A stretch of 64,000 nt of DNA from Selenomonadaceae bacterium (GTDB lineage Bacteria; Bacillota; Negativicutes; Selenomonadales; Selenomonadaceae): positions 1-64,000 of the forward strand of contig JAFXQM010000010.1 in assembly GCA_017527075.1 (NCBI GenBank), given 5' to 3'. Below are positions 1 through 64,000 of this stretch, one piece after another. Both the position numbers and the translations under genes were made by a program. Below the pieces are notes generated by a model. That model was not told the origin of the DNA and did no database searches. It worked only from the letters and a program-made list of their open reading frames with translations. Numbering within the stretch: the first letter of the stretch is position 1; each line of letters begins with the position of its first letter.

Positions 1-1
1 C

Positions 2-330
2 GGCGTAAACAACACCTTGAAAGAGCAAGACAAAACTTTCAAGGAGCTCGCTAAAGTCATGGATATTTTTACCAAAGAAATTGAGCGGCGCGATTATGAG
101 CACGCGACCAAGCTTGAGCGGCTCGAAGAAAAAGTGCGCGAGGCACCATATCATTTTCATCTGACCAGTCATCCGGCTTTAACTACAACGCCGCTGACAA
201 AACATTTACTTTTACGCCGAAATGGGGCACTAACACTATCACCGTCTCACTTACTGCCGACCCGCCTTACATCGCTGCCACTGCTTCTTGTACTTGGGAC
301 GCAGGAAGCGGATGGGCAAACCCCCGATAA
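2..330 (+). pseudogene. 3' part of a phage-type gene with a frame break
   Basis: The gene enters from outside the window. From base 2 the frame reads a charged, probably coiled-coil peptide (GVNNTLKEQDKTFKELAKV..., ending ...LEEKVREA near 145). After that this frame becomes low-complexity, while the frame starting near 145 reads a plausible beta-rich domain (TISFSSDQSSGFNYNAADKT, then a Trp/Thr-rich stretch) with a stop at 328-330, just before the endolysin. The likeliest reading is one gene end broken by a frameshift, or two gene pieces joined by deletion. The endolysin next door suggests a phage tail or lysis protein. The family is not recognised. Confidence 0.4.
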
Positions 331-361
331 AAAATAATTGACTCACTGAAAGGAGATTTTC

Positions 362-928
362 ATGAAAGGAATAAATGTATCGACCTTCAACGGCGAGATT
401 AATTGGTGCGACGTGAGGGACGCGGGCATTGACTTCGCCATCTGCAGGACGGGTTACGGCAAGAACGGACTCGACGAAACTTTTGCCCGCAATGTCAACG
501 ACGCTCACAGCCACGGGCTCATCTGCGGCGCGTATCATTACTCCTACGCGCTCACCCCGCAGGACGCCATAACCGAGGCTCTCTTCTGCAAGCGGATTAT
601 CGCGGAGGCGGGCGTGCTTTTGGAGCTTCCCGTGTTTTTCGATATGGAAGACGCCGACGGGTACAAAGCTCGCCACGGGTTTTCTTTCACGCGGCACAAT
701 GTCACGAACATCTGCCGCGCGTTCATCGATTCAATCAAGCCGCTCGACTGCGGAGTTTATGCCTCTTGTTCGTGGCTGGAGGATTGGATTGACTGGCAGG
801 AACTTGGGGTGCCCGTGTGGAATGCACAATGGAGCGGACACGACGACATACGCGCCTTTATGTGGCAGTTCACGGATGAAATGCTTATCGGCGGCAAAAA
901 GTTCGACGGAAATATTTTGTATAGATAA
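362..928 (+). CDS. Phage-type endolysin, glycoside hydrolase family 25
   Basis: A 188-residue GH25 lysozyme-like muramidase, which cleaves the MurNAc-GlcNAc bond of peptidoglycan. The start is MKGINVSTFNGEINW, where the early Asp of most GH25 enzymes (GIDVS) is replaced by Asn (GINVS). FAICRTGYG, then GAYHYSYA, then the acidic FFDMEDADG motif and a late VWNAQWSG / MWQF segment all fit the GH25 barrel. The length matches a catalytic domain without a wall-binding domain. There is no signal peptide, as usual for phage lysins exported through a holin. ATG follows a clear AAGGAG. The Asp-to-Asn change at the first motif could lower activity, but the DMED motif is intact. Confidence 0.85.
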   Translation: MKGINVSTFNGEINWCDVRDAGIDFAICRTGYGKNGLDETFARNVNDAHSHGLICGAYHYSYALTPQDAITEALFCKRIIAEAGVLLELPVFFDMEDADGYKARHGFSFTRHNVTNICRAFIDSIKPLDCGVYASCSWLEDWIDWQELGVPVWNAQWSGHDDIRAFMWQFTDEMLIGGKKFDGNILYR

Positions 929-935
929 AAGTTAA

Positions 936-965
936 GGCAGTCCAACGCGGGCTGCCGTTTTTTTA
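936..965 (+). terminator. Rho-independent terminator after the endolysin
   Basis: GGCAGTCC and GGGCTGCC form an 8-bp stem with one G-U pair and a 5-nt loop, followed by T8. It separates the endolysin from the nrdG-like gene. Confidence 0.8.
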
Positions 966-979
966 TTGGAGGAGTCAGA

Positions 980-1459
980 ATGAAGATTCGAGTTGCGGGC
1001 TTCGAGCCCGAAAGTTTTGTCGACGGCAACGGAATTCGATTCACAATTTTTTTCCAAGGGTGCACACGCCGGTGCCGGGGTTGTCATAATCCGCAGACCC
1101 ATGACTTGGACGCCGGCATTGAGATGACCACGTATGAAATTATCCGCGAGATGGCAAAAAATTCTCTGGCGAGTGGAATCACACTTACGGGCGGGGAACC
1201 TCTCCTCCAGCTCGACGCCGCCATTGAACTCGCCAAAGCCGCTCAGCAATTCGGTTATAACGTGTGGTGCTACACCGGCTTCACTTACGAGAACTTGCCG
1301 CAGGGTGCTGACCGCCTGCTTGATTATGTTGACGTGCTCGTCGACGGCGAATATCGCGAGGAGGAACGCGACCTTGAGTTACTCTTCTGCGGCTCACGCA
1401 ATCAGCGCGTCATCGACGTAAAACAATCCCGCGCTCAAGGGCGAATCGTCTGCCGATAA
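980..1459 (+). CDS. nrdG: Anaerobic ribonucleotide reductase activating protein (NrdG-like radical SAM)
   Basis: A 159-residue radical SAM protein. The iron-sulphur cluster motif is CTRRCRGCHNP (CxxxCxxC), preceded by the NrdG-type GFEPESFVDGNGIRFTIFFQG and followed by the GGEPLLQ motif that contacts SAM. NrdG enzymes put a glycyl radical on NrdD for anaerobic dNTP synthesis. No nrdD is next to it, so it either acts on a distant NrdD or is a phage copy; phages often carry nrdD/nrdG. ATG at 980 follows GGAGGAG. It lies behind the endolysin terminator, at the edge of the phage-like segment. Confidence 0.85.
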   Translation: MKIRVAGFEPESFVDGNGIRFTIFFQGCTRRCRGCHNPQTHDLDAGIEMTTYEIIREMAKNSLASGITLTGGEPLLQLDAAIELAKAAQQFGYNVWCYTGFTYENLPQGADRLLDYVDVLVDGEYREEERDLELLFCGSRNQRVIDVKQSRAQGRIVCR

Positions 1460-1573
1460 TTGTCTGCGCCCTGTCTGCACAGCGATAAATTTTCTCCCGA
1501 ATCCGACTTTGCTCGTGATAGCAAAATGTCTGCATAATCGCGCGATACTCACCTAATTTTTTTCTCCGTCTTG

Positions 1574-1621
1574 ATTCGTGATTTACTTAGGTGTGTCATT
1601 CGTGATTTGCTTTGGGATGTC
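1574..1621. repeat. Imperfect 24-bp direct repeat in the gap after nrdG
   Basis: Two adjacent copies of a 24-bp unit (ATTCGTGATTTRCTTWGG plus GTGTC or ATGTC) start at 1574 and 1598. They lie in the 188-bp gap between the phage-like genes and the FtsA-like gene, where a prophage attachment site could be. No integrase is visible. I see no gene in 1460-1647. Confidence 0.5.
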
Positions 1622-1647
1622 ATGTAAATCATAAAAATTTTTCCTCC

Positions 1648-4035
1648 TCAGTCCGCGCGAAGAAAATCGCCGAGCGAAAATTTTTTCTGCGGCTCATTGC
1701 GGACGGGCGTTTCCAAATCGTCGAGCGGTTTGAACTCCAGACCGTCGGGCGTCTTCAAAATAATTTCCAACTCGTCGCCGCTCTTGACGGGGTCGGCGAA
1801 TTCGGCGGGCTTGCCGTTGATTTTGATGACAAAACTCATGCGGCTCTTTGCGGGGGGCGGTTTGAAGTTTACGGCAAGGAGCGCGTCGCTGACCATGACG
1901 AAATTTTTTTCCTCGCGCTCAAAAATAATTTCCGCGCCGTCCTCAACGATTGTGTTTTCATTCGACACGCGCCCGTTGACGCTGAGCAAAACCGTCGCCG
2001 TCGTCGGGATGGAATATTCTTTGCCGTTGTAAAAAATTTTCACGGCGGAAGCGCGGCTCTCGTCTTTGACAATCTCGCCGACTTTAATCGCGTCGTTGGC
2101 AACGTATTCAATCGCGTCGCCCGCCTTGGGCACGTCGGAGACATCGGCGCGATCGCCGTTCAAAAAAATATCGGGCGTGCAAGTGTAATGCGCCTTGGAG
2201 CCGTTGAGCGTGTAACGAATCTTTTTTCCTGCGGGCGGATAATTTGCCAGCCTGAGCAGCTCGCCGACGTTGCGTCTGGTCTTTGTGGTGAGTTCGTCGC
2301 CGTCTGCAAGGATTCTGCTCGGCAAACTCACTTCGCCGTTGACCAAAAGTTTCGGCGCGACAGAAAATTCTTTGCCGTTGACGGTAACGGTGAAACTCGG
2401 AGCGACGGCAACAATGTCGTCGATTTTTATTTGCGCGCTGACTCCGTCCTCGCCCGATTGAATTTTTATTCGGCAGTTGTCTTGAATGGGCGTATCCAAA
2501 GTCGCGGGCTCATCGTTGACGAAAATTTTCGCGAAGGTGCCGAGCGTGCCCGGGAAAGATTTTTTCTCGCCGTCGACGGTGACCACGAGCCCGAGCCCCG
2601 GCTTGCCGTTGAATTTTTTGTAATCGATGCCCGCGCTCAAAATCGCGTCGCTGACCGTGAGGTCGCGGAAGTGGAAAAGATTTACTTCCTGCCCGTTAAT
2701 CATGACGTTGAAGAAATGGAAAGAGTCGGTCGAGGCAACTTTCAAAATGCCGAGGGGCGTGGCGGCGTCGGGAGCCTGAAGAGCGGCGGGAATATTTTTT
2801 ATGCCTTCCACTTTGTCGGGCTTGCGGACGGCGACGCGTTCGAGCGGCATGTTCAGAGCTTCGGCGACGAGTTTGTTTAAGTTCGGGGAGAGCGCGCCGC
2901 CTCCAACCAAAAGCAGAGCTTGCGGCGGGTCGTTGCCGTTGAGTTCAAAAATCGTCTTGGCGATGGCGTTTGCAATCATCCCGACGTTTTCATTAATCGG
3001 CATGAGAATTTCTTCCGCCGTGAGGTCGTAAGGGCGTCCGAGGATGTCGCTGAAGGTCGCGCCCTCACCGTTGGTTGCCTTGCGTTTAATTTCTTCGGCG
3101 ACGTTGAAGTCGAGCAAAAATCTTTGGGAAATTGCTTCGGTGACTTCGTCGCCCGCCAGCGGGACCATGCCGTAAGCGATAACCGAACCGTTCTTGGTTA
3201 TGGCGACGTCGGAGGTGCCCGCGCCGATATCGACGAGCACGATATTCAAGTGGCGCATACTCGGCGGGACGAGCACGTTAATCGCGGCGATTGGCTCCAA
3301 GGTCAGCGCGCGAACTTCCAGGCCGGCATAAGTCAGAGCGGTTTGCATTGAGTCGACGACCTGCCGCGGGAGGAACGTCGCGATAACTTTTGTCTTGGCA
3401 ACTTTGCCGCGCTGCCCGATTAAACTTTTCAATCTGATTCCGTCGAGTTCGTAATTGATTATGCTGAAGCCGACGCAGTAATAAATTTTGGCGTCGATTT
3501 TTTTCTCGGCGGTGAGCTGAGACTGCGCCAGCTGGACGGCGGCGAAGTTGAGCGAGCTTTGAACTTCGTCGGTGATGACTCCGTTGACTTCGAGCGTGGC
3601 TTCGGCTGTCATGGTGTAAAGCGCACGCCCCGCCGCCGCGATTGCCGCGCTCTTGAGTTCGCCGACCTGCTCCGCCAAAAAATTTTTCACGCGGATAATC
3701 ACTTCGGCGACCTGCGGCACGTCATGGATTTGCCCGTCGAGCATGGCGCGGCTGGTGTGCTCCAGTCTGTGCGTCGCGATGATTTTCATTTGCCCGTCGT
3801 CGTCCTGCTCCGCGACAATCCCGATGACCGAGCGCGTGCCGATATCGAGCGCGAAAATTTTTTCTTTGCCGTCGGTCTTGTAATCGATTTTTTTCCGAAC
3901 GCGTTTTGGTTTGACTTCCGCAGATTTTTTTTGACGCCCGCGCTTGGGCTTCTCGTCCGCGGAAATTTTTTTCGAGCGAGTGCGTCGGGGTTTTTCTTCG
4001 GGCTTGAGCTCCTCGTCGATAATTTTATCTGTCAT
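1648..4035 (-). CDS. FtsA-like actin-fold ATPase with long C-terminal extension
   Basis: A 795-residue protein. Residues 1-50 are very basic, with repeated KPKR/KPRR blocks. An FtsA/PilM-type actin fold starts at about residue 58 (IFALDIGTRSVIGIVAEQ), with LVDIGAGTSDVAI (phosphate 2) and LLLVGGGALSPNL (adenosine motif). The last ~350 residues hold several small beta modules with recurring NGxxxxV and DGDEL-type strands. Classical FtsA is about 420 residues and anchors FtsZ to the membrane by an amphipathic C-terminal helix, which I do not see here. This architecture occurs in Firmicutes under the label 'cell division protein FtsA', but its exact role is unproven. ATG 4035 has an SD-like GGAGAAAA. 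The start and leader are duplicated at 4248-4306. Confidence 0.75.
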   Translation of the reverse strand: MTDKIIDEELKPEEKPRRTRSKKISADEKPKRGRQKKSAEVKPKRVRKKIDYKTDGKEKIFALDIGTRSVIGIVAEQDDDGQMKIIATHRLEHTSRAMLDGQIHDVPQVAEVIIRVKNFLAEQVGELKSAAIAAAGRALYTMTAEATLEVNGVITDEVQSSLNFAAVQLAQSQLTAEKKIDAKIYYCVGFSIINYELDGIRLKSLIGQRGKVAKTKVIATFLPRQVVDSMQTALTYAGLEVRALTLEPIAAINVLVPPSMRHLNIVLVDIGAGTSDVAITKNGSVIAYGMVPLAGDEVTEAISQRFLLDFNVAEEIKRKATNGEGATFSDILGRPYDLTAEEILMPINENVGMIANAIAKTIFELNGNDPPQALLLVGGGALSPNLNKLVAEALNMPLERVAVRKPDKVEGIKNIPAALQAPDAATPLGILKVASTDSFHFFNVMINGQEVNLFHFRDLTVSDAILSAGIDYKKFNGKPGLGLVVTVDGEKKSFPGTLGTFAKIFVNDEPATLDTPIQDNCRIKIQSGEDGVSAQIKIDDIVAVAPSFTVTVNGKEFSVAPKLLVNGEVSLPSRILADGDELTTKTRRNVGELLRLANYPPAGKKIRYTLNGSKAHYTCTPDIFLNGDRADVSDVPKAGDAIEYVANDAIKVGEIVKDESRASAVKIFYNGKEYSIPTTATVLLSVNGRVSNENTIVEDGAEIIFEREEKNFVMVSDALLAVNFKPPPAKSRMSFVIKINGKPAEFADPVKSGDELEIILKTPDGLEFKPLDDLETPVRNEPQKKFSLGDFLRAD

Positions 4036-4068
4036 ATAATTTTCTCCTTGTCGATAAAGGTTATTGCG
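4011..4068. repeat. 58-bp direct repeat, copy 1 (covers the start of the FtsA-like gene)
   Basis: This copy contains the first codons, start codon and Shine-Dalgarno of the minus-strand FtsA-like gene plus ~30 bp of leader. It is repeated almost exactly at 4248-4306, with one extra A and one substitution in the second copy. Confidence 0.9.
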
Positions 4069-4076
4069 AGGTTGTT

Positions 4077-4222
4077 CTTACTTTCTTTGCGTGCCCAAAG
4101 AAAGTAAGCAAAGAAAGGGCACCTCGCGGGGGCGGCTGCCGATTTGTGACTTGAACGTTTCAGCTTACCCGCAACTCAGAGTGCGCCGGATGACGCCATC
4201 ACGGCGTCAGACGCGGCGCGGC
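4077..4222 (+). repeat. Dispersed structured element, copy A
   Basis: A ~146-bp element whose second copy lies at 57927-58075 on the minus strand. It starts with a perfect 12-bp hairpin (arms 4077-4088 and 4097-4108, loop GCGTGCCC). A second copy of the 3' arm, GCAAAGAAAG, follows at 4108-4117 and could pair with the same 5' arm. A conserved GC-rich part follows (CACCTCGCGGGGGCGGCT; TTACCCGCAACTCAGAGTGC), ending with a 7-bp hairpin TGACGCC/GGCGTCA. It lies upstream of the FakA-like gene in the same orientation, with the 58-bp direct repeats on either side. No ORF of note. Confidence 0.8.
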
Positions 4223-4247
4223 CGTCATCCTTGACGGCCTCTTCTTT

Positions 4248-4306
4248 CCTCGCCGATAAATTTTATCTGTCATATAATTTTCTCCTTGTCGATAAAGGTT
4301 ATTGCG
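4248..4306. repeat. 58-bp direct repeat, copy 2
   Basis: Second copy of the FtsA-like start region. On the minus strand it would begin a short unrelated peptide (MTDKIYRRGKK...) that stops inside the structured element. It may still carry leader or promoter signals. The two copies bracket the structured element at 4077-4222. Confidence 0.85.
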
Positions 4307-4372
4307 CTTATTTCGCGAATCAAGATGATTATCCTTTCAAAACGATTGCAAATTAGTTAGGGAGGGAAAGAA

Positions 4373-5611
4373 ATGACGGGGAGCAGAGAAGTCATTACGG
4401 GCGGAGATTTTAAGCGCATGGTCTCCGGAGCATACAGCGAATTTCTTTTGGAATACGAAACGATAAATGCGCTCGGCGGGGCGGGCACATTGGCGGGCAC
4501 GCACATCTTGCGGACGATGGGCGCGGCGGTCATGCCGCTTGCCGATGCCAAGGACGATTCAATCGGAGGACTGGCGCGCAGGGTATCGACGGCGGCGGTC
4601 TTCGGGGCCAGAGGAAATGCGGGCGTGGTGCTCGCGCAAATGTTTCGCGGGATAAGCGCGGGGCTGGTGGGCAAATATGAGGCGACGGGTTCGGAGTTCG
4701 GCAAGGCATTTCAGTACGGAATTTTGTACGCGCAAAGACTTGTCCCCGAAGAGCCCGACCGCCCGTTCATCACGGTTGCCAAGGCCGTTGCCAAGGGAGC
4801 ATATCACGCGGTGAGGGACGGCATGCCCATTGTGGAAATTTTGTATCAAGCGATTCAGTCGGGCGAAGTGGCGGTCAACGAGATGGAACACGGCGACGCG
4901 GGCGCGAACATCATGCTGAGCTTTTTGAAAGGTTGCCTGAAAGGTTTGGACGGAAATTTCGTTTCGCCGGCGGTGAGTCTGTCGCTGGGGCTGGGCACGC
5001 ACAAGAACATGCCCGACCCGCGCAACGATTTGGTTCGCCCGTATTGCATAAGGTTGCGGATAAAAAATTCCAAGGCGAGCTTGCCCGAACTTGAACGGCA
5101 GATGAGAGACTTCGCCAGCTTTTCAATCGTGGAGAGGGCGCGCGGCGGATTGGATGTTCACGTCCACACCGACCACGTCGGAAAAACTTTGGAGCAGGCA
5201 ATCGGTTGGGGGCCGCTGTCGGAAATCAACATAACGAACATGAGCGAAGCGCACGCCCTGCCCTTCCACGAGGCACTGATGAAAGTCGCGGCGTTGGCAG
5301 TGGCGAAGGATTCGGAAGAAGCGCAAAAACTTCAAGACGCGGGCGCATCGATTTTGGTTTCGGGCAGCGCGGAGTCGTCGCCGTCGCTGGCGGAGATAAT
5401 CGGCGCGGCGCATTCGGATTTGGCGTCGAGTTATGTGCTGGTCGCGTCGAGCCCCGATTATCGATTGGTATTCCGTCAGGCGAAAAGACTTTTGGGCGGG
5501 CGAGTGGAGTTGGTCTTGGCTGACACCTTCGAGAGAACTTTGACCGCCCTGCAAAAATTTTCGCCGAGCCTCTCCGCGCTGGAGAACTCAAAAATCATGT
5601 CGCAGTTTTAA
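4373..5611 (+). CDS. DAK2/FakA-family protein lacking the kinase metal-nucleotide motif
   Basis: A 412-residue relative of FakA, the ATP-binding subunit of bacterial fatty-acid kinase. Residues 1-180 follow the DAK2 fold: GDFKRMVSGAYSEFLLEYE, then FGARGNAGVVLAQMFRG (family GARGNSGVILSQ), then VAKGAYHAVRDG. The hallmark VPDGDTGTNM after the first helix, which binds ATP-Mg, is replaced by LGGAGTLAGTHILRTM with no Asp. The rest matches the middle and DegV-like C-terminal parts, but is shorter than the usual ~550 residues. It is probably not an ordinary kinase and may be a regulatory paralogue. ATG 4373 follows GGAGGGAAAGAA. The structured element 4077-4222 is upstream. Confidence 0.75.
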   Translation: MTGSREVITGGDFKRMVSGAYSEFLLEYETINALGGAGTLAGTHILRTMGAAVMPLADAKDDSIGGLARRVSTAAVFGARGNAGVVLAQMFRGISAGLVGKYEATGSEFGKAFQYGILYAQRLVPEEPDRPFITVAKAVAKGAYHAVRDGMPIVEILYQAIQSGEVAVNEMEHGDAGANIMLSFLKGCLKGLDGNFVSPAVSLSLGLGTHKNMPDPRNDLVRPYCIRLRIKNSKASLPELERQMRDFASFSIVERARGGLDVHVHTDHVGKTLEQAIGWGPLSEINITNMSEAHALPFHEALMKVAALAVAKDSEEAQKLQDAGASILVSGSAESSPSLAEIIGAAHSDLASSYVLVASSPDYRLVFRQAKRLLGGRVELVLADTFERTLTALQKFSPSLSALENSKIMSQF

Positions 5612-5686
5612 TTAGGAGTTAGGAATTAGTAATTGCGATTCGTCTTTTAATTCCTAATTTCTCATTCCTAATTCCTAATTGGAAGA
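5612..5686. repeat. Heptamer array in inverted orientation (FakA-like/relA gap)
   Basis: TTAGGAG/TTAGGAA heptamers directly follow the TAA of the FakA-like gene, then the complementary CTAATTC heptamers follow. The two halves can fold into one long hairpin between the FakA-like gene and relA. Confidence 0.85.
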
Positions 5687-5703
5687 AAGGGACAGGGGAC
5701 ACC

Positions 5704-7929
5704 ATGAACGACAAGGGCAAGCCACCCGTCACGATAAAATTTTTGATGGACACGGTCAAAAATTATCAACCCGACGCGGATTTGGATTTAATCGAGCGGG
5801 CGTACCTCGTCGCCAAGGAAGGTCACGCGGGACAAGTTCGAGCGTCGGGCGAGCCGTACATAAATCACCCGCTCAACGTCGCGGCGATTTTGGCGGAACT
5901 GCAGCTGGACGACACGACGATTGCCGCCGCCATCTTGCACGACGTGGTCGAAGACACACTCTTCACGCTGGACGAGATTAAAGACATGTTCGGCGAGGAA
6001 ATTGCTCTGCTCATCGACGGCGTGACGAAAATCGGACAGATTTATTTCAAAACAAAGGAGCAACAGCAAATCGAAGCGTATCGGAAATTAATCATCGCGA
6101 CGGCAAAAGATTTGCGAGTGATTTTGATAAAGCTGGCTGACCGTCTGCACAACATGCGAACGCTGAAATTTATGCGCGAGGACAAACGCAAACGAATCGC
6201 CAAGGAAACGATGGAACTTTACGCGCCGCTGGCAAATCGGCTGGGCATTTCCAACATCAAGTGGGAGCTGGAGGATTTGTGCCTGCGATATCTGGAGCCC
6301 GACGTTTATTACGATTTGGTCGAGCACGTCAAGCAGAAGAGACGCGAGCGGCAAATTTATATCAGCGAGGCGGTTCGACTGATTGAAGAGGAATTTGACG
6401 AGCTGGAGATTCACGCGTCGATAAGCGGGCGCGCAAAACATTTCTACAGCATTTACAAAAAGATGATGCGCGACCACAAAGACATCGGCGAGATTTACGA
6501 TTTGTCCGCCGTGAGGATTTTGGTTGACGACGTTAAGGACTGTTACAACGTTCTCGGCGTGATTCACTCGAAGTGGCGGCCGATACCCGGGCGATTCAAA
6601 GATTATATCGCCATGCCCAAGAGCAACGGTTATCGTTCGTTGCACACGACGGTCATGGCTTTGGGTTACCCGCTGGAAATTCAAATCCGCACGTTCGCCA
6701 TGCACAAAATTTCCGAGTACGGAGTTGCGGCTCACTGGAAATATAAAGAGAGCGGCTCGTCGAAGGCCGCCAACAGCGACAAGGACCAAAAAATTTCTTG
6801 GCTCAGGAAAATCGCTCAGCTGCAGAAGGAGATTAAAGACCCGAAGGAATATCTTGAGACTTTGAAGTTGGATTTCTTCAGCGACGAAGTTTTTGTCTTC
6901 ACGCCCGGCAAAGATTTGGTCGTCCTGCCGAAGGGCTCAACGCCGATTGACTTTGCGTATCGGATTCACACGGAGGTCGGTCATCATTGCGTGGGCGCGA
7001 AGGTCAACGGGCGAATCGTTCCGCTGGAATATAAACTTCAGAACGGCGACTTCGTGGAGGTCGTGACGAACAAAGCGAACAACGGACCGAGCCGCGATTG
7101 GTTGAACATCGTGGCGGCCAGTGACACGCGCAGTAAAATCCGCGGATGGTTCAAGCGGGAGAATCGCGAGGAAAATGTTGCTCAAGGGCGCGCGATGATT
7201 GAGGCGGAGCTTAAGAAGCTCGGATACAACCCGAAAGACTTGCTCAAGGAAAATCGTCTGGCGGAGGTCGCAAAGCGAATGGGCGTCCCCAACGAGGAAG
7301 ATTTGCTGGCGGGTGTCGGTTACGGCGGAGCGTCGCCGCACACGGTCGTGACCAAACTCGTCGAACTCCACAAGAAAGATTTGGTCGAGAGCACGACGCC
7401 CGACATTTCCGCGTTGCTCGCCGAGGTAAAAAAGAAACCCGCGCGCGGCAATCAGAGCAGAGCGGAGCACGGAATTTTGGTCGAGGGCGAGAGCGGATTT
7501 GTCGTTCGGCTGGCGCGGTGCTGTAACCCGATACCCGGCGACGAAATTGCCGGATACATCACTCGCGGGCGCGGCGTTTCCGTTCACCGCACGGACTGCC
7601 CGAACATTTTGAACGGCACGGGCGACATGGAGCGCATGATTGAAGTCAGCTGGGAAGAGACCGGCGATAAACTTTACAACGTCGAAGTGGAAATTGTTTG
7701 CGAGGACAAAAGCGGCGTGCTCGTCGATTTGATTGCGGTGCCCGCCGAGATGAATCTCAACTTGCATTCCATTCACGCCACGCCGAACAAAAACAATAAA
7801 ACTTCCACGGTCAAGCTCGGCGTCGAAGTCAGCAACGCCGCGCAGCTTGAAACGCTCATGAACAAGTTGCGCCGCGTGGAAAAAGTTTACAGCGTCACGC
7901 GTCCGATGAAATTCGCAGGGGGTGAGTGA
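5704..7929 (+). CDS. relA: Bifunctional (p)ppGpp synthetase/hydrolase RelA/SpoT
   Basis: A 741-residue long-form RSH protein that makes and degrades the stringent-response alarmone. The N-terminal HD hydrolase is intact (HAGQVRASGEPYINHPLNVA, ILHDVVEDT). The synthetase shows RFKDYIAMPKSNGYRSLHTT and EIQIRT. The TGS domain follows (VFVFTPGKDLVVLPKGSTPI), then the region with RLARCCNPIPGDEI and a C-terminal ACT domain (about 660-735). Both catalytic halves look functional, as in single-RSH Firmicutes. ATG 5704 follows a purine-rich GGAAGAAAGGGACAGGGG. The next gene starts directly after the stop, so relA, the DUF3084 gene and the YqgF-like gene appear to form an operon. Confidence 0.97.
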   Translation: MNDKGKPPVTIKFLMDTVKNYQPDADLDLIERAYLVAKEGHAGQVRASGEPYINHPLNVAAILAELQLDDTTIAAAILHDVVEDTLFTLDEIKDMFGEEIALLIDGVTKIGQIYFKTKEQQQIEAYRKLIIATAKDLRVILIKLADRLHNMRTLKFMREDKRKRIAKETMELYAPLANRLGISNIKWELEDLCLRYLEPDVYYDLVEHVKQKRRERQIYISEAVRLIEEEFDELEIHASISGRAKHFYSIYKKMMRDHKDIGEIYDLSAVRILVDDVKDCYNVLGVIHSKWRPIPGRFKDYIAMPKSNGYRSLHTTVMALGYPLEIQIRTFAMHKISEYGVAAHWKYKESGSSKAANSDKDQKISWLRKIAQLQKEIKDPKEYLETLKLDFFSDEVFVFTPGKDLVVLPKGSTPIDFAYRIHTEVGHHCVGAKVNGRIVPLEYKLQNGDFVEVVTNKANNGPSRDWLNIVAASDTRSKIRGWFKRENREENVAQGRAMIEAELKKLGYNPKDLLKENRLAEVAKRMGVPNEEDLLAGVGYGGASPHTVVTKLVELHKKDLVESTTPDISALLAEVKKKPARGNQSRAEHGILVEGESGFVVRLARCCNPIPGDEIAGYITRGRGVSVHRTDCPNILNGTGDMERMIEVSWEETGDKLYNVEVEIVCEDKSGVLVDLIAVPAEMNLNLHSIHATPNKNNKTSTVKLGVEVSNAAQLETLMNKLRRVEKVYSVTRPMKFAGGE

Positions 7930-9192
7930 TTGGACGGAATTTATTTAATCTTGGTCATGATTGTGACGGGCGGCGTGATTGCATTCATCGGCGACAAACT
8001 CGGCACGAAGATTGGAAAGAAGCGTCTGTCGATTTTCGGACTGCGCCCGCGGCACACCTCCATGATCGTGACTGTCGTGACGGGCGGGCTGATAACCGCG
8101 CTGTCAATCGGATTCATGGTTTTAATTTCGCAAAACGTTCGCACGGCACTTTTCGGCATGGACGAGCTGCGCGCGACGATGGATGAGACAATGGCGGAGC
8201 TTGACGAGGCGACCGAAAATCTTTTCAAGGCTCAGACGGAATTCGAGCGGGCGAACGAAAACCTGCGCATGTCCAAGGAAGAAATCGTCGCGCTCAAATC
8301 GGAGCAGGAAGACCTTCGCGCAGAGAGCGACAGACTCAAGGAGGGCAACGAGCAACTCGAAGCCGCAAACTCAGAGTTGTCCGCGCAGAATGAAAATCTT
8401 TCGGGCACGAACGCCGCGCTTGAAGCTGACAATAAAAAACTCGGCGAGTTCAACGTCACGCTGACCGCCGACAACGATAAACTTTCAAACGACAACGACA
8501 AACTCTCCTCGGCCAACGACAAACTCACCGCCGACAACAGCGAGCTTGAGGAGCGCAACAATCGTCTGCGCGAGGGAATCATTGCGATTCGCGAGGGCGA
8601 CATCACTTTGCGGGCGGGAGAAATTTTGGCGAGCGGAATCATACAGGGCGGGCGCAGTGCCGACGAAATTTCCGCCGACATAAACGCGCTGGCCGAACAC
8701 GCGACGCAAAGTTTGATTCAACGCTTCGGCGGCAACGAGGACAATTCCGTTTGGATTTATCAGCCGGAACTGCAACGCGTCATCAGCGAAATTGAATCGA
8801 GCGCGGGCGACATGGTCTTGAGAATTTCGGCGGCGGGAAATTTGGTTCGCGGCGAGCCCGTCCGAGCCAGGCTTGAACTTTATCCGAACAAATTGATTTT
8901 CAAAAAGGATGAACTCATTCTTTCCAAAACGTATGAACTCGGCGGCGAAGGCGTGACGCCCGAAGGAATTCTTAAGGAATTTTTGTCGGAGATAAATCGA
9001 ATCGCGGTCGACAAAGGAATTTTGACTGACCCGCTGACCGGCAGCGTCGGGCGCATGGAGGCAACGCAGCTTTATGAAATTTTCGACGCGCTGAGCAACG
9101 CAAAGGGCAAAGTTCAGCTGACGGCCACCGCGCGCGAGGAAACCGACTCGAACGGACCTTTGCGCTTGAATATAAAATTGGAGCAGCGATGA
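7930..9192 (+). CDS. DUF3084 membrane coiled-coil protein
   Basis: A 420-residue protein with two N-terminal membrane segments (about 4-22 and 39-62), then a long coiled coil (about 75-220) containing near-heptad repeats around NDKLSxxNDKLT, and a globular C-terminal domain. This is the DUF3084 layout. The family is conserved beside YqgF/RuvC-like genes in some Firmicutes and cyanobacteria; function unknown. Start is TTG at 7930, directly after the relA stop, with the GGGGGTGAG of the relA end as SD. The last codons overlap the next gene (ATGA). Confidence 0.85.
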   Translation: MDGIYLILVMIVTGGVIAFIGDKLGTKIGKKRLSIFGLRPRHTSMIVTVVTGGLITALSIGFMVLISQNVRTALFGMDELRATMDETMAELDEATENLFKAQTEFERANENLRMSKEEIVALKSEQEDLRAESDRLKEGNEQLEAANSELSAQNENLSGTNAALEADNKKLGEFNVTLTADNDKLSNDNDKLSSANDKLTADNSELEERNNRLREGIIAIREGDITLRAGEILASGIIQGGRSADEISADINALAEHATQSLIQRFGGNEDNSVWIYQPELQRVISEIESSAGDMVLRISAAGNLVRGEPVRARLELYPNKLIFKKDELILSKTYELGGEGVTPEGILKEFLSEINRIAVDKGILTDPLTGSVGRMEATQLYEIFDALSNAKGKVQLTATAREETDSNGPLRLNIKLEQR

Positions 9193-9581
9193 TGTTCATG
9201 GGAATAGACCCCGGCCGCGACAAGTGCGGAGTGGCTGTGCTGACGGCGGCAGGCGAAATAAAATTTCAGCGCGTCGTCCCGACCGAGGAACTCGCCGACG
9301 TCATAAAAGATTTGGCGGCGCAGCTCGAAATAAAATCGGTCATCTTGGGCGACGGCACCACGCACAAATCTGCGGCGGGAAAAATTTCGGAGGCGGGCTT
9401 GAGCTTCCGACTCGTCGACGAAAAGCACACGACCGAAGAGGCGCGCCGCTTGTATTGGGAAAAAAATCCTCCGCGCGGCTGGCGAAAACTTTTGCCGACC
9501 TCAATGCAAGTGCCGCCCGAACCCGTCGACGCAATCGTCGCAGAAATTTTGGTCAGAAGATTTTTAACGGCTCAAACATAA
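9189..9581 (+). CDS. RuvC/YqgF-like RNase H-fold nuclease
   Basis: A 130-residue protein with an RNase H/RuvC fold. MGIDPGRDKCGVAVL carries the first catalytic Asp. SVILGDGTTHK and a C-terminal PPEPVDAIVAEILVRRF with a late Asp fit the YqgF group. YqgF proteins take part in pre-16S rRNA end maturation and are putative Holliday junction resolvases. This is the divergent, DUF3084-linked form, so the rRNA role is inferred. ATG 9189 overlaps the previous stop by ATGA, so translation is probably coupled. A terminator follows. Confidence 0.75.
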   Translation: MMFMGIDPGRDKCGVAVLTAAGEIKFQRVVPTEELADVIKDLAAQLEIKSVILGDGTTHKSAAGKISEAGLSFRLVDEKHTTEEARRLYWEKNPPRGWRKLLPTSMQVPPEPVDAIVAEILVRRFLTAQT

Positions 9582-9585
9582 AAAA

Positions 9586-9618
9586 CTCCCGCGAAATTTT
9601 TGGCGGGAATTTTTTTTG
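9586..9618 (+). terminator. Terminator of the relA - DUF3084 - yqgF group
   Basis: CTCCCGC / GCGGGA stem with a loop of about 9 nt, followed by T8. Confidence 0.85.
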
Positions 9619-9630
9619 CCTGCGCGGCTC

Positions 9631-9757
9631 AAAAATTTTTTCACGGCACAAAAACTCTCGACGCCCGAAAATTTCTTCTCAAGCCACGAAAAATTTTTTC
9701 ATGCCTCAAAATCTCTCCACGCCCGAAAATTTTTCCTCAAGCCCCGAAAAATTTTTT
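9631..9757. repeat. 58-bp tandem repeat, two full units and a partial third
   Basis: Units begin with AAAAATTTTTTC at 9631, 9689 and 9747, exactly 58 bp apart, and contain CGACGCCCGAAAATTT-type sequence. The array fills most of the 245-bp gap between the YqgF-like gene and the deaminase gene. Short open frames inside it are products of the repeat and are not called. Confidence 0.85.
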
Positions 9758-9794
9758 CACGGGAATTTTTTTATGCGCGCGGGAAAATTTGTTG

Positions 9795-9800
9795 TATAAT
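9795..9800 (+). promoter_or_regulatory. -10 box of the dCMP deaminase promoter
   Basis: A perfect TATAAT followed by GG, then an A5T6 tract and GGAGGG before the ATG at 9827. The -35 is weak or absent. The same TATAATGG - A/T tract - SD layout precedes pyk and the RTX-repeat gene. Confidence 0.65.
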
Positions 9801-9826
9801 GGCGGAAAAATTTTTTGGAGGGAATC

Positions 9827-10291
9827 ATGAGCGAAAAGCACACGCGCCCCGATTGGGACGAATATTTTTTGAACATTGCCCGCGAGGTCGGCAGGCGAGC
9901 GACTTGCCTGCGTCGACGTTACGGCGCGATTATCGTCAAGGACAAAATTATAATCAGCACGGGCTACAACGGGGCACCGCGCGGCGAGACAAATTGCATT
10001 GACAGCGGCGTCTGCGAGCGCGAACGGCTGCACGTGCCCAAGGGCGAACGTTACGAGCTGTGCGTGGCGGTGCACGCCGAACAGAACGCAATCATCAACG
10101 CCGACCCGAACAAGATGGCGGGCGCGACGATTTACATTGCGGGCGTGAATTGCGCGGACGATTCAAACGCGTCGGGCGAGCCGTGCAAACTCTGTCGCCG
10201 CATGATAATCAACGCGCGAATCGCCAAAGTTGTTTACCGCGACCGCGACGGAAAAATTATTTCCAAGGCTCCGAGCGAGATTGAAAATTGA
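9827..10291 (+). CDS. dCMP deaminase (ComEB-type)
   Basis: A 154-residue zinc-dependent deaminase that makes dUMP from dCMP. Zinc and catalytic motifs are HAEQNAI (His and the proton-shuttling Glu) and PCKLCRRM (two Cys). The family's RRRYGAIIVKDKIIISTGYN and GAPRG segments are present. In Firmicutes the same family is called ComEB, but no competence genes are nearby. ATG 9827 is preferred because GGAGGG lies 6 nt upstream; an in-frame TTG at 9815 would overlap this SD. Confidence 0.92.
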   Translation: MSEKHTRPDWDEYFLNIAREVGRRATCLRRRYGAIIVKDKIIISTGYNGAPRGETNCIDSGVCERERLHVPKGERYELCVAVHAEQNAIINADPNKMAGATIYIAGVNCADDSNASGEPCKLCRRMIINARIAKVVYRDRDGKIISKAPSEIEN

Positions 10292-10302
10292 ATCGCCAAG
10301 TT

Positions 10303-10323
10303 ACATTCCTAATTCCTAATTAA
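10303..10323. repeat. Short heptamer tract after the deaminase gene
   Basis: ATTCCTAATTCCTAATTAA, about two and a half heptamers, between the deaminase and Ppx/GppA genes. Confidence 0.7.
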
Positions 10324-10381
10324 CGAGGCAGGTTAATCGCCGCGAACGCCGAATAAATTTGCGGCAAGGGAGGTGGGCGCA

Positions 10382-11302
10382 ATGCTCTACGCAATGATTG
10401 ATGTCGGCTCAAACACAATTCGCATGGCAGTCTACGACATTGACGGCGACCGCGTCGAAATGCTCATGAAAAGGAAACACACCGTCGGACTTGCGTCTTA
10501 CGTGCGCGACGGCGTGATGCAAAGGCAGGGCATTGACAAAGTTGTTGAGATTATCGGCGAGTACCGTCACTTTCTCGACGACTTCGGAATAACGCAGGTG
10601 ACCGCCTTCACGACCGCCGCCCTCCGCAATGCCGCAAACGGTTCGCAGGCCGTCGACGAAATTTCTTTCCGCACGGGCATAAACATAATTTTGATGAGCG
10701 GCGACGACGAGGCGACCTTCGACTTCATCGGCGCGACTCACAATCTTGTCGACGAAAAAGGTTTGTTGATTGATATCGGCGGCGGCTCCACCGAAATCGT
10801 TTACTTCAAAGACAGAGAGATTCGCGTGAAGGCTTCTCTGCCAATCGGGAGCTTGAGTTTCCACACGCGATACACGGGCGTGCACATTTTGCCCAGCGCG
10901 GTTGAAATCGCCGAGATGTACGCCGAGGCCGAGGCGACCGTCAGTGCCGTCAAAGAATTCCAAGCCGTCAGCCACGCACAGATTTGCGGAATCGGCGGCA
11001 CATTCAAAGGCGCGATGGCTCTTTACAACGCAATGTACGGCATGACCCGTCAGAACATGCGCATGGAGGTTCGACGCATTCAAGACATCTTGCACCGCTT
11101 CCGCCGCGACCACGAGCTCATTGTCCCCGACAAAATTTTACTCATGAAGACCGTGCCCGAAAGGATTCACACGTTCATGCCGGGGCTGGTCATCGCCGAC
11201 GTCCTCGCCAAACGCTTCGGCAGCCTCAATATCATCTACAGCGATTCGGGCGTCCGCGAAGGTTACATTTACGACAAAATTATCGACAAGGAATTTTTCT
11301 GA
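10382..11302 (+). CDS. Ppx/GppA-family phosphatase
   Basis: A 306-residue ASKHA-fold phosphatase. The phosphate-1 motif is MIDVGSNTIRMAVY, phosphate-2 is LLIDIGGGSTEIVYF, and CGIGGTFKGAMAL is the adenosine-side loop. The family includes exopolyphosphatases and pppGpp phosphohydrolases; at this length it is the short form without the C-terminal HD-like domain, so polyP versus pppGpp preference cannot be told. The upstream RelA makes a (p)ppGpp link attractive but unproven. ATG 10382 follows AAGGGAGGTGGGCGCA; an in-frame GTG at 10373 lies inside the SD and is rejected. Confidence 0.88.
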   Translation: MLYAMIDVGSNTIRMAVYDIDGDRVEMLMKRKHTVGLASYVRDGVMQRQGIDKVVEIIGEYRHFLDDFGITQVTAFTTAALRNAANGSQAVDEISFRTGINIILMSGDDEATFDFIGATHNLVDEKGLLIDIGGGSTEIVYFKDREIRVKASLPIGSLSFHTRYTGVHILPSAVEIAEMYAEAEATVSAVKEFQAVSHAQICGIGGTFKGAMALYNAMYGMTRQNMRMEVRRIQDILHRFRRDHELIVPDKILLMKTVPERIHTFMPGLVIADVLAKRFGSLNIIYSDSGVREGYIYDKIIDKEFF

Positions 11303-11332
11303 GCGATAAAAATTTTTCGAGGAGTGGATACA

Positions 11333-12235
11333 GTGATTTTGGCTGACAGGAACACGAAGGTAATCGTCCAAGGCATAACCGGCAAGGCGGCGACCTTCCA
11401 CACGAAACAAATGCTCGCTTACGGCACGAAGATTGTCGGCGGCGTGACACCCGGCAAGGCGGGGCAAGTCGTCGAGGGCGTGCCCGTCTTCAACACGGTG
11501 GAGGACGCGGTCAAGGCCACGGGCGCGACGGCCTCCGTCATTTATGTGCCCGCCCCCTTCGCCGCCGATTCGATTCTTGAGGCTGTCGACGCCGGCCTTG
11601 AACTCGTCGTGTGCATAACCGAACACATTCCCGTCATGGACATGGTCAAAGTTCGCCGTTACATGGTCGGCAAGAAAACTCGGCTCATCGGTCCCAACTG
11701 CCCGGGCATCATGACGACGGACGAAACCAAACTCGGAATCATCCCCGGCAACGTCCAAAAGAAAGGTCACGTCGGTTTGGTTTCGCGTTCGGGAACTTTG
11801 ACTTACGAGGCGGCGTTCCAGCTCATGAACGCGGGAATCGGAATCACCACGAGCGTCGGAATCGGCGGCGACCCCGTCAAGGGCTCGGACTTCATTGACA
11901 TCTTACAGCTGTTCAAAGAGGACGAAGAGACAAAAGCCGTTTTGCTCATCGGTGAAATCGGCGGCACGGCTGAGGAGGACGCGGCGCGTTGGATATCCGA
12001 GAACATGCCCGACAAACCCGTGACGGCTTTCATCGCGGGACGCCAGGCTCCTCCCGGCAAACGCATGGGTCACGCGGGCGCAATCATCAGCGGCGGCAAG
12101 GGCACGGCGGCCGACAAGATTAAAGCCATGAACGCGGTCGGCATTGAGGTCGCCGACACCGTCGCGCACATCGGCGATACCGTCGTCGACACTCTCAAGC
12201 GCGCAGGCATTTACGAGCTCTGTCACACCTGCTGA
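11333..12235 (+). CDS. sucD: Succinyl-CoA synthetase alpha subunit-like protein
   Basis: A 300-residue SucD. The N-terminal CoA-binding Rossmann domain has [13 protein letters not shown] and GGVTPGKAG. The ligase domain contains the phosphohistidine loop [14 protein letters not shown] with its active His. The beta subunit SucC, normally directly upstream, is missing in this window, so the partner must be elsewhere or the protein is used differently. Start is GTG at 11333, about 8 nt after GAGGAG; the in-frame GTG at 11324 overlaps the SD. A strong terminator follows. Confidence 0.9.
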
Positions 12236-12254
12236 AAATTTTTTCGCAAAGAAA

Positions 12255-12294
12255 AACACCTTCCGAACTTCGGGAGGTGTTTTAAATTTTTTTT
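12255..12294. terminator. Bidirectional terminator between sucD and the GT8 operon
   Basis: AACACCTTCCGAA pairs with TTCGGGAGGTGTT (13 bp, one G-U), followed by T8 on the plus side and with an A-rich 5' flank, so it can serve both convergent genes. Confidence 0.9.
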
Positions 12295-12299
12295 GAAAC

Positions 12300-13511
12300 T
12301 CACATTGCGCGGATAATCAGGTGCGAATTCATTGGCAACCCTTGCGCCTCCGACAGAAAATCCATGCCGTTCAGAAAATCTCTGCCGTGAACGAAGCCCA
12401 CCTCCGTCAACGCGCGGAACGGAAAGTTGGGCACCAAGATGATGAAAATTTTTTTGCCGCGAGATTTTTTCATGGCGTCGATTAATTTTTTCAAGGACGA
12501 TTGGTTTTCGTCGCGAAGAATTTCTTCGCCGTCGCGGACGAGAAAAATTTTTTTCAGCGCGTCGACGTTTTCGGGCGTCGTGAAAAACGCGCGAGTCTTT
12601 CCGCTCATCGCCGCAGAAATTTGTATCATGGAATTTTTCAGCCCGACGTGAATCTGTTGAAAGCCCGCGTAAAGTCGCCCGACGGTTTCCAAGTTAAACC
12701 ACGGCGTCTTCATGAAGTGACTCATCCACAGCCGATTGAACGGGTCGCGCATGTCGATACCGAGCCCGCCGCCCGCAAAGTGATAAATTTTTTTCAGCGC
12801 AACAGGCTCACGCTCAATGCGCGCGTAAATGACGAAGCGATTAAATTTCAGCGGCAACTTCAGAGTTCGTGCCGCGAAGCAATAATTCAAAACATCTTGG
12901 TCGAGGAAAATGTATTTGGGATTCTCGCCGATAAATTTCATCGCGCGCAAAATTTTTTCTTCCTCAGCGCGAAATGCCTCCAAGTTCATGAGCAAGACGC
13001 CTGAATTGAAATAATCTTCGGGTGCGACGAAATTGTCGTGGCACAGAGCAAATTTTTCTTTTGTGTCGAGCCCGTTGGAACATTCGGGGATGACGCCCAG
13101 AACTTTATCGCCGAGGTCAACTTTCCACAGTTCGTTCAAGTCAAGATTGACGATGATATCCGAGTCGAGGTAAATGCATTTGTCGATATCAGCTGAAAGA
13201 AGTTTTGAAAAGAAAAAACGATAGAACATTCCCACGGTGGCGTAATGATTTTTTGAGGTTGGAAACAAACGAACAATTTTTTGCAGTTCATTCTTGCAAA
13301 GTTCGTCGACGTTGTAAAATTTCACGAGCTGATTGTATTGCCCGGCGAGGTAAGAAAATTTTTCGCGGTTGTCGAGCGTCAAAGTATCGTCGTGGAGAAT
13401 GTGAATCGTGACGTTTGAGGTAGTGTTTTCAAAGATGGAAGCCATGGTCGTGCCCGTGAACTTCGAGTAAGTCCCGTTCTTATCGTTAAGCCCGAAACAA
13501 ACGTGAATCAT
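12300..13511 (-). CDS. GT8 family glycosyltransferase (third of three in operon)
   Basis: A 403-residue LgtC-type transferase. Sugar-nucleotide and metal-binding features: MIHVCFGLND at the N-terminus, CIYLDSDIIVNLDLNELW (the DxD motif), DYFNSGVLLMNLEAFR, and FLDQDVLNYCF. The last ~110 residues are an extra domain shared by the three paralogues. GT8 enzymes of this kind add glucose or galactose to LPS or capsule; acceptor unknown. ATG 13511 follows TGAGGAGTGATTCA, in which the TGA is the previous gene's stop. Last gene of the operon DUF2993 - DUF5693 - GT8 - GT8 - GT8. Confidence 0.88.
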   Translation of the reverse strand: MIHVCFGLNDKNGTYSKFTGTTMASIFENTTSNVTIHILHDDTLTLDNREKFSYLAGQYNQLVKFYNVDELCKNELQKIVRLFPTSKNHYATVGMFYRFFFSKLLSADIDKCIYLDSDIIVNLDLNELWKVDLGDKVLGVIPECSNGLDTKEKFALCHDNFVAPEDYFNSGVLLMNLEAFRAEEEKILRAMKFIGENPKYIFLDQDVLNYCFAARTLKLPLKFNRFVIYARIEREPVALKKIYHFAGGGLGIDMRDPFNRLWMSHFMKTPWFNLETVGRLYAGFQQIHVGLKNSMIQISAAMSGKTRAFFTTPENVDALKKIFLVRDGEEILRDENQSSLKKLIDAMKKSRGKKIFIILVPNFPFRALTEVGFVHGRDFLNGMDFLSEAQGLPMNSHLIIRAM

Positions 13512-13522
13512 TGAATCACTCC

Positions 13523-14740
13523 TCACATTGCGTGGAGCAGCGGATAAGAATTCATGGACACGCCCTGCTCCTCCGACAAAAATTCCAGCGCGTTGAGATA
13601 ATCCGCGCCGAAGACAAAGCCCGCCTTCGACAGCAAGCTGAGCGGGAACCCTTGAGCCATGATGAAGAAAATTTTTTTGCCGCGAGATTTTTTCATGGCG
13701 TCGATTAATTTTTTCAGGGACGATTGATTTTCCAGCGTGATGAATTCTTCGTTGTCGCGGACGCGGAAAAGTTTTTTGAGGTCGTCGACGTAATTGGGCG
13801 TGGCACAGAAGCCGCGGGTCTTTCCGTTCATGGCGATTGTCAAATTCGTCATGGATTTTTTCAGGCGAACGTGAACCTGTTGGAAGCTCGCGTAAAGATT
13901 GGCGAGTGCCGCAGCGTCAAACCAAGGAGTTTTGGAAAAATATTCCAGCCACAGAGCATTGAACGGGTCGTTCATGTTCAGCTGAAGCGAGTGAGCGGTA
14001 TAACAGTAAATTTTTTTTTCGACGGATTCTTTTCTGCCGCGAGCAATGCGCACGAAGCTGCTGAAGCGCGCCGGCAATTTCAACGTCTGCCCCGCGAAGC
14101 AATGATTGAGAACGGTCTGATCCACGAGGGTAAAATATTTTTGGTCGTTGGCAAATTTCAGTCCGTCGAAAATTTTTTCCTCCGCGCCGCGCAAAAGTTC
14201 CAAGTTCATGAGCATGACGCCTGAGCTGAAATAATCTTCGGGCTTGAGTAAACCGTCCGTGACGGCTTTGTCTTGTGCGGGGAGTTCTGCGGCGATGTCG
14301 GCGGCGGGCACGGCTCCGAGAATTTTTTTGCCGAGGTCGACGCGCCACAGCTCGCTCACGTCCAAGTTGACGATGACATTCGGCTCAAGGTAAATGACTT
14401 TGCTGATTTTCGTCGGGAGAACGGACGGGATTAAAAATTTGTAAAGCGCGGCTTTGTTGAAACGAGTTTCGTTGATGTCGGGCAGGAGCTTCATCATTTG
14501 CGCCAATTTATCCGCGCAAAGTTCGTCGACGTTGTAAAATTTCACGCGCTGATTGCAACGACCCGCAAGATAAGAAAATTTTTCGCGATTGTCGTCGGTC
14601 AGCGTGCCGGTGTGGAGAAGGTGAACGGTGATTGACGGGAGCGGCCTGAAATTATTTTCAAAGGCGGAAAGCATCGCCGTGCCCGCGAACTTTGCGAACG
14701 AGCCGACTTCGTCGCGAAGGGCAAAGCAAATGTGAATCAT
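13523..14740 (-). CDS. GT8 family glycosyltransferase (second of three)
   Basis: A 405-residue paralogue of its neighbours with MIHICFALRD at the start and an N-linked C-terminal domain. The DxD position reads VIYLEPNVIVNLDVSELW: the first acidic pair DSD of the sister gene is EPN here, so the metal-binding motif is degraded. FSSGVMLMNLELLR and LVDQTVLNHCF are kept. It may be inactive or altered in donor specificity. ATG 14740 sits behind TGAGGAGTGATTTT, overlapping the upstream stop; a longer reading to 14818 would run into the upstream gene and is rejected. Confidence 0.85.
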   Translation of the reverse strand: MIHICFALRDEVGSFAKFAGTAMLSAFENNFRPLPSITVHLLHTGTLTDDNREKFSYLAGRCNQRVKFYNVDELCADKLAQMMKLLPDINETRFNKAALYKFLIPSVLPTKISKVIYLEPNVIVNLDVSELWRVDLGKKILGAVPAADIAAELPAQDKAVTDGLLKPEDYFSSGVMLMNLELLRGAEEKIFDGLKFANDQKYFTLVDQTVLNHCFAGQTLKLPARFSSFVRIARGRKESVEKKIYCYTAHSLQLNMNDPFNALWLEYFSKTPWFDAAALANLYASFQQVHVRLKKSMTNLTIAMNGKTRGFCATPNYVDDLKKLFRVRDNEEFITLENQSSLKKLIDAMKKSRGKKIFFIMAQGFPLSLLSKAGFVFGADYLNALEFLSEEQGVSMNSYPLLHAM

Positions 14741-14751
14741 AAAATCACTCC

Positions 14752-15990
14752 TCACAATTTCTCGATGAGAGGATAAGAATCGAACGGTGTCGCCTCCGCG
14801 TTGGGCAAAAACTCCCAAGCCTTCAGAAAATCTTTGCCCTCTTCGAAACCGGCTTTGGTAAGTCGCTCAAACGGGAAATTTTTCTTCATGAGTTTTTCCG
14901 TCAAGATAAAAAAAATGCACGAGCCTTTGCATGAGTATATTGCCTCGATTAAATCTTCAAGAGAGGATTCGTTTTTGGCGAGAATGACTTCTTCGTAATC
15001 TTTAATATCGAAGAGAGCGGTCATCTTTTTCAACTTTGAGGGCTCGACGAAAAACGCACGCATTTTGCCCGGCAAGAACCGCGCGAGTTTCACGGGCGCA
15101 TCTTTCCAGCGCGTGCCCAAATCTTCTTGCAAAGTCGCGTAAAGTCGTCCGAGTGCTTCGGCGTCGAACCACGGGGTTTTGATGAAATAATTCATCCAAA
15201 GTTGATTGCAAGGGTCGCTCATGTCGAGCCCCGGTCGTGAGGTGCCGCCCGCGTAATGATAAATTTTTTTGCCCAGAGGTTGCGCCGAGCCGCCTGAGCG
15301 TTCTTTCCTGACGAAGCAATTAAATCTTATCGGCAACTTCACGGTGCGCGCGGAGAAGCAATAATTCAAAACCGTCTGCTCCAACCATCTGTGCTTTGGA
15401 TTTTCGCCGCGGAATTTGATGCCCTTGGTTATCGTCTTCTCTTCGTCGCGCAAAAGTTTCAGATTCATGAGCAGGACGCCGCAATTAAAATAATCGTCGG
15501 GTTTCACGATGCCTTCGCTGCACAGCGCAAAAGTTTTTTTGGGGTTGACGCCGTTTTTGGTTTCCGTGACGACGCCGAGAAATTTTTTGCCGAGTTTTGT
15601 CAACCAAAGCTCTTTGATGTTCAAATTGACAATCGTATCGGGGTCAAAGAAGATAACTTTGTTTATGTCCTTCGGGAGAACTTGCGGGATGAGAACTTTG
15701 TAAAACGCGCCGACGGTGCTGGCGGCCTTTTCCACTTCGGGAACCAGCTTTACAATCTTGGCGACCTTTTTGGGAATGAGTTCGTCGAGATTGTAAAAGT
15801 TCACGGCTTGACCGTAACGCGCGGCGAGCTGAGAAAATTTTTCGCGGTTTTCGTCAGTCAAAGTTTTGTCGTGGAGAATGTGAGCCGTGACTTCCTCCTT
15901 TGTGTTTTCAAAAACGGAAAGCAGGGAAATGCCCGCGAACTTCGCGTAATGCCCCGTTTTGTCTCGGAAGCAGTAACAAACATGAATCAT
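14752..15990 (-). CDS. GT8 family glycosyltransferase (first of three)
   Basis: A 412-residue member of the tandem GT8 set: MIHVCYCFRDKTG, VIFFDPDTIVNLNIKELW (DPD as the DxD motif), DYFNCGVLLMNLKLLR, WLEQTVLNYCF. It carries the same ~110-residue C-terminal domain as its paralogues. It begins a few bases after the DUF5693 stop behind AAGGAGTGATTTC. The three copies differ enough to suggest different acceptors or donors, with the intact DxD motif in copies one and three only. Confidence 0.88.
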   Translation of the reverse strand: MIHVCYCFRDKTGHYAKFAGISLLSVFENTKEEVTAHILHDKTLTDENREKFSQLAARYGQAVNFYNLDELIPKKVAKIVKLVPEVEKAASTVGAFYKVLIPQVLPKDINKVIFFDPDTIVNLNIKELWLTKLGKKFLGVVTETKNGVNPKKTFALCSEGIVKPDDYFNCGVLLMNLKLLRDEEKTITKGIKFRGENPKHRWLEQTVLNYCFSARTVKLPIRFNCFVRKERSGGSAQPLGKKIYHYAGGTSRPGLDMSDPCNQLWMNYFIKTPWFDAEALGRLYATLQEDLGTRWKDAPVKLARFLPGKMRAFFVEPSKLKKMTALFDIKDYEEVILAKNESSLEDLIEAIYSCKGSCIFFILTEKLMKKNFPFERLTKAGFEEGKDFLKAWEFLPNAEATPFDSYPLIEKL

Positions 15991-15994
15991 GAAA

Positions 15995-18064
15995 TCACTC
16001 CTTATTAAATTGCTTTGAAAAGATTTGCAGGAAGACGATTAACGCCGCGCCGATAATCGCGCCGGGGATTAAGCCGTCGAGCCCGCGCATGAACGACATG
16101 AAAATTGGCGTGCGCATGTGAGCAAAAGTTTCGACCATGGAGCTTTGACCGACCGTCGCCGCCATGACCAGCGCGAAGCAAATCATCTTCGGGAATTTTT
16201 TCAGGAAGGCAGCGAACGCCAGCATGAACGCGGGATGCCCGAAGAAAATTTCCTTCGAGCGAGGGCGCGCGTAAAAAATTTGTTCGAGCAGGTTTCGGAT
16301 TTTTATTTCCAGTCCCGAAACCGGCATGCCCGACGTGTGGCCGCTGCGGGCAATCAAAACGACGAACGCGCCCATGACGATCATCAGCGCGAGCAATGCT
16401 TTGACGCTGACGGATTTGTCGAGGAGCTCTTTTATCTGCTCAGTGGCGGGGACGCTCTGTCTTACTTCGTCGACGATGTTAAACCGCTGAAGAAATGCGG
16501 CGGCGACCAAAACCAGCGGCAGGACGAACGTCAACTTTATGCCGCGGAAAATTTCAAACTCCAAGAAGTATGACACGTCCGAGAGCGCGCCCGACAAATA
16601 CGCCGCGCCCGTCAAGCTCAGCGCGCCCGTGACCAACAACGCTAACGCCGAAGTCCAAACCAATTGCGTCGTCGACAAATTTTTCTTCAGACGCATCGCC
16701 CGATTCTGCACGCGGATTTTGTATTGAATCACGCGGAGCAAATCGAGTTGCCAGATTATCGCCAGCGCGGGGAATAAGTTCGCGCTCATGAACGCCGCCA
16801 AGATTCTGACCTTGCCGCCCGCGCCCATCAAAATCGGAGCCGCAGCTATTATCGCCAAAACTCCAAACAATTGCAACTGAATTTTTCTGTTACGATTTAG
16901 GCGGCGCGAGATTAATGACAGATACAAAACGCCCGCCGCCACCACTCCGACGACAACGAGCACGCGAAGCAAAACATTCGGGTAATAGTTGTCGAAGGTG
17001 CCCGCCTTGCCGAAAGTAAATCCGTCGCGCGCGAGAATGTCATGGACTGCGCGGAAATATTTCATGTTCGTTTCGAGCAAAGTCATTTCGGGTTCGGGCT
17101 TCTCATAAATGCGCAGGAGGTTGATTCGGATGTTGCGCTCCCTGTCCGTCGTCGACCAGCGATTGACTGCCGCGCTCATCGCGAGCTTGGGCTGCTCATC
17201 TTTCGGGATGGCGTAAAGGCGCGCGACGTGGTCTTTGCCGATTGCGTTCGCCAGATACTCCATGCCCGCCTGCGGATAAAATTTCAGCTGCGTGAAGTGT
17301 TCAATCACTCCGAACGTCAGCTTGCGTTGCTTAAAATTATTCGCGGTCAGGTCGAGGAAATTTGACGCGCCCAAAACTTCGGGACCGTCGAAGACAATTT
17401 CGGAAATCGGATACTGCTCAATCCTGTCGAAAAAAAATTGAACGTTCTCGGCGGTGCACTTGCGAAAATTCATCGGGCGCGCGAGGATGTTGAAACCTGC
17501 GGCGCGCGCTTTGTTCATCTCGTCGTGCGGCAGGCCGAGCGGCATTTTCATCAGGTCGCCGAACTGCGCTTTGACTTCGAGGACTTCAATGCCGCCGACG
17601 GCAAAAATTTTCACGCGCTCCGAGCCGAGCCGCTGAACAAGTGCTTCCTTCGTGTCGTAATAACTTTCCAAGTCGCCGGCGATGATGTAAACCCTTGTCG
17701 GCGAAATTAAATTGAATTCAATCGTTTGCCGCCAAAGGTCGTTGGTCAGCGTGCCGCTCTGATAATTCGCCAGAATCTCGCTGCCCGCCAACGTAAAAAC
17801 TTTTCCCGCGCGCGCCAACTTCTCCAGTGACGAATCGTAAATCGCCAACGAAGTTATGCCCGCCTCTTTTGTCATCTTTAAAACGTCGTCGAGCTCCAAG
17901 CCCTCGCGTTCGGCAAGGTCGACGACGTTTTGATAATCGATTGCCAAGTCAACTTGTTTGTTCTCCGACTCGACGAAAAATCTTTGCCCCGCGATAATCA
18001 GCGCGGCGAAAAATCCGACGCCGATAATTATCAGGAGCGTTTGGTTGTAAAAAAATTTCCTCAC
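15995..18064 (-). CDS. DUF5693 membrane protein
   Basis: A 689-residue protein with one N-terminal membrane anchor (about 7-27), a ~330-residue extracytoplasmic domain (TKEAGITSLAIYDSSLEKLA; ISEIVFDGPEVLG; a TIM-barrel-like repeat of strands), then a cluster of ten or so membrane helices in the last 320 residues. This fits DUF5693, found in Firmicutes near cell-surface polymer genes; its biochemical role is unknown. It follows the DUF2993 gene after 3 nt and precedes three GT8 genes, so a role in surface glycan or lipid handling is a reasonable inference. Confidence 0.8.
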   Translation of the reverse strand: MRKFFYNQTLLIIIGVGFFAALIIAGQRFFVESENKQVDLAIDYQNVVDLAEREGLELDDVLKMTKEAGITSLAIYDSSLEKLARAGKVFTLAGSEILANYQSGTLTNDLWRQTIEFNLISPTRVYIIAGDLESYYDTKEALVQRLGSERVKIFAVGGIEVLEVKAQFGDLMKMPLGLPHDEMNKARAAGFNILARPMNFRKCTAENVQFFFDRIEQYPISEIVFDGPEVLGASNFLDLTANNFKQRKLTFGVIEHFTQLKFYPQAGMEYLANAIGKDHVARLYAIPKDEQPKLAMSAAVNRWSTTDRERNIRINLLRIYEKPEPEMTLLETNMKYFRAVHDILARDGFTFGKAGTFDNYYPNVLLRVLVVVGVVAAGVLYLSLISRRLNRNRKIQLQLFGVLAIIAAAPILMGAGGKVRILAAFMSANLFPALAIIWQLDLLRVIQYKIRVQNRAMRLKKNLSTTQLVWTSALALLVTGALSLTGAAYLSGALSDVSYFLEFEIFRGIKLTFVLPLVLVAAAFLQRFNIVDEVRQSVPATEQIKELLDKSVSVKALLALMIVMGAFVVLIARSGHTSGMPVSGLEIKIRNLLEQIFYARPRSKEIFFGHPAFMLAFAAFLKKFPKMICFALVMAATVGQSSMVETFAHMRTPIFMSFMRGLDGLIPGAIIGAALIVFLQIFSKQFNKE

Positions 18065-18067
18065 GGC

Positions 18068-18781
18068 TTAATTCCTTGTGGCTTTGACGAACGCCTCGCC
18101 GTCACGCATTTGCACTTCTCTGAACTGCAAACCGAACGGCATCTTCACTCGCTCGGTCAGATTGAAGTCGCCCAAAAATTTATCCAAGTTCACGCGGCGC
18201 AGGATTGCGTTCTCCAAATTGATGTGATTCATTTGGAAGTAGAGGTCTCCGTCGCGCGCGACGATTTGTCCGCCGATTTGAACGTCAGCTTCGCGCCCGA
18301 GGATTTTGACTCGCGCCGAAGCCGTGATTCCTTCGGCTGCCATGGTGACTTGCAAATCTTTGAGCTGGTCAACCTTCTGCGCAAGAAAATCGCGCAAGCT
18401 GTCCGCCGTGATGACTCCGCTCAGTTCCAAAGTGTTGGCGGCCATCAAGACGCGGTTGGTGTGTTCCTCGCGGCTGATTCCGTCGGTGGGCATGAGCAAC
18501 TCTTTGATGTCAATGTGAATCGATGTGCCGTTGAGTTCCGCCTGCTTTAGGTTGAGTTCGCCGATTGTCGCGTCGGCGGCCGTGCAGTGAACTTTGTCGA
18601 CGTAACCGAGCGCGAGCTTGGCACTCGGCAGGGCGTCGAGCGTTAGGCTGACGTCCTTGGCGGCGGTGGCGGTCGTCACTTTGTCTTTAAGATAATTCGT
18701 CAGGGCGCGCGGCACGGCAAATTGAATGAACGCGACGGCGGCAACCAGCAGGACGATTATCACGGCAAAAAATTTTTTCAT
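18068..18781 (-). CDS. DUF2993 (LmeA-like) exported lipid-binding protein
   Basis: A 237-residue protein with an N-terminal hydrophobic signal or anchor (KKFFAVIIVLLVAAVAFIQF) and a beta-rich domain of the DUF2993/LmeA type, known in actinobacteria as a periplasmic phospholipid-binding protein. In the middle it has regular blocks (SLTLDALPSAKLALGYVDKV; NTLELSGVITADSLRDFL). First gene of the operon with DUF5693 and the GT8 enzymes. ATG 18781 follows GGGAGTGCTTGTC; an in-frame GTG at 18790 is part of that SD. Confidence 0.75.
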   Translation of the reverse strand: MKKFFAVIIVLLVAAVAFIQFAVPRALTNYLKDKVTTATAAKDVSLTLDALPSAKLALGYVDKVHCTAADATIGELNLKQAELNGTSIHIDIKELLMPTDGISREEHTNRVLMAANTLELSGVITADSLRDFLAQKVDQLKDLQVTMAAEGITASARVKILGREADVQIGGQIVARDGDLYFQMNHINLENAILRRVNLDKFLGDFNLTERVKMPFGLQFREVQMRDGEAFVKATRN

Positions 18782-18795
18782 GACAAGCACTCCCT

Positions 18796-18872
18796 TTTTA
18801 GGGATTAGGATTTAGGATTTAAGATTTAGGGAAGTCAACCCTAACACCTAACACCTAACTCCTAAATCCTAA
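18796..18872. repeat. Inverted heptamer array between prfB and the DUF2993 gene
   Basis: TTAGGGA/TTAGGAT heptamers, then the core TTAGGGAAGTCAACCCTAA (18826-18844), then CCTAACA/CCTAAAT heptamers. The halves form a long hairpin. On the minus strand the proximal end encodes the last codons and TAG stop of prfB (VRI*). The same core is at 60335-60353. Confidence 0.9.
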
Positions 18873-19969
18873 CGTTGGCTTTGGCGGCGAGGTAGGCGCG
18901 GATGAACGGGTCAATGTCTCCGTCCATGACAGCTTGAACGTTGCCGGTCTCTTCGCCCGTGCGCAAATCTTTGACGAGTTTGTACGGCTGAAAAACGTAA
19001 GAGCGAATTTGGCTGCCCCACTCGATTTTTTTCAGGTCGCCCTCAAGGCCGGCAATTTCCTGCTCCTTTTTCTCCAGCTCAAGTTCAAAAAGTTTTGCGC
19101 GCAACATTTTCAAGCAACGCTCGCGGTTTTGGATTTGCGAACGCTCATTCTGACATTGAACGACGATTCCCGTCGGGATGTGCGTCATGCGAACGGCGGA
19201 AGAAGTTTTGTTGATGTGCTGACCGCCCGCGCCGCTCGCCCGATATGTGTCGACGCGAACGTCAGCCATGTTGATATCGACTTCGACCGCGTCATCGATT
19301 TCGGGCATGATGTCGCACGCGCTGAACGACGTGTGCCGCCGCGCATTCGAATCGAACGGAGAAATTCTCACCAGCCGATGAATTCCTTTTTCCGATTTGA
19401 GGTAACCGTAAGCGTTGTGACCTTTGACAAAAACCGTCGCGGATTTTACGCCGGCCTCGTCGCCGGGCAACAGGTCAACGGTCTCCACTTCGAAGCCGTG
19501 ACGCTCAGCCCAGCGCACATACATTCGCAAGAGCATTTGCGTCCAATCTTGCGCCTCGGTGCCGCCCGCGCCCGCGTGCAATGTCAAAATCGCGTTGTTC
19601 GCGTCGTAAGGTTCGCTCAACATTATTTCCAGCCGCAAATTTTCCAAGCCCTTCTCGATTGCCGCGATGTCCGAAGAAATTTCCGCCTCCTGCGAAAGGT
19701 CTTCCTCCTCCAGCGCGAGTTCCAAAAGGATTTGCGCGTCGTCGAATTTCGCCACGAGATTTTTGTAAGTCTCGATGCCCGACTTCATGTCGTTGAGCTC
19801 TTGAGTTATCTTCTGCGCGGCGTCGGGGTCATCCCAAAATGTCGGCTCGCCCATTTTGTATTCCAGCTCGGCGATTTTCTCTTCCTTGCGCGCGATGTCA
19901 AAGTGAATTCCCCATTTCATTCAGTCTGTCGCGCAGAGCCGTCAGCTCCACTTTTCTGTCTTCCAGCAT
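18862..19969 (-). CDS. prfB: Peptide chain release factor 2, with programmed +1 frameshift
   Basis: RF2 releases nascent chains at UGA and UAA. The full gene starts at ATG 19969 (after GGGAGATGATTCA), encodes MLEDRKVELTALRDRLNEMG NSL in two runs, then meets an in-frame TGA at 19900-19898 within CTT TGA C. A +1 slip onto GAC joins it to the main frame. The main frame has the GGQ loop (SGAGGQHINKTSS), the RF2-type anticodon region (TVFVKGHNAYGYLKSEKG) and normal length (~368 residues). The last codons and stop come from a heptamer array. Confidence 0.97.
19897..19913 (-). other. prfB programmed frameshift site
   Basis: Minus-strand reading TGGGGAATTCACTTTGAC. CTT is codon 23 and TGA codon 24 of the zero frame. 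The SD-like GGGGA lies 5 nt before CTT instead of the usual 3-nt gap of AGGGGGTATCTTTGAC, so stimulation may be weaker. Confidence 0.9.
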
Positions 19970-19987
19970 TGAATCATCTCCCAAAAT

Positions 19988-20310
19988 TTATTTCATCATT
20001 GAAGAGGCGCGTTGTTTGGAAATTTCTTCCAGCGAAATAATTTTTCCGCTCGTCAGTTTCGTGACGCGTGCGCCCCGCTCTTTGCTGCCAAGTCTGAACG
20101 TCCGCGAATTCGTCAGCTCCAATTTATTTTTCGGGCGCGGCACCTCAAAAGTTTTTTTCTCGCGGTCGATGACAATCAAGCCGAGCTCCTCGAAAATTTT
20201 TACCGCGCTGTCGAAAGTGTACGTCGAAAAATTTTTGCCCGAATTGTTAAACGCCTTAACGAAGTCGCACAGGTCAAATTTTTCCGTGAAATTTCCGGCG
20301 CGCCGCAAAA
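19988..20310 (-). pseudogene. Duplicated 3' end of recJ
   Basis: A near-exact copy of the last ~105 codons of recJ (NFTEKFDLCDFVKAFNNSGK ... SLEEISKQRASSMMK) lies directly downstream of the recJ stop. The copies are 324 bp apart (108 codons), with a handful of substitutions, most of them silent. No recJ start region is present; the only possible start is TTG at 20308 without a good SD. It is read as a recent tandem-duplication remnant. Confidence 0.88.
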
Positions 20311-20311
20311 T

Positions 20312-22390
20312 TTATTTCATCATTGCAGAGGCGCGCTGCTTTGAAATTTCTTCCAGCGAAATAATTTTCCCGCTCGTCAGTTTCGTGACGCGTGCGCCCC
20401 GCTCTTTGCTGCCAAGTCTGAACGTCCGCGAATTCGTCAGCTCCAATTTATTTTTCGGGCGCGGCACCTCGAAAGTTTTTTTCTCGCGGTCGATGACAAT
20501 CAAGCCGAGCTCCTCGAAAATTTTTACCGCGCTGTCGAAAGTGTACGTCGAAAAATTTTTGCCCGAATTGTTGAACGCCTTAACGAAGTCGCACAGGTCA
20601 AATTTCTCCGTGAAATTTCTGGCGCGCCGCAAAAAATTATAAACGTCGACGAGCTGAGCGCGTTCGGGAAATTCTCCGACGCCCTCTGCCGGCTCCAAAC
20701 TCGACACCTGACATTGAATGCGAACTTCGCCCTGCCACTCGTCCAGCGACGGCTCATAAGCCAAGTCAATCGCTTCCTTCTCGACGAGCGGCGCAAGAGC
20801 TCCGCTGCCCCAGGCGACGGCGCGAATTTTTTTCTCGTCGTCAATCGTGAAACTCAAATGCGCTCCGCCCGAGCCGATTGCCCGCGGCGAAGACCCGTGA
20901 ACATTTTTACAGGCGAGCACGGGGTGCGGATTGCCCAAGCCGTAAGGTTCAAACTTGTCAAACTCGCGCGCCGTGTCGAAACTTATCTGCGCGGGGTCAA
21001 CGATTGCGTCGACGTTGAGAATCGGTTGGAAGTCTTCGTCGCTCAAATTTTTCCGAACGTATTCATCAAAGCGGCGAACGAATTCGGGGATTTGTTTTGT
21101 CGCGATGGTCAAGCCCGCCGCCTGCGAGTGCCCGCCGTATTGTTCGAAGAGGTCGGCCATGGAGTCGAGCGCGTTTTTCATGTGAAGGGCGGGAATGCTC
21201 CTGCACGAGCCGCGCGAAAAAATTCCGTCCTGCGTCGTGAGGATAATCGTCGGCAAGTTGTATCGTTCGACGAGCTTGGAAGCGGTCAGCCCGATAACTC
21301 CCTCCTGCCAGCCTTCGCCCGCCACGACCAGCGAGCACAAATCGCCGCCGCGTTCCTCGCGCATGACACGAACTTTTTCTTCCGCCTCCGACAAAATCTG
21401 CGCCTCAATCTCTTTGCGCTTCTGATTCATCTTGTTGAGCCGCCGCGCCAGCGTCCGCGCCTCTTGAGCGTCCTCCATCAGCAAAAGTTCAAGACCTTCG
21501 CCCGCCGTCCGCAATCGCCCGACGGAATTTAAACGCGGCGCAATTTGGAAGGCGACGTGCCCCGCAGAAACTTTTTTCTCGCCGAGACCCGACGCGCCCA
21601 TCAGTGCCCTGAGCCCGACGCATTTTGTCTGACGCATTTCCTTCAAGCCCATGCGAACGATTTTTCTGTTCTCGCCGACGAGCTGAACCAAATCGGCGAC
21701 GGTCGCCAGCGCAGCGATTTCGATGTCCGTCGTGTAAGTTTGAAAGTTGACGCCGTTAATTTCCTGCGTGAGTGCCTGACTGAGTTTGAAGGCGACGCCC
21801 GCTCCGCACAAATTTTTTTCGGGATAAGGGCAGCCGTGTTGATTGGGATTGACGACGGCGACGGCTGAGGTAACCTCGTCGAGCGCGGGCAGGTGGTGGT
21901 CGGTGACAATCACGTCGAGCGAATCTTTCACGGCGGCGATTTCTTTTTCGTTGGTTATGCCGCAGTCGACGCTGATTAAAAGTTTCGCGCCCTCCGCAGA
22001 AATTTTTTTGAGCGCGGGCACGTTGAGGCCGTAACCTTCGGCGCGGGCGGGAATGTAACCCGTGATGTTCTTCGCGCCGAGCCTGCGGAACGTTCGAAGC
22101 AAAATCGCCGAAGCACTCATGCCGTCCACGTCATAATCGCCGTACACGCAAATTTTTTCTTCGGCGTTGAGAGCTTTGATGATTCGGTCGACGGCTGTGC
22201 GCATTCCTTTCATCACGAACGGATCATTGAAAGGCGCGGACTCCGGCTCCAAAAAATTTTTCGCGGCTTGGGCGTCGATTATCCCGCGATGATACAAAAC
22301 CGTCGCGGTCAATTCACTCACGCCCAACGCGCTCGCCACAGCCTGAACGCTCCTTGCGTCCGCCTCTTTTACAATCCATTTCTTGCGCAT
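20312..22390 (-). CDS. recJ: Single-stranded-DNA-specific exonuclease RecJ
   Basis: A 692-residue RecJ, the 5'-3' ssDNA exonuclease of RecF repair and mismatch repair. DHH-type motifs: CVYGDYDVDGMSAS (motif I), LLISVDCGITN, DVIVTDHHLP (DHH), VAVVNPNQHGCPYPEKNLCG. DHHA1 shows EQYGGHSQAAGLTI, followed by the OB region (IGSGGAHLSFTIDD). The C-terminal ~120 residues are a further domain, duplicated downstream. ATG 22390 follows GGAGGTTTGAC. Confidence 0.95.
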   Translation of the reverse strand: MRKKWIVKEADARSVQAVASALGVSELTATVLYHRGIIDAQAAKNFLEPESAPFNDPFVMKGMRTAVDRIIKALNAEEKICVYGDYDVDGMSASAILLRTFRRLGAKNITGYIPARAEGYGLNVPALKKISAEGAKLLISVDCGITNEKEIAAVKDSLDVIVTDHHLPALDEVTSAVAVVNPNQHGCPYPEKNLCGAGVAFKLSQALTQEINGVNFQTYTTDIEIAALATVADLVQLVGENRKIVRMGLKEMRQTKCVGLRALMGASGLGEKKVSAGHVAFQIAPRLNSVGRLRTAGEGLELLLMEDAQEARTLARRLNKMNQKRKEIEAQILSEAEEKVRVMREERGGDLCSLVVAGEGWQEGVIGLTASKLVERYNLPTIILTTQDGIFSRGSCRSIPALHMKNALDSMADLFEQYGGHSQAAGLTIATKQIPEFVRRFDEYVRKNLSDEDFQPILNVDAIVDPAQISFDTAREFDKFEPYGLGNPHPVLACKNVHGSSPRAIGSGGAHLSFTIDDEKKIRAVAWGSGALAPLVEKEAIDLAYEPSLDEWQGEVRIQCQVSSLEPAEGVGEFPERAQLVDVYNFLRRARNFTEKFDLCDFVKAFNNSGKNFSTYTFDSAVKIFEELGLIVIDREKKTFEVPRPKNKLELTNSRTFRLGSKERGARVTKLTSGKIISLEEISKQRASAMMK

Positions 22391-22460
22391 GTCAAACCTC
22401 CGTCTTCGTCCAAACTTTTTCCGTGTGATTGTACAATTCTTTTCGGGAACTGTCTACAGC

Positions 22461-22497
22461 AAAAAAAATCTCCGCGTTGACTGCGGAGAAATTTTTT
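22461..22497. terminator. Bidirectional terminator upstream of recJ
   Basis: TCTCCGC/GCGGAGA stem with A8 on one side and T6 on the other. It faces the remnant-bearing gap 22498-22800 and recJ, and may have ended a now-lost gene. Confidence 0.75.
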
Positions 22498-22597
22498 CGT
22501 GATGAAATTTTCGTCGCCCGATAAAATTTTTTCACACGTCACGAAGAAATTCTTGGGAGTTTGTCCCTTCTTTTTCAAGAGTGGAATCGCCCTCATA

Positions 22598-22703
22598 AAA
22601 AGCAAGCACAAAGGAAGGAAACTCACGCCCGAGCAAAGCGCGAATATCAAAGCTTCGAAAATGGGCGAGAAAAATTCCTTCTTCGGAAAACGAAATGGAC
22701 GCG
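22598..22703 (+). pseudogene. NUMOD3-type homing-endonuclease remnant
   Basis: The plus frame reads KHKGRKLTPEQSANIKASKM followed by GEKNSFFGKRNG, a good match to the NUMOD3 DNA-binding motif found after GIY-YIG and HNH nuclease domains of phage and intron origin. No nuclease domain precedes it. A neighbouring frame further on (SKSSIAKKMRGERNFKDSEK, about 22744-22805) resembles a NUMOD1-type helix-turn-helix, suggesting a frameshifted remnant. The gap 22391-22866 holds nothing else. Confidence 0.55.
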
Positions 22704-22801
22704 AGGCAGATTCTCTTTCCCGAAGGTTACGGAGCTCATTGGTTAGTCGAAGTCCTCTATTGCCAAGAAAATGCGCGGCGAAAGAAACTTTAAGGACAGC
22801 G

Positions 22802-22833
22802 AAAAAAAAAGCTTGCCGAGCTTCTCGGCAAGC
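22802..22833 (-). terminator. Terminator of the ter - ATPase operon
   Basis: Perfect 10-bp stem GCTTGCCGAG/CTCGGCAAGC with a 3-nt loop; on the minus strand it is followed by T9. Confidence 0.92.
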
Positions 22834-22866
22834 CGATAGAATTTCTTCTCCAACGAAGCGAATAGA

Positions 22867-25539
22867 TTATTTACCGGAGCCGACGATAAGTTTTCGGCAA
22901 ATGTCGACGGGAATAATCGTGAACGCCATGGCAATGACGAACGCCCACTCGCTCATCGTCAAGCCGAAACAACGGAGCACTGCGCCGCCGAATTGTGCCA
23001 TGATAACCTGCGCGACGACGATTAAGCCCATGACTTTTAAGAAGTCGGGGTTGCCGCCGAGATTGTCGAAGACGTTTATTCGGTCGGTGCGGGCGTTGAA
23101 GGCGTTGAAGACCGCCATGAAAATGAAAAAGCAGAAGTAGCCCGTCATGACGTAAACGCTGTCGCCGCCAAATGTCATGGTGACGCCGGGAGGATTTACG
23201 TCGCGGAAATGGCCGGTTGAAAAATCTGTGAGCAGGAAGACCATGCCCATGATAAAACTCCACAGTGCGCCGACGCCAATCGCCGATTTCATGTACGGGC
23301 TGATAATTTTTTCGTCGCGCTGTTTAGGTTTTTCTTCCATGTAACGGTCAAGGGCAGGTTCGCCGCCGAATGCCAGAGCCGCCAAAGTGTCCATGACGAG
23401 ATTAACAACCAAAATCTGGATGATGGTGAGCGGGTTTTCCAAGCCGAGCAGCGGGCAGACGAATGAAATCAAAACCGCGCCGACGTTAATCGTGAGCTGG
23501 AAGATGATGAACTTGCGGATGTTGTTGAAAATCGTGCGGCCGTAAAGAATCGCCTTGCCGATTGATTTGAAGTTGTCGTCGAGGATAACAATTTCGCTGG
23601 CTTCCTTGGCGACCTCCGTGCCGCCGCCCATGGCAAATCCCACGTCAGCTTTTTTCAGCGCGGGCGAATCGTTGACGCCGTCGCCGGTCATGCCCACGAC
23701 CAAATTTAATTCCTGCGCCAATCTTACCAGGCGGCTTTTATCCGTCGGGAGGGCGCGCGCGATAACTCGAATCTTCGGGAGAGCTTTTTTAACTTCGTCG
23801 TCGGTCATGGCGTTGAGCTCGGCACTGGTGATGACAATCGCGTCATCAATCTCAATCAAGCCGGCTTCCTTGGCGATGGCCTGCGCGGTTTCCTTGCGGT
23901 CGCCGGTAATCATGACAACTTGGACGCCCGCCGAATGAACTTGCTCGATGGCTTTAATGGCGTCGGGTCTCACGTCGTCGCGAATGCCCGTGACGCCAAC
24001 GAAAGTCAGTCCGCTGTCGGGGATATTTCCGTCGGTGACTTCGCCGTCGTAAGTGACCAGAGCCAGCGTGCGAATCGCGCGGTTTGCCAGCTCGTCAATC
24101 TTTGCGTTAATCGCGGCGGTCGAGGTGAGTTTTTGCTTTTGCCCGTCCGAATCGTAATAGAAACTGCACTTATCCAAAAGTCTTTCGGGCGCGCCCTTAA
24201 TCAGCCACAAATCGAAATCGCCGCTGACTTTTGCCATGGAATATTTTTTCGCGCTGTCGAAGGGCACGGTGTCCACCACGTTGACATTGGGCGCGGTGTC
24301 CTTGCCGATGATAAAACCGAGGAGCGCGCGGTCGGTCATGTTGCCGCCGACGATTTTGTCGCCCGCGATGACTGCCCCGTTGTTGAAGCGGACGCTGAGC
24401 GAAACGAGCGTCTGAATTTTTTTGCCGAGCTTGTCGAAAGTCTCCGTGAAGGTCGCGGTGCCGTCCAGGAACGTGACGACTTCGAGCAGGCCTTTGGTAA
24501 TCGTGCCGGTCTTGTCGCTGAAAAGCAAATTCAAGCTGCCCGCCGTCTCAATGCCGGAAAGTTTGCGGACGAGGACGTTATCCTTTAACATCTTGCCCAT
24601 GTTCTGCGCGGACACGATTGAAATCATCAGCGGCAAACCTTCGGGCACTGCCATGACGATAATAATCACGGCGAGCATGACGGCTTCAACCAGGCAGTTA
24701 AGCAAATTCATCCAGTCGGAACAGAACGCCGACATCTGCGCCCAATCAAAATTGTGCTGAATGGCAATGCGTTCGAACATGAAGGCAACGGCAATCGCCA
24801 CGCCGCCCGTGTAACCGAACTTGGAAATTTGCTCCGCGAGGACGCCGAGTTTGAGCTTGAGGGGAGTGTCGCGGTCTTCGTCGATTTGCAGTTCGCCCGC
24901 GATTTTCCCGTAAAGAGTGTTGTCGCCGAGCGTGACCGTGCGCATGACTGCCGAGCCGCCCGCAACCACTGCCGCGCGGAAAACTTTGTGCGGGTTCAGG
25001 AAGTCGGTGCTCTCGGCCGCCGCGGAATCGGTCGCTTCGTCGGGCGCGGGAATTTTATTTTCCTCCTTTGCCTCGCCGTTCAAAATCGATTGGTCAACTT
25101 GAATTGAGCCGTCGATAATCACGCCGTCGGCAGGAATTTTATCGCCCGTCTGGAGCAGGACGCAATCGCCCATGGTTATATCGTTAATCGGAATCTCCGT
25201 GACCACGCCGTTGCGATAGACTTTGCACTTAATCAACGACGCCTCGCCCTGCAATTTTTGGAACGCGCTCTCATTCTTGAACTCGGAAAAAGTCGAAACG
25301 AAAGTCGCCAGCAAAACCGCAATCGCGATGCCGACGGATTCATACCACTCCGCCTTGCCCATGAACGCAAAGAAAACGTTCAATGCCAGCGCGAAGAGTA
25401 AGATTTTGATTATCGGGTCGTCGAAGTTGCCTTTGAGCTTGTCCCAGAAGCCTTCGCGCGCCTGCTCGGTGATTGAGTTGTCGCCGAACTTCGCCTTGGC
25501 CTCTTGGACTTGCGCGTCGGTTAATCCTGTGATTTTCAA
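22867..25539 (-). CDS. PMCA-type calcium P-type ATPase
   Basis: An 890-residue P2-type ATPase, most like bacterial Ca2+ exporters. Phosphorylation loop LLFSDKTGTITKG, hinge MTGDGVNDSPALKKADVGFAMG, nucleotide-domain LIKGAPERLL, and the membrane ion site VMAVPEGLPLMIS followed later by NLVMDTLAALAFG (NxxxD) as in Ca2+ pumps. The actuator loop TGES reads ILNGEAKEENK: the key Glu is kept but flanking residues differ. TTG start 25539 after GGAGGTATCAAA; the start overlaps the stop of the GT2 gene, so it is coupled to that gene and its homopolymer switch. Ca2+ specificity is inferred. Confidence 0.9.
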   Translation of the reverse strand: MKITGLTDAQVQEAKAKFGDNSITEQAREGFWDKLKGNFDDPIIKILLFALALNVFFAFMGKAEWYESVGIAIAVLLATFVSTFSEFKNESAFQKLQGEASLIKCKVYRNGVVTEIPINDITMGDCVLLQTGDKIPADGVIIDGSIQVDQSILNGEAKEENKIPAPDEATDSAAAESTDFLNPHKVFRAAVVAGGSAVMRTVTLGDNTLYGKIAGELQIDEDRDTPLKLKLGVLAEQISKFGYTGGVAIAVAFMFERIAIQHNFDWAQMSAFCSDWMNLLNCLVEAVMLAVIIIVMAVPEGLPLMISIVSAQNMGKMLKDNVLVRKLSGIETAGSLNLLFSDKTGTITKGLLEVVTFLDGTATFTETFDKLGKKIQTLVSLSVRFNNGAVIAGDKIVGGNMTDRALLGFIIGKDTAPNVNVVDTVPFDSAKKYSMAKVSGDFDLWLIKGAPERLLDKCSFYYDSDGQKQKLTSTAAINAKIDELANRAIRTLALVTYDGEVTDGNIPDSGLTFVGVTGIRDDVRPDAIKAIEQVHSAGVQVVMITGDRKETAQAIAKEAGLIEIDDAIVITSAELNAMTDDEVKKALPKIRVIARALPTDKSRLVRLAQELNLVVGMTGDGVNDSPALKKADVGFAMGGGTEVAKEASEIVILDDNFKSIGKAILYGRTIFNNIRKFIIFQLTINVGAVLISFVCPLLGLENPLTIIQILVVNLVMDTLAALAFGGEPALDRYMEEKPKQRDEKIISPYMKSAIGVGALWSFIMGMVFLLTDFSTGHFRDVNPPGVTMTFGGDSVYVMTGYFCFFIFMAVFNAFNARTDRINVFDNLGGNPDFLKVMGLIVVAQVIMAQFGGAVLRCFGLTMSEWAFVIAMAFTIIPVDICRKLIVGSGK

Positions 25540-26528
25540 TTTGATACCTCCAAATGATTAGTATTAATTTTGGAAAGAGTTGCCGCCTCGAACAGATAAG
25601 CCGTCAGTGCGGCGATATCTTGCGTTCTGTGCGAGAAAACTCCCTTGCTCAAAAAATTGTATAACCCGCCGACATCGTGCCCGTTGTCGACGAAAAATTT
25701 TGAGAAAACATTCAAACTGTTTTGCATGAAAAAATCCGTCACCATGAATTTGTATTGCGGATTGTCCTCAAAAAATTTTCTGCCGCTCATGAAATCATTC
25801 GCGCTCTTAACGACGTCGATAATATTTTCCATGAATCTCATTGGGTCAGTTGTCGGGCTTGAAACTGAACCTTCCCGCTTGCGGTAGTAATAAAAGTAGA
25901 ACGGCACGCGCACATAATTTTTCGCGGCGACCAGGCACTCGAACGCGAAAACAAAATCCTCCCAAACTTTTAACGCGGGGAAAGTGATTTTGTTCGCGCG
26001 GAGAAATTTCAGGCGCACAAACTTTCCTCCGATTTCCCACATAAATCTTTTTTGAGTAAAACCTTTCACTCGCGCGCCGATATCAAAAATTTCAAGCGTC
26101 GGCGCGGTGACAAATCCGCCCGTCTGATAACTCATCAGCTTACTGCTTTCCTTGCCGAGTTCATCTTGAAATTCAAAATATCCTTCCGTCTGAATGACAT
26201 CAGCGTCAAATTTTTCTGCGACGGCGTAGAAATTTTCCAGCGCGTCGGGTGCGATGAAGTCGTCGCTGTCGAGGAAGTAAACGTATTTGCCGCGCGCCAT
26301 GTTCAAGGCAAAATTCCTGGAAACGCCGGGGCGACCGACGTGCTCGGACAATTTGGCAAGCGTCAATCTGTCGCCGAACTTTGCGAAAAAACTTTGTACA
26401 ATCTCGCGGGAATTATCCGTGGAGCAGTCGTCGACGATTATGACATCAAAATCTTGGAAGGTCTGATTCGCGAGGCTCTCCAAACATTCGCCGATATATT
26501 TTTCCGTGTTGTACATCGGGATAATCAC
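25536..26528 (-). CDS. GT2 family glycosyltransferase, probably switched by a C10 tract
   Basis: A GT-A glycosyltransferase of ~330 residues: IIPMYNTEKYIGECLESL, DVIIVDDCSTDNS, GRPGVSRNFALNMARGKYVYF, LDSDD (DxD). As read, the frame opens only at an internal GTG (26528) with no SD and lacks the usual first strand. A proper start, GTG 26572 behind GGAGGA, is 44 nt upstream but separated by ten C (minus strand). With ten C it runs into a stop at 26527-26525; with eleven (or eight) it would read MATNN-Pro(n)-STCAISVIIPMYN, a normal GT2 N-terminus. The gene follows the nucleosidase and overlaps the ATPase start. Confidence 0.85.
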   Translation of the reverse strand: MIIPMYNTEKYIGECLESLANQTFQDFDVIIVDDCSTDNSREIVQSFFAKFGDRLTLAKLSEHVGRPGVSRNFALNMARGKYVYFLDSDDFIAPDALENFYAVAEKFDADVIQTEGYFEFQDELGKESSKLMSYQTGGFVTAPTLEIFDIGARVKGFTQKRFMWEIGGKFVRLKFLRANKITFPALKVWEDFVFAFECLVAAKNYVRVPFYFYYYRKREGSVSSPTTDPMRFMENIIDVVKSANDFMSGRKFFEDNPQYKFMVTDFFMQNSLNVFSKFFVDNGHDVGGLYNFLSKGVFSHRTQDIAALTAYLFEAATLSKINTNHLEVSN

Positions 26529-26547
26529 GGAAATTGCGCAGGTTGAC

Positions 26548-26557
26548 GGGGGGGGGG
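26548..26557. repeat. Homopolymer G10 (C10 on the coding strand)
   Basis: Ten G between the SD-supported GTG start (26572) and the conserved GT2 frame. It leaves the gene out of frame by one base; typical of slipped-strand phase variation, or an assembly length error. Confidence 0.9.
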
Positions 26558-26589
26558 ATTATTAGTTGCCACGTTTGCTTTCCTCCGAA

Positions 26590-27513
26590 TTATTTTTTCA
26601 AAACGTCGCGGATATAATCCTCAACGACGAGCAAAGTAAAATCCTGCGCGATTGTCGCGACGGCGGGTTCGTATGCCTGAGAGTGTACGGCGTTGTCAGA
26701 GATGACCCGAATGCCCAAGAACGGCACGCCCGCGCTTTTGCAAATCTGTGCGACGGAAGCAGTTTCCATTTCCTCACAGCTTGAGCCGTAAGTTTCGTGC
26801 AGGAAATTTATGAAGTCGAGATTTTCCAGCCACGCGTCGCTTGAGCAAATTACGCCGCTCGTCACGTTGAAATTTTTGTGCGCGTCTGAAATTTTCTTCG
26901 CAACGTCAAAAAGTTTCGCGTCGGGGAAATATTCTTTGTTCGGCTGAAAAATTCCGCTCGCCGTGTCGAAGGCGTAAGTGCCGCGCATTTCCTGATTGGT
27001 CAGCTCGGCTCCCGTGCCAACCGCCGTGCGCGAGGTTTTTATCGCAAAGCAGTTGAAAATTTTTTCGCCGAGGACAATGTCGCCGATTTTCAGCGCGCCG
27101 TCGTGTCCGCCCGCCGTCCCCTGATTGATGACGGCAATCGGATTAAATTTTTTTATCGCCAAAGCCGTGGACGCCGCCGCATTTGCCATGCCCTGCTCCG
27201 TCCGCACAACCACCACCGGATAATTTTTGTACGTGCCCGCCACGAACAGATAATTCAGCTCGCGATATGCCACGGGATTTTTCAGCGCGCGCACAAATAC
27301 TTCCGTCTCCGTGTTCATCGCGCCTTCGAGGAGAATCGGTCGCCGCGAACTTTTGTATTCGCCCTTCGCCGCCGGCAACGTCGCGTAAAATTTCTCCGCC
27401 GCCGCACCCGCCATATCCGCCGCGCTGTCCGCTACTTCCGTCGTGTACTGCGCCGACGCCGCGCTCGTCACCATGAGCAAGCACGCAATCACCAGCGCAA
27501 AAAATTTCCTCAT
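26590..27513 (-). CDS. Exported nucleosidase of the MTA/SAH nucleosidase (PNP/UDP) family
   Basis: A 307-residue protein with a signal peptide (RKFFALVIACLLMVTSAASA). The nucleoside-binding fold shows VVVVRTEQGMANAAAS, VINQGTAGGHDGALKIGDIV, and CEEMETASVAQICKSAGVPF with the EME ribose-contact motif, then VRVISD-type RVISDNA near the catalytic Asp. Family members hydrolyse methylthioadenosine or S-adenosylhomocysteine; export to the periplasm suggests nucleoside scavenging or handling of an exported nucleoside. The ATG overlaps the stop of the upstream TerD gene (TGATG), so translation is coupled. Confidence 0.8.
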   Translation of the reverse strand: MRKFFALVIACLLMVTSAASAQYTTEVADSAADMAGAAAEKFYATLPAAKGEYKSSRRPILLEGAMNTETEVFVRALKNPVAYRELNYLFVAGTYKNYPVVVVRTEQGMANAAASTALAIKKFNPIAVINQGTAGGHDGALKIGDIVLGEKIFNCFAIKTSRTAVGTGAELTNQEMRGTYAFDTASGIFQPNKEYFPDAKLFDVAKKISDAHKNFNVTSGVICSSDAWLENLDFINFLHETYGSSCEEMETASVAQICKSAGVPFLGIRVISDNAVHSQAYEPAVATIAQDFTLLVVEDYIRDVLKK

Positions 27514-28115
27514 CACTTGAATCTTTCTCCCAATTCTCTGAGGTCTTTATCCTTCGTGCCCATGCCCACCGCGTTGAATTTCCATTCCTCGCCGCGCTTA
27601 TAAACTTCGCCGGCTATCATCGACAGCATGTCCGTGTAATCGTCGCTGAGGTTGAAGCGGCAAAATTCCTCGTGCGTTTCCGGGTCGATTATGTGAATGT
27701 ACGCGTTCTTTATCATGCCGAAGTGCTGCTTGCGCGCCACCGCGTGATAAATATTCACCACGAAAATCAGCTTGTCGTAGTGCGCGGGCATCTTGTCCAG
27801 GTCGATGAAAATTTGTTCGTCGTCGCCTTCGCCCTCGCCCGTCAAGTTGTCGCCCATGTGCTTTATGCAATCGCTCTCGTGGTGCAAGTTGCCGAAGTAA
27901 ATCAAATCTTCCTTGCCGCGATATTTCCCGTCCCTGCACATGAAAACCGACGCGTCGCAGTCAATGCTCTCGTTGGTGCCGAACAGCGTGCTGAAGAAGC
28001 CGCTCTTTTTTTTATTTGCCGCGTCCCAGCCCAAACCAACCATCAGCCGAGTGAGTTTGCGCCCGTCAGATTTTTTCAAGGAAATTTTTTGTCCCTTTTG
28101 AAGATTGACCGCCAT
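27513..28115 (-). CDS. TerD-family protein (second)
   Basis: A 200-residue TerD-domain protein. MAVNLQKGQKISLKK start, VGLGWDA, SIDCDASVFMCRDGKYR and LTGEGEGDDEQIFIDLDKMP correspond to the two acidic calcium-binding segments; the C-terminus ends WKFNAVGMGTKD. TerD proteins bind Ca2+ and act in tellurite, phage and general envelope-stress responses with TerC-type membrane proteins, by mechanisms still unclear. An insert (NKKKSGFFSTLFGTNE) is absent from its paralogue. ATG 28115 follows GAGGAGAAAAAATC. Confidence 0.92.
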   Translation of the reverse strand: MAVNLQKGQKISLKKSDGRKLTRLMVGLGWDAANKKKSGFFSTLFGTNESIDCDASVFMCRDGKYRGKEDLIYFGNLHHESDCIKHMGDNLTGEGEGDDEQIFIDLDKMPAHYDKLIFVVNIYHAVARKQHFGMIKNAYIHIIDPETHEEFCRFNLSDDYTDMLSMIAGEVYKRGEEWKFNAVGMGTKDKDLRELGERFK

Positions 28116-28139
28116 GATTTTTTCTCCTCTCGTTAGCAA

Positions 28140-28200
28140 AAAGGAGCAGGGATTAACAAAACTATTCCCTACTCCCTAATCCCTTCTAGTCCCTAATTAC
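28140..28200. repeat. Heptamer-like tract between the two terD genes
   Basis: Degenerate heptamers (CCCTACT, CCCTAAT, CCCTTCT, CCCTAAT) directly after the TAA of the first terD; the more CCC-rich version of the family. Confidence 0.7.
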
Positions 28201-28775
28201 ACGTTGACGCCGTAGTTTTTGCCGAGCGATGCCAACCCGCCGCTGAAGCCGGAGCCAATCGCGTTGAACTTCCATTCGCCTTTGTTGCGATAAAGTTCGC
28301 CGATAACGACCGCCGTCTCGATGCTGAAGTCCTCGCCCAGGTCGTAGCGGATGAGTTCCTCGCCCGTCGCCGAATTCACCACGCGGATAAACGCATTCTC
28401 CACTTGCCCGAAGTTCTGCTTGCGCTCTTCCGCCTCGTAAATCGTCACCGTGAAGTCAATCTTCTCCACGTTTTCGGGGACTTTGCTCAGGTCGATTTTT
28501 ATTTCCTCGTCGTCGCCCTCGCCTGCGCCCGTCAGGTTATCGCCCAAGTGCTCGACGCTGCCCGACACGTGCTTCAGGTTCCCGTAGAACACAAAGTCAT
28601 CATCGCTGTTGACCTTGCCCGCGCCGTTGAGCAGGAACACCGACGCGTCCAAGTCGAAGTCCTTGCCGCCGTCATATTTGTTGACGTCCCAGCCCAGCCC
28701 GATTAAAACTTCCTTCAAGCCGGGGTTCGTCTTCGTCAGGTCAACTTTCTGTCCTTTTTTCAAACTGATTGCCAT
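28197..28775 (-). CDS. TerD-family protein (first gene of ter operon)
   Basis: A 192-residue TerD protein: [52 protein letters not shown], and [17 protein letters not shown] at the end. This copy keeps the canonical FDLDAS calcium-site sequence. First gene after the promoter at 28812-28840; followed by a heptamer-like tract and the second terD. ATG 28775 is behind GGGAGGAAAAATCCT. Confidence 0.93.
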
Positions 28776-28811
28776 AGGATTTTTCCTCCCAAAAATTTTT
28801 GAATCTGCCAT

Positions 28812-28840
28812 AATCTATCACACTCCGATTTTTATTTCAA
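28812..28840 (-). promoter_or_regulatory. Sigma-70-type promoter of the ter - nucleosidase - GT2 - ATPase operon
   Basis: -35 TTGAAA (28840-28835), 17-bp spacer, extended -10 TGATAGATT (hexamer TAGATT at 28817-28812). Confidence 0.75.
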
Positions 28841-28907
28841 GTCACGAGCGCGTGGAACAACCGCGTCATCAATTACGGCGACAACGTATACAATCAACGC
28901 GGGCGCG

Positions 28908-29151
28908 ATGATTGAAAATCCGGAGTTGTTCGCGCCGGTCAAAAAATTATTTCTCGACAGTCACCGGTCGCCCGAACTTTACGCGGTTCGACGCGCTTGG
29001 GCAGTAAAGAAGTTGAGTCGGCATCAACAGCCTTGGCGAAGAAGACTTACAAAAAGTCATTGACCAACTCAATCACCAACCCGAAAAATGTTTGGGTTAT
29101 AAAACATCGGCAGAAATATACTTTTCGAAGTCGCACAGGTCAAACTCCTAA
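28908..29151 (+). pseudogene. IS30-type transposase remnant and an unidentified fragment
   Basis: From 29032 to the stop at 29151 the plus frame reads LGEEDLQKVIDQLNHQPEKC then LGYKTSAEIYF, the typical C-terminal end of IS30-family transposases. Just upstream, 28908-29063 is an overlapping 51-residue frame (MIENPELFAPVKKLFLDSHR...) that looks protein-like but is not recognised. No inverted repeats or catalytic DDE region are visible, so this is scrap. It fills the gap between the ter promoter and the phytase promoter. Confidence 0.6.
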
Positions 29152-29189
29152 CTCTTTGTCATTCTTCTGTCAATAAAGGGCGGTTGCCC

Positions 29190-29218
29190 TTGACCAAGAC
29201 GAAACGATACCTTAAAAT
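29190..29218 (+). promoter_or_regulatory. Sigma-70-type promoter of the phytase operon
   Basis: -35 TTGACC (29190-29195), 17-bp spacer, -10 TAAAAT (29213-29218), 32 bp before the phytase start. Confidence 0.8.
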
Positions 29219-29250
29219 AAGCTGAAAAGTTTTTTGAGGAGTGAATCGTT

Positions 29251-30183
29251 TTGGCGAAGAAAATTTTTCTCGGCGCGCTGATTTTAATTTTGAGCGCGTC
29301 GATTTTTTCTGCGGCGAGTGCAAAAAAAATTTCGGACACGTGGCGGCTTGACGGTTTATCTTCCGACGGGCTGAGAAATTTTCGGCTGATGACCGACGAG
29401 TGGCAAAATCCACTGCGCGGCAAAGAACCGACGCGGCAAGGCATGGAAAATTTGCACGCCTCGGCGAGCGCGCAACCGTCCACGGTGGCACTGGCTGAGC
29501 TTTACGAAAAACTCCACGTGCTGGAGCCCGCCGCAAAAATTTTTCTGATTGACCTGCGGCAGGAGAGCCACGGCTTTGCAAATTCACTGCCCGTGAGCTG
29601 GTACGCCGAACACAACGCCGCAAACGCCGGCAAAAATACTTCCGAGGTCTTGGCGGACGAGATTGAGCGGCTGAAAAAACTTCGCGGCGTCGACACGACC
29701 TTCGAGCCGCTGGGCAACGCCGACAAGCAACGCCTCAAGCCGATAACGATAATTCCGCGCGTGGTGCAAACTGAACGTGACGCGGCAGCGAAACTCGGCT
29801 TCGAGTACGTTCGATTCGCGGCGGCCGATATGCAATTCCCCGCGCCCGAAATTGTCGACGACTTTATAATTTTCGTCGCCAACCTCCCGAAAAATTCTTG
29901 GCTGCACTTCCACTGCCAAGCCGGTCACGGGCGCACGACGACCTTCCTCGCCATGTACGACATCATGAAAAATCCTGACGTGTCGCTGGAGGAAATTTGT
30001 AAGCGGCAATATCTTTTGGGCGGCTCGAATCTTTTGCTTGAGCCCGAAGGCAACGACTGGTATGCAAAGATGGCTCGCGACCGCGCAAAAAAAATTCGCC
30101 TCTTTTATGAATTCGTTCAGGGGACGCGCGCCGAGAAAATCGGTTTGCAGTGGAGCGAGTGGCTGAGGGCGATTGACCGATGA
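29251..30183 (+). CDS. PTP-like cysteine phytase (myo-inositol polyphosphatase), exported
   Basis: A 310-residue protein with a signal peptide (about 1-24) and the dual-specificity-phosphatase signature HFHCQAGHGRTTTFLAMYD, i.e. the HCx5R catalytic loop. The flanks (MKNPDVSLEEICKRQ; FYEFVQ; WSEWLRAIDR) closely follow the phytase of Selenomonas ruminantium, and IFLIDLRQESHGFANSLPVSW matches its N-terminal domain. The enzyme removes phosphates from phytate in the periplasm or outside. TTG start at 29251 behind GAGGAGTGAATCG. Its last codons overlap the transglutaminase-like gene (ATGA). Confidence 0.92.
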   Translation: MAKKIFLGALILILSASIFSAASAKKISDTWRLDGLSSDGLRNFRLMTDEWQNPLRGKEPTRQGMENLHASASAQPSTVALAELYEKLHVLEPAAKIFLIDLRQESHGFANSLPVSWYAEHNAANAGKNTSEVLADEIERLKKLRGVDTTFEPLGNADKQRLKPITIIPRVVQTERDAAAKLGFEYVRFAAADMQFPAPEIVDDFIIFVANLPKNSWLHFHCQAGHGRTTTFLAMYDIMKNPDVSLEEICKRQYLLGGSNLLLEPEGNDWYAKMARDRAKKIRLFYEFVQGTRAEKIGLQWSEWLRAIDR

Positions 30184-30773
30184 AAAAATTTTTGACGACC
30201 TGCGCGGCGATTTTGATTTTGTTGACGACTTCGGCTGAGGCGGCGGATGCGGATTACATTTTGAACAACGCGGAACTTTATCCGACGTCTACGGGCGAAG
30301 ATTACTGCGACGAAATTGTTTGGCAGACGCTCAATCAAATCACGACCGAGGACATGACGACCGCCGAAAAAGTTCGGGCGTGTTATGATTATCTCGTCGA
30401 CACGTGCACATACGGCGACAACGTCCTGCGCCTGGACTTCCCCGAAGACAACGGCACGGCTCGCGCTTACGGAATGCTCGTCGGACACGTGGGAGCCTGC
30501 GACGATTACTCGTGCGCCTTCGCCGCGCTGACCAGAGCCATCGGCTTGAACTGTTACACGGTCTACGGGCAGACGGCGCGCGCGGACGGCGGCTACACCG
30601 GACACATCTGGTGCGTTATTGCCGTCGACGGCGTCGAATACGTCTTCGACCCGCAAATCGACGACAACATCGGCGCGAACGTTTATTACCGCTTCTGCAT
30701 GACTTACGACGAAACGCCCGGCTCCTATTACGATGCCGAGGTGCGTTGGGGATATTTCGAACCGTTCTATTGA
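30180..30773 (+). CDS. Exported transglutaminase-like cysteine protease-fold protein
   Basis: A 197-residue protein with a signal peptide (KKFLTTCAAILILLTTSAEA). The transglutaminase-like triad is visible: Cys in GACDDYSCAFAALTRAIGL, His in GGYTGHIWCVIAVDG, Asp in VFDPQID. YDYLVDTCTYG is the family's N-terminal helix. Members act as peptidases or cross-linking enzymes at the cell surface; substrate unknown. It overlaps the phytase by ATGA, so the two are co-translated. Confidence 0.85.
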   Translation: MKKFLTTCAAILILLTTSAEAADADYILNNAELYPTSTGEDYCDEIVWQTLNQITTEDMTTAEKVRACYDYLVDTCTYGDNVLRLDFPEDNGTARAYGMLVGHVGACDDYSCAFAALTRAIGLNCYTVYGQTARADGGYTGHIWCVIAVDGVEYVFDPQIDDNIGANVYYRFCMTYDETPGSYYDAEVRWGYFEPFY

Positions 30774-32171
30774 TTGGAGACGATTACGATTAACAAGACG
30801 GATAAGACTGAAGAGCTCGCGAAAAATATTTTGAACACGGTCGGCGGCAGCGGCAATGTCCTCTACTCCAACGTGATTCAGGCGACAAATTGCATGACGC
30901 GCCTGCGCCTGCGCCTCATCGAAAAGAACGATTACATGATTGAGGCGTTGAAAAAAATCGACGGCGTGCTCGGCGTGAATGAGGACGGCGACGAAGTTCA
31001 AGTCATTCTCGGCGTGGGCAGAGCGACGACCGTCACCAACGCGGTCAATAAAATTTTGGAGGCGACAAACACCGTCAAAGTCGGCGAAATAAAAATCGGC
31101 GACGGCAAAGCTCTCCACGAAAAAATCCGCAAGCAAAACGCCACGCCCGTGAAGTTGTTCTTCAAAAAAATTTCGAGTATCTTCACGCCGCTGATTCCCG
31201 GTTTCATCGCCTGCGGTCTGATAACGGGGCTCGTCAGTTGCGCCGTAAAAATTTCTCCCGCGCTGGCCGACGACGCAGTTATCAAGTTGCTCATGGTCGC
31301 GGGCAACGCGGTCTTCTGGGGCATGAACTTATTCATCGGTTTGAACGCGTCAAAAATTTTCGGCGGCACTCCGATTCTCGGCGGCGTCCTCGCGGCTCTG
31401 ATGACTCACCCCGGTCTTTCCAACATAAGCATTTTCGACACGCCGTTTGTTCCCGGGCGCGGCGGAGTTATTTCGGTGATAATCGTCGCGGCGTTCGCCT
31501 CTTGGCTCGAAAAAAATTTGCACAAGATTATCCCCGAAATGTTCGATTTATTTTTGACACCGCTGGTGACGGTTTTAATCGCGGGCGCGGCGGCAATTTT
31601 CCTCCTGCAACCTCTCGGCGGTCTGCTGTCGGATTCAATCGGGGCGGCGGCCACGACGGCAATTAAATCGGGCGGCGCGTTCGTCGGATTCATTTTGGCG
31701 GGCGTATGGTTGCCTCTGGTCATGCTCGGCATTCATCAGGCGATGACTCCGATTCACGTCGATTTAATCGCGCAGTTCGGCGTGACGATTTTGCTCCCGA
31801 TTTTGGCAATGGCGGGCGCGGGTCAGGTCGGCGCGTCAATCGCGGTTTACTTCAAGACGAAAAATAAATTCCTCAAGAAGACAATCGCCTCGGCACTGCC
31901 CGTCGGCATGATGGGCGTGGGCGAACCGCTCATTTACGGCGTGACTTTCCCGCTGTTCAAACCGTTTATCGGCGCGTGTATCGGCGGCGCATTCGGCGGC
32001 GCGGTGGTGGCATCGTTCACGGTGGGCGCGGCGACTCTGGGCATTTCGGGTTTGCCGCTGGCCGCCACGACCAATAACATCCCCGTTTACCTCGGCGGAC
32101 TGTTCACGGCTTACCTCGTCGGATTTATCGCCACGTGGCTCATTGGTTTCGACGACCCCGCCGAAGCTTAG
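30774..32171 (+). CDS. PTS transporter EIIBC component (glucose/MurNAc superfamily)
   Basis: A 465-residue fused EIIB-EIIC. The B domain has the phosphocysteine in NCMTRLRLRLIEK (family NCxTRLR) and covers residues ~15-95. The C domain has about ten membrane helices with GEPLIYGVTFPL as the sugar-binding loop and IHQAMTPIHVDL. The MurP/SacP-like layout suggests MurNAc or a glucoside. EIIA is absent and must come from elsewhere. The start is uncertain: TTG at 30774 touches the upstream stop, while GGAG at 30776-30779 would serve an unusual start such as ATT 30789. The stop TAG lies at the tip of the MITE-like element. Confidence 0.88.
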   Translation: METITINKTDKTEELAKNILNTVGGSGNVLYSNVIQATNCMTRLRLRLIEKNDYMIEALKKIDGVLGVNEDGDEVQVILGVGRATTVTNAVNKILEATNTVKVGEIKIGDGKALHEKIRKQNATPVKLFFKKISSIFTPLIPGFIACGLITGLVSCAVKISPALADDAVIKLLMVAGNAVFWGMNLFIGLNASKIFGGTPILGGVLAALMTHPGLSNISIFDTPFVPGRGGVISVIIVAAFASWLEKNLHKIIPEMFDLFLTPLVTVLIAGAAAIFLLQPLGGLLSDSIGAAATTAIKSGGAFVGFILAGVWLPLVMLGIHQAMTPIHVDLIAQFGVTILLPILAMAGAGQVGASIAVYFKTKNKFLKKTIASALPVGMMGVGEPLIYGVTFPLFKPFIGACIGGAFGGAVVASFTVGAATLGISGLPLAATTNNIPVYLGGLFTAYLVGFIATWLIGFDDPAEA

Positions 32172-32418
32172 GGGCTGTTGGTAAATTCACCACGCCCTGC
32201 TTGCCGGCTCTTTTTCCGCCCGTGCGTCGTCAAAATTTCTTGACGCCCGCTTTAAAAGCGGGAGAACAGCAAGGGGCATTAATTGACTGCGGTCGTCGTG
32301 ACGTTCAAAAGCACACCCATTGGATGCAACGTCACGTTGCCGCCTACGAAATTTTTCCTAGCCGGACGAAAAAATTCCTCGTCAATCACGGCGGATTCAT
32401 TTTACCAACAACCCCTAA
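32169..32418. mobile_element. MITE-like element with TA target duplication
   Basis: TAGGGGCTGTTGGTAAA at the left end (32170) mirrors TTTACCAACAACCCCTA at the right end (about 32402-32418), with one mismatch and TA on both sides. The ~245-bp interior has a 9-bp perfect inverted repeat (CGTGACGTT / AACGTCACG) and no gene. TA flanks are typical of IS630/Tc1-type insertion. It fills the gap between the PTS gene and the regulator; its tip supplies the PTS stop codon. Confidence 0.65.
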
Positions 32419-32452
32419 AAGTGATTCGCTTTTCGCAAAAGTGATTGAGAAA

Positions 32453-32505
32453 TCTCCCGCGCTTTGTGATTTAATATCGCAAACGAAGTGCGGGAGGTTT
32501 TTTTT
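32453..32505 (+). promoter_or_regulatory. Terminator-shaped hairpin covering the regulator's Shine-Dalgarno
   Basis: A stem of ~14 bp (32453-32466 with 32484-32497, three G-U pairs, loop of 17 nt) is followed by T8 that ends at the ATG (32506). The GGGAGG Shine-Dalgarno (32492-32497) lies entirely in the 3' arm. It would work as a terminator for incoming transcripts and mask the SD in any read-through RNA. Confidence 0.75.
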
Positions 32506-33522
32506 ATGAACATCGCAATCGTCGACGAGGAGAAAATCGAATTGGAGACCGCCGAAGCTTTCTTGCGCTTTTACATCAGAAAATTTTTTCCCGAACGCGA
32601 GAACGGAATCCACATCGAAATTTTTCGGCGCGCAGAAGATTTTCTCCAAGTTTTCAGCGCGGGGTGGTATCATCTGGTTATCCTCGGCGCACGCATGGAG
32701 AGCGTCGCGGGTTTCATTCGCGCGCGCGGCGACGAAGAAGTCAAAATTCTTTTTCTAAAAATGAACGACAATTTTGGCGGGGGGGGGGGATTTATGAATA
32801 TCGCAATCGTGGACGACGAAAAGTTTGAACTCGAAGCCGCAGAAAATTATTTGAGAAATTATTTGCAAGAAAATTGGTCGGGACTCGCCTTCGATATCCA
32901 AACTTTTTCTTCCGCCACAGACTTCCTCCAAATCTTCAAGCCGAAAATTTTTCAGCTCATCATCTTGGATATTTACATGCCCGCGATAAACGGCATGGAG
33001 CTCGCGCAAATCATTCGCGCGCGCGGCGACGATGACGCCAATATCGTTTTCCTCACGGGCAACGACGATTTTGTTTTGAACGGTTACCGAGTCTTCGCGG
33101 TCGGTTACTTCATGAAGCCAATCACTGACCACGCCGAAGACTTCGCAAAAACTTTTGAGCACATCTTCCGCAAAATCCGCGAGAAAACTCCCGAAATTAT
33201 TTTGAGCGTCGCGGGCGAAAAAATTTCCGTGCCGCTCCGAAATATTCTTTACGTCGACATCGATTATCGCCACAGACTTTGCGTACACCTCGCCGACGGA
33301 AAAAAATTTGTCACGACCAACAATTACTCCGAACTTCAGCCCGTGCTTCTCGCCGACGAAAGATTTTTGGAATGTTACCACCGAATCATCGTCAACATGG
33401 ATTACATAAAATCCATGGAGCCCGACGATTTTATTTTGATGGATTCGACTTCCCTGCCGATAAGTCAGCGCAAGAAAAAAGAAGTCAAAGTAAAATTCAT
33501 GCGGTACTTCGCGCACAAATGA
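32506..33522 (+). CDS. LytTR response regulator fused to a degenerate second receiver through poly-G
   Basis: A 338-residue protein. Residues 97-215 are a standard receiver (MNIAIVDDEKFELE, phosphoacceptor in LIILDIYMPAINGME, FLTGNDD, YFMKPI) and ~230-338 a LytTR DNA-binding domain (NILYVDIDYRHRLCVHL; YHRIIVNMDYI). Residues 1-91 are a shortened copy of the receiver: MNIAIVDEEKIELE, then LVILGARMESVAGFIRARGD, where the phosphoacceptor Asp is Gly and the end is cut. The copies join through Gly5 encoded by G11 (32779-32789). A change in G number would split the fusion, leaving ATG 32794 as start. No kinase is adjacent. Confidence 0.85.
   Translation: MNIAIVDEEKIELETAEAFLRFYIRKFFPERENGIHIEIFRRAEDFLQVFSAGWYHLVILGARMESVAGFIRARGDEEVKILFLKMNDNFGGGGGFMNIAIVDDEKFELEAAENYLRNYLQENWSGLAFDIQTFSSATDFLQIFKPKIFQLIILDIYMPAINGMELAQIIRARGDDDANIVFLTGNDDFVLNGYRVFAVGYFMKPITDHAEDFAKTFEHIFRKIREKTPEIILSVAGEKISVPLRNILYVDIDYRHRLCVHLADGKKFVTTNNYSELQPVLLADERFLECYHRIIVNMDYIKSMEPDDFILMDSTSLPISQRKKKEVKVKFMRYFAHK
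32779..32789. repeat. Homopolymer G11 inside the regulator gene
   Basis: Eleven G join the degenerate and intact receivers in frame and lie 4 nt before ATG 32794, so they could also act as its Shine-Dalgarno. Confidence 0.92.
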
Positions 33523-33551
33523 TTCTTTGACTTCAAAAAATTTTTCTGCCG

Positions 33552-34559
33552 TCAGTGAGTGGCGACGGTCTTAACTGTACCGAGCTTCTGAATGTCCGAA
33601 TCTTTTCTGTCGCCGTAAATTTTTATCTTGGCGAGGGCGGCTTCAAGTTCGTTGAGTTCTTCGGCGGTGAGCACGACATCCGCCGCCCCGAAATTTTCTT
33701 TAAGGCGTTCGTCGCGCCTCATGCCGGGTATCGGGACGACGAAATCATTTTTGCACATCATCCACGCCAAGGAAATTTGCGCGGGCGTGGAATTTTTTTG
33801 TGCGGCGAATTTTTTCAGCAGGTCGAGCAAAGCTTGGTTCGCGTCCATATTTTCTTTGGAGTAGCGCGTGATGACTCGTCGGACGTCGTCGCCCTCAAAT
33901 TTCGATTGACCGGAATATTTTCCGCTGAGGAAGCCGCCCGCCATGGGCGAGAACGCCACGAATCCGATATTGAGCTCCCGGCACAGCGGAAGGACTTCAG
34001 CCTCGACCTTGCGCTCCATGATTGAGTATTCACTTTGGACGGCGGTCAGCGGCGTGACGGAATGCGCGCGGCGAATTTGTTCGGGCGTCGCCTCGGAAAC
34101 TCCCCACGCCAAAATTTTTCCTTCCTTGATGAGTTCGCCCATCCATTCGGCGACCTCCGCCACGTCACGATTGGGCGGCACGCGGTGTTCGTAATAAAGG
34201 TCAATGTAATCCGTTTGCAGCCGCTTGAGCGAATTTTCCACGGCGTTGCGCAGTCCGCGCCGAGAAGTTTTGCCTTCGGGAATCTCTTGCCCCGGCAAAA
34301 ACATTTCGGGCATAAACTTCGTGCACAGGACGATTTTATCGCGAATGGGTTTGAGAGCCTTGCCGACGAGAATTTCATTTTCGTAAGCAGCGTAAACCTC
34401 AGCCGTGTCGAAGAGCGTGCAGCCGTAATCTTCGTAAGCCGCGCGCATGAGCCGAATCGATTCACTTTCGGGCGGGCACGCGCCGTAGCCGTGGCTGAAG
34501 CCCATGCAGCCCATTCCGACTGCCGAGACCTCCAGCGCGCGCAATTTTCTTTTCTTCAT
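33552..34559 (-). CDS. Aldo/keto reductase
   Basis: A 335-residue NADPH-dependent reductase. The catalytic tetrad is readable: Asp in LFDTAEVY, Tyr in EVYAAYENE, Lys in IVLCTKFMP, and His in DLYYEHRVPP. VAFSPMAGGFLSGKYSG and PIPGMRRDERLKENFGAA are family cofactor loops. It resembles the YhdN/IolS-type general aldehyde reductases; substrate unknown. ATG 34559 follows GGAGGTGTTTGAC; a longer reading to 34769 would consist of unrelated A/T-tract sequence. It is convergent with the LytTR regulator. Confidence 0.92.
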   Translation of the reverse strand: MKKRKLRALEVSAVGMGCMGFSHGYGACPPESESIRLMRAAYEDYGCTLFDTAEVYAAYENEILVGKALKPIRDKIVLCTKFMPEMFLPGQEIPEGKTSRRGLRNAVENSLKRLQTDYIDLYYEHRVPPNRDVAEVAEWMGELIKEGKILAWGVSEATPEQIRRAHSVTPLTAVQSEYSIMERKVEAEVLPLCRELNIGFVAFSPMAGGFLSGKYSGQSKFEGDDVRRVITRYSKENMDANQALLDLLKKFAAQKNSTPAQISLAWMMCKNDFVVPIPGMRRDERLKENFGAADVVLTAEELNELEAALAKIKIYGDRKDSDIQKLGTVKTVATH

Positions 34560-34758
34560 GTCAAACACCTCCGCGCGAATTGTATCACGTTTGAGCCCGT
34601 CGAAGTCAAGAATTTTTTCCAGCCGCCGTCGTTTGACGCTCAAAAAATTTTTCCAGCCGCCGATTCCGCGCTCAAGGCTCAAGAATTTTTTCTGCAGGAA
34701 TTTATGCGGGGTCAACGAAAAATTTACGCGAAAAATTTTTGACGGAGGCGATTGAACT

Positions 34759-35751
34759 TTGAAAAGCATTTACAAAATTTTTGCGGCGTTCGTGCTGAGC
34801 TTGAGCCTGTTGACCGGCACGAGCTTCGCGGCACCCGCCTGGCAGCTCCCCGCGCAAGGAAAAGTTTTCAGCGACGAGGCAAAGCAAATTTATATCGCCG
34901 ACCGCATGGGAAAATTTTTTCGCGGCGAAATCAAAGCGGGATTCGCCGCACCGAGCGGCTGGACTTACGAAAAATTTTCCGTGGGCGGCGTGCCCGTCGA
35001 GCGGCTTGCCAATCCCAAGCAGAAAAAATCTTCGCGGGTCTTCCTGCAACTTCACGGCGGCGGATACATTGGTTCCTTGAGCGACTGGTATCGTGACTTG
35101 GCAGTTAAGCAGGCGGTTCTGACTGACGCGCGCGAAGTTTACATGGTTGATTATCGCCTCGCGCCCGAACACCTTTACCCCGCCGCGCTGGAGGACGCCG
35201 TAAAAGTTTACGAGGAACTTTTGAGACGCGCCGGCGCGGAAAATATTATCGTCTTCGGAGACTCGGCGGGCGGCAATCTTGCGCTGGAACTTTCTGTCTA
35301 CCTCAAAGAAAATCATCTGCCGCAACCCGCGCTGTTGATTTTGGCGTCGCCGTGGACAACCTTTGAAATCGACCCGCCCTCGCGCACGACCAACGCCGAC
35401 CGCGATTTGGTTCTCGGCAAAATTAATCCCGTGATGTACGAGGCGGTTGCCAATCCCGTTTACGGCGGAAAAATTTCTGCCAACGACCCGCGCCTCTCTC
35501 CGATTTACGCCGACCTGAAAGATTTGCCGCCCATGCTGATTCAAATCGGCGGTTACGAACTTTTCGCCGACGAGGGAATCGAATTGCTCAAGAAGGCGAC
35601 CGCCGACGAACTCAATGTCACGCTGTCGGTTTATCGCGGCATGCCCCACGACTTCGCCATGCTCCTGCCCGAACTCGACGAGAGCGTTAAATCTTTTGCC
35701 GAGATAAAAAATTTCGTGAACGTCAACATGCCCGCGCCGAATAAAAAATAA
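34759..35751 (+). CDS. Exported alpha/beta-hydrolase (HSL-type esterase), copy 1
   Basis: A 330-residue esterase with a signal peptide (about 1-23). HSL-family features: oxyanion-hole LHGGGYIGSL, nucleophile elbow VFGDSAGGNLALEL, and late acidic and His residues (GGYELFADEGIELL; GMPHDFAML). It probably hydrolyses short-chain acyl or aryl esters outside the inner membrane; in rumen bacteria such enzymes often deacylate plant-wall esters (inference). TTG start at 34759 behind GGAGGCGATTGAAC. A near-identical gene follows with the same leader. Confidence 0.88.
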   Translation: MKSIYKIFAAFVLSLSLLTGTSFAAPAWQLPAQGKVFSDEAKQIYIADRMGKFFRGEIKAGFAAPSGWTYEKFSVGGVPVERLANPKQKKSSRVFLQLHGGGYIGSLSDWYRDLAVKQAVLTDAREVYMVDYRLAPEHLYPAALEDAVKVYEELLRRAGAENIIVFGDSAGGNLALELSVYLKENHLPQPALLILASPWTTFEIDPPSRTTNADRDLVLGKINPVMYEAVANPVYGGKISANDPRLSPIYADLKDLPPMLIQIGGYELFADEGIELLKKATADELNVTLSVYRGMPHDFAMLLPELDESVKSFAEIKNFVNVNMPAPNKK

Positions 35752-35784
35752 TTCAACCAAAAATTTTTTGGAGGCGATTGAACT

Positions 35785-36780
35785 TTGAAAAGCGTTTACA
35801 AAATTTTTGCGGCGTTCGTGCTGAGCTTGAGCTTGCTGACGAGCACGAGCTTCGCGGCACCCGCCTGGCAGCTCCCCGCGCAAGGAAAAGTTTTCAGCGA
35901 CGAGGCAAAGCAGATTTACATCGCCGACTACATGGGAAAATTTCTGCGCGGCGAAATCAAAATGGAATTCACCGTGCCGAGCGGCTGGACTTACGAAAAA
36001 TTTTCCGTGGGCGGCGTGCCCGTCGAGCGGCTGGTTAATCCCAAGCAGAAAAAATCTTCGCGCGTTGTCTTCCAACTTCACGGCGGCGGATACGTCGGTC
36101 ACTTGAGCAAATGGTATCGCGACTTCGCCGTCAAGCAGGCGGTCATGACTGAGGCGCGCGAAATTTACATGCTGGATTATCGGCTCGCGCCAAAATATGT
36201 TTACCCCGCCGCACTCGACGACACTTTGAAAGTTTACGAAGAAATTCTCGGACGCGCCGGCGCAGAAAATATTATCGTCTTCGGAGACTCGGCGGGCGGA
36301 AATTTGGCTTTGGCGTTGTCGCTGCGGCTCAAGGAAGAAAATTTGCCGCAACCCGCCGTGTTGATTTTGCTCTCGCCGCGCACGACCTTCGAGACCGACA
36401 AATTGCCTTCGCGCACAGAAAACGCCGACCGCGATTTGGTTTTGGGCAAGGCCAACGTCAAAATGTACAACGCGGTGTTCAATCCCGTTTACGCGGGAAA
36501 AATTCCTTTGACCGACCCGCACCTCTCTCCGATTTACGCCGACCTAAAAAATTTGCCGCCCACTCTTGTTCAGATTGGCGGCTATGAACTTTTTGTCGAC
36601 GACGGAATTGAATTGCTCAAGAAGGCGACCGCCGACGAGATGAGTATCACGCTGTCGGTCTATCGCGGCATGCCCCACGATTTCTCCGTGCTCCTGCCCG
36701 AACTCGACGAGAGCATAAAATCTTTCAACGAGATAAAAAATTTCGTGAACCTTTACATGCCCGCGCCGAAGAAAAAATAA
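35785..36780 (+). CDS. Exported alpha/beta-hydrolase (HSL-type esterase), copy 2
   Basis: A 331-residue tandem duplicate of the preceding gene. It shares the signal peptide, LHGGGYVGHL, VFGDSAGGNLALAL and GMPHDFSVL. Copies start with the same GGAGGCGATTGAACTTTG leader and TTG start (35785), and the first ~130 codons are nearly the same in DNA. Differences cluster in the middle and cap regions (PSRTENADRDLVLGKANVKM), so substrate range may have diverged. A terminator follows. Confidence 0.88.
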   Translation: MKSVYKIFAAFVLSLSLLTSTSFAAPAWQLPAQGKVFSDEAKQIYIADYMGKFLRGEIKMEFTVPSGWTYEKFSVGGVPVERLVNPKQKKSSRVVFQLHGGGYVGHLSKWYRDFAVKQAVMTEAREIYMLDYRLAPKYVYPAALDDTLKVYEEILGRAGAENIIVFGDSAGGNLALALSLRLKEENLPQPAVLILLSPRTTFETDKLPSRTENADRDLVLGKANVKMYNAVFNPVYAGKIPLTDPHLSPIYADLKNLPPTLVQIGGYELFVDDGIELLKKATADEMSITLSVYRGMPHDFSVLLPELDESIKSFNEIKNFVNLYMPAPKKK

Positions 36781-36791
36781 TTTCGTCACAC

Positions 36792-36823
36792 GAGCCGTTC
36801 CGAGCGAGCGGCTCATTTTTTTT
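36792..36823 (+). terminator. Terminator after the esterase pair
   Basis: GAGCCGTTC/GAGCGGCTC stem (9 bp, one G-U) with a 5-nt loop, then T8. Confidence 0.88.
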
Positions 36824-37457
36824 ACGCGTCCATGTCCACGTCGATGATACCCGCCGCATACGGCGCGACTTCGTAATGCTGGAAGATTAAATGCACGTGA
36901 AGATTTTTATCCCAATAAAAATTTTCGGGCAACTTTTTCAGGGGCAGGGCGTCGTCGAAGAGATAAAGTTTATTTCGCGCGGCGTGCTCCCGAAGTTTGC
37001 GCGTGACATTGGCGAGAGAAAATTGCGGGTTGCCGCTGCCGATGTCCGTCAGGTAACCCGTGTCCATGAGTTCGCCGCTCTTTACGTTGAAGTTCAGCGT
37101 CATCAGATACGTCGACGGGTGCGCCGCATTTTTGTAGTAATTGCTTTCGGTCAGGAGGAGGCTGAGAATCACGGTGTTGCCCGCCTCGTTGCAGCCGACC
37201 TCGTAACTCGTGCGAACGTCAGCGACCTCGGCGCCAATTTCCTTTGCGGTTTTGTAAACGCCCTCCAAGAAGCGGTCAATCTCCGCGACAATCGCCGCGT
37301 TAATTTTTTTGTCGACAGCCGCGTCGCCGGTGTGCACGACGGGATAAACCAATTGCTTGTTGCAATTCACGAATGAACTTTCAATCGACGCCGCGCCGCA
37401 AAAATTTTGGACGCCGACAATCAGCGCGACGAGCACAGCCGTAAAAAATTTTTTCAT
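36822..37457 (-). CDS. Exported DUF3298/RsiV-type protein
   Basis: A 211-residue protein with a signal peptide (MKKFFTAVLVALIVGVQNFC). The mature part matches the DUF4163-DUF3298 pair seen in PdaC and RsiV: YPVVHTGDAAVDKKINAAI, SYEVGCNEAGNTVILSLLLT, HPSTYLMTLNFNVKSGELMD, ending in a beta strand region. The fold binds lysozyme in RsiV and peptidoglycan in PdaC, but no catalytic or sigma-regulator domain is here. ATG 37457 is preferred (GGTGATTCTG upstream). Confidence 0.75.
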   Translation of the reverse strand: MKKFFTAVLVALIVGVQNFCGAASIESSFVNCNKQLVYPVVHTGDAAVDKKINAAIVAEIDRFLEGVYKTAKEIGAEVADVRTSYEVGCNEAGNTVILSLLLTESNYYKNAAHPSTYLMTLNFNVKSGELMDTGYLTDIGSGNPQFSLANVTRKLREHAARNKLYLFDDALPLKKLPENFYWDKNLHVHLIFQHYEVAPYAAGIIDVDMDA

Positions 37458-37510
37458 CAGAATCACCTCGCGCGAATTATATCACGCGGAAAATTTTTGT
37501 CGAAGAAATT

Positions 37511-37534
37511 AACTCCTAACTCCTAATTCCTAAT
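37511..37534. repeat. Heptamer tract between the DUF3298 gene and porin terminator
   Basis: ACTCCTAACTCCTAATTCC and one more unit: CTAACTC, CTAATTC, CTAATTA. It lies upstream of the DUF3298 gene and next to the porin terminator. Confidence 0.8.
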
Positions 37535-37566
37535 TAAAAAAAGAGCCCCCGATTGTTCGGGAGCCC
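37535..37566 (-). terminator. Terminator of the SLH porin gene
   Basis: On the minus strand a GCTCCCGA/TCGGGGGC stem with a 4-nt loop, followed by T7. Confidence 0.85.
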
Positions 37567-37586
37567 GTGAGTGTTCAGGTTAAATT

Positions 37587-38936
37587 TTAGAAGAAGAATT
37601 CGACGCGCCCGAAGATTCGACGAGCTTTGCCGTGCCCGCCGAAAGCACCTTCGGTGATATATTTGCCGTCGAAATATTTTGCGATAAGGCCGATATTTTT
37701 GAACGGAGCCCAAGACGCGCCGACGACAAAGCCGCGAGTGCCGCGCATTGCGTCTTCTTCCGTGGACGCGAATGAAACGTTCGTGCCGAGCTTGCGATAT
37801 CCCGCGAAGACATTCCATTGACCTTTCTCGGAGGCGTCGTCGTAGTTGCCGTAATCAATCTCAGCCTGCCACGCCTTATCCTCGAAGTCCGCCTTGGTGT
37901 TCTGAGCATACGTGCCCTTGATTAAAAGCAGGTCGGTGAACTTGTAACCGAGGTTTACCGTCCAGATGTTTCCTTTGTTGTAACTCTTGCGGGCGTAATT
38001 GTCTTCCGCGTCGATTGACTCGTTAAAGATTTTTTTGAAGTAACGGTTTTGGCTCCAAGCCAGGTCGTTGTCTTTAATGCCGTACCAGCCCGCGCCGCCG
38101 AAGAAACCTTTGTTTTGGTCAACGTTGTAATCGATGCGCACACTGGCAACCGTCGCGGGGTCATCCTCGGAGCCGTTCTCGCCCCAAACACCACCGGCAA
38201 TGCCGTCGGCAGTCACGCGTCCGCCCAATACGCTGAACAGCCATTTGCTGCTGTCGCCGTAAGAGACCGAGCCGCCCGAAATTTCCGTATCCCACATGAG
38301 ACCGAATTCGCCTTCGGGGTAGAATTCAAACCTGCCGACTTTGAGATTAAGTTTGCCGTAATCGCCTTCCGCCCACGCGCGCTTGAGTTCAAAGTTGGTC
38401 GTCGTGTCTTTCTTCATGTCGCCCTCGGCGTCGATACGCGCGTTGACTGTCCAGTGGTCGTTGACGTAAGCCTTGGGTTCAAGACGGAAGATGTATCCGT
38501 TGGAAGTTTCCTTCGTCTTGCGGCCGGTGTGTTGCGGGTCAGTCTTGGTCTGCTCGTAAGTGTATTCCAATTTGCCCTGCCAAACAACTTTGTCGGCGTA
38601 TTTTTCCAGCTCGGAGACGCGAACACCCAATGCGTCCAGCTCGTCACGGAATTCGGCCGCGAGTCTGTCGAGGTCGGCTTTGCTTGCGCCCGTCGGATTT
38701 TTCGCCATGGCCTTGGCAACCATCTGCGCCATTTCGTAACGGGTGATGTTGCGGTCGCCGCGATAGGTTCCGTCGCCGTAACCTTCGATGACGCCTTCAG
38801 CCGCGAGCTTCGCAACCGACTGATAAGCCCAGTGACCTGCGGGCACGTCGCTGAAGGGATTCGCCGCCGCGAACGTTGTTGAACTTGCTCCGACGACGAC
38901 CGCCGCCGCCAATGCTGCTGCTACTGTCTTCTTCAT
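37587..38936 (-). CDS. SLH-domain outer-membrane porin
   Basis: A 449-residue outer-membrane protein of the Mep45/OmpM type, which tethers the outer membrane of Negativicutes to polyaminated peptidoglycan. Signal peptide (MKKTVAAALAAAVVVGASST), one SLH domain (NPFSDVPAGHWAYQSVAKLA ... DRNITRYEMAQMVAKAM), a short coiled coil (DLDRLAAEFRDELDALGVRV), then a beta-barrel of alternating aromatic strands ending with the terminal phenylalanines EFFF. ATG 38936 follows GGAGGCATTCAAA. Strong promoter and ~125-nt leader upstream, terminator downstream: a highly expressed single gene. Confidence 0.95.
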   Translation of the reverse strand: MKKTVAAALAAAVVVGASSTTFAAANPFSDVPAGHWAYQSVAKLAAEGVIEGYGDGTYRGDRNITRYEMAQMVAKAMAKNPTGASKADLDRLAAEFRDELDALGVRVSELEKYADKVVWQGKLEYTYEQTKTDPQHTGRKTKETSNGYIFRLEPKAYVNDHWTVNARIDAEGDMKKDTTTNFELKRAWAEGDYGKLNLKVGRFEFYPEGEFGLMWDTEISGGSVSYGDSSKWLFSVLGGRVTADGIAGGVWGENGSEDDPATVASVRIDYNVDQNKGFFGGAGWYGIKDNDLAWSQNRYFKKIFNESIDAEDNYARKSYNKGNIWTVNLGYKFTDLLLIKGTYAQNTKADFEDKAWQAEIDYGNYDDASEKGQWNVFAGYRKLGTNVSFASTEEDAMRGTRGFVVGASWAPFKNIGLIAKYFDGKYITEGAFGGHGKARRIFGRVEFFF

Positions 38937-39069
38937 TTTGAATGCCTCCAATGAATCGACTGAAAAAAATTTTTACGGGGCTTTCGGATTCATCGAGAAG
39001 GTTTTCAAATTTGAGTGGCCGTGTTTCCTCAAATGATTTTGCTTCTCAAATCTTCTTCAAGCCGCCGCA

Positions 39070-39098
39070 ATGATAAACCCGATTAATAATCTTGTCAA
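39070..39098 (-). promoter_or_regulatory. Strong sigma-70 promoter of the porin gene
   Basis: -35 TTGACA (39098-39093), 17-bp spacer, -10 TATCAT (39075-39070). It leaves a ~125-nt 5' leader with several short inverted segments, compatible with post-transcriptional control. Confidence 0.8.
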
Positions 39099-39117
39099 GC
39101 TTCTTGATAATGGTTTG

Positions 39118-39152
39118 CAAAAAAATTCCCGCGAGAATTTTTCTGCGGGAAA
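39118..39152 (-). terminator. Terminator of gyrB
   Basis: TTCCCGC/GCGGGAA stem, A8 on the plus-strand left side (T8 on the minus strand). Confidence 0.88.
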
Positions 39153-39161
39153 AAATTTTTA

Positions 39162-41246
<2,085 letters not shown>

Positions 41247-41273
41247 TTATCACAGAAAATTTTTCGTGACAAC

Positions 41274-41305
41274 AAAAAAGCCCCCGCAAGAATTTTTCCT
41301 GCGGA
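41274..41305 (-). terminator. Terminator after the small exported protein gene
   Basis: CCGCAGG/CTTGCGG stem with a 7-nt loop; on the minus strand followed by T6. Confidence 0.8.
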
Positions 41306-41321
41306 GACCGAAAGATTTTTT

Positions 41322-41714
41322 TTATTCTGCGATTACCCATTCAATCCAAGTGTCGTCTTGCCAAGTGCCCTCGCCGTTGTAATTCGGAACGTCGGGCGCG
41401 TCGTAAATTCTGACCGGCACTTGAACTTCGCCGTTCGCGGGAATGGAAATGTTGATGTTGTCGAAGGTCGCCGCGTTTTGCCAAAGCAAATTTCCTTCCG
41501 CGTCAAAAAGTTTTATCGAGCGGATATCAATTCGCGTGACGACCACGGGCTTATCGAGCGTGTTCCTCATTTTCGTTTGGAAGATAACTTCGTTGCTTTC
41601 CGGATGAAGATCGGTTTGGAAAAAATCAATGTGAACCTCGGCGGAGGCTTGCGGCGCGAAGGAAACCAACGCCGTCATCAACACGAGCGCGAAGGCGGCA
41701 AAAAATTTTTTCAT
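41322..41714 (-). CDS. Small exported beta-rich protein
   Basis: A 130-residue protein with a signal peptide (MKKFFAAFALVLMTALVSFA) cleaved near SAEVH. The mature ~105 residues form an immunoglobulin-like beta pattern (VIFQTKMRNTLDKPVVVTRI, LWQNAATFDNINISIPANGE, VPVRIYDAP), like FxLYD-type accessory domains that take the 'extracytoplasmic interaction' role. I do not recognise the family. ATG 41714; single gene with its own terminator. Confidence 0.7.
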   Translation of the reverse strand: MKKFFAAFALVLMTALVSFAPQASAEVHIDFFQTDLHPESNEVIFQTKMRNTLDKPVVVTRIDIRSIKLFDAEGNLLWQNAATFDNINISIPANGEVQVPVRIYDAPDVPNYNGEGTWQDDTWIEWVIAE

Positions 41715-41814
41715 GACATCATCTCCCATTCAATCTCTGCCGACAGTTTATCACAAAAAATTTTTCGTGACAACAAATTCATCGCGCGGAAAAATTTTTT
41801 TGCGTCGACAACTT

Positions 41815-43041
41815 TCACTGCAGGCTGACCGCGTCCGTCTTCCAAAAGTCATCGTCGAATAAAATTTTTCCCGCGTCAACCTGGTGCCTCAAAAGTTCTT
41901 CGGCTTTGGCAAGTTGCAAATCGTCTTGAGCGTCAAGATTCAAATCGTACATCGGGTGCGGCGTCGGCGGCGAAATTATTTCCACGTCGGGCGTGATGCC
42001 GAGCCCGTCAATGCATTTGCCGTTCGGTGTGTAATACTTCGCGATTGTAAGCTTGAGTCCGTCGTCGTGCGCCATGGGAATGAGCGTTTGCACCGAGCCT
42101 TTGCCGTAACTTGTCTCGCCCACGACGATTGCCGCCTTTGTGTCCTGCAACGCGCCCGCCAAAAGTTCGGCGGCACTGGCACTGTTCTCGTCAATCAAAA
42201 CGACAATCGGGAACTTCGCGGCGGGCAAATCCGAGGTGTAAACTTCCTTAGAGCCGTCGCGCTTAATCACGGAAGTAATTGTCCCCTTCGGCACAATCTC
42301 CTGACCAATTTCAATGCAGCCGTCAACGACTCCGCCGGGGTTTTGGCGCATGTCGAGGACGAAACCTTTCATGCCCGCGCGTTCGAGTTCGCCGAACACG
42401 GATTTAAATTCGTCGCCGGTGCTCTCGCTGAAGCTGGCAATTTTTATGTAAGCGAGTCGCTCGTCAATCATCTTGCCCGCCACGCTCTTGTCCTTGATAA
42501 TTTCGCGCGTCAAATTGTAAACCGTGTCTTCGAAGCCTTCGCGGTGAATCAAAAGTTCGACGGGCGTCCCGATTTCCCCGCGGATTTTCAGCGCGACTTC
42601 ACTCGGAGAAATTTCTTCGACGGGTTTGCCGTCCACCGCCAAAATTTCGTCGCCCGCCTGAAGTCCCGCGCGTTGCCCGGGGCTGTCGGGTATGACGCTC
42701 ATGACTTGCACGACGCCGTTCTTGAAGCCCATGTACACTCCTATTCCGCCGAATGCTCCGCTGGTCACGGCGCGCAGCTGGCTGTAAAGTTGCGGCGCGA
42801 GATAAACCGAGTGCGGGTCGCCGAGCGAATTGACCATGCCGTTAATCGCTCCGTCAATCAGCTGGCGGCGGCTGACCTCTTGCACGTAATTTCTTTCAAT
42901 GAATCTGAGCGCGACAAAAAATCTGCCCAGGTCGAGCGCGTTGCCCGAGTTCAAACCCAAAAGCAAACACACAAGCCCCAAAGTCAACGCCGCGCTTATC
43001 AGTGCTATTAAAATCGCTCCGCCGAAAAGTTTTTTCTTCAA
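41815..43041 (-). CDS. S41 carboxy-terminal processing protease (CtpA-like)
   Basis: A 408-residue protease with an N-terminal membrane anchor, a PDZ domain (SGAFGGIGVYMGFKNGVVQV; AGDEILAVDGKPVEEIS) and an S41 domain with catalytic Ser in DENSASAAELLAGAL and Lys in GETSYGKGSVQTLIPM. It degrades or trims extracytoplasmic proteins. ATG/TTG region starts MKKKLFGGAILIALI; the coding start at 43041 follows GGGGAGGTCGCGCC. A heptamer array lies upstream. Confidence 0.93.
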   Translation of the reverse strand: MKKKLFGGAILIALISAALTLGLVCLLLGLNSGNALDLGRFFVALRFIERNYVQEVSRRQLIDGAINGMVNSLGDPHSVYLAPQLYSQLRAVTSGAFGGIGVYMGFKNGVVQVMSVIPDSPGQRAGLQAGDEILAVDGKPVEEISPSEVALKIRGEIGTPVELLIHREGFEDTVYNLTREIIKDKSVAGKMIDERLAYIKIASFSESTGDEFKSVFGELERAGMKGFVLDMRQNPGGVVDGCIEIGQEIVPKGTITSVIKRDGSKEVYTSDLPAAKFPIVVLIDENSASAAELLAGALQDTKAAIVVGETSYGKGSVQTLIPMAHDDGLKLTIAKYYTPNGKCIDGLGITPDVEIISPPTPHPMYDLNLDAQDDLQLAKAEELLRHQVDAGKILFDDDFWKTDAVSLQ

Positions 43042-43059
43042 GGCGCGACCTCCCCTCTT

Positions 43060-43143
43060 AGGAGTTAGGAGTTTGGAGTTTGGAGTTGTAAATCCCTAAT
43101 CCCTAATCCCTAATTTCTAATTTCTAATTCCTAATTCCTAATT
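43060..43143. repeat. Inverted heptamer array upstream of the S41 protease and birA
   Basis: TTAGGAG/TTTGGAG heptamers followed by CCCTAAT, TTCTAAT and TCCTAAT heptamers: about ten units that can fold into one long hairpin between divergent genes. Confidence 0.9.
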
Positions 43144-43237
43144 GAATATATCAGCTGTTCCTGAAAAGATTATTAAAAGTATTCCTGATTGAAATGTAGA
43201 ACGAAGTATGCTAAGCTTTCACGCGAGGTGAATGAAT

Positions 43238-44209
43238 ATGCGAAAGACAATCGTCGAAATTTTGAAGAACGCGGGAGAAAATTTTACGTCGGGTGAAAGC
43301 ATCGCCGGCAAGCTTGGAGTTTCCCGTACCGCCGTCTGGAAGCATATTCAAAAACTTCGCGACAACGGTTACGAAATCATCAGCAACGCGCGCCGCGGTT
43401 ACAAGCTCAAGGACGCGCCCGACCTGCTCTTGCCCGGCGAAATTCAAATCGGGCTCGACACTCAAATCATCGGCAAAGAAATGCATTACGAACCCTCCGT
43501 CGACTCGACAAACCGAATCGCCAAAGCTCTGGCATATCACGGGGCGGCCGAGGGCACAATCGTCGTCGCCGAGGAGCAGCACAGCGGCAAGGGGCGTCTC
43601 GAAAGAAATTTTTATTCGCCGCGCGGAAAAGGAATTTGGTTTTCGGTCATCCTGCGCCCGAATTTTTTGCCGCACGACGCGCCCAAGTTCACGCTCATGG
43701 CGGCGGTCGCCGTCGCCGAGGCCATGAAACGTTTCAACCTCACGGCGGGGATTAAGTGGCCGAACGATATCATGTTCGACAATCGGAAGCTCGTCGGCAT
43801 CTTGACGGAGATAACTGCCGAACTCGCCAAGATAACTTATATGGTAATAGGAATTGGCATTAACGTCAACATAAGCCGCGAAGAATTTCCCGAAGAACTT
43901 CAGCCAATCGCCGCGTCGCTGTCGGAGATGAGCGGCGAAGAAATTTCTCGCGTCCAATTTTTCCGCGCACTCCTCGAAGAGTTCGACAAACTTTATCTCA
44001 CGGTCAGCGCGTCGGGTTTCGCTGAAGTCTTGAAACTTTGGAGAGATTATAACGTGACGCTCGGAAAAAATGTTCGAGTGATTTCGTTGAGCGACGGCGA
44101 AAATTTCACGGGCAAAGCTGTTGACTTGAACTCGGACGGCGCGCTCGTCGTCGAAACGGAAAGCGGGCGGCGGGCAGTTTACGCGGGCGACGTGTCGATT
44201 AGGATTTAG
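43238..44209 (+). CDS. birA: Bifunctional biotin ligase/biotin operon repressor BirA
   Basis: A 323-residue BirA. N-terminal winged helix (residues ~1-60; VSRTAVWKHIQKLRDNGYEI), then the ligase core: STNRIAKALAYHG, EQHSGKGRLERNFYSP (biotinyl-AMP loop, here GKGRLER), IKWPNDIMFDNRKLVGIL, GIGINVNIS, and a C-terminal SH3-like domain. It attaches biotin to carboxylase subunits and represses biotin genes. ATG 43238 is preferred over ATG 43232 by its spacing from GAGGTG. The last codons and TAG stop (IRI*) come from a heptamer tract. Confidence 0.95.
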   Translation: MRKTIVEILKNAGENFTSGESIAGKLGVSRTAVWKHIQKLRDNGYEIISNARRGYKLKDAPDLLLPGEIQIGLDTQIIGKEMHYEPSVDSTNRIAKALAYHGAAEGTIVVAEEQHSGKGRLERNFYSPRGKGIWFSVILRPNFLPHDAPKFTLMAAVAVAEAMKRFNLTAGIKWPNDIMFDNRKLVGILTEITAELAKITYMVIGIGINVNISREEFPEELQPIAASLSEMSGEEISRVQFFRALLEEFDKLYLTVSASGFAEVLKLWRDYNVTLGKNVRVISLSDGENFTGKAVDLNSDGALVVETESGRRAVYAGDVSIRI

Positions 44210-44210
44210 A

Positions 44211-44238
44211 GATTTCAAAACTCCTAACTCCTAACTAA
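44211..44238. repeat. Heptamer tract after birA
   Basis: ATTAGGATTTAG overlapping the birA stop, then CTCCTAACTCCTAAC: short facing heptamers. Confidence 0.75.
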
Positions 44239-44259
44239 ACAGATTCGGGACTTGATTTG

Positions 44260-45612
44260 ATGAAATTTAATGCAAGAGACATCGACATGCTCCACGGCTC
44301 GCTGTGGGACAAAATAATTTTGTTCGCGTTGCCGCTCGCGCTAACCGGCGTCATGCAACAGCTCCTCAACGCCGCGGATGTCTTCACGCTCGGAAAGTTC
44401 GTCGGCAAAAATGCAATGGCCGCCGTCGGGAACAACATCTCCATGGTCGGGCTGATTGTCAGCTTGATGATGGGCTTGAGCCTCGGCGCAAACGTCGTCA
44501 TTGCCCAAAACATCGGCGCAAAAAGAATTGACCGTGCCCACGCGGCGGTGAGCACGGCTTTTGTTTTGTCGATTGCCGCGGGAATTTTTTTCTGTCTCCT
44601 CGGCGAACTTTTGGTCGAACCGATTTTTTATTTCCTCGAAGTGCCCGCAAGCGTCGTGGACATGGCGGAAAGTTATCTGAGAATTTTTTTGCTCGGCTTG
44701 CCCGCGATTAGTCTTTACAATTTTCAGGCGGCGATTTTCCGCAGCAAGGGCGACACGCGCACGCCTCTGATTGCTCTGACCTTTGCCGGCGGAGTGAACA
44801 TTTTGCTGAACCTTTTGTTCGTCCTGCAATTTGATTTGGGAATTGCGGGCGTGGCGGCGGCGACGACTCTCGCAAACTTTTTCAGCGCGATAATTTTGTT
44901 CGCGGAACTTTTAAAAGCCGACGGCGTCATCAAACTCCACTTGAACGCGCTGCTCGTCGACAAGGAAGAACTTTTTGAAATTATCCGAATCGGTTTGCCC
45001 GCGGGCGTCCAAGGCATGGTTTTCTCCCTGTCGAATCTTTTAATCCAAGCCGCGATAAATTCTCTCGGCGCGGACGCCATGGCTGCTTCGGCGGCGGCCT
45101 TCACGATTGAGATAAATGTTTTCTGCGTCGTCAACGGCTTCGGGCAGGCGGCAACGACTTTTGTCGGACAAAATTACGGCGCGGGAAATTTTCTGCGGTG
45201 CAGGCGCGCGACTTGGGTTTCCATGGGCTTGAGCGCGCTCTTCATGCAAACGCTCTGCTTCTTCATTTTATTTTTCGCCGAGGAGGTTTTGGCTCTCTTC
45301 AACAGCGACCCCGAAGTCATTCGCCTGGGCGTGATTCGTCTGTGGTACATTGTCCTGCCCGAACTAATCAACGTGGTGATGGAGGGGCTGTCGGGTGCTC
45401 TGCGCGGCTACGGAATTTCGTTGACGCCCGCCGTGATAACTTTGATTTGCGTGTGCGGCACGCGCGTCGTTTGGGTTTTCACCATGTTCAGAAACATTCC
45501 GACTTATTCGACGCTCATGGCGGTCTATCCAATCAGCTGGTTCATCACGATGATATTTTTAATCGCCGCGTATTCTTATCACATGAAGAGGCTCAAGCCT
45601 GCGCGCGCGTGA
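44260..45612 (+). CDS. MATE-family efflux transporter
   Basis: A 450-residue multidrug/Na+ antiporter with twelve predicted membrane helices in two homologous halves: SLWDKIILFALPLALTGVMQ and IIRIGLPAGVQGMVFSLSNL begin each half. The DinF/NorM-like SKGDTRTPLIAL and RGYGISLTPAVITL loops are present. Exported substrate unknown. ATG 44260 is chosen; the SD is weak (CGGGAC). The 3' end overlaps nothing and converges with small minus-strand genes. Confidence 0.92.
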   Translation: MKFNARDIDMLHGSLWDKIILFALPLALTGVMQQLLNAADVFTLGKFVGKNAMAAVGNNISMVGLIVSLMMGLSLGANVVIAQNIGAKRIDRAHAAVSTAFVLSIAAGIFFCLLGELLVEPIFYFLEVPASVVDMAESYLRIFLLGLPAISLYNFQAAIFRSKGDTRTPLIALTFAGGVNILLNLLFVLQFDLGIAGVAAATTLANFFSAIILFAELLKADGVIKLHLNALLVDKEELFEIIRIGLPAGVQGMVFSLSNLLIQAAINSLGADAMAASAAAFTIEINVFCVVNGFGQAATTFVGQNYGAGNFLRCRRATWVSMGLSALFMQTLCFFILFFAEEVLALFNSDPEVIRLGVIRLWYIVLPELINVVMEGLSGALRGYGISLTPAVITLICVCGTRVVWVFTMFRNIPTYSTLMAVYPISWFITMIFLIAAYSYHMKRLKPARA

Positions 45613-45618
45613 AAAATT

Positions 45619-45789
45619 TTATCGCCGCGAAGCACGACGCATTAACTCCTTTCCAATGTCAAGCACTGACAAAGTGAACAATGCACCGACGAAGAAACTT
45701 TTCCAACTTTCCACAAAACCATCTCCGAAGACCACAAAGAGCACAGTCGCAACAATGAATAAAGTTGGAATGGTAAGATTTGACTTCAT
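45619..45789 (-). CDS. Possible small two-helix membrane protein
   Basis: A 56-residue frame with two hydrophobic stretches (LTIPTLFIVATVLFVVFG and FFVGALFTLSVLDIG) and a basic end (RRASRR), holin-like in shape. No clear SD before ATG 45789; a longer reading to TTG 45816 is possible. A GGCGGT/ACCGCC hairpin lies just upstream (45819-45838). It follows the cationic peptide gene on the same strand. Confidence 0.4.
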   Translation of the reverse strand: MKSNLTIPTLFIVATVLFVVFGDGFVESWKSFFVGALFTLSVLDIGKELMRRASRR

Positions 45790-45862
45790 AATTTTGCTAT
45801 GGTAGGATACAAGCAAGGCGGTTTATCGCACCGCCCTGCCCTTGGAGCCTCACGCTTGCGCT

Positions 45863-46000
45863 TTACTTCAGTCGACGCTTGCGCGGGCTTTTGTGCTTTG
45901 TAAGGAATCTTGCCAACCATTTTATAAACTTGCTGCCGTAATCTATGGCAGCCGCCAACAAGACGAAATCCCCCAAAAGCTCTTTTAACGTATCCTCCAC
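45863..46000 (-). CDS. Small cationic amphipathic peptide (45 residues)
   Basis: GTG 46000 lies 5-6 nt behind a near-perfect Shine-Dalgarno (AAAGGAGGTGATGCT). The peptide starts MEDTLKELLGDFVLLAAAID, continues YGSKFIKWLARFLTKHKSPR and ends KRRLK: a hydrophobic, Trp-containing helix and a strongly basic tail. This composition fits a membrane-active peptide, such as a leaderless bacteriocin (loosely like the YGSKAVQWAW region of lacticin Q), a type I toxin or a holin-type peptide. No immunity or transport gene is recognised, except possibly the membrane ORF downstream. A TAAAAT -10-like box lies upstream. Confidence 0.6.
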   Translation of the reverse strand: MEDTLKELLGDFVLLAAAIDYGSKFIKWLARFLTKHKSPRKRRLK

Positions 46001-46043
46001 AGCATCACCTCCTTTCTGACAGATTTATTTTATCACACAACGA

Positions 46044-46075
46044 GAAAAAAATCCCCGCCGACTTCGACGGGGAAA
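46044..46075 (-). terminator. Terminator of the pyrophosphatase gene
   Basis: TCCCCG-type stem (46052-46073) around CGACTTCG; on the minus strand followed by T8. Confidence 0.85.
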
Positions 46076-46109
46076 ATTTTTTTATACGCTTGAAAAATTT
46101 TTACGGAGT

Positions 46110-47768
46110 TCAGCGCGCGTCGTTGCCGATTCGTTTGACGGCTTCGGAGAGCGGAGGCACCACTTGCTTCTTGCGGCTCATCACGCCCGGCAAAAATACG
46201 TGCGTGCCGCTGGCGTCCTTCTTGAACGCCTCGCCGATTAAAGTGCGCGGAGAGCCGGCGTAAAGCAGATACGTCGCCTCTTCCAAAATATCTGTCGCCA
46301 TGAGCAAATGCATGTCGAAACCTTCGCGCTCGATATTCTCTTTCATGAAGGCAATGAGTTGCTCTTCCCGGTCAAGAATTTCTTTGGGGTCCATGACGGA
46401 GATTTGGCTGACGATGATTCGATAATCGCCAATCTTGAATTCCTTGAGGTCGTTCTTGGCAATTTCGGCGGGAGTTTTGTCGCCGACGCCCGCGCCCGCC
46501 CGCAACATTGCCAAGCCGTATTCCTTGAGGTTGACGCCGGCGATGTCCGCGAGACGCTCGGCGGTTTTTTTGTCGTAAGGCGTGCAGGTCGGAGATTTGA
46601 AAAGGACGGTGTCGGAGATAATCGCGCTGAGGAGCAGCCCCGCGATTGACGGAGGGATTTCAACGTCTTGGTGCCAATGCATATTCGCCACGATTGTGCA
46701 GGTGCAGCCGACGGGTTCCTGGTGAATGTAAATGGGCTCTGAAGTCTGGACGCCGCCGAGTCTGTGGTGGTCGATGATTTCCACAATCTTTGCGTCCTCA
46801 ATGCCTTCGACGGCCTGCCCGCGTTCGTTGTGGTCGACGAGGATAACTTTCTCGCGTTCGGGGAGCATGATTTCATCCGCGCTGACCAAGCCGACGAGTT
46901 TTCCGTTTTCGACGACGGGGTAGCTGCGGTAGCGGTGCTCGTCCATGACGCCCTTGATGTCGCTGAGCAAATCCATGGGGCGGAAGCACACGGGGTTTGA
47001 ATGCATGATTCGACGGATGGGCACGCACTGATTAATCAGCCGCCCGACGGTGTAAGTGTCGTAAGGCGTGAGCAAAACGAAGACTCCCCGCTTCTGAGCC
47101 TCCTCCAAAACTTCAGCGTCGATTCGGCTGTTCTGCGTGACGATGAGGCAAGCGATTTCGCATTCGAGGAACTTAATCAAAGTGTCCTTGCTTCTGTCGC
47201 CGACGAGGACGATATCTTTTTTGTTGAGGATGCTGACGGTCGAGAAGGCCGAGCCCGACGCGATGATGATGTTGCCTTCGATGAGTGCGTTTTCGTCCGC
47301 GCTGATCAAAACTTTTGCTTCGGTCGCCTGCATGATGTCACGATAACGAACGCGCAGGTCGACGAGGCTTTGCAGTCCGAGCTCAAGGAAATATCTTTTG
47401 GCCAGGTCGCTGACGGTGACGATACCGACGAGGTCGCCGTTGGAGTCTGTGACGGGCACGGATTGCAATTCGCTCTTGCGCATGACTTCACCGAGGTGGC
47501 GGAGCGTGTCGTGTTGGCGGACGACGGTTTTGCATTCGAGCGCAACGTCTTTGACGCGCGGATACAAATCGGTCAAGAGCAACGGCTGATCCACTTTGAA
47601 ATATTCGAGTGCGTATTTTGTCTCGTTGTTAATTTTTCCGCAGCGGGCGGGCACGGCATTGACGCCGCGAGCCTGCTTGAGGTGCGAGTAGCCAATCGCC
47701 GAGCAAATCGAGTCCGTGTCAGGATTTCTGTGCCCGATGACGTAAATTGGTTTGTTGCCGCCTTTCAT
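46110..47768 (-). CDS. CBS-domain manganese-dependent inorganic pyrophosphatase (family II)
   Basis: A 552-residue DHH-family pyrophosphatase. Catalytic part: IGHRNPDTDSICSAIGYSHL at the N-terminus, VILVDHNERGQ and IVEIIDHHRLGG (DHH), C-terminal DHHA2 domain ending FLPGVMSRKKQVVPPL. Between ~70 and 300 sit a CBS pair interrupted by a DRTGG domain (VPVTDSNGDLVGIVTVSDLA; YPVVENGKLVGLVSADEIM). Enzymes with this insert are controlled by adenine nucleotides and diadenosine polyphosphates. Hydrolyses pyrophosphate to pull biosynthetic reactions. Single gene with terminator. Confidence 0.95.
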   Translation of the reverse strand: MKGGNKPIYVIGHRNPDTDSICSAIGYSHLKQARGVNAVPARCGKINNETKYALEYFKVDQPLLLTDLYPRVKDVALECKTVVRQHDTLRHLGEVMRKSELQSVPVTDSNGDLVGIVTVSDLAKRYFLELGLQSLVDLRVRYRDIMQATEAKVLISADENALIEGNIIIASGSAFSTVSILNKKDIVLVGDRSKDTLIKFLECEIACLIVTQNSRIDAEVLEEAQKRGVFVLLTPYDTYTVGRLINQCVPIRRIMHSNPVCFRPMDLLSDIKGVMDEHRYRSYPVVENGKLVGLVSADEIMLPEREKVILVDHNERGQAVEGIEDAKIVEIIDHHRLGGVQTSEPIYIHQEPVGCTCTIVANMHWHQDVEIPPSIAGLLLSAIISDTVLFKSPTCTPYDKKTAERLADIAGVNLKEYGLAMLRAGAGVGDKTPAEIAKNDLKEFKIGDYRIIVSQISVMDPKEILDREEQLIAFMKENIEREGFDMHLLMATDILEEATYLLYAGSPRTLIGEAFKKDASGTHVFLPGVMSRKKQVVPPLSEAVKRIGNDAR

Positions 47769-47842
47769 TAAAGAACCCCCTCCAATTTTCTGAAAGTTGA
47801 ATCTTCCACTGCGCGAATTATAAACAAAAAATTTTGCGCTGT

Positions 47843-48754
47843 CTATATAATTTCGTCGTGATTGCTGACGGCGCCGCTGAAGTTTTCAATGTCGCTGTCG
47901 TTTGAACCGACGAGCCCTCCGACGTTCATATTGCCGCTGACGGAGCCGCTTGCCGAGCAGTTTTGAATTTTGCCGCCGTTGCTGCCGACGAATCCGCCGA
48001 CACTGTCCTTGCCGCTGACGGAGCCGCTTGCCGAGCAGTTTTGAATTTTGCCGCCGTAGTATCCGCCGTAGTATCCGACGAGTCCGCCGACATCTTCCAC
48101 ACCGCAGACGTTGCCACTCGCCGTGCAATTTTCAATCGTGCCGCCGCCGTTGGAGCCGACGAGCCCGCCGACATCTTCCACACCGCAGACAGTGCCACTC
48201 GCCGTGCAATTTTCAATCGTGCCGTTGTCGTTATTGCCGACGAGCCCGCCGACAAGTTTAGAGCCGCAGACGTTGCCACTCGCCGTGCAATTTTCAATCG
48301 TGCCGCCGTAGTTGAAGCCGACGAGCCCGCCGACAAGTTTAGAGCCGCAGACAGTGCCACTCGCCGTGCAATTTTCAATCGTGCCGCCGTAGTTGAAGCC
48401 GACAAGTCCGCCAATGAAATTACAGGCTTTTATTTCGACTTTGCTCAAGTTCAAGTTCTTAATCTTGCCTGCATTGCAACCGAAGAGCCCGACGTAATTT
48501 TCGCCGACGATTTTTAAATTGCTGATGATTTTTCCGTCGCCGTCGAAGGTGCCCACGAACGGATTATCGTAGTTGCCAATCGGCGTAAAATTTTCTACGG
48601 AGCTCAGGTCGATGTCATTGGCGAGCTTGAAAATTTTTTCGTCGCAGTCGTTGCCGGCGTTCACGTACTCGGAGAGGTTGCACAAATCTTCGGCGGAGCG
48701 GATTGAGTAAGCGTCGCCGTCTTTGCTCAGCGTGTCGAGAAAATTTTTGTCCAT
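47843..48754 (-). CDS. GLUG-repeat protein
   Basis: A 303-residue protein. After a ~95-residue leader (SIRSAEDLCNLSEYVNAGND; FVGTFDGDGKIISNLKIVGE) come seven to eight GLUG repeats with the consensus VGGLVGxNxGGTIENCTASG, period 27 residues (81 bp), nearly exact in DNA. The repeats form a beta-helix seen in bacterial surface and IgA-peptidase-like proteins. No signal peptide and no anchor are visible, so its route out, if any, is unknown. Repeat number may vary by recombination. ATG 48754 follows GAGGAGATTCATC. Confidence 0.85.
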   Translation of the reverse strand: MDKNFLDTLSKDGDAYSIRSAEDLCNLSEYVNAGNDCDEKIFKLANDIDLSSVENFTPIGNYDNPFVGTFDGDGKIISNLKIVGENYVGLFGCNAGKIKNLNLSKVEIKACNFIGGLVGFNYGGTIENCTASGTVCGSKLVGGLVGFNYGGTIENCTASGNVCGSKLVGGLVGNNDNGTIENCTASGTVCGVEDVGGLVGSNGGGTIENCTASGNVCGVEDVGGLVGYYGGYYGGKIQNCSASGSVSGKDSVGGFVGSNGGKIQNCSASGSVSGNMNVGGLVGSNDSDIENFSGAVSNHDEII

Positions 48755-48771
48755 GATGAATCTCCTCACTG

Positions 48772-48801
48772 AAAAAAATCCCGCCGAGTTTTCGACGGGA
48801 A
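48772..48801 (-). terminator. Terminator of pyruvate kinase gene
   Basis: TCCCGCCGA/TCGACGGGA-type stem; on the minus strand followed by T7. Confidence 0.85.
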
Positions 48802-48823
48802 AAATTTTTCGACGGATAAAATT

Positions 48824-50236
48824 TTAAATGGTGTGCAGGCGAATGGAACTGGTGCCGCCCTCTCCATACTTCATGCCCGCCGTGAGGATGACGAGGTCGC
48901 CCTTCTGAACGAAACCTTTTTCGAGCGCGCTGGCCGAGGAGTAATCAATCATCTGGACGATGTCGAGCCAGGGCGTACCGGAGATGGGATAAACTCCCCA
49001 GCGCAGGTTCAGGTGGCGAGCAACCTGGTCGTTCTGCGTGAAGGCGATAATCGGAGCCTTGGGCTTGTACTTGGAGACGACGCACGTGGTGTAACCCGAA
49101 CGGGTCGGCGTGATAATCGCGGTGGCGTTCAGTTCGTAACACAGCTGAACGGTCGCATGAGCAATCGCGTCGGTGTGAGAATTTTTTCTGTGCATGCCCT
49201 TCTTCAGGAAAATTTCTTTGTACTCAAGTGACTCCTCAATCCTCAGGGCGATTTGATTCATCATGGTGGCGGCTTCGACGGGATATTTTCCACCGGCAGT
49301 CTCGCCGCTGAGCATGATGACATCCGCGCCGTCGATTATCGCGTTGCCCACGTCGGAAACTTCAGCGCGGGTCGGGCGGGGATTAACGGTCATGCTCTCC
49401 AACATTTGCGTGGCGACGACGACGGGTTTGCCCACGGCGTTGCATTTCTTGATGATATCCTTTTGGATAATCGGAACGTCCTCGGCGGGAATCTCGACGC
49501 CCAAATCTCCGCGCGCGACCATAATCCCGTCGCTGACCGCGATAATCTCGTCGATGTTCTTGACGCCCTCAAGGTTTTCGATTTTGGAAATGATTTCCAT
49601 GTGTCCGCCGTTGCCGACGATTAATTCGCGCAAGGCCTCGACGTCGGCGGCGCGCTGAATGAAACTGGCTGCCACGAAGTCCATATCGTTTTCGATGCCG
49701 AAGAGAATATCCTTGCGGTCTTGTTCGGAGATGGCGGGCAGTCCGAGCGCAACCCCGGGCGCGGCGACGCGTTTGCGACTGCTCATCTTGCCGGAGTTTA
49801 AAATCGTCGTGTAAATATTTTTGTCTTTAATCTCGTCGATTTGAAGTTCAACCAGCCCGTCGTTGAGCAGGAGCTTGTCGCCGACTTTGACTTCGGTGTA
49901 AAGGAGTTTGTGCGTGACGGACGCCCGAGTTTCGTCGCCGAGGATGTCGTCATTGATGAGCGCGAACTTGTTGCCTTCGACGAGCTGAACCGAGCCGTCC
50001 TTGAACTCGCCGAGCCGCATTTCGGGTCCCTTGGTGTCCAGAACCAGCGAAATGATTTTGCCCTTGGCTTTGGCGGCGGCTCTCACGGCGTCGATACGTT
50101 TCTTGTGGCCGGCGTGGTCGCCGTGCGAGAAGTTGAAGCGGGCGGCGTTCATGCCGTTGTCGATGAGCCCCTCGATAACTCCCGGCGCGTCGGTCGCGGG
50201 TCCCTGCGTGCAGATGATTTTGGTTTTCTTGAACAC
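48824..50236 (-). CDS. pyk: Pyruvate kinase
   Basis: A 470-residue pyruvate kinase (PEP + ADP to pyruvate + ATP). TKIICTQGPATDAPGVIEGL, AARFNFSHGDHAGH, LDTKGPEMRLG, ENLEGVKNIDEII followed by VARGDLGVEIP, and the signature ATQMLESM; C-terminal allosteric domain (HTDAIAHATVQLCYELNATA). It lacks the extra PEP-utiliser domain of some Firmicute enzymes. GTG start 50236 after GAGGAGGCGATTTT; a longer reading from ATG 50266 would lie over the -10 box and is rejected. A 37-bp tandem array lies upstream. Confidence 0.97.
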   Translation of the reverse strand: MFKKTKIICTQGPATDAPGVIEGLIDNGMNAARFNFSHGDHAGHKKRIDAVRAAAKAKGKIISLVLDTKGPEMRLGEFKDGSVQLVEGNKFALINDDILGDETRASVTHKLLYTEVKVGDKLLLNDGLVELQIDEIKDKNIYTTILNSGKMSSRKRVAAPGVALGLPAISEQDRKDILFGIENDMDFVAASFIQRAADVEALRELIVGNGGHMEIISKIENLEGVKNIDEIIAVSDGIMVARGDLGVEIPAEDVPIIQKDIIKKCNAVGKPVVVATQMLESMTVNPRPTRAEVSDVGNAIIDGADVIMLSGETAGGKYPVEAATMMNQIALRIEESLEYKEIFLKKGMHRKNSHTDAIAHATVQLCYELNATAIITPTRSGYTTCVVSKYKPKAPIIAFTQNDQVARHLNLRWGVYPISGTPWLDIVQMIDYSSASALEKGFVQKGDLVILTAGMKYGEGGTSSIRLHTI

Positions 50237-50264
50237 AAAATCGCCTCCTCGAAAAATTTTTTCC

Positions 50265-50292
50265 ATTATACAGTAAAAGTCCGCGCAGGCAA
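50265..50292 (-). promoter_or_regulatory. pyk promoter
   Basis: -35 TTGCCT (50292-50287), 16-bp spacer, perfect -10 TATAAT (50270-50265), then GG and an A6T5 tract ahead of the SD. The -35 lies at the edge of the tandem array. Confidence 0.8.
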
Positions 50293-50310
50293 AATTTTTT
50301 CAGCAGCGAT

Positions 50311-50600
50311 AAAAAAAATCTGAGCGGACAAAAATTTTCCTCGGCGACAAAAAATCTGAGCGGGCGAAAATTTTCCGGCGGCGACAAAAAAATCTGAGCG
50401 GGCGAAAATTTTCCGGCGGCGACAAAAAAATCTGAGCGGACAAAAATTTTCCTCGGCGACAAAAAATCTGAGCGGAAAAAATTTTCCGGCGGCGACAAAA
50501 AATCTGAGCGGACAAAAATTTTCCTCGGCGATAAAAAATTCTGAGCGGGCAAAATTTTTTTCAGCGGTGACAAAAAAATCTGAGCGGACAAAAAAATTCG
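50311..50600. repeat. Eight-unit 36-39-bp tandem array upstream of pyk
   Basis: TGAGCGG recurs at 50321, 50357, 50395, 50433, 50469, 50505, 50542 and 50581, spaced 36-39 bp. Each unit reads AAAAAATCTGAGCGGRC, then an A4T4-5 tract, CC and a CGGCGAC end. The array fills the gap between pyk and the fruA terminator, with no gene. Units are directly repeated with no unique spacers. Confidence 0.93.
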
Positions 50601-50626
50601 GCGACAAGCTTTCGGAGCCTGCCGCC
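50590..50626 (-). terminator. Terminator of the fru operon
   Basis: GGCGGCAGGCT/AGCTTGTCGCC stem (11 bp, two G-U), loop CCGAA; on the minus strand followed by T7. It overlaps the last unit of the tandem array. Confidence 0.75.
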
Positions 50627-50661
50627 GTTTTGGTCGGTTTGGTTTTCAGAGAAATTATTTG

Positions 50662-52590
50662 TCAGTCTTGAGGACGCGGTTTACGGATGAAGCCGAGAAT
50701 CACGCAGCCGACGATTGAGCCGACGATGATTGAGGCGAGATACATGAGCGGATTGCCGATTGTCGGGACGACGAAAATTCCGCCGTGAGGAGCCATGAGC
50801 GTGCAACCAAATGCCATGACGCCCGCACCCGCAATTGCCGAGCCGACAACGCACGCGGGAATGACGTGGAGCGGGTCGCCGGCCGCGAACGGAATCGCGC
50901 CTTCAGTGATGAACGACAAGCCCATGATGATGTTGGTCGCGGTGGTTTTCTGTTCGCTCTTGGTGAATTTGTTCTTGAAGAAAATCGTGGCGAGCGCAAT
51001 GGCAATCGGGGGAACCATGCCGCCCGCCATTGCCGCCGCGATGACGTAATAGTTGCCGTCAGCCAAGAGACCGACGCCCGTGACGTAAGCCGCCTTGTTC
51101 AAAGGACCGCCCATGTCGACAGCCATCATGCCGCCGATAACCGCGCCCATGACGAGCTTGGCGTTCGGATCCATGTTGGCGAGAGTATCTTTGAGTGCTT
51201 CGTTGATGCCCGACACGGGAGGACCGATAACAAAGTTACAGACAAGACCGATAATCAAAACGCCGAGCAACGGATAAAAGAGAATCGGCTTGGTGCCTTC
51301 GAGCGAGGGAGGCAGGACTTGCAGAGCTTTCTTGAGCCAGTTGACGACGAAACCTGCAATGAAACCTGCGAGCAATGCGCCGAGGAAGCCGGAGCCGTTG
51401 GAGGCACTGAGCGCGCCGCCGACGAAGCCCGCCGCCAAGCCCGGGCGGTCAGCGATTGACATGGAAATAAATCCTGCGAGGACGGGGAGCATGAACCCGA
51501 AGGACGCGCCGCCGATTCCCATGAAGGTCGCGGCGGCAGGAGTGATTGAACCGAACTTTCCGCGCTCTTCGGGCGGCAAGCTGTTCAGGTCGACGGACGC
51601 GCCGTCAATCAGGAAGGAAATGGCGATTAAGATACCGCCGCCGATAACGAACGGGAGCATGTGCGAGACGCCGTTCATCAGGTGCTTATAAACTTGACGC
51701 CCGATACTTTCGTTCTCGCCGCCGCCGCCGCCTTCGTCGCCCGCAGATTCGCCCGCCTTGGCGTGGTAAATCGGAGCGTTGCCGCCGAGTGCTTTGTCGA
51801 TGAGTTCGTCCGCCTTGTTGATACCGTCGGCGACTTTGGTGATGACGACGTGCTTGCCGTCGAAGCGAGCCATTGCGACGTTCTTATCCGCCGCGACGAT
51901 GATTCCGTCCGCCTTGGCAATTTCGTCGGCAGTCAAAACATTTTTCGCGCCGCCCGAACCGTTTGTCTCGACCTTAATCGAAATGCCGCGTTTCTTTGCG
52001 TGCTGCTCCAAACTTTCCGCCGCCATGAAGGTGTGCGCGATACCCGTGGGGCAAGCGGTGACTGCCAAGATTTGAATGTGGTCGGCGACGGGTGCGGGCG
52101 CGGCGTTTGCGCTGTCGGCGGGTGCCTGGAACTTGCCGTCCTCTTTGTCGTCGATAATCTTGAGGAACTCTTCCTTCGTGGTCGCCTTGATAAGAGCTTC
52201 CTTGAAGTCGGGATCCATGACCATGGTTGCCAGCTTCGACAGAATCATCAAATGTTCGTCGTTGCCGCCGTCGGGTGCCGCGATTGCGAAGAATAACCGC
52301 GCGGGGTTTCCGTCCATTGACTCGAAGTCAATGCCTTCGGGGATGGTCATTGCCGCCAGACCGGGTGCCTTGACGCCCGCAGATTTTGCGTGCGGGGTGG
52401 CAATGCCGTCGCCGAGACCGGTGGTGCCGGACGCCTCACGAGCAAAGACATCTTTTTTGTACTGTTCTTTGTTCTTGAGGTTGCCGCCCTTTTCCATCAA
52501 GTCAACCAGATGCGATATTGCGTCGGGTTTGTCCTTGACCTTGGCACCGAGGTCGATGCTCGCATTTTTGAGCAAATCGGTAACTCTCAT
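50662..52590 (-). CDS. fruA: Fructose PTS permease EIIABC
   Basis: A 642-residue fused PTS component. EIIA (1-150): phosphohistidine in GIATPHAKSAG. EIIB (about 170-270): phosphocysteine in AVTACPTGIAHTFMAAE. A Gly-rich linker (GDEGGGGGENE) leads to the EIIC domain with about ten helices (MLPFVIGGGILIAISFL; MAVDMGGPLNKAAYVTG; FITEGAIPFAAGDPL). Imports fructose as fructose-1-phosphate for FruK. ATG 52590 follows AAGGAGAAGTGCACT. Last gene of the operon. Confidence 0.95.
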   Translation of the reverse strand: MRVTDLLKNASIDLGAKVKDKPDAISHLVDLMEKGGNLKNKEQYKKDVFAREASGTTGLGDGIATPHAKSAGVKAPGLAAMTIPEGIDFESMDGNPARLFFAIAAPDGGNDEHLMILSKLATMVMDPDFKEALIKATTKEEFLKIIDDKEDGKFQAPADSANAAPAPVADHIQILAVTACPTGIAHTFMAAESLEQHAKKRGISIKVETNGSGGAKNVLTADEIAKADGIIVAADKNVAMARFDGKHVVITKVADGINKADELIDKALGGNAPIYHAKAGESAGDEGGGGGENESIGRQVYKHLMNGVSHMLPFVIGGGILIAISFLIDGASVDLNSLPPEERGKFGSITPAAATFMGIGGASFGFMLPVLAGFISMSIADRPGLAAGFVGGALSASNGSGFLGALLAGFIAGFVVNWLKKALQVLPPSLEGTKPILFYPLLGVLIIGLVCNFVIGPPVSGINEALKDTLANMDPNAKLVMGAVIGGMMAVDMGGPLNKAAYVTGVGLLADGNYYVIAAAMAGGMVPPIAIALATIFFKNKFTKSEQKTTATNIIMGLSFITEGAIPFAAGDPLHVIPACVVGSAIAGAGVMAFGCTLMAPHGGIFVVPTIGNPLMYLASIIVGSIVGCVILGFIRKPRPQD

Positions 52591-52709
52591 AGTGCACTTC
52601 TCCTTACTACAAATGTATGAATGAATAATTTCTGCCGCCGCCAAAAAAATCTGACGGCGGCTATTTCAATCGACGACGCAAAGCCGCCGACTGTTGACGA
52701 TAAAAAAAT

Positions 52710-53072
52710 TTATCCGCGAACATTTTTGTCGCAGGAGCCGTCGCGCTTGAGACTCAGCCGCCACGTGTCGAGTAAGTCAACGTCGTTGCGAGTGAGCGTC
52801 GAGCCGTCGGCGAATTCGATTTTGATTTTATATCGCGTGAAGTTCGTGTCGTAATGAATTGAGCGTCGGTCGCCTTGATTCATCACGCCGCTGCCGACGA
52901 GGTCATTGCCCCAACTTTTTTTCTGAATCGGAACGGCGTACAGGGACAGAATCGTTTTGCCGGTTTCGTTGACGATTTCCAGCGGTTCAGTTATGCCCGC
53001 GAATGTCGGAGCGTGAATCGCCGTGACGAGGAACGCCGTCAGCAAAAAAATTTTTATAAAATGTCCTGGCAT
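52710..53072 (-). CDS. Small exported protein inside the fru operon
   Basis: A 120-residue protein with a signal peptide (MPGHFIKIFLLTAFLVTAIH, cleavage near TFA). Mature part: IVNETGKTILSLYAVPIQKK, then SWGNDLVGSGVMNQGDRRSI, then IEFADGSTLTRNDVDLLDTW. The WGNDLLG...G(D/E) pattern and a following FADG strand recur in small exported proteins of unknown function. The start is uncertain (ATG 53072 or GTG 53081; SD weak). It lies between the IIAB and fruA genes on the same strand. Confidence 0.7.
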   Translation of the reverse strand: MPGHFIKIFLLTAFLVTAIHAPTFAGITEPLEIVNETGKTILSLYAVPIQKKSWGNDLVGSGVMNQGDRRSIHYDTNFTRYKIKIEFADGSTLTRNDVDLLDTWRLSLKRDGSCDKNVRG

Positions 53073-53084
53073 GTTGACCACTGC

Positions 53085-53963
53085 TTAAGAGAAAATGCTT
53101 TTGATTTTGTTGAAAAGTTTTTCGCCCAAAGTTTCGTCGTCCTCTGTGGCGTGGAAGGGCTGAGCCTGCCCCGCTTGGATTCGGTTGAAGAGCTGTTCGG
53201 GTTTGCGAATGCCGGTGCCGACCGCCGTCTGAATCATGAGCTTGCCGTCGAAGCGTTTCATGGGAATTTTTTTGCTGGCCGCCACGATGACCACGTCGGC
53301 ATTTTTAATTTCTTCGTCGGTGAGCGCGTGATAAACGCCCGCCGCGCCGTGAACTTCAACGCGAATGCTCAAGCCCAATTTCTCCGCGCATTTCTTGAGG
53401 GACTCGCGCGCCATGAACGATGAGGAAATACCCGTGGGGCAGGCGGTGACCGCGATAATTTTTGTGTTGGCGGAAACGTCGGGTTCGGGCGTCTCGCTCT
53501 TGGCGCGTTCGATTTCTTTGTCGTCGATAAGCTTTATGACTTCGGCGGGCGACTTCGCCTTGATGAGATTTTCTTTGAACTCGTCGTCCATGAGCAAGAC
53601 AGCCAACCTGCCCATGTTCGTCATTGCCGCGTCGTCAGCCTTTTCCGGGGCCGCGAACAACAGCAACAGCCGCGCAGGTTTGTTGTCGAGCGAATTGAAT
53701 TCGACGCCGTCGGGCACGGTGATGATTGAGATTGACGGGCGTTTGACGGAAGAGTTTTGCGCGTGAGGAGTCGCCAAGCCGTTCGCCAGACCCGTGGAGC
53801 CTTGGGTTTCGCGGCGGAGCACGTCGCGCTTGACGATTGCTTTGTCCTTGATTGAGCCCGCTGTCATGAGCAGGTCGACGAGCATATCAATCGCTTCGTT
53901 TTTGTCGGACGGGTGCACGTTCAGCGCGATGGATTTTTTGGAAATAAAATTTGTTATCTTCAT
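53085..53963 (-). CDS. Fructose-type PTS EIIAB without EIIC
   Basis: A 292-residue EIIA-EIIB fusion. EIIA phosphohistidine in GLATPHAQNSS; EIIB phosphocysteine in AVTACPTGISSSFMARE, where the usual AHTFMA is SSSFMA. There is no membrane domain. It is paralogous to the N-terminal half of fruA and may feed phosphate to FruA, serve another EIIC or act as a regulator. ATG 53963 follows AAGGAGGTTACTCCAC. Confidence 0.9.
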   Translation of the reverse strand: MKITNFISKKSIALNVHPSDKNEAIDMLVDLLMTAGSIKDKAIVKRDVLRRETQGSTGLANGLATPHAQNSSVKRPSISIITVPDGVEFNSLDNKPARLLLLFAAPEKADDAAMTNMGRLAVLLMDDEFKENLIKAKSPAEVIKLIDDKEIERAKSETPEPDVSANTKIIAVTACPTGISSSFMARESLKKCAEKLGLSIRVEVHGAAGVYHALTDEEIKNADVVIVAASKKIPMKRFDGKLMIQTAVGTGIRKPEQLFNRIQAGQAQPFHATEDDETLGEKLFNKIKSIFS

Positions 53964-54003
53964 GTGGAGTAACCTCCTTTGTCAATTTTTGGCAAGGAGT
54001 TTG

Positions 54004-54912
54004 TCAGACAGTTTTGAGCAGAGCTTCGACTTCGGGGCGCGTGGCGAGATTTTCTGAGAAGGCGGACGCCGAGCCCGTGCACAGACCCATCTTGAATGCG
54101 CGTTCGTAATCGCCGTTGCTTTCAATGTAACCCGCGACGAAACCCGCGACCATGGAATCGCCCGCGCCGACGGAATTGACGAGCTTGCCTTTGGGTGCGG
54201 GGGACTTGAAGAATTTCTCGCCGCCTTCGGGCACGAAAATTGCGCCGTCGCCCGCCATGGAGATGAGAACGTTGCGCGCGCCCTTCTCCTGGAGTTTTTT
54301 GGCGTAAGTAACAATTTCTTCGTCGGTCTTGAGCTTGACGCCGAACATATCGCCGAGTTCGTGGTTGTTGGGTTTGATGAGCCAAGGATTGAACTTCAAG
54401 ACTTTGAGGAGCAAACCTTTTTCCGCGTCGACGACGAAACGCACGCCCTTGCCCTGAATGCGGCTGAGCGTTTGTTCGTACATGTCGTCGGGCAAAGTGT
54501 TGGGGATGGAGCCGGAGAGGATGAGCGTGTCGCCCTCGCCGAGCTTCTCAAATTTTTTGAAGAGCTCTTCGCGTTTGGCTTCGCTGATTTTGGGTCCCTG
54601 CCCGTTGATTTCGGTTTCGACGTCGGCTTTGATTTTTACGTTGATTCGGGAGAAACCTTCGTCGAGTTTAACGAAGTCGTCGTCGGCGTTGAAGTCGCGG
54701 AGCTGGCGGACGATTTCGTCACCGGTGAAGCCCGCGAGGAAACCCGTTGCCGTGGACTTGTGACCAAGGTTGCCCAAGACGATGGAGACGTTGACGCCTT
54801 TGCCGCCGCCGAGCACCTGCTCATAAGTCACGCGATTAATCGCGCCCGTCGTGAGCTTGTCGAGACGGATGATGTAGTCAATCGCGGGATTGAAAGTTAC
54901 GGTGTAAATCAT
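54004..54912 (-). CDS. fruK: 1-phosphofructokinase
   Basis: A 302-residue PfkB-family kinase converting fructose-1-phosphate to fructose-1,6-bisphosphate. MIYTVTFNPAIDYIIRLDKL, GGGKGVNVSIVLGNLGHKST (first PfkB signature), LILSGSIPNTLPDDMYEQ, and VNSVGAGDSMVAGFVAGYIE with the catalytic Asp of the GAGD loop. First gene of the operon fruK - IIAB - small protein - fruA. ATG 54912 follows AAGGGGGAAACTTTGAA. No fruR is adjacent. Confidence 0.95.
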   Translation of the reverse strand: MIYTVTFNPAIDYIIRLDKLTTGAINRVTYEQVLGGGKGVNVSIVLGNLGHKSTATGFLAGFTGDEIVRQLRDFNADDDFVKLDEGFSRINVKIKADVETEINGQGPKISEAKREELFKKFEKLGEGDTLILSGSIPNTLPDDMYEQTLSRIQGKGVRFVVDAEKGLLLKVLKFNPWLIKPNNHELGDMFGVKLKTDEEIVTYAKKLQEKGARNVLISMAGDGAIFVPEGGEKFFKSPAPKGKLVNSVGAGDSMVAGFVAGYIESNGDYERAFKMGLCTGSASAFSENLATRPEVEALLKTV

Positions 54913-54957
54913 TTCAAAGTTTCCCCCTTGCAAATTGATTGAAAATTCTTCGCCGCG

Positions 54958-54986
54958 ATTATACAACATGCGTTATTGCTTTTCAA
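54958..54986 (-). promoter_or_regulatory. fru operon promoter
   Basis: -35 TTGAAA (54986-54981), 17-bp spacer, perfect -10 TATAAT (54963-54958). Confidence 0.85.
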
Positions 54987-55054
54987 GTTTGCTTTAAGGC
55001 TTTGAAAAATTTTCCGCCGTGCCTGAGCGCAATCGCAGGGAGGAGCCGCGCCGC

Positions 55055-55083
55055 TTGACAGTAAAGGGTAAACGTGATAGCTT
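55055..55083 (+). promoter_or_regulatory. metK promoter
   Basis: -35 TTGACA (55055-55060), 17-bp spacer, extended -10 TGATAGCTT (hexamer 55078-55083). The leader is too short (about 30 nt) for a SAM riboswitch. Confidence 0.65.
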
Positions 55084-55121
55084 TGCGCAAACCAAAAATT
55101 TTTTGAAGGCGAGGTATAAGA

Positions 55122-56309
55122 ATGCGCAGAACATTGTTTACGTCCGAATCCGTGACGGAAGGGCACCCCGATAAAGTCGCGGACAGAATTTCCGACAGCA
55201 TCTTGGATGAAATTATAGAAAGAGACCCCATGGGGCGCGTCGCCTGCGAAACGCTCGTCACCACCGGTCAAGTTCACGTCGTCGGAGAAATTTCCACGAA
55301 CTGTTATGTTGACATTGCAAAAATAATTCGCGGCGCGATTCGCGATATCGGTTACACGAACTCGGCTTACGGCTTCGACGCGGACACCGTCGGAGTTTTA
55401 ATTTCGCTCGACGAACAATCGCCCGACATTGCTCAGGGCGTCAACAAAGCTCTGGAGGCGCGCGAAGGTGACATGGCAATCGAAGACGCAATCGGCGCGG
55501 GCGACCAAGGCATGATGTTCGGTTACGCGACAAAAGAAACGCCCGAGTTCATGCCGCTGCCCATTTCCTTGGCACACAAACTCGCACGCCGCCTCGCCGA
55601 AGTCCGCAAAGTCACTCACGAGGTTGACTACCTGCGCCCCGACGGAAAGACGCAAGTCACCATTGCTTATGAGGGACGCAAACCCGTCGCCGTCGATACG
55701 ATTGTCGTTTCCACTCAGCACAACCCCGACGTCACGTTGGAGCAGATTAAACGCGACGTGATTGAATACGTCGTCAAACCCGTCGTGCCCGCCGAGTTGC
55801 TCACGCCCGAAACAAAATTTTTCGTGAACCCCACGGGCAAATTTGTCATCGGCGGACCGCAGGGCGACAGCGGCTTGACCGGCAGAAAAATTATCGTCGA
55901 CACATACGGCGGGTGGGCGCGCCACGGCGGCGGAGCTTTCAGCGGCAAAGACCCCACGAAGGTTGACCGCTCTGCCTCTTACGCCGCTCGTTACGTCGCG
56001 AAAAATATCGTGGCGGCGGGCTTGGCTGACGAATGCGAAATTCAGCTCGCGTATGCAATCGGCGTCGCGCGCCCCGTCAGCGTCCGCGTCGACAGCTTCG
56101 GCACCGCGAAAGTTGATGAGGCTCTCATTGAAAAACTCGTCCGCGAAAACTTCGACCTGCGCCCTGCGGGAATAATTAAAATGCTCGACCTGCGCCGCCC
56201 GATTTACAAGCAGACTTCGGCTTACGGGCACTTCGGCAGGACGGACGTCGACCTTCCTTGGGAGCGCACCGACAAAGTTAGGAGTTTGGAGTTAGGAGTT
56301 AGGAGTTAA
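55122..56309 (+). CDS. metK: S-adenosylmethionine synthetase
   Basis: A 395-residue Met[21 protein letters not shown] (N-terminal signature), [33 protein letters not shown] and [19 protein letters not shown]-like loop are present. It makes SAM from Met and ATP. The usual end DLPWERTDK is followed by [10 protein letters not shown], and those last residues and the stop are read from a heptamer array (56277-56307). The array also carries the SD of the next gene. Confidence 0.97.
56277..56307 (+). repeat. Heptamer array spanning the metK stop and next Shine-Dalgarno
   Basis: GTTAGGAGTTTGGAGTTAGG plus one more unit: four to five TTAGGAG-type heptamers. They encode the MetK C-terminus [10 protein letters not shown] and TAA stop, and AGGAG at 56301-56305 lies 7 nt before the next ATG. 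Confidence 0.92.
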
Positions 56310-56312
56310 AAT

Positions 56313-56948
56313 ATGTTTGATGATATTGGCGGCTTCTTGACGAATTTGGTTGCGGGCTTACCGGGTATCGTCATTGCCATGGTCATTCACGAATACTCGC
56401 ACGCCCGCGTCGCCGACGCCCTCGGAGACTTCACGCCGCGCATGCAGGGACGCCTCACTCTCAACCCCGCCGCGCACGTCGACCCGCTCGGTCTGGCAAT
56501 GCTTTTCCTCGTCCACTTCGGCTGGGCAAAACCCGTTCAGATTAATCCGATGAATTTTTCTAACCCGCGCCGCGATGACATCCTCGTTTCGCTCGCGGGT
56601 CCCGCCTCGAACTTAATCACCTCGTTCGTCGCGCTGATTATTTTGGTTTTGCTCGCCAAGCTCGACTTCCCGCTCTCCGAAGGGTTGCTCGTCGTCTTCA
56701 ATCTGATTATCGTCTACAACATCAACTTTGCGATTTTCAACATGCTGCCAATCCCGCCGCTCGACGGCTCGCACATCCTGCGCAACCTCCTGCCCTACGA
56801 AATGGCACGCGCTTATGCTCAGCTCGAACGTTACAGCTTCATCTTCCTGCTTATAATTTTAATGACGCCCGTGCTCAGTTATATCTTCGTGCCGTTGCAA
56901 AGATTCATCTTCAGCATCTTCCAGGGCATCGTCAACATCCTGCTTTAA
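56313..56948 (+). CDS. Site-2 protease-family membrane metalloprotease (M50)
   Basis: A 211-residue membrane protease with about six helices. Zinc site HEYSHA (HExxH) in the first third and NMLPIPPLDGSHIL (NxxPxxxxDG) as the third ligand region; LAGPASNLITSF is the family's conserved loop. Such small M50 proteins cleave substrates in the membrane; substrates unknown. Its SD (AGGAG) is part of the heptamer array at the metK end. A terminator follows. Confidence 0.9.
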   Translation: MFDDIGGFLTNLVAGLPGIVIAMVIHEYSHARVADALGDFTPRMQGRLTLNPAAHVDPLGLAMLFLVHFGWAKPVQINPMNFSNPRRDDILVSLAGPASNLITSFVALIILVLLAKLDFPLSEGLLVVFNLIIVYNINFAIFNMLPIPPLDGSHILRNLLPYEMARAYAQLERYSFIFLLIILMTPVLSYIFVPLQRFIFSIFQGIVNILL

Positions 56949-56965
56949 AATTTTCGGACAAAAAA

Positions 56966-56997
56966 ATCCTCCGCACTTTGTGGAGGATAATTTTTTT
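56966..56997. terminator. Bidirectional terminator
   Basis: ATCCTCC/GGAGGAT stem with T7 to the right and A7 to the left; serves the M50 gene and the convergent methyltransferase-like gene. Confidence 0.9.
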
Positions 56998-57880
56998 ACA
57001 GCAGACGATTGCCCGTATCAAAATCGTAAAGCGACTCAGCTTCGTCGATAATCTCTTCAAGCTCGGCGCGCGACGAAAATTTTTTCAGGTTGCAATAAAA
57101 ATCCTCGCGGTGGACGACGACGCTCCGAATGAACGCCGCCGCATAATCCGTGAAAATATTTTCCGCGTCGAAGAGCCGCCAAAAATTTTTAACGCTGTCC
57201 TCGGTCGCCACGCCGTATTCGATTCGATGAATGAGGCGCGATAAATTTGCGCGGACTTCGGGCGTGAACATGGACTTGAGCAGCGCGAGCTCCGGCATGG
57301 AACGCGACGCCCGCACCAGCCAAAATTCCGTCTGCAAATCGTCGTCGAAGTTGTCGAAGCCGCAGGTTATCAGCCGCTCCAAAAGTTCGGGCGGCGATTT
57401 TTTTTTCAGCGGCAACACTTGCACTTCCTTATAAAACGACGCGTAAAGCAGCCGCTCGAATTCCGTGCGCGTGTAAAGCCGCGAGACGATTCCGCCGAAC
57501 GCGCCGCGCATGAGCCGCTCCAAAACTTTCCAGTGGCGAATGTTCCTGAAGCTCGTCAGCCAACAGCCCGTCTGCTTTATGTACTTGGAGAAGCCCGCCG
57601 CGATGTCTTGAGGATTCGTGACGACCTCCAACGTCAAGTCGCCGATGATTGCGTCGAAAAATTCTTCGGGGAAGGGCAACCGCTCCTCGCGATAATCCAG
57701 CCGAAAAATTTTTGCGTCGGCGGAAGCCGGCTCTTCATTCGCCGTGACAAAAAAAATTTCGGCCGTCGGAAATTTTTCGCGCAACTGTCCGAGATACGCC
57801 GCGCTCTCCACGACCAAAATCTTCTCGAAAAAATCTTCGCCCGAAATGAATTCCATCAGGCTCGGTTTAATTTCTTCCAC
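56996..57880 (-). CDS. Methyltransferase-like protein of unknown function
   Basis: A 294-residue protein. Residues ~20-130 look like a class I SAM methyltransferase fold (KILVVESAAYLGQLREKFPT, FFDAIIGDLTLEVVTNPQDI, FSKYIKQTGCWLTSFRN), but the glycine-rich motif I is replaced by VESAAYLG. The C-terminal half is a helical domain (FTPEVRANLSRLIHRIEYGV...) seen in some glycan-cluster methyltransferases and in GT accessory proteins. Function not assigned. GTG 57880 follows CGGAGGTGTGAAC; the upstream in-frame start overlaps the SD. The structured element copy B lies immediately upstream. Confidence 0.65.
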   Translation of the reverse strand: MEEIKPSLMEFISGEDFFEKILVVESAAYLGQLREKFPTAEIFFVTANEEPASADAKIFRLDYREERLPFPEEFFDAIIGDLTLEVVTNPQDIAAGFSKYIKQTGCWLTSFRNIRHWKVLERLMRGAFGGIVSRLYTRTEFERLLYASFYKEVQVLPLKKKSPPELLERLITCGFDNFDDDLQTEFWLVRASRSMPELALLKSMFTPEVRANLSRLIHRIEYGVATEDSVKNFWRLFDAENIFTDYAAAFIRSVVVHREDFYCNLKKFSSRAELEEIIDEAESLYDFDTGNRLL

Positions 57881-57926
57881 GTTCACACCTCCGTTAAGAG
57901 ACAAGTTGAGGCGCGCATGGACGCGC

Positions 57927-58075
57927 GCCGCGCCGCGTCTGACGCCGTGATGGCGTCATCCGGCGCACTCTGAGTTGCGGGTAATCTTAACCTCCAAACC
58001 GTTTGCGAGGAGCCGCCCCCGCGAGGTGTCCTTTTCTTTTGCAACTTTTCTTTTGGACAAGCAAAAGAAAAGTTG
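57927..58075 (-). repeat. Dispersed structured element, copy B
   Basis: Minus-strand copy of the element at 4077-4222. It starts with a perfect 13-bp hairpin (arms 58075-58063 and 58054-58042, loop GCTTGTCC), followed by a second arm-like GCAAAAGAAAAG and GGACAC, the GC-rich part (CACCTCGCGGGGGCGGCT; TTACCCGCAACTCAGAGTGC) and the TGACGCC hairpin. Stem and loop sequences differ from copy A while pairing is kept. It lies ~50 bp upstream of the methyltransferase-like gene. The gap 57881-58172 holds nothing else. Confidence 0.8.
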
Positions 58076-58172
58076 ATTCAAAAAAATAAAAGTCATTAAC
58101 GATTCAAGTGAAGGAATGAGCCCAAGCAATGAGGACAGGTTCTGCGAGTCCACTCTTGAGAAAGAGGGGACG

Positions 58173-58868
58173 TCACACCTCAGGATTTAATTCCGCGCCG
58201 TACTCGCGCAGGAAAATTTTTTGGTAGCGGCGATATTTCGGGTCAAGCGGTTTTTCCTTCGGGCAATGAATACACCAAAAATCTTTCGACTGATTCGGCA
58301 CGACGACTTTGTAACCCGCGCGCCCCATTTCCTTGCAAAGCGACGTGTCATATAAATGCCAGCCGTCAAATAAATCTTCGCGCCAAGGCAAATCATATTG
58401 CGTCGCCAAAAAAAGCCCGTCGACCGACTCAACCTCTTGATAATCGCCGTCGGGCTCGTTGCACTCCGAATCGACGACGCTTTCGGGCTCGCAAGCATGA
58501 AGCACTCGCCCGTATGTCCGCATGCCGTCCCACCACACGCCCGTCTCCGGCAGATTCACGCAGCCAATCACTCCGACCACGCCGATTGATTCGTCCGCGA
58601 AAATTTTCAGCAGGTCAGCCACCAGATTTTTATTCACGACGAAAGTATCTTGGTGCAAATAAATTTTGTACTTGGCGTCGGAAGATTTCATGGCGCGATT
58701 GTAACCGGCGGTCATGGAGGCGGCGTCGCGCACGTCGATAAACTCGGCCGTCATGCCCGCGGGGATTTTTAAGTGTTCGAGGTAAAGGCGGCACTCGCTG
58801 TACCACCAGTCGCTGTTCACGCACGTGATGAACGCGATTTTTTTTGCGTCAAGGCTTTGCTTTTTCAT
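58173..58868 (-). CDS. Glycosyltransferase, Glyco_tranf_2_5-like
   Basis: A 231-residue GT-A-like protein: KIAFITCVNSDWWYSECRLY, ASMTAGYNRAMKSSDAKYKI, YLHQDTFVVNKNLVADLLKI, and VDGLFLATQYDLPWREDLFD; H-x-D in LHQD stands in the metal site. The family is associated with surface glycans; donor and acceptor unknown. ATG 58868 uses GGAATTAGGA, part of a heptamer array, as its SD, and the upstream miaB ends in the same array. Confidence 0.8.
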   Translation of the reverse strand: MKKQSLDAKKIAFITCVNSDWWYSECRLYLEHLKIPAGMTAEFIDVRDAASMTAGYNRAMKSSDAKYKIYLHQDTFVVNKNLVADLLKIFADESIGVVGVIGCVNLPETGVWWDGMRTYGRVLHACEPESVVDSECNEPDGDYQEVESVDGLFLATQYDLPWREDLFDGWHLYDTSLCKEMGRAGYKVVVPNQSKDFWCIHCPKEKPLDPKYRRYQKIFLREYGAELNPEV

Positions 58869-58893
58869 TCCTAATTCCTAATTCCTAATTCCC
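58868..58893 (-). repeat. Heptamer array joining miaB and the next gene
   Basis: About three and a half heptamers (GGAATTA on the minus strand). They encode the end of MiaB (GIRN*) and provide the SD for ATG 58868. Confidence 0.92.
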
Positions 58894-60179
58894 TTAAGCA
58901 GCCACGTTTGCGCTTGAGAAATTTTTACGTCGACCAAGTCGCCCGCTCGCTCCGCGCCGTGAGCAAACAGCACCAATTTATTTGAGCGCGTCCGCCCCAT
59001 GAAAATTTTCTCGTCGGTCTTGCTCGCGCCCTCAACCAAAACTTCAACGACCGAATCGACCAGCGCACGATTTTTTTCCAGGCTGATTTCGTTCTGAACT
59101 TTCATGAGCGCGTCGAGGCGTCGGTGCTTGAGCTCGTCATCAATTTGGTTTTCAAAGTTTGCGGCGGGCGTCCCGCTCCGTTTGGAGTAAATGAACGTGA
59201 ACGCCGCGTCGAACTTCACCGCGCGCAGAAAGTCCAGCGTCTCGGAAAAATCTGCGTCGGTCTCGCCGGGGAAGCCGACAATCAAATCAGTGGTCAGGCT
59301 CACGTTCGGAATTGCCGCGCGAATTTTTTCCACCAGCCGCAAATATTTTTCGACCGTGTACACGCGATTCATGCGCCGCAAAATTTTGTCGCTGCCGTAT
59401 TGCACGGGCAAGTGGATGTGTTCGCAAATATTTTTCCCGCCCGCGATTGCCGCGATTAATTCGTCGGACAAATCTTTCGGGTGACTGGTCATGAAGCGCA
59501 ACCGCTCCACGCCCGAAATTTTATCCACGGCACTGAGCAGCTCAGCGAACGTCATGCCGCCCGCGTATGAGTTCACGTTTTGTCCGAGCAAAGTTATTTC
59601 CTTGAAACCTTCGGCGACGGCCTGCTCCACCTCCGCGAAAATTTCTTCGGGCTTGCGGCTCCGTTCCCGCCCGCGCACGTAAGGAACGATGCAGTAAGTG
59701 CAAAAATTGTTGCAGCCGTACATTATCGGCACGAAGGTCGTGACGCAACCGCCGCGCAGAGGAAAAACTTCCGCTCCGATTTCGCCGCTGACATTCGACG
59801 TGTCGACGAAGTGTTTGCGTTCATGCTCCAGACTTTGAACGACGCGAGCAACTTCCGAGCTCTGACCCGTGCCCAAAACAAAATCGACGTGAGGCGCGCG
59901 CTTAATTAAATTCGCTCCTTCCTTTTGCGCCATGCACCCCGCCACGCCCAAAATTAATTCGGGCTTGAGCCGTTTGAGAGTTTTGAATCTGCCGATTTGC
60001 CCGAAGACTTTATCCTCCGCCGTCGCGCGCACGCAGCACGTGTTGATTAAAATCAAATCCGCCGCGTCGAGGTCGTCGGTGAGCGCGTAACCGATTTGCC
60101 TCAGCAAGCCCGCCATGCGCTCCGAGTCCGCCACGTTCATTTGGCACCCGTAAGTTATCAGTTTCAATTTCTTTTCCAT
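58878..60179 (-). CDS. miaB: tRNA-2-methylthio-N6-dimethylallyladenosine synthase
   Basis: A 433-residue methylthiotransferase. N-terminal domain with cluster Cys in TYGCQMNVADSE, ILINTCCVRATAEDK and LGVAGCMAQ; radical SAM motif YGCNNFCTYCIVPYVRGRER (CxxxCxxC); C-terminal TRAM domain. Adds the methylthio group to A37 of tRNAs. The last residues (GIRN*) and stop come from a heptamer array. No SD precedes ATG 60179, and the -10 box ends 7 nt before it, so the mRNA is probably leaderless. Confidence 0.96.
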   Translation of the reverse strand: MEKKLKLITYGCQMNVADSERMAGLLRQIGYALTDDLDAADLILINTCCVRATAEDKVFGQIGRFKTLKRLKPELILGVAGCMAQKEGANLIKRAPHVDFVLGTGQSSEVARVVQSLEHERKHFVDTSNVSGEIGAEVFPLRGGCVTTFVPIMYGCNNFCTYCIVPYVRGRERSRKPEEIFAEVEQAVAEGFKEITLLGQNVNSYAGGMTFAELLSAVDKISGVERLRFMTSHPKDLSDELIAAIAGGKNICEHIHLPVQYGSDKILRRMNRVYTVEKYLRLVEKIRAAIPNVSLTTDLIVGFPGETDADFSETLDFLRAVKFDAAFTFIYSKRSGTPAANFENQIDDELKHRRLDALMKVQNEISLEKNRALVDSVVEVLVEGASKTDEKIFMGRTRSNKLVLFAHGAERAGDLVDVKISQAQTWLLKGIRN

Positions 60180-60186
60180 GCCGCGC

Positions 60187-60192
60187 ATTGTA
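60187..60192 (-). promoter_or_regulatory. -10 box of miaB, leaderless context
   Basis: TGTGATACAAT with the hexamer TACAAT at 60192-60187. The transcript would start at or next to ATG 60179. The -35 is poor (GGGATT, inside the terminator). Confidence 0.55.
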
Positions 60193-60202
60193 TCACACTC
60201 GC

Positions 60203-60232
60203 AAAAAAAAATCCCGCCATTTTGACAGGATT
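60203..60232 (-). terminator. Terminator of the RTX-repeat gene
   Basis: ATCCTGTC/GGCGGGAT stem (8 bp, two G-U), loop AAAAT; on the minus strand followed by T9, right before the miaB promoter. Confidence 0.75.
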
Positions 60233-60319
60233 TTTAGTGTTTAGTGCAGAGTGATTAGTGATTAGATTTTTTTCTAACCCCGCTTGTTGCCGTCAATTTC
60301 CGGCGCGCGCGAAGATTCA

Positions 60320-60358
60320 ATTAGGATTTAGGATTTAGGGAAGTCAACCCTAACTCCT
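60320..60358. repeat. Inverted heptamer array at the RTX-repeat gene end
   Basis: TTAGGATTTAGG, the core TTAGGGAAGTCAACCCTAA (60335-60353) and CTCCTAACC. On the minus strand it encodes the last codons of the RTX-repeat gene (VRS*). Another degenerate tract (GTGTTTAGTG...GTGATTAG) is at 60237-60265. Confidence 0.9.
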
Positions 60359-62236
60359 AACCAGTTTTTTGCCGCTGATGGAATAATCGGTGCCGTCGAT
60401 GTTAAAAGTCGTGGCGTCGAATTCGCGCAGAGTGATTGAGCCGTTATCGAGCTTGAGGGTGAGGACGGCGGTCGTTTGATTGTAAGAGGCTTTGAAGTCG
60501 AGCCCGTCGAGTGTGAGCTTGTCGTCGTTGCTAAAGCCGACGATAACGTCTTTGCCGTCGCCCGCCTCATAAATAAATGTATCAGAGCCGTCGCCGCCCG
60601 TGAGCGTGTCATTTCCTTTGCCGCCCCAGAGCGAATCGTTGCCCTTGCCGCCGTCCAATTTGTCGGCACCTGCGCCGCCGTTCAATTTATCCGAACCGCT
60701 GCCGCCGTCGAGCATATCTTTTCCGTCGCCGCCTGAGAGTGAATCGTTGCTTGCGCCACCGAGGAGAACGTCATCGCCGTCGCCGCCGCTGAGGGTGTCT
60801 TTGCCGCTGCCGCCGTTCAAGCTGTCGTTGCCGTCCTTGCCGTAAAGTTTATCTGCGCCGTCGCCCCCGTTCAAGGTATCATCGCCTGAGCCGCCGTTCA
60901 AGGTGTCGTTGCCGCCTGAGCCGCTGAGCAGGTCGTCGCCTGCCTCGCCGAGGATTGAATCGTTGCCTGCGCCGCCCACGAATTTATCGTCGTCCGCGCC
61001 CCCGATGATCGTGTCGTTGCCTTTGCCGCCGTTTATCGAGACTTGGAAACCGTAACTGCGCACCAGGTCGTTGCCGTCGCCTGCGTCGATTGTCACACCG
61101 TCGCCGTCGTTGCGAACAGAGTCATTGCCCGAGCCCGCGTCGATTATCACGTTGTTGCCGTTGGAGCGAACAGAGTCATTGCCTTTGCCGCCGTCAATCG
61201 TCACGTTGTCTCCGTAATTGAAAATCAAATCGTGGTCATTGGCACCGGAGAGCGAGGAGTTGTCTCCGTAATTGCGCAGGATATCGTCGCCCGAAAACGC
61301 CGCGACCGTCACTCTGTTGCCGTAATTTATAATCTCGTCGCCCGCGCTCGTGCCTTTGATTTTTTTTCTGTCCGTGCGATTTATCTCGGCGATATTGTCC
61401 GTTGCCGATTCGATTAAGTTGAAGGTTTGCAAGGTTGCCGCGCCCTGCACCGTTATCGAACCCGAGCCCACTGCCAGCACCACATTGTTATCGACGAGCA
61501 CAGAGCCGGAAATTTTGCCCGTGGTCAGCACCAGCGTGTCGTTTGTGCCGAAGCCGTAAATCGTATCGTTGCCGTCGCCCTTGGCATATTCGACTATCGC
61601 TTCCACGTTGTAGCTTGTGTTGCCCCACACATTGAGCGAGTCGTTGCCTTTGCCGCCCGTCACCGTCACGCTCCTGGCATTCGACACGTAAATTATGTCG
61701 TCGTCGTCGCCGCCGTTCACTGACCCGTTGTTGTTGTTATAAACGCTCAAGGTATCCTTGCCTTTGCCGCCGTCGAGCGTCACGTTCAAGCCGTTCGAGT
61801 AAAGGGTGTCGGCACCGGAGCCGCCAAACATTGAAATGTTATCGCCGCTGCTGATTAGGGTGTCGTCGCCGTCGCCCCCGTCGAGTGTCGAGTCTTTGCC
61901 CGAATTGCGCAGGCTGTCATGACCGTTGCCGCCGCGCAGAAGATTTTCATTGCCGTTTACGCTCACGGTGTCGTTGTCGTTGCCGCCGCTGAGGGTAGAG
62001 TTGCGCGCGGTTAAAATTATCTCGTCGTTGCCGTCGTCGCCGTCCGCCACAATTTCCAAAAGCGTGGCGTTGGTGTAGGTATTGTAAATGTAATCCTTGT
62101 CGTCGCCGCCGCTGAGCGTGACGGTGTTGGCCGAGCTGCGCAATGTGTCGTTGCCGCCCAAGCCGTAGACTGCAGAGCCCGATATCGAAGTCATCAAGCT
62201 GTCGTTGCCGCTCGTGCCTCTGATAATATCTGCCAT
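60350..62236 (-). CDS. RTX-type (haemolysin-type calcium-binding repeat) protein
   Basis: A 628-residue protein made mainly of GGxGxDxLx nonapeptides. The first ~300 residues have spaced and degenerate repeats; an insert (about 235-300) with LESATDNIAEINRTDRKKIK-like sequence follows; the last ~260 residues form long regular RTX arrays (DDTLNGGDGADKLYGKDGND). These bind Ca2+ and fold outside the cell. The C-terminus (VLTLKLDNGSITLREFDATT) resembles type I secretion signals of the family. No transporter is in the window. ATG 62236 follows AAGGAGATGGATTTC; the longer ATG 62266 overlaps the -10. Confidence 0.92.
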   Translation of the reverse strand: MADIIRGTSGNDSLMTSISGSAVYGLGGNDTLRSSANTVTLSGGDDKDYIYNTYTNATLLEIVADGDDGNDEIILTARNSTLSGGNDNDTVSVNGNENLLRGGNGHDSLRNSGKDSTLDGGDGDDTLISSGDNISMFGGSGADTLYSNGLNVTLDGGKGKDTLSVYNNNNGSVNGGDDDDIIYVSNARSVTVTGGKGNDSLNVWGNTSYNVEAIVEYAKGDGNDTIYGFGTNDTLVLTTGKISGSVLVDNNVVLAVGSGSITVQGAATLQTFNLIESATDNIAEINRTDRKKIKGTSAGDEIINYGNRVTVAAFSGDDILRNYGDNSSLSGANDHDLIFNYGDNVTIDGGKGNDSVRSNGNNVIIDAGSGNDSVRNDGDGVTIDAGDGNDLVRSYGFQVSINGGKGNDTIIGGADDDKFVGGAGNDSILGEAGDDLLSGSGGNDTLNGGSGDDTLNGGDGADKLYGKDGNDSLNGGSGKDTLSGGDGDDVLLGGASNDSLSGGDGKDMLDGGSGSDKLNGGAGADKLDGGKGNDSLWGGKGNDTLTGGDGSDTFIYEAGDGKDVIVGFSNDDKLTLDGLDFKASYNQTTAVLTLKLDNGSITLREFDATTFNIDGTDYSISGKKLVRS

Positions 62237-62264
62237 GAAATCCATCTCCTTAAAAATTTTTTCC

Positions 62265-62294
62265 ATTATAGGTGACAGAAAATTTTTTTATCAA
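62265..62294 (-). promoter_or_regulatory. Promoter of the RTX-repeat gene
   Basis: -35 TTGATA (62294-62289), 18-bp spacer, perfect -10 TATAAT (62270-62265), GG, A6T5 tract and SD, like the pyk promoter. Confidence 0.75.
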
Positions 62295-62300
62295 GCGCAA

Positions 62301-62343
62301 GGTTAGTGGTTAGGGGTTAGAATTTCAATTCCTAATTCCTAAT
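62301..62343. repeat. Heptamer tract upstream of the RTX-repeat gene
   Basis: GGTTAGTGGTTAGGGGTTAG followed by AATTCCTAATTCCTAATTG in facing orientation. Confidence 0.8.
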
Positions 62344-62353
62344 TGAAAACGCG

Positions 62354-62381
62354 AAAGCCCCGAAGTTTCCTCCGAGGCTTG
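62354..62381 (-). terminator. Terminator after tRNA-Thr
   Basis: AAGCCTCGGAG/CTTCGGGGCTT stem (11 bp, with G-U pairs) and a 4-nt loop just after the tRNA; the T run is short. Confidence 0.7.
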
Positions 62382-62393
62382 TGATTTTCATTA

Positions 62394-62469
62394 TGGAGCC
62401 GGCTAAGGGACTCGAACCTTCGACCTGCGCATTACGAATGCGCTGCTCTACCAACTGAGCTAAGCCGGC
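62394..62469 (-). tRNA. tRNA-Thr (anticodon CGT)
   Basis: A 76-nt cloverleaf. Acceptor GCCGGCT/AGCCGGC, D arm GCTCAGTTGGTAGAGC, anticodon stem GCGCA/TGCGC around TTCGTAA with anticodon CGT, T arm with GGTTCGAGTCC, and CCA encoded in the DNA. It reads ACG. Confidence 0.97.
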
Positions 62470-62528
62470 AAAGTGATTCAACGCGGGGAAATATATCACG
62501 CAAAGTTTTTTCTGTCAAGAAAATTTTT

Positions 62529-63665
62529 TCAACCGCCGAATTCTTCGGGACGGTCAAAAGAAAAATCATGGTGCCACAAGAGAGCTTCGACGATTCTTTG
62601 AGCGGCGTGGCCGTCGCCGTAGGGGCTGCGCGCCTCCGCCATCTTGCGATACTCTTCGTCGTCTTGGAGCAAAAGTTTCGCCGCGGCGTAGACTTTGGCT
62701 TGATTGGTGCCGATTAACTTGACGGTGCCCGCGTCCACAGCTTCGGGGCGTTCGGTGGTGTCGCGCAGGACGAGGACGGGTTTGCCAAGCGCGGGAGCTT
62801 CCTCTTGCACGCCGCCCGAATCCGTCAGAATCAGCGTCGCGCGATTCATCAGGTTGGCGAACGGCTCATAATCGAGCGGGTCAATCAATCGGACGCGTTC
62901 CATGCCGCCGAGTTCATCGTTGACGACTTCACGGACGCGCGGGTTTTTGTGCACGGGGAAAATAATTTCGACGTCGGGAAATTCCTCAAGCAAAGACTTC
63001 AGAGCTTTGTAAACTTGGCGCATGGGCTCGCCCAAATTTTCGCGGCGGTGAGTGGTGACGAGGATAACTCGTTTGCCGTCGAAGTTGAATTGGGGGAAAG
63101 AAAAATCGGCACGGACAGTTTTGAAAAGCGCGTCGATGACGGTGTTGCCCGTGACGAAAATTTTTTCGGGGTCGACGCCTTCGCGCAGGAGATTTTCCTT
63201 GGCGGTGGCGGTTGGCGCGAAGTGCAAATCGGCCAGCGCGCCGGTCAAGCGGCGATTCATTTCTTCGGGGTAGGGCGAGAATTTATTTTGCGTGCGAAGC
63301 CCCGCCTCCACGTGTCCCACTTCTATTTGATGATAGTAAGCCGCAAGAGCCCCGGCAAAGGTGGTGGTCGTGTCGCCGTGAACCAAAACGACGTCGGGTT
63401 TGGCCGCCACAAAAACTTTGTCCAAGCCGAGCAACGCGCGGTCGGTGATGTCGAAGAGCGTTTGACCCTCGGACATGATGTTCAGGTCGAAGTCGGGGCG
63501 GATGTCAAAGAGATTCAAAACTTGGTCGAGCATTTCCCGATGTTGAGCGGTGACCGCCACGAGCGATTCAATCTGCGGATATTTGCACAGCTCCAAGACG
63601 ACGGGTGCCATCTTAATTGCTTCGGGTCTGGTCCCGAACACCGACATTACTTTTAATTTTTTCAT
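62529..63665 (-). CDS. wecB: UDP-N-acetylglucosamine 2-epimerase (non-hydrolysing)
   Basis: A 378-residue epimerase making UDP-ManNAc for surface polymers. SVFGTRPEAIKMAPVVLEL, VHGDTTTTFAGALAAYYHQI, GHVEAGLRTQNKFSPYPEEM, TTHRRENLGEPM and LTDSGGVQEEAPALGKPVLV are the family motifs (GTRPE, HRREN, SGG). It fits the several envelope glycosyltransferases of this region, though no polymer cluster is adjacent. ATG 63665 (or GTG 63674); SD weak (CGGTGAC). Confidence 0.95.
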   Translation of the reverse strand: MKKLKVMSVFGTRPEAIKMAPVVLELCKYPQIESLVAVTAQHREMLDQVLNLFDIRPDFDLNIMSEGQTLFDITDRALLGLDKVFVAAKPDVVLVHGDTTTTFAGALAAYYHQIEVGHVEAGLRTQNKFSPYPEEMNRRLTGALADLHFAPTATAKENLLREGVDPEKIFVTGNTVIDALFKTVRADFSFPQFNFDGKRVILVTTHRRENLGEPMRQVYKALKSLLEEFPDVEIIFPVHKNPRVREVVNDELGGMERVRLIDPLDYEPFANLMNRATLILTDSGGVQEEAPALGKPVLVLRDTTERPEAVDAGTVKLIGTNQAKVYAAAKLLLQDDEEYRKMAEARSPYGDGHAAQRIVEALLWHHDFSFDRPEEFGG

Positions 63666-63680
63666 GACTGTCACCGTTGT

Positions 63681-64000
63681 TCAATTAGGAATGAGGAATT
63701 TTTTTGTGGTGTTGGTTATCGAGGACAGAATTTTTATCAGCTTAATACAATCGTCATGAATGCTCTTTGCCTGTGCAAGCGTCAGATATTTCGTGTCCTC
63801 AAGAATTTCAATCCAATAAGCAGATTCATTGGCTTCCTTCAGCGCGATGTACATTTTCGACAAAAAATCTGCCCGCGATTGAGCGTAGACCGATTCCCTA
63901 ACATTGGCTCCTATGCTCGTGCCGCTGCGCAACAGTTGCTTCGACATAACGTACTCGGACTTGTCAGCCTTGAGATAATTGTACAGATTCACTATCCTAA
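63681..64000 (-). CDS. Four-helix-bundle protein (23S rRNA intervening-sequence type), 5' end outside window
   Basis: At least 106 residues are visible: RIVNLYNYLKADKSEYVMSK, LLRSGTSIGANVRESV, AYWIEILEDTKYL. This is the four-helix bundle family named after proteins encoded in 23S rRNA intervening sequences, often found alone in Negativicute and Bacteroidetes genomes. A reading from GTG 63992 is possible, but the frame stays open to the window edge with family-like sequence, so the true start is probably outside. The end (KKFLIPN*) is encoded by a heptamer tract read in the opposite sense. Confidence 0.85.
   Translation of the reverse strand, partial: RIVNLYNYLKADKSEYVMSKQLLRSGTSIGANVRESVYAQSRADFLSKMYIALKEANESAYWIEILEDTKYLTLAQAKSIHDDCIKLIKILSSITNTTKKFLIPN

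Follow-up and report, generated by a model that had tools for sequence, protein, structure and literature searches.

A dispersed mosaic repeat in a probable Quinella genome, with a mirror-image third strand and a covarying loop-tag lock: a candidate intrastrand triplex element

REP elements are dispersed intergenic palindromic repeats that are inferred to be moved, as single-stranded hairpins, by RAYT (Y1) transposases. Class II purine-motif intrastrand triplex repeats (PIT elements) were reportedly described by Hoyne and Maher in 2000; purine-motif triplexes in general are usually stabilised by G.G-C triads. The PIT/BoxC/TMECO repeats carry a pyrimidine arm, a purine arm and a reverse-Hoogsteen strand in that order on one strand, the third strand being a mirror of the purine arm, and they are dispersed and intergenic, occur in both gene orientations and have no known function (PMC4666352). 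For BoxC, which has the class II order, formation of the purine-motif triplex has been demonstrated in vitro by CD and NMR, but DMS footprinting did not reveal it in vivo; RNA is reported not to form triplexes of this motif (Holder et al. 2015, PMC4666352). The published ITxF search for such elements limited the loops to 1-6 nt (PMC4666352).

We analysed a window of 64,000 nt (the whole stretch of DNA under study) from a 2.5-Mb genome that most likely belongs to Quinella, a rumen genus of the Negativicutes. It holds copies of a repeat whose core, P2, is ordered as a pyrimidine arm (X), a 6-nt loop, a purine arm (X'), an A/G third strand and a tag (Y') complementary to the 3' part of the loop (Y). 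In strand order, in its mirror third strand and in its dispersed, intergenic placement in both gene orientations, this repeat is like PIT/BoxC/TMECO. From core to core its first loop measures 8 nt (G + 6 + C), and its second is ~5 nt; the first is within the 0-10 nt that Hoyne et al. are said to have allowed and outside the ITxF range. The differences are that the Quinella repeat is A-rich where BoxC and PIT are G/C-rich, that sequence and taxa are others, that its core is part of a ~280-nt mosaic element, and that it has a loop-tag lock, of which there is none in the BoxC text or sequences (PMC4666352). Identity with BoxC/TMECO was rejected: the consensus there is CCCTCNCCC..GGGNGAGGG..GGGNGAGGG (PMC4666352) versus CTTTTCTTTTG..CAAAAGAAAAG..CAAAAGAAAAG here. 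From REP elements, which it resembles as a dispersed intergenic palindromic repeat, it differs in having target duplications and in a genome lacking a Y1 transposase.

Neither the window copies nor eight other loci match any Rfam family at the gathering threshold. The model of Flavo-1 RNA (RF01705) gives a full-length match to the core, but with 21.8 bits for copy B and at best 22.9 in the genome (gathering threshold, 42), and it also gives matches below the cut-off in five of 14 control genomes; we do not claim membership. A plasmid copy from Parabacteroides with Flavo-1-like sequence, retrieved with a Flavo-1-like query, has the X-Y-X'-third strand-Y' order too; its core is AAAA and cannot test the mirror rule, and the Parabacteroides loci have no Flavo-1 match in Rfam. 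In two Pseudoalteromonas replicons a TwoAYGGAY RNA (RF01731; 51.3 and 60.4 bits) lies directly after the core on the opposite strand (L218 367-480 and L219 358-486, both minus strand), and the reverse strand of P6, the terminal hairpin of the Quinella repeat, often has an AYGGAY loop. The Quinella element is not itself a TwoAYGGAY RNA, its best score in the genome being 19.1 bits against a threshold of 43.

The preliminary description had placed copy A at 4077-4222 (+) and copy B at 57927-58075 (-). Copies are present at both positions, and the element runs past these coordinates: copy A extends over 4069-4247 (+) and copy B, which is full length (~280 nt), over 57892-58169 (-). Judged from its sequence and from related copies, A is 5'-truncated and lacks P1 and the spacer; in two related copies (L133 and L134) P1 is joined straight to GAGGTTGTTCTTAC. 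On the plus strand, copy A consists of the pyrimidine arm CTTACTTTCTTTG (4077-4089), the loop CGTGCC (4090-4095; Y = GTGCC), the purine arm CAAAGAAAGTAAG (4096-4108), which pairs with X over 13 bp, the third strand CAAAGAAAG (4109-4117), a mirror of the purine core (itself symmetric in A), and the loop-complementary lock tag GGCAC (4118-4122); the P5 module GCGCC..GACGCC ATCAC GGCGTC..GGCGC (4183-4219) and the P6 hairpin GGCCGTC..GACGGCC (4220-4239) follow. Copy B, on the minus strand, begins with the P1 hairpin GTCC-c-CTCTT..AAGAG-t-GGAC (58148-58171), the first two bases of which are the end of the 5' target duplication and the outer pairs of which covary among copies. Its core comprises X, CAACTTTTCTTTTG (58062-58075); the loop CTTGTC (58056-58061; Y = TGTC); X', CAAAAGAAAAGTTG (58042-58055), forming a 14-bp stem with X; the third strand CAAAAGAAAAG (58031-58041); and the tag GACA (58027-58030). 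Its P5 module lies at 57930-57966 and its P6 hairpin, GGCGCGCGTCCATGCGCGCC, at 57910-57929. Both stems are thus perfectly paired, as first described, with lengths of 13 bp (A) and 14 bp (B) instead of 12 and 13, and a third purine copy and a stretch complementary to the loop are seen downstream of the hairpin in A and B alike. Within the 64-kb window a perfect stem of at least 9 bp followed by a purine mirror-type third copy occurs only at these two places, and 60 Markov-1 randomised windows contained none. As single-stranded DNA, the hairpins of A and B fold far more stably than dinucleotide shuffles (z = -3.1 and -4.0).

The element is a dispersed intergenic repeat, and the observation is both real and larger than first noted. 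One 28-mer of the 3' part has 55 exact copies in the genome and one more with three mismatches (56 in total: 21 on the plus and 35 on the minus strand; none in the control), and a pattern for the hairpin core has 140 matches (control, 0); we read out ~70 copies. Another 28-mer, from P5, matches exactly once across the named GTDB collection, and that hit is Quinella sp. 1Q7 (Negativicutes). Among 60 congeners, 56 have pattern matches, ranging from a few to 66 per genome, the low counts including chance matches; outside the genus we found no full-length similarity. The full unit of ~280 nt contains several covarying hairpins, ordered as P1 (in some copies replaced by an alternative P1), spacer, P2 core, CCTCGC-GGGGGCG, P4, P5 and P6. 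The outer pairs of P1 covary among copies when judged by eye (GTCC/GGAC, ATCC/GGAT, TCTCC/GGAGA), and P2, P5 and P6 come as discrete alternative types in which both arms switch together. Arm and P6 types, and likewise loop and P6 types, assort independently (46 combinations in 66 copies), and the family is therefore a mosaic.

We note several further features of the modules. An alternative P1, GTCCTTTCGTTGGTTAAGCAAAAGGACGCAAAGTCAACTGAGG, stands upstream of the core at seven loci; its stem covaries (GTCC/GGAC, GCCC/GGGC, ATCC/GGAT), and its loop GTTG is complementary to a downstream CAAC, making a second pseudoknot-like unit. P5 has at least five discrete hairpin types, with stems swapped, mostly perfectly paired and often sharing an ATCAC loop; variant types were seen at nine loci, and one type is common to 55 copies with zero mismatches. 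Another short repeat, (AATTCCT)n / (TTAGGAA)n, is dispersed as well and is found in the window at 58861-58892, at four of the loci read out and at many sites in this genome and its congeners.

A hairpin-dependent mobile element had been proposed as one identity for the repeat. This is upheld as a serious option. The sites of A and B are both empty in relatives and bear target duplications here. Copy A is an insert of ~178 nt flanked by a direct repeat of ~57 bp, the 5' copy of which (4011-4068, +) includes the ribosome-binding site and start codon of the minus-strand gene at 1648-4035; the 3' copy lies at 4248-4306 (+). In two congeners (G005 and G015) the duplicated sequence is single and the flank matches overlap by 57 and 56 bp. 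Copy B is an insert of ~278 nt with a duplication of ~12 bp: GAGGTGTGACGT on the 5' side (58170-58181, -), which overlaps the upstream gene's stop codon, and GAGGTGTGAACGT on the 3' side (57879-57891, -), so that GAGGTGTGA(A)CGT stands on each side. The copy is absent, and the flanks are contiguous, in four congeners (G005, G012, G002 and G004). At the site where copy B sits, G015 has an (AATTCCT)n-like tract, and in another congener (G006:C3:4200-4398) the 3' end of the upstream gene is partially duplicated over ~199 bp, a duplication of the same sort as the long one at copy A.

Three more copies have flanking repeats, of 10, 14 and ~33 bp, and most have none. A fixed-length target duplication is thus ruled out, since A, B and the three others span 10 to ~57 bp. 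The long, variable duplications and the 5'-truncated copy resemble target-primed or break-repair insertion more than the work of a classical fixed-length transposase, although five cases cannot settle the point. The only enzyme looked for was the Y1 (RAYT) transposase (PF01797), which has no match in the repeat's own genome (85% complete); it is present in seven of 60 congeners, with no visible relation to the copy number of the repeat. We rejected a RAYT/Y1 origin on these two grounds. A phage origin was also rejected: a P5 25-mer is absent from viral contigs, the hairpin patterns were found in eight contigs out of 2.9 million, and the core queries returned no phage records.

The covariation noted for the hairpin was borne out by a test on 45 full copies against the named structure. 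Paired cells make up 94.9% of the total (83.6% in shuffles), double-change cells number 180 (53.4 in shuffles), and the covariation score is 0.314 (0.120 in shuffles), a value reached in none of 500 shuffles; the signal is lost when the partner strand is slid. Wobble pairs are very scarce: three of 1613 cells across five helices. The hairpin arms of the 45 copies show many double changes, zero one-sided changes and zero G-U states.

In A and B the purine core is its own mirror image, so that a direct and a mirror copy are indistinguishable there. Where the core is asymmetric, 75 out of 76 distinct sequences have a third strand that mirrors the purine arm, and not one has a direct copy; these are distinct (genome or locus, sequence) pairs that include congeners, and copies within the genus are not independent. 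The set spans three cores and both handednesses: the arm AAAGAAAA is accompanied by the third strand AAAAGAAA, the arm AAAGAAAAA by AAAAAGAAA, and, with opposite handedness, the arm AAAAGAAA by AAAGAAAA. In viral contigs picked with three stem-only patterns, the third strand playing no part in selection, it is a mirror in eight out of eight. The mirror is limited to the A/G core, the flanking bases being C and G.

The relation recurs in other phyla. A search of a plasmid collection, whose first query had a direct-copy third strand, nevertheless returned mirror loci, and mirror third strands are found in records from Pasteurella multocida (both handednesses), Aeromonas, Burkholderia and Pseudoalteromonas. 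Symmetric cores occur in Ilyobacter (Fusobacteriota), Variovorax and Chitinibacter. The idea of a direct-copy third strand in Proteobacteria proved wrong, the loci examined there being mirror or symmetric. None of the matches lies under an annotated gene, some of the records being barely annotated. We found no match in E. coli, and one asymmetric stem pattern was found, among 398 genomes sampled in a Bacillota search, in its own genome only. Between dapF and the DUF484 gene of P. multocida (L214 560-1080) two cores of opposite handedness stand in inverted orientation and bound ~420 bp with a further inverted repeat. In Burkholderia cepacia (L216 199-310, -) the sRNA candidate Bp1_684 (RF02421, 118.8 bits) overlaps the edge of a core.

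The loop and the tag change together, as the preliminary description had held for the loop and its downstream partner. Examples of the 3' loop part and the tag beyond the third strand are GTGCC/GGCAC, TGTC/GACA, GCGTC/GACGC and CGAG/CTCG. At least 4 bp form in 40 of 52 distinct loop-tag pairs, compared with a mean of 8.7 and a maximum of 18 under permutation. When the test was confined to 18 pairs drawn mainly from other taxa, the count is 16 (permuted, 3.4). The lock and the mirror rule both hold in other phyla.

These observations could be accounted for by a non-autonomous, mosaic, mobile intergenic DNA repeat whose core is a loop-locked class II purine-motif intrastrand triplex, a reading to which we give an about even chance. 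The conserved core would work as single-stranded DNA, exposed in replication, transcription or transposition. Its pyrimidine and purine arms would form a Watson-Crick hairpin, and the A/G strand would turn back into the major groove and run antiparallel to the purine arm, giving reverse-Hoogsteen A.A-T and G.G-C triads. Pairing of the 3' part of the loop with the tag would then lock the third strand in place and offset the weakness of A-rich triads. Pyrimidine arm, purine arm and presumptive reverse-Hoogsteen strand do follow one another on a single strand, and the mirror of identical bases extends over at least 6-7 nt; A.A-T and G.G-C triads call for just such a third strand, one that has the bases of the purine arm and runs antiparallel to it. 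The fold may act as a signal recognised in mobilisation, or it may block a polymerase. Several points count against this reading. The third strand is A-rich, whereas G.G-C triads are the usual source of stability; only the A/G core is mirrored, between flanking C and G; the Quinella copies share a few discrete modules, so that independent events are fewer than copies; no transposase was identified and most copies are without a target duplication; and the BoxC fold was not seen in vivo by DMS footprinting (PMC4666352).

The main rival, which we consider unlikely but ahead of the others, is a structured RNA, perhaps related to Flavo-1: an H-type pseudoknot in which stem 1 is the hairpin, stem 2 is formed by the loop with the tag, and the A-rich third strand lies in register along stem 1. 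The order X-Y-X'-third strand-Y' and the sizes of the parts (a second stem of 4-5 bp and a first loop of 1-2 nt) fit this fold and the triplex equally, the stem 1-loop-stem 2 order is a crossing one, and both stems covary. The weak full-length Flavo-1 match of copy B speaks for it as well, but that score is far below gathering and has its like among the control genomes. Minor-groove contacts along stem 1 do not require a mirror third strand, and the tolerance of G-U expected of an RNA pseudoknot leader is missing, the hairpin arms being without a wobble. Orientation to genes bears on both sides. A and B had been said to lie upstream of a co-oriented gene, as they do; over 58 copies it is a bias and no general rule, since 38 share the strand of their downstream gene and 20 are opposed to it (by context, 26 tandem same, 14 tandem opposite, 11 divergent and 5 convergent). 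An RNA leader, as first suggested, draws weak support from the same-strand majority, but the constant orientation expected of one is contradicted by the third of copies that oppose their downstream gene. Flavo-1 itself is not tied to transcript sense: of its hits in Flavobacterium psychrophilum, some are sense to a transcript, some antisense and some beyond any transcript (PMC9723704), in keeping with a DNA element. Since purine-motif triplexes are stated not to form in RNA (PMC4666352), and given the scarce wobbles and the mixed gene orientation, we favour single-stranded DNA, not a transcript, as the acting molecule of the proposed triplex.

Less probable again is a signal at the level of the duplex, in which a transposase, nucleoid protein or recombinase would read the mirror purine tract and the palindromes with no intrastrand triplex. 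Arm and third strand do make up a homopurine mirror repeat, which could adopt H-DNA or offer a symmetric protein site, and a dispersed, mobile, intergenic and mosaic repeat suits such a role; yet this would predict neither the loop-tag covariation nor the joint change of loop, arm and tag. It is quite improbable that the perfect stems arose by mutational homogenisation (template switching or gene conversion) with no selected structure. Concerted two-sided changes, the lack of wobble intermediates and the almost independent combination of modules, arm and P6 included, are in keeping with such copying, but we know of no copying process that yields a mirror third strand, which is neither complementary nor homologous, and the loop lock recurs with many different letters across distant taxa. 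The bistable switch of the preliminary description, with two mutually exclusive Watson-Crick pairings of the 5' arm, is scarcely credible: only the symmetry of the purine core makes the second copy complementary to the 5' arm as well in copies such as A and B, and in the asymmetric sequences, as in all eight viral contigs of the unbiased test, a mirror copy cannot pair fully with the 5' arm, which excludes the switch as a general function.

The repeat is, in the material searched, a real and widespread variant, previously undescribed, of the intrastrand-triplex kind; a sample core sequence appears in no paper of the literature searched. Comparative support for the third strand and the loop lock is unusually strong: a third strand that changes as a mirror, with either handedness and across several phyla, leaves a comparative signature for which Watson-Crick pairing alone does not account. 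More tentatively, and with somewhat less confidence than in the triplex reading of the Quinella core, we suggest that A-rich intrastrand DNA triplexes with a loop lock make up a class that crosses phyla, in which third strand and lock co-evolve with the hairpin. If so, some motifs catalogued as RNA (Flavo-1, and possibly the surroundings of TwoAYGGAY) would be parts of such DNA elements, which offers a reason why Flavo-1-like motifs look structured yet are untied to transcripts. The formation of purine-motif triplexes inside bacterial cells has been at issue since BoxC and PIT were described, with published tests positive in vitro and not in vivo. The family supplies matched natural variants, in the mirror third strand and with or without a lock, for direct tests, and the cross-phylum class, if real, would be a sign from evolution that triplexes of single-strand DNA arise in living bacteria and are of consequence there.
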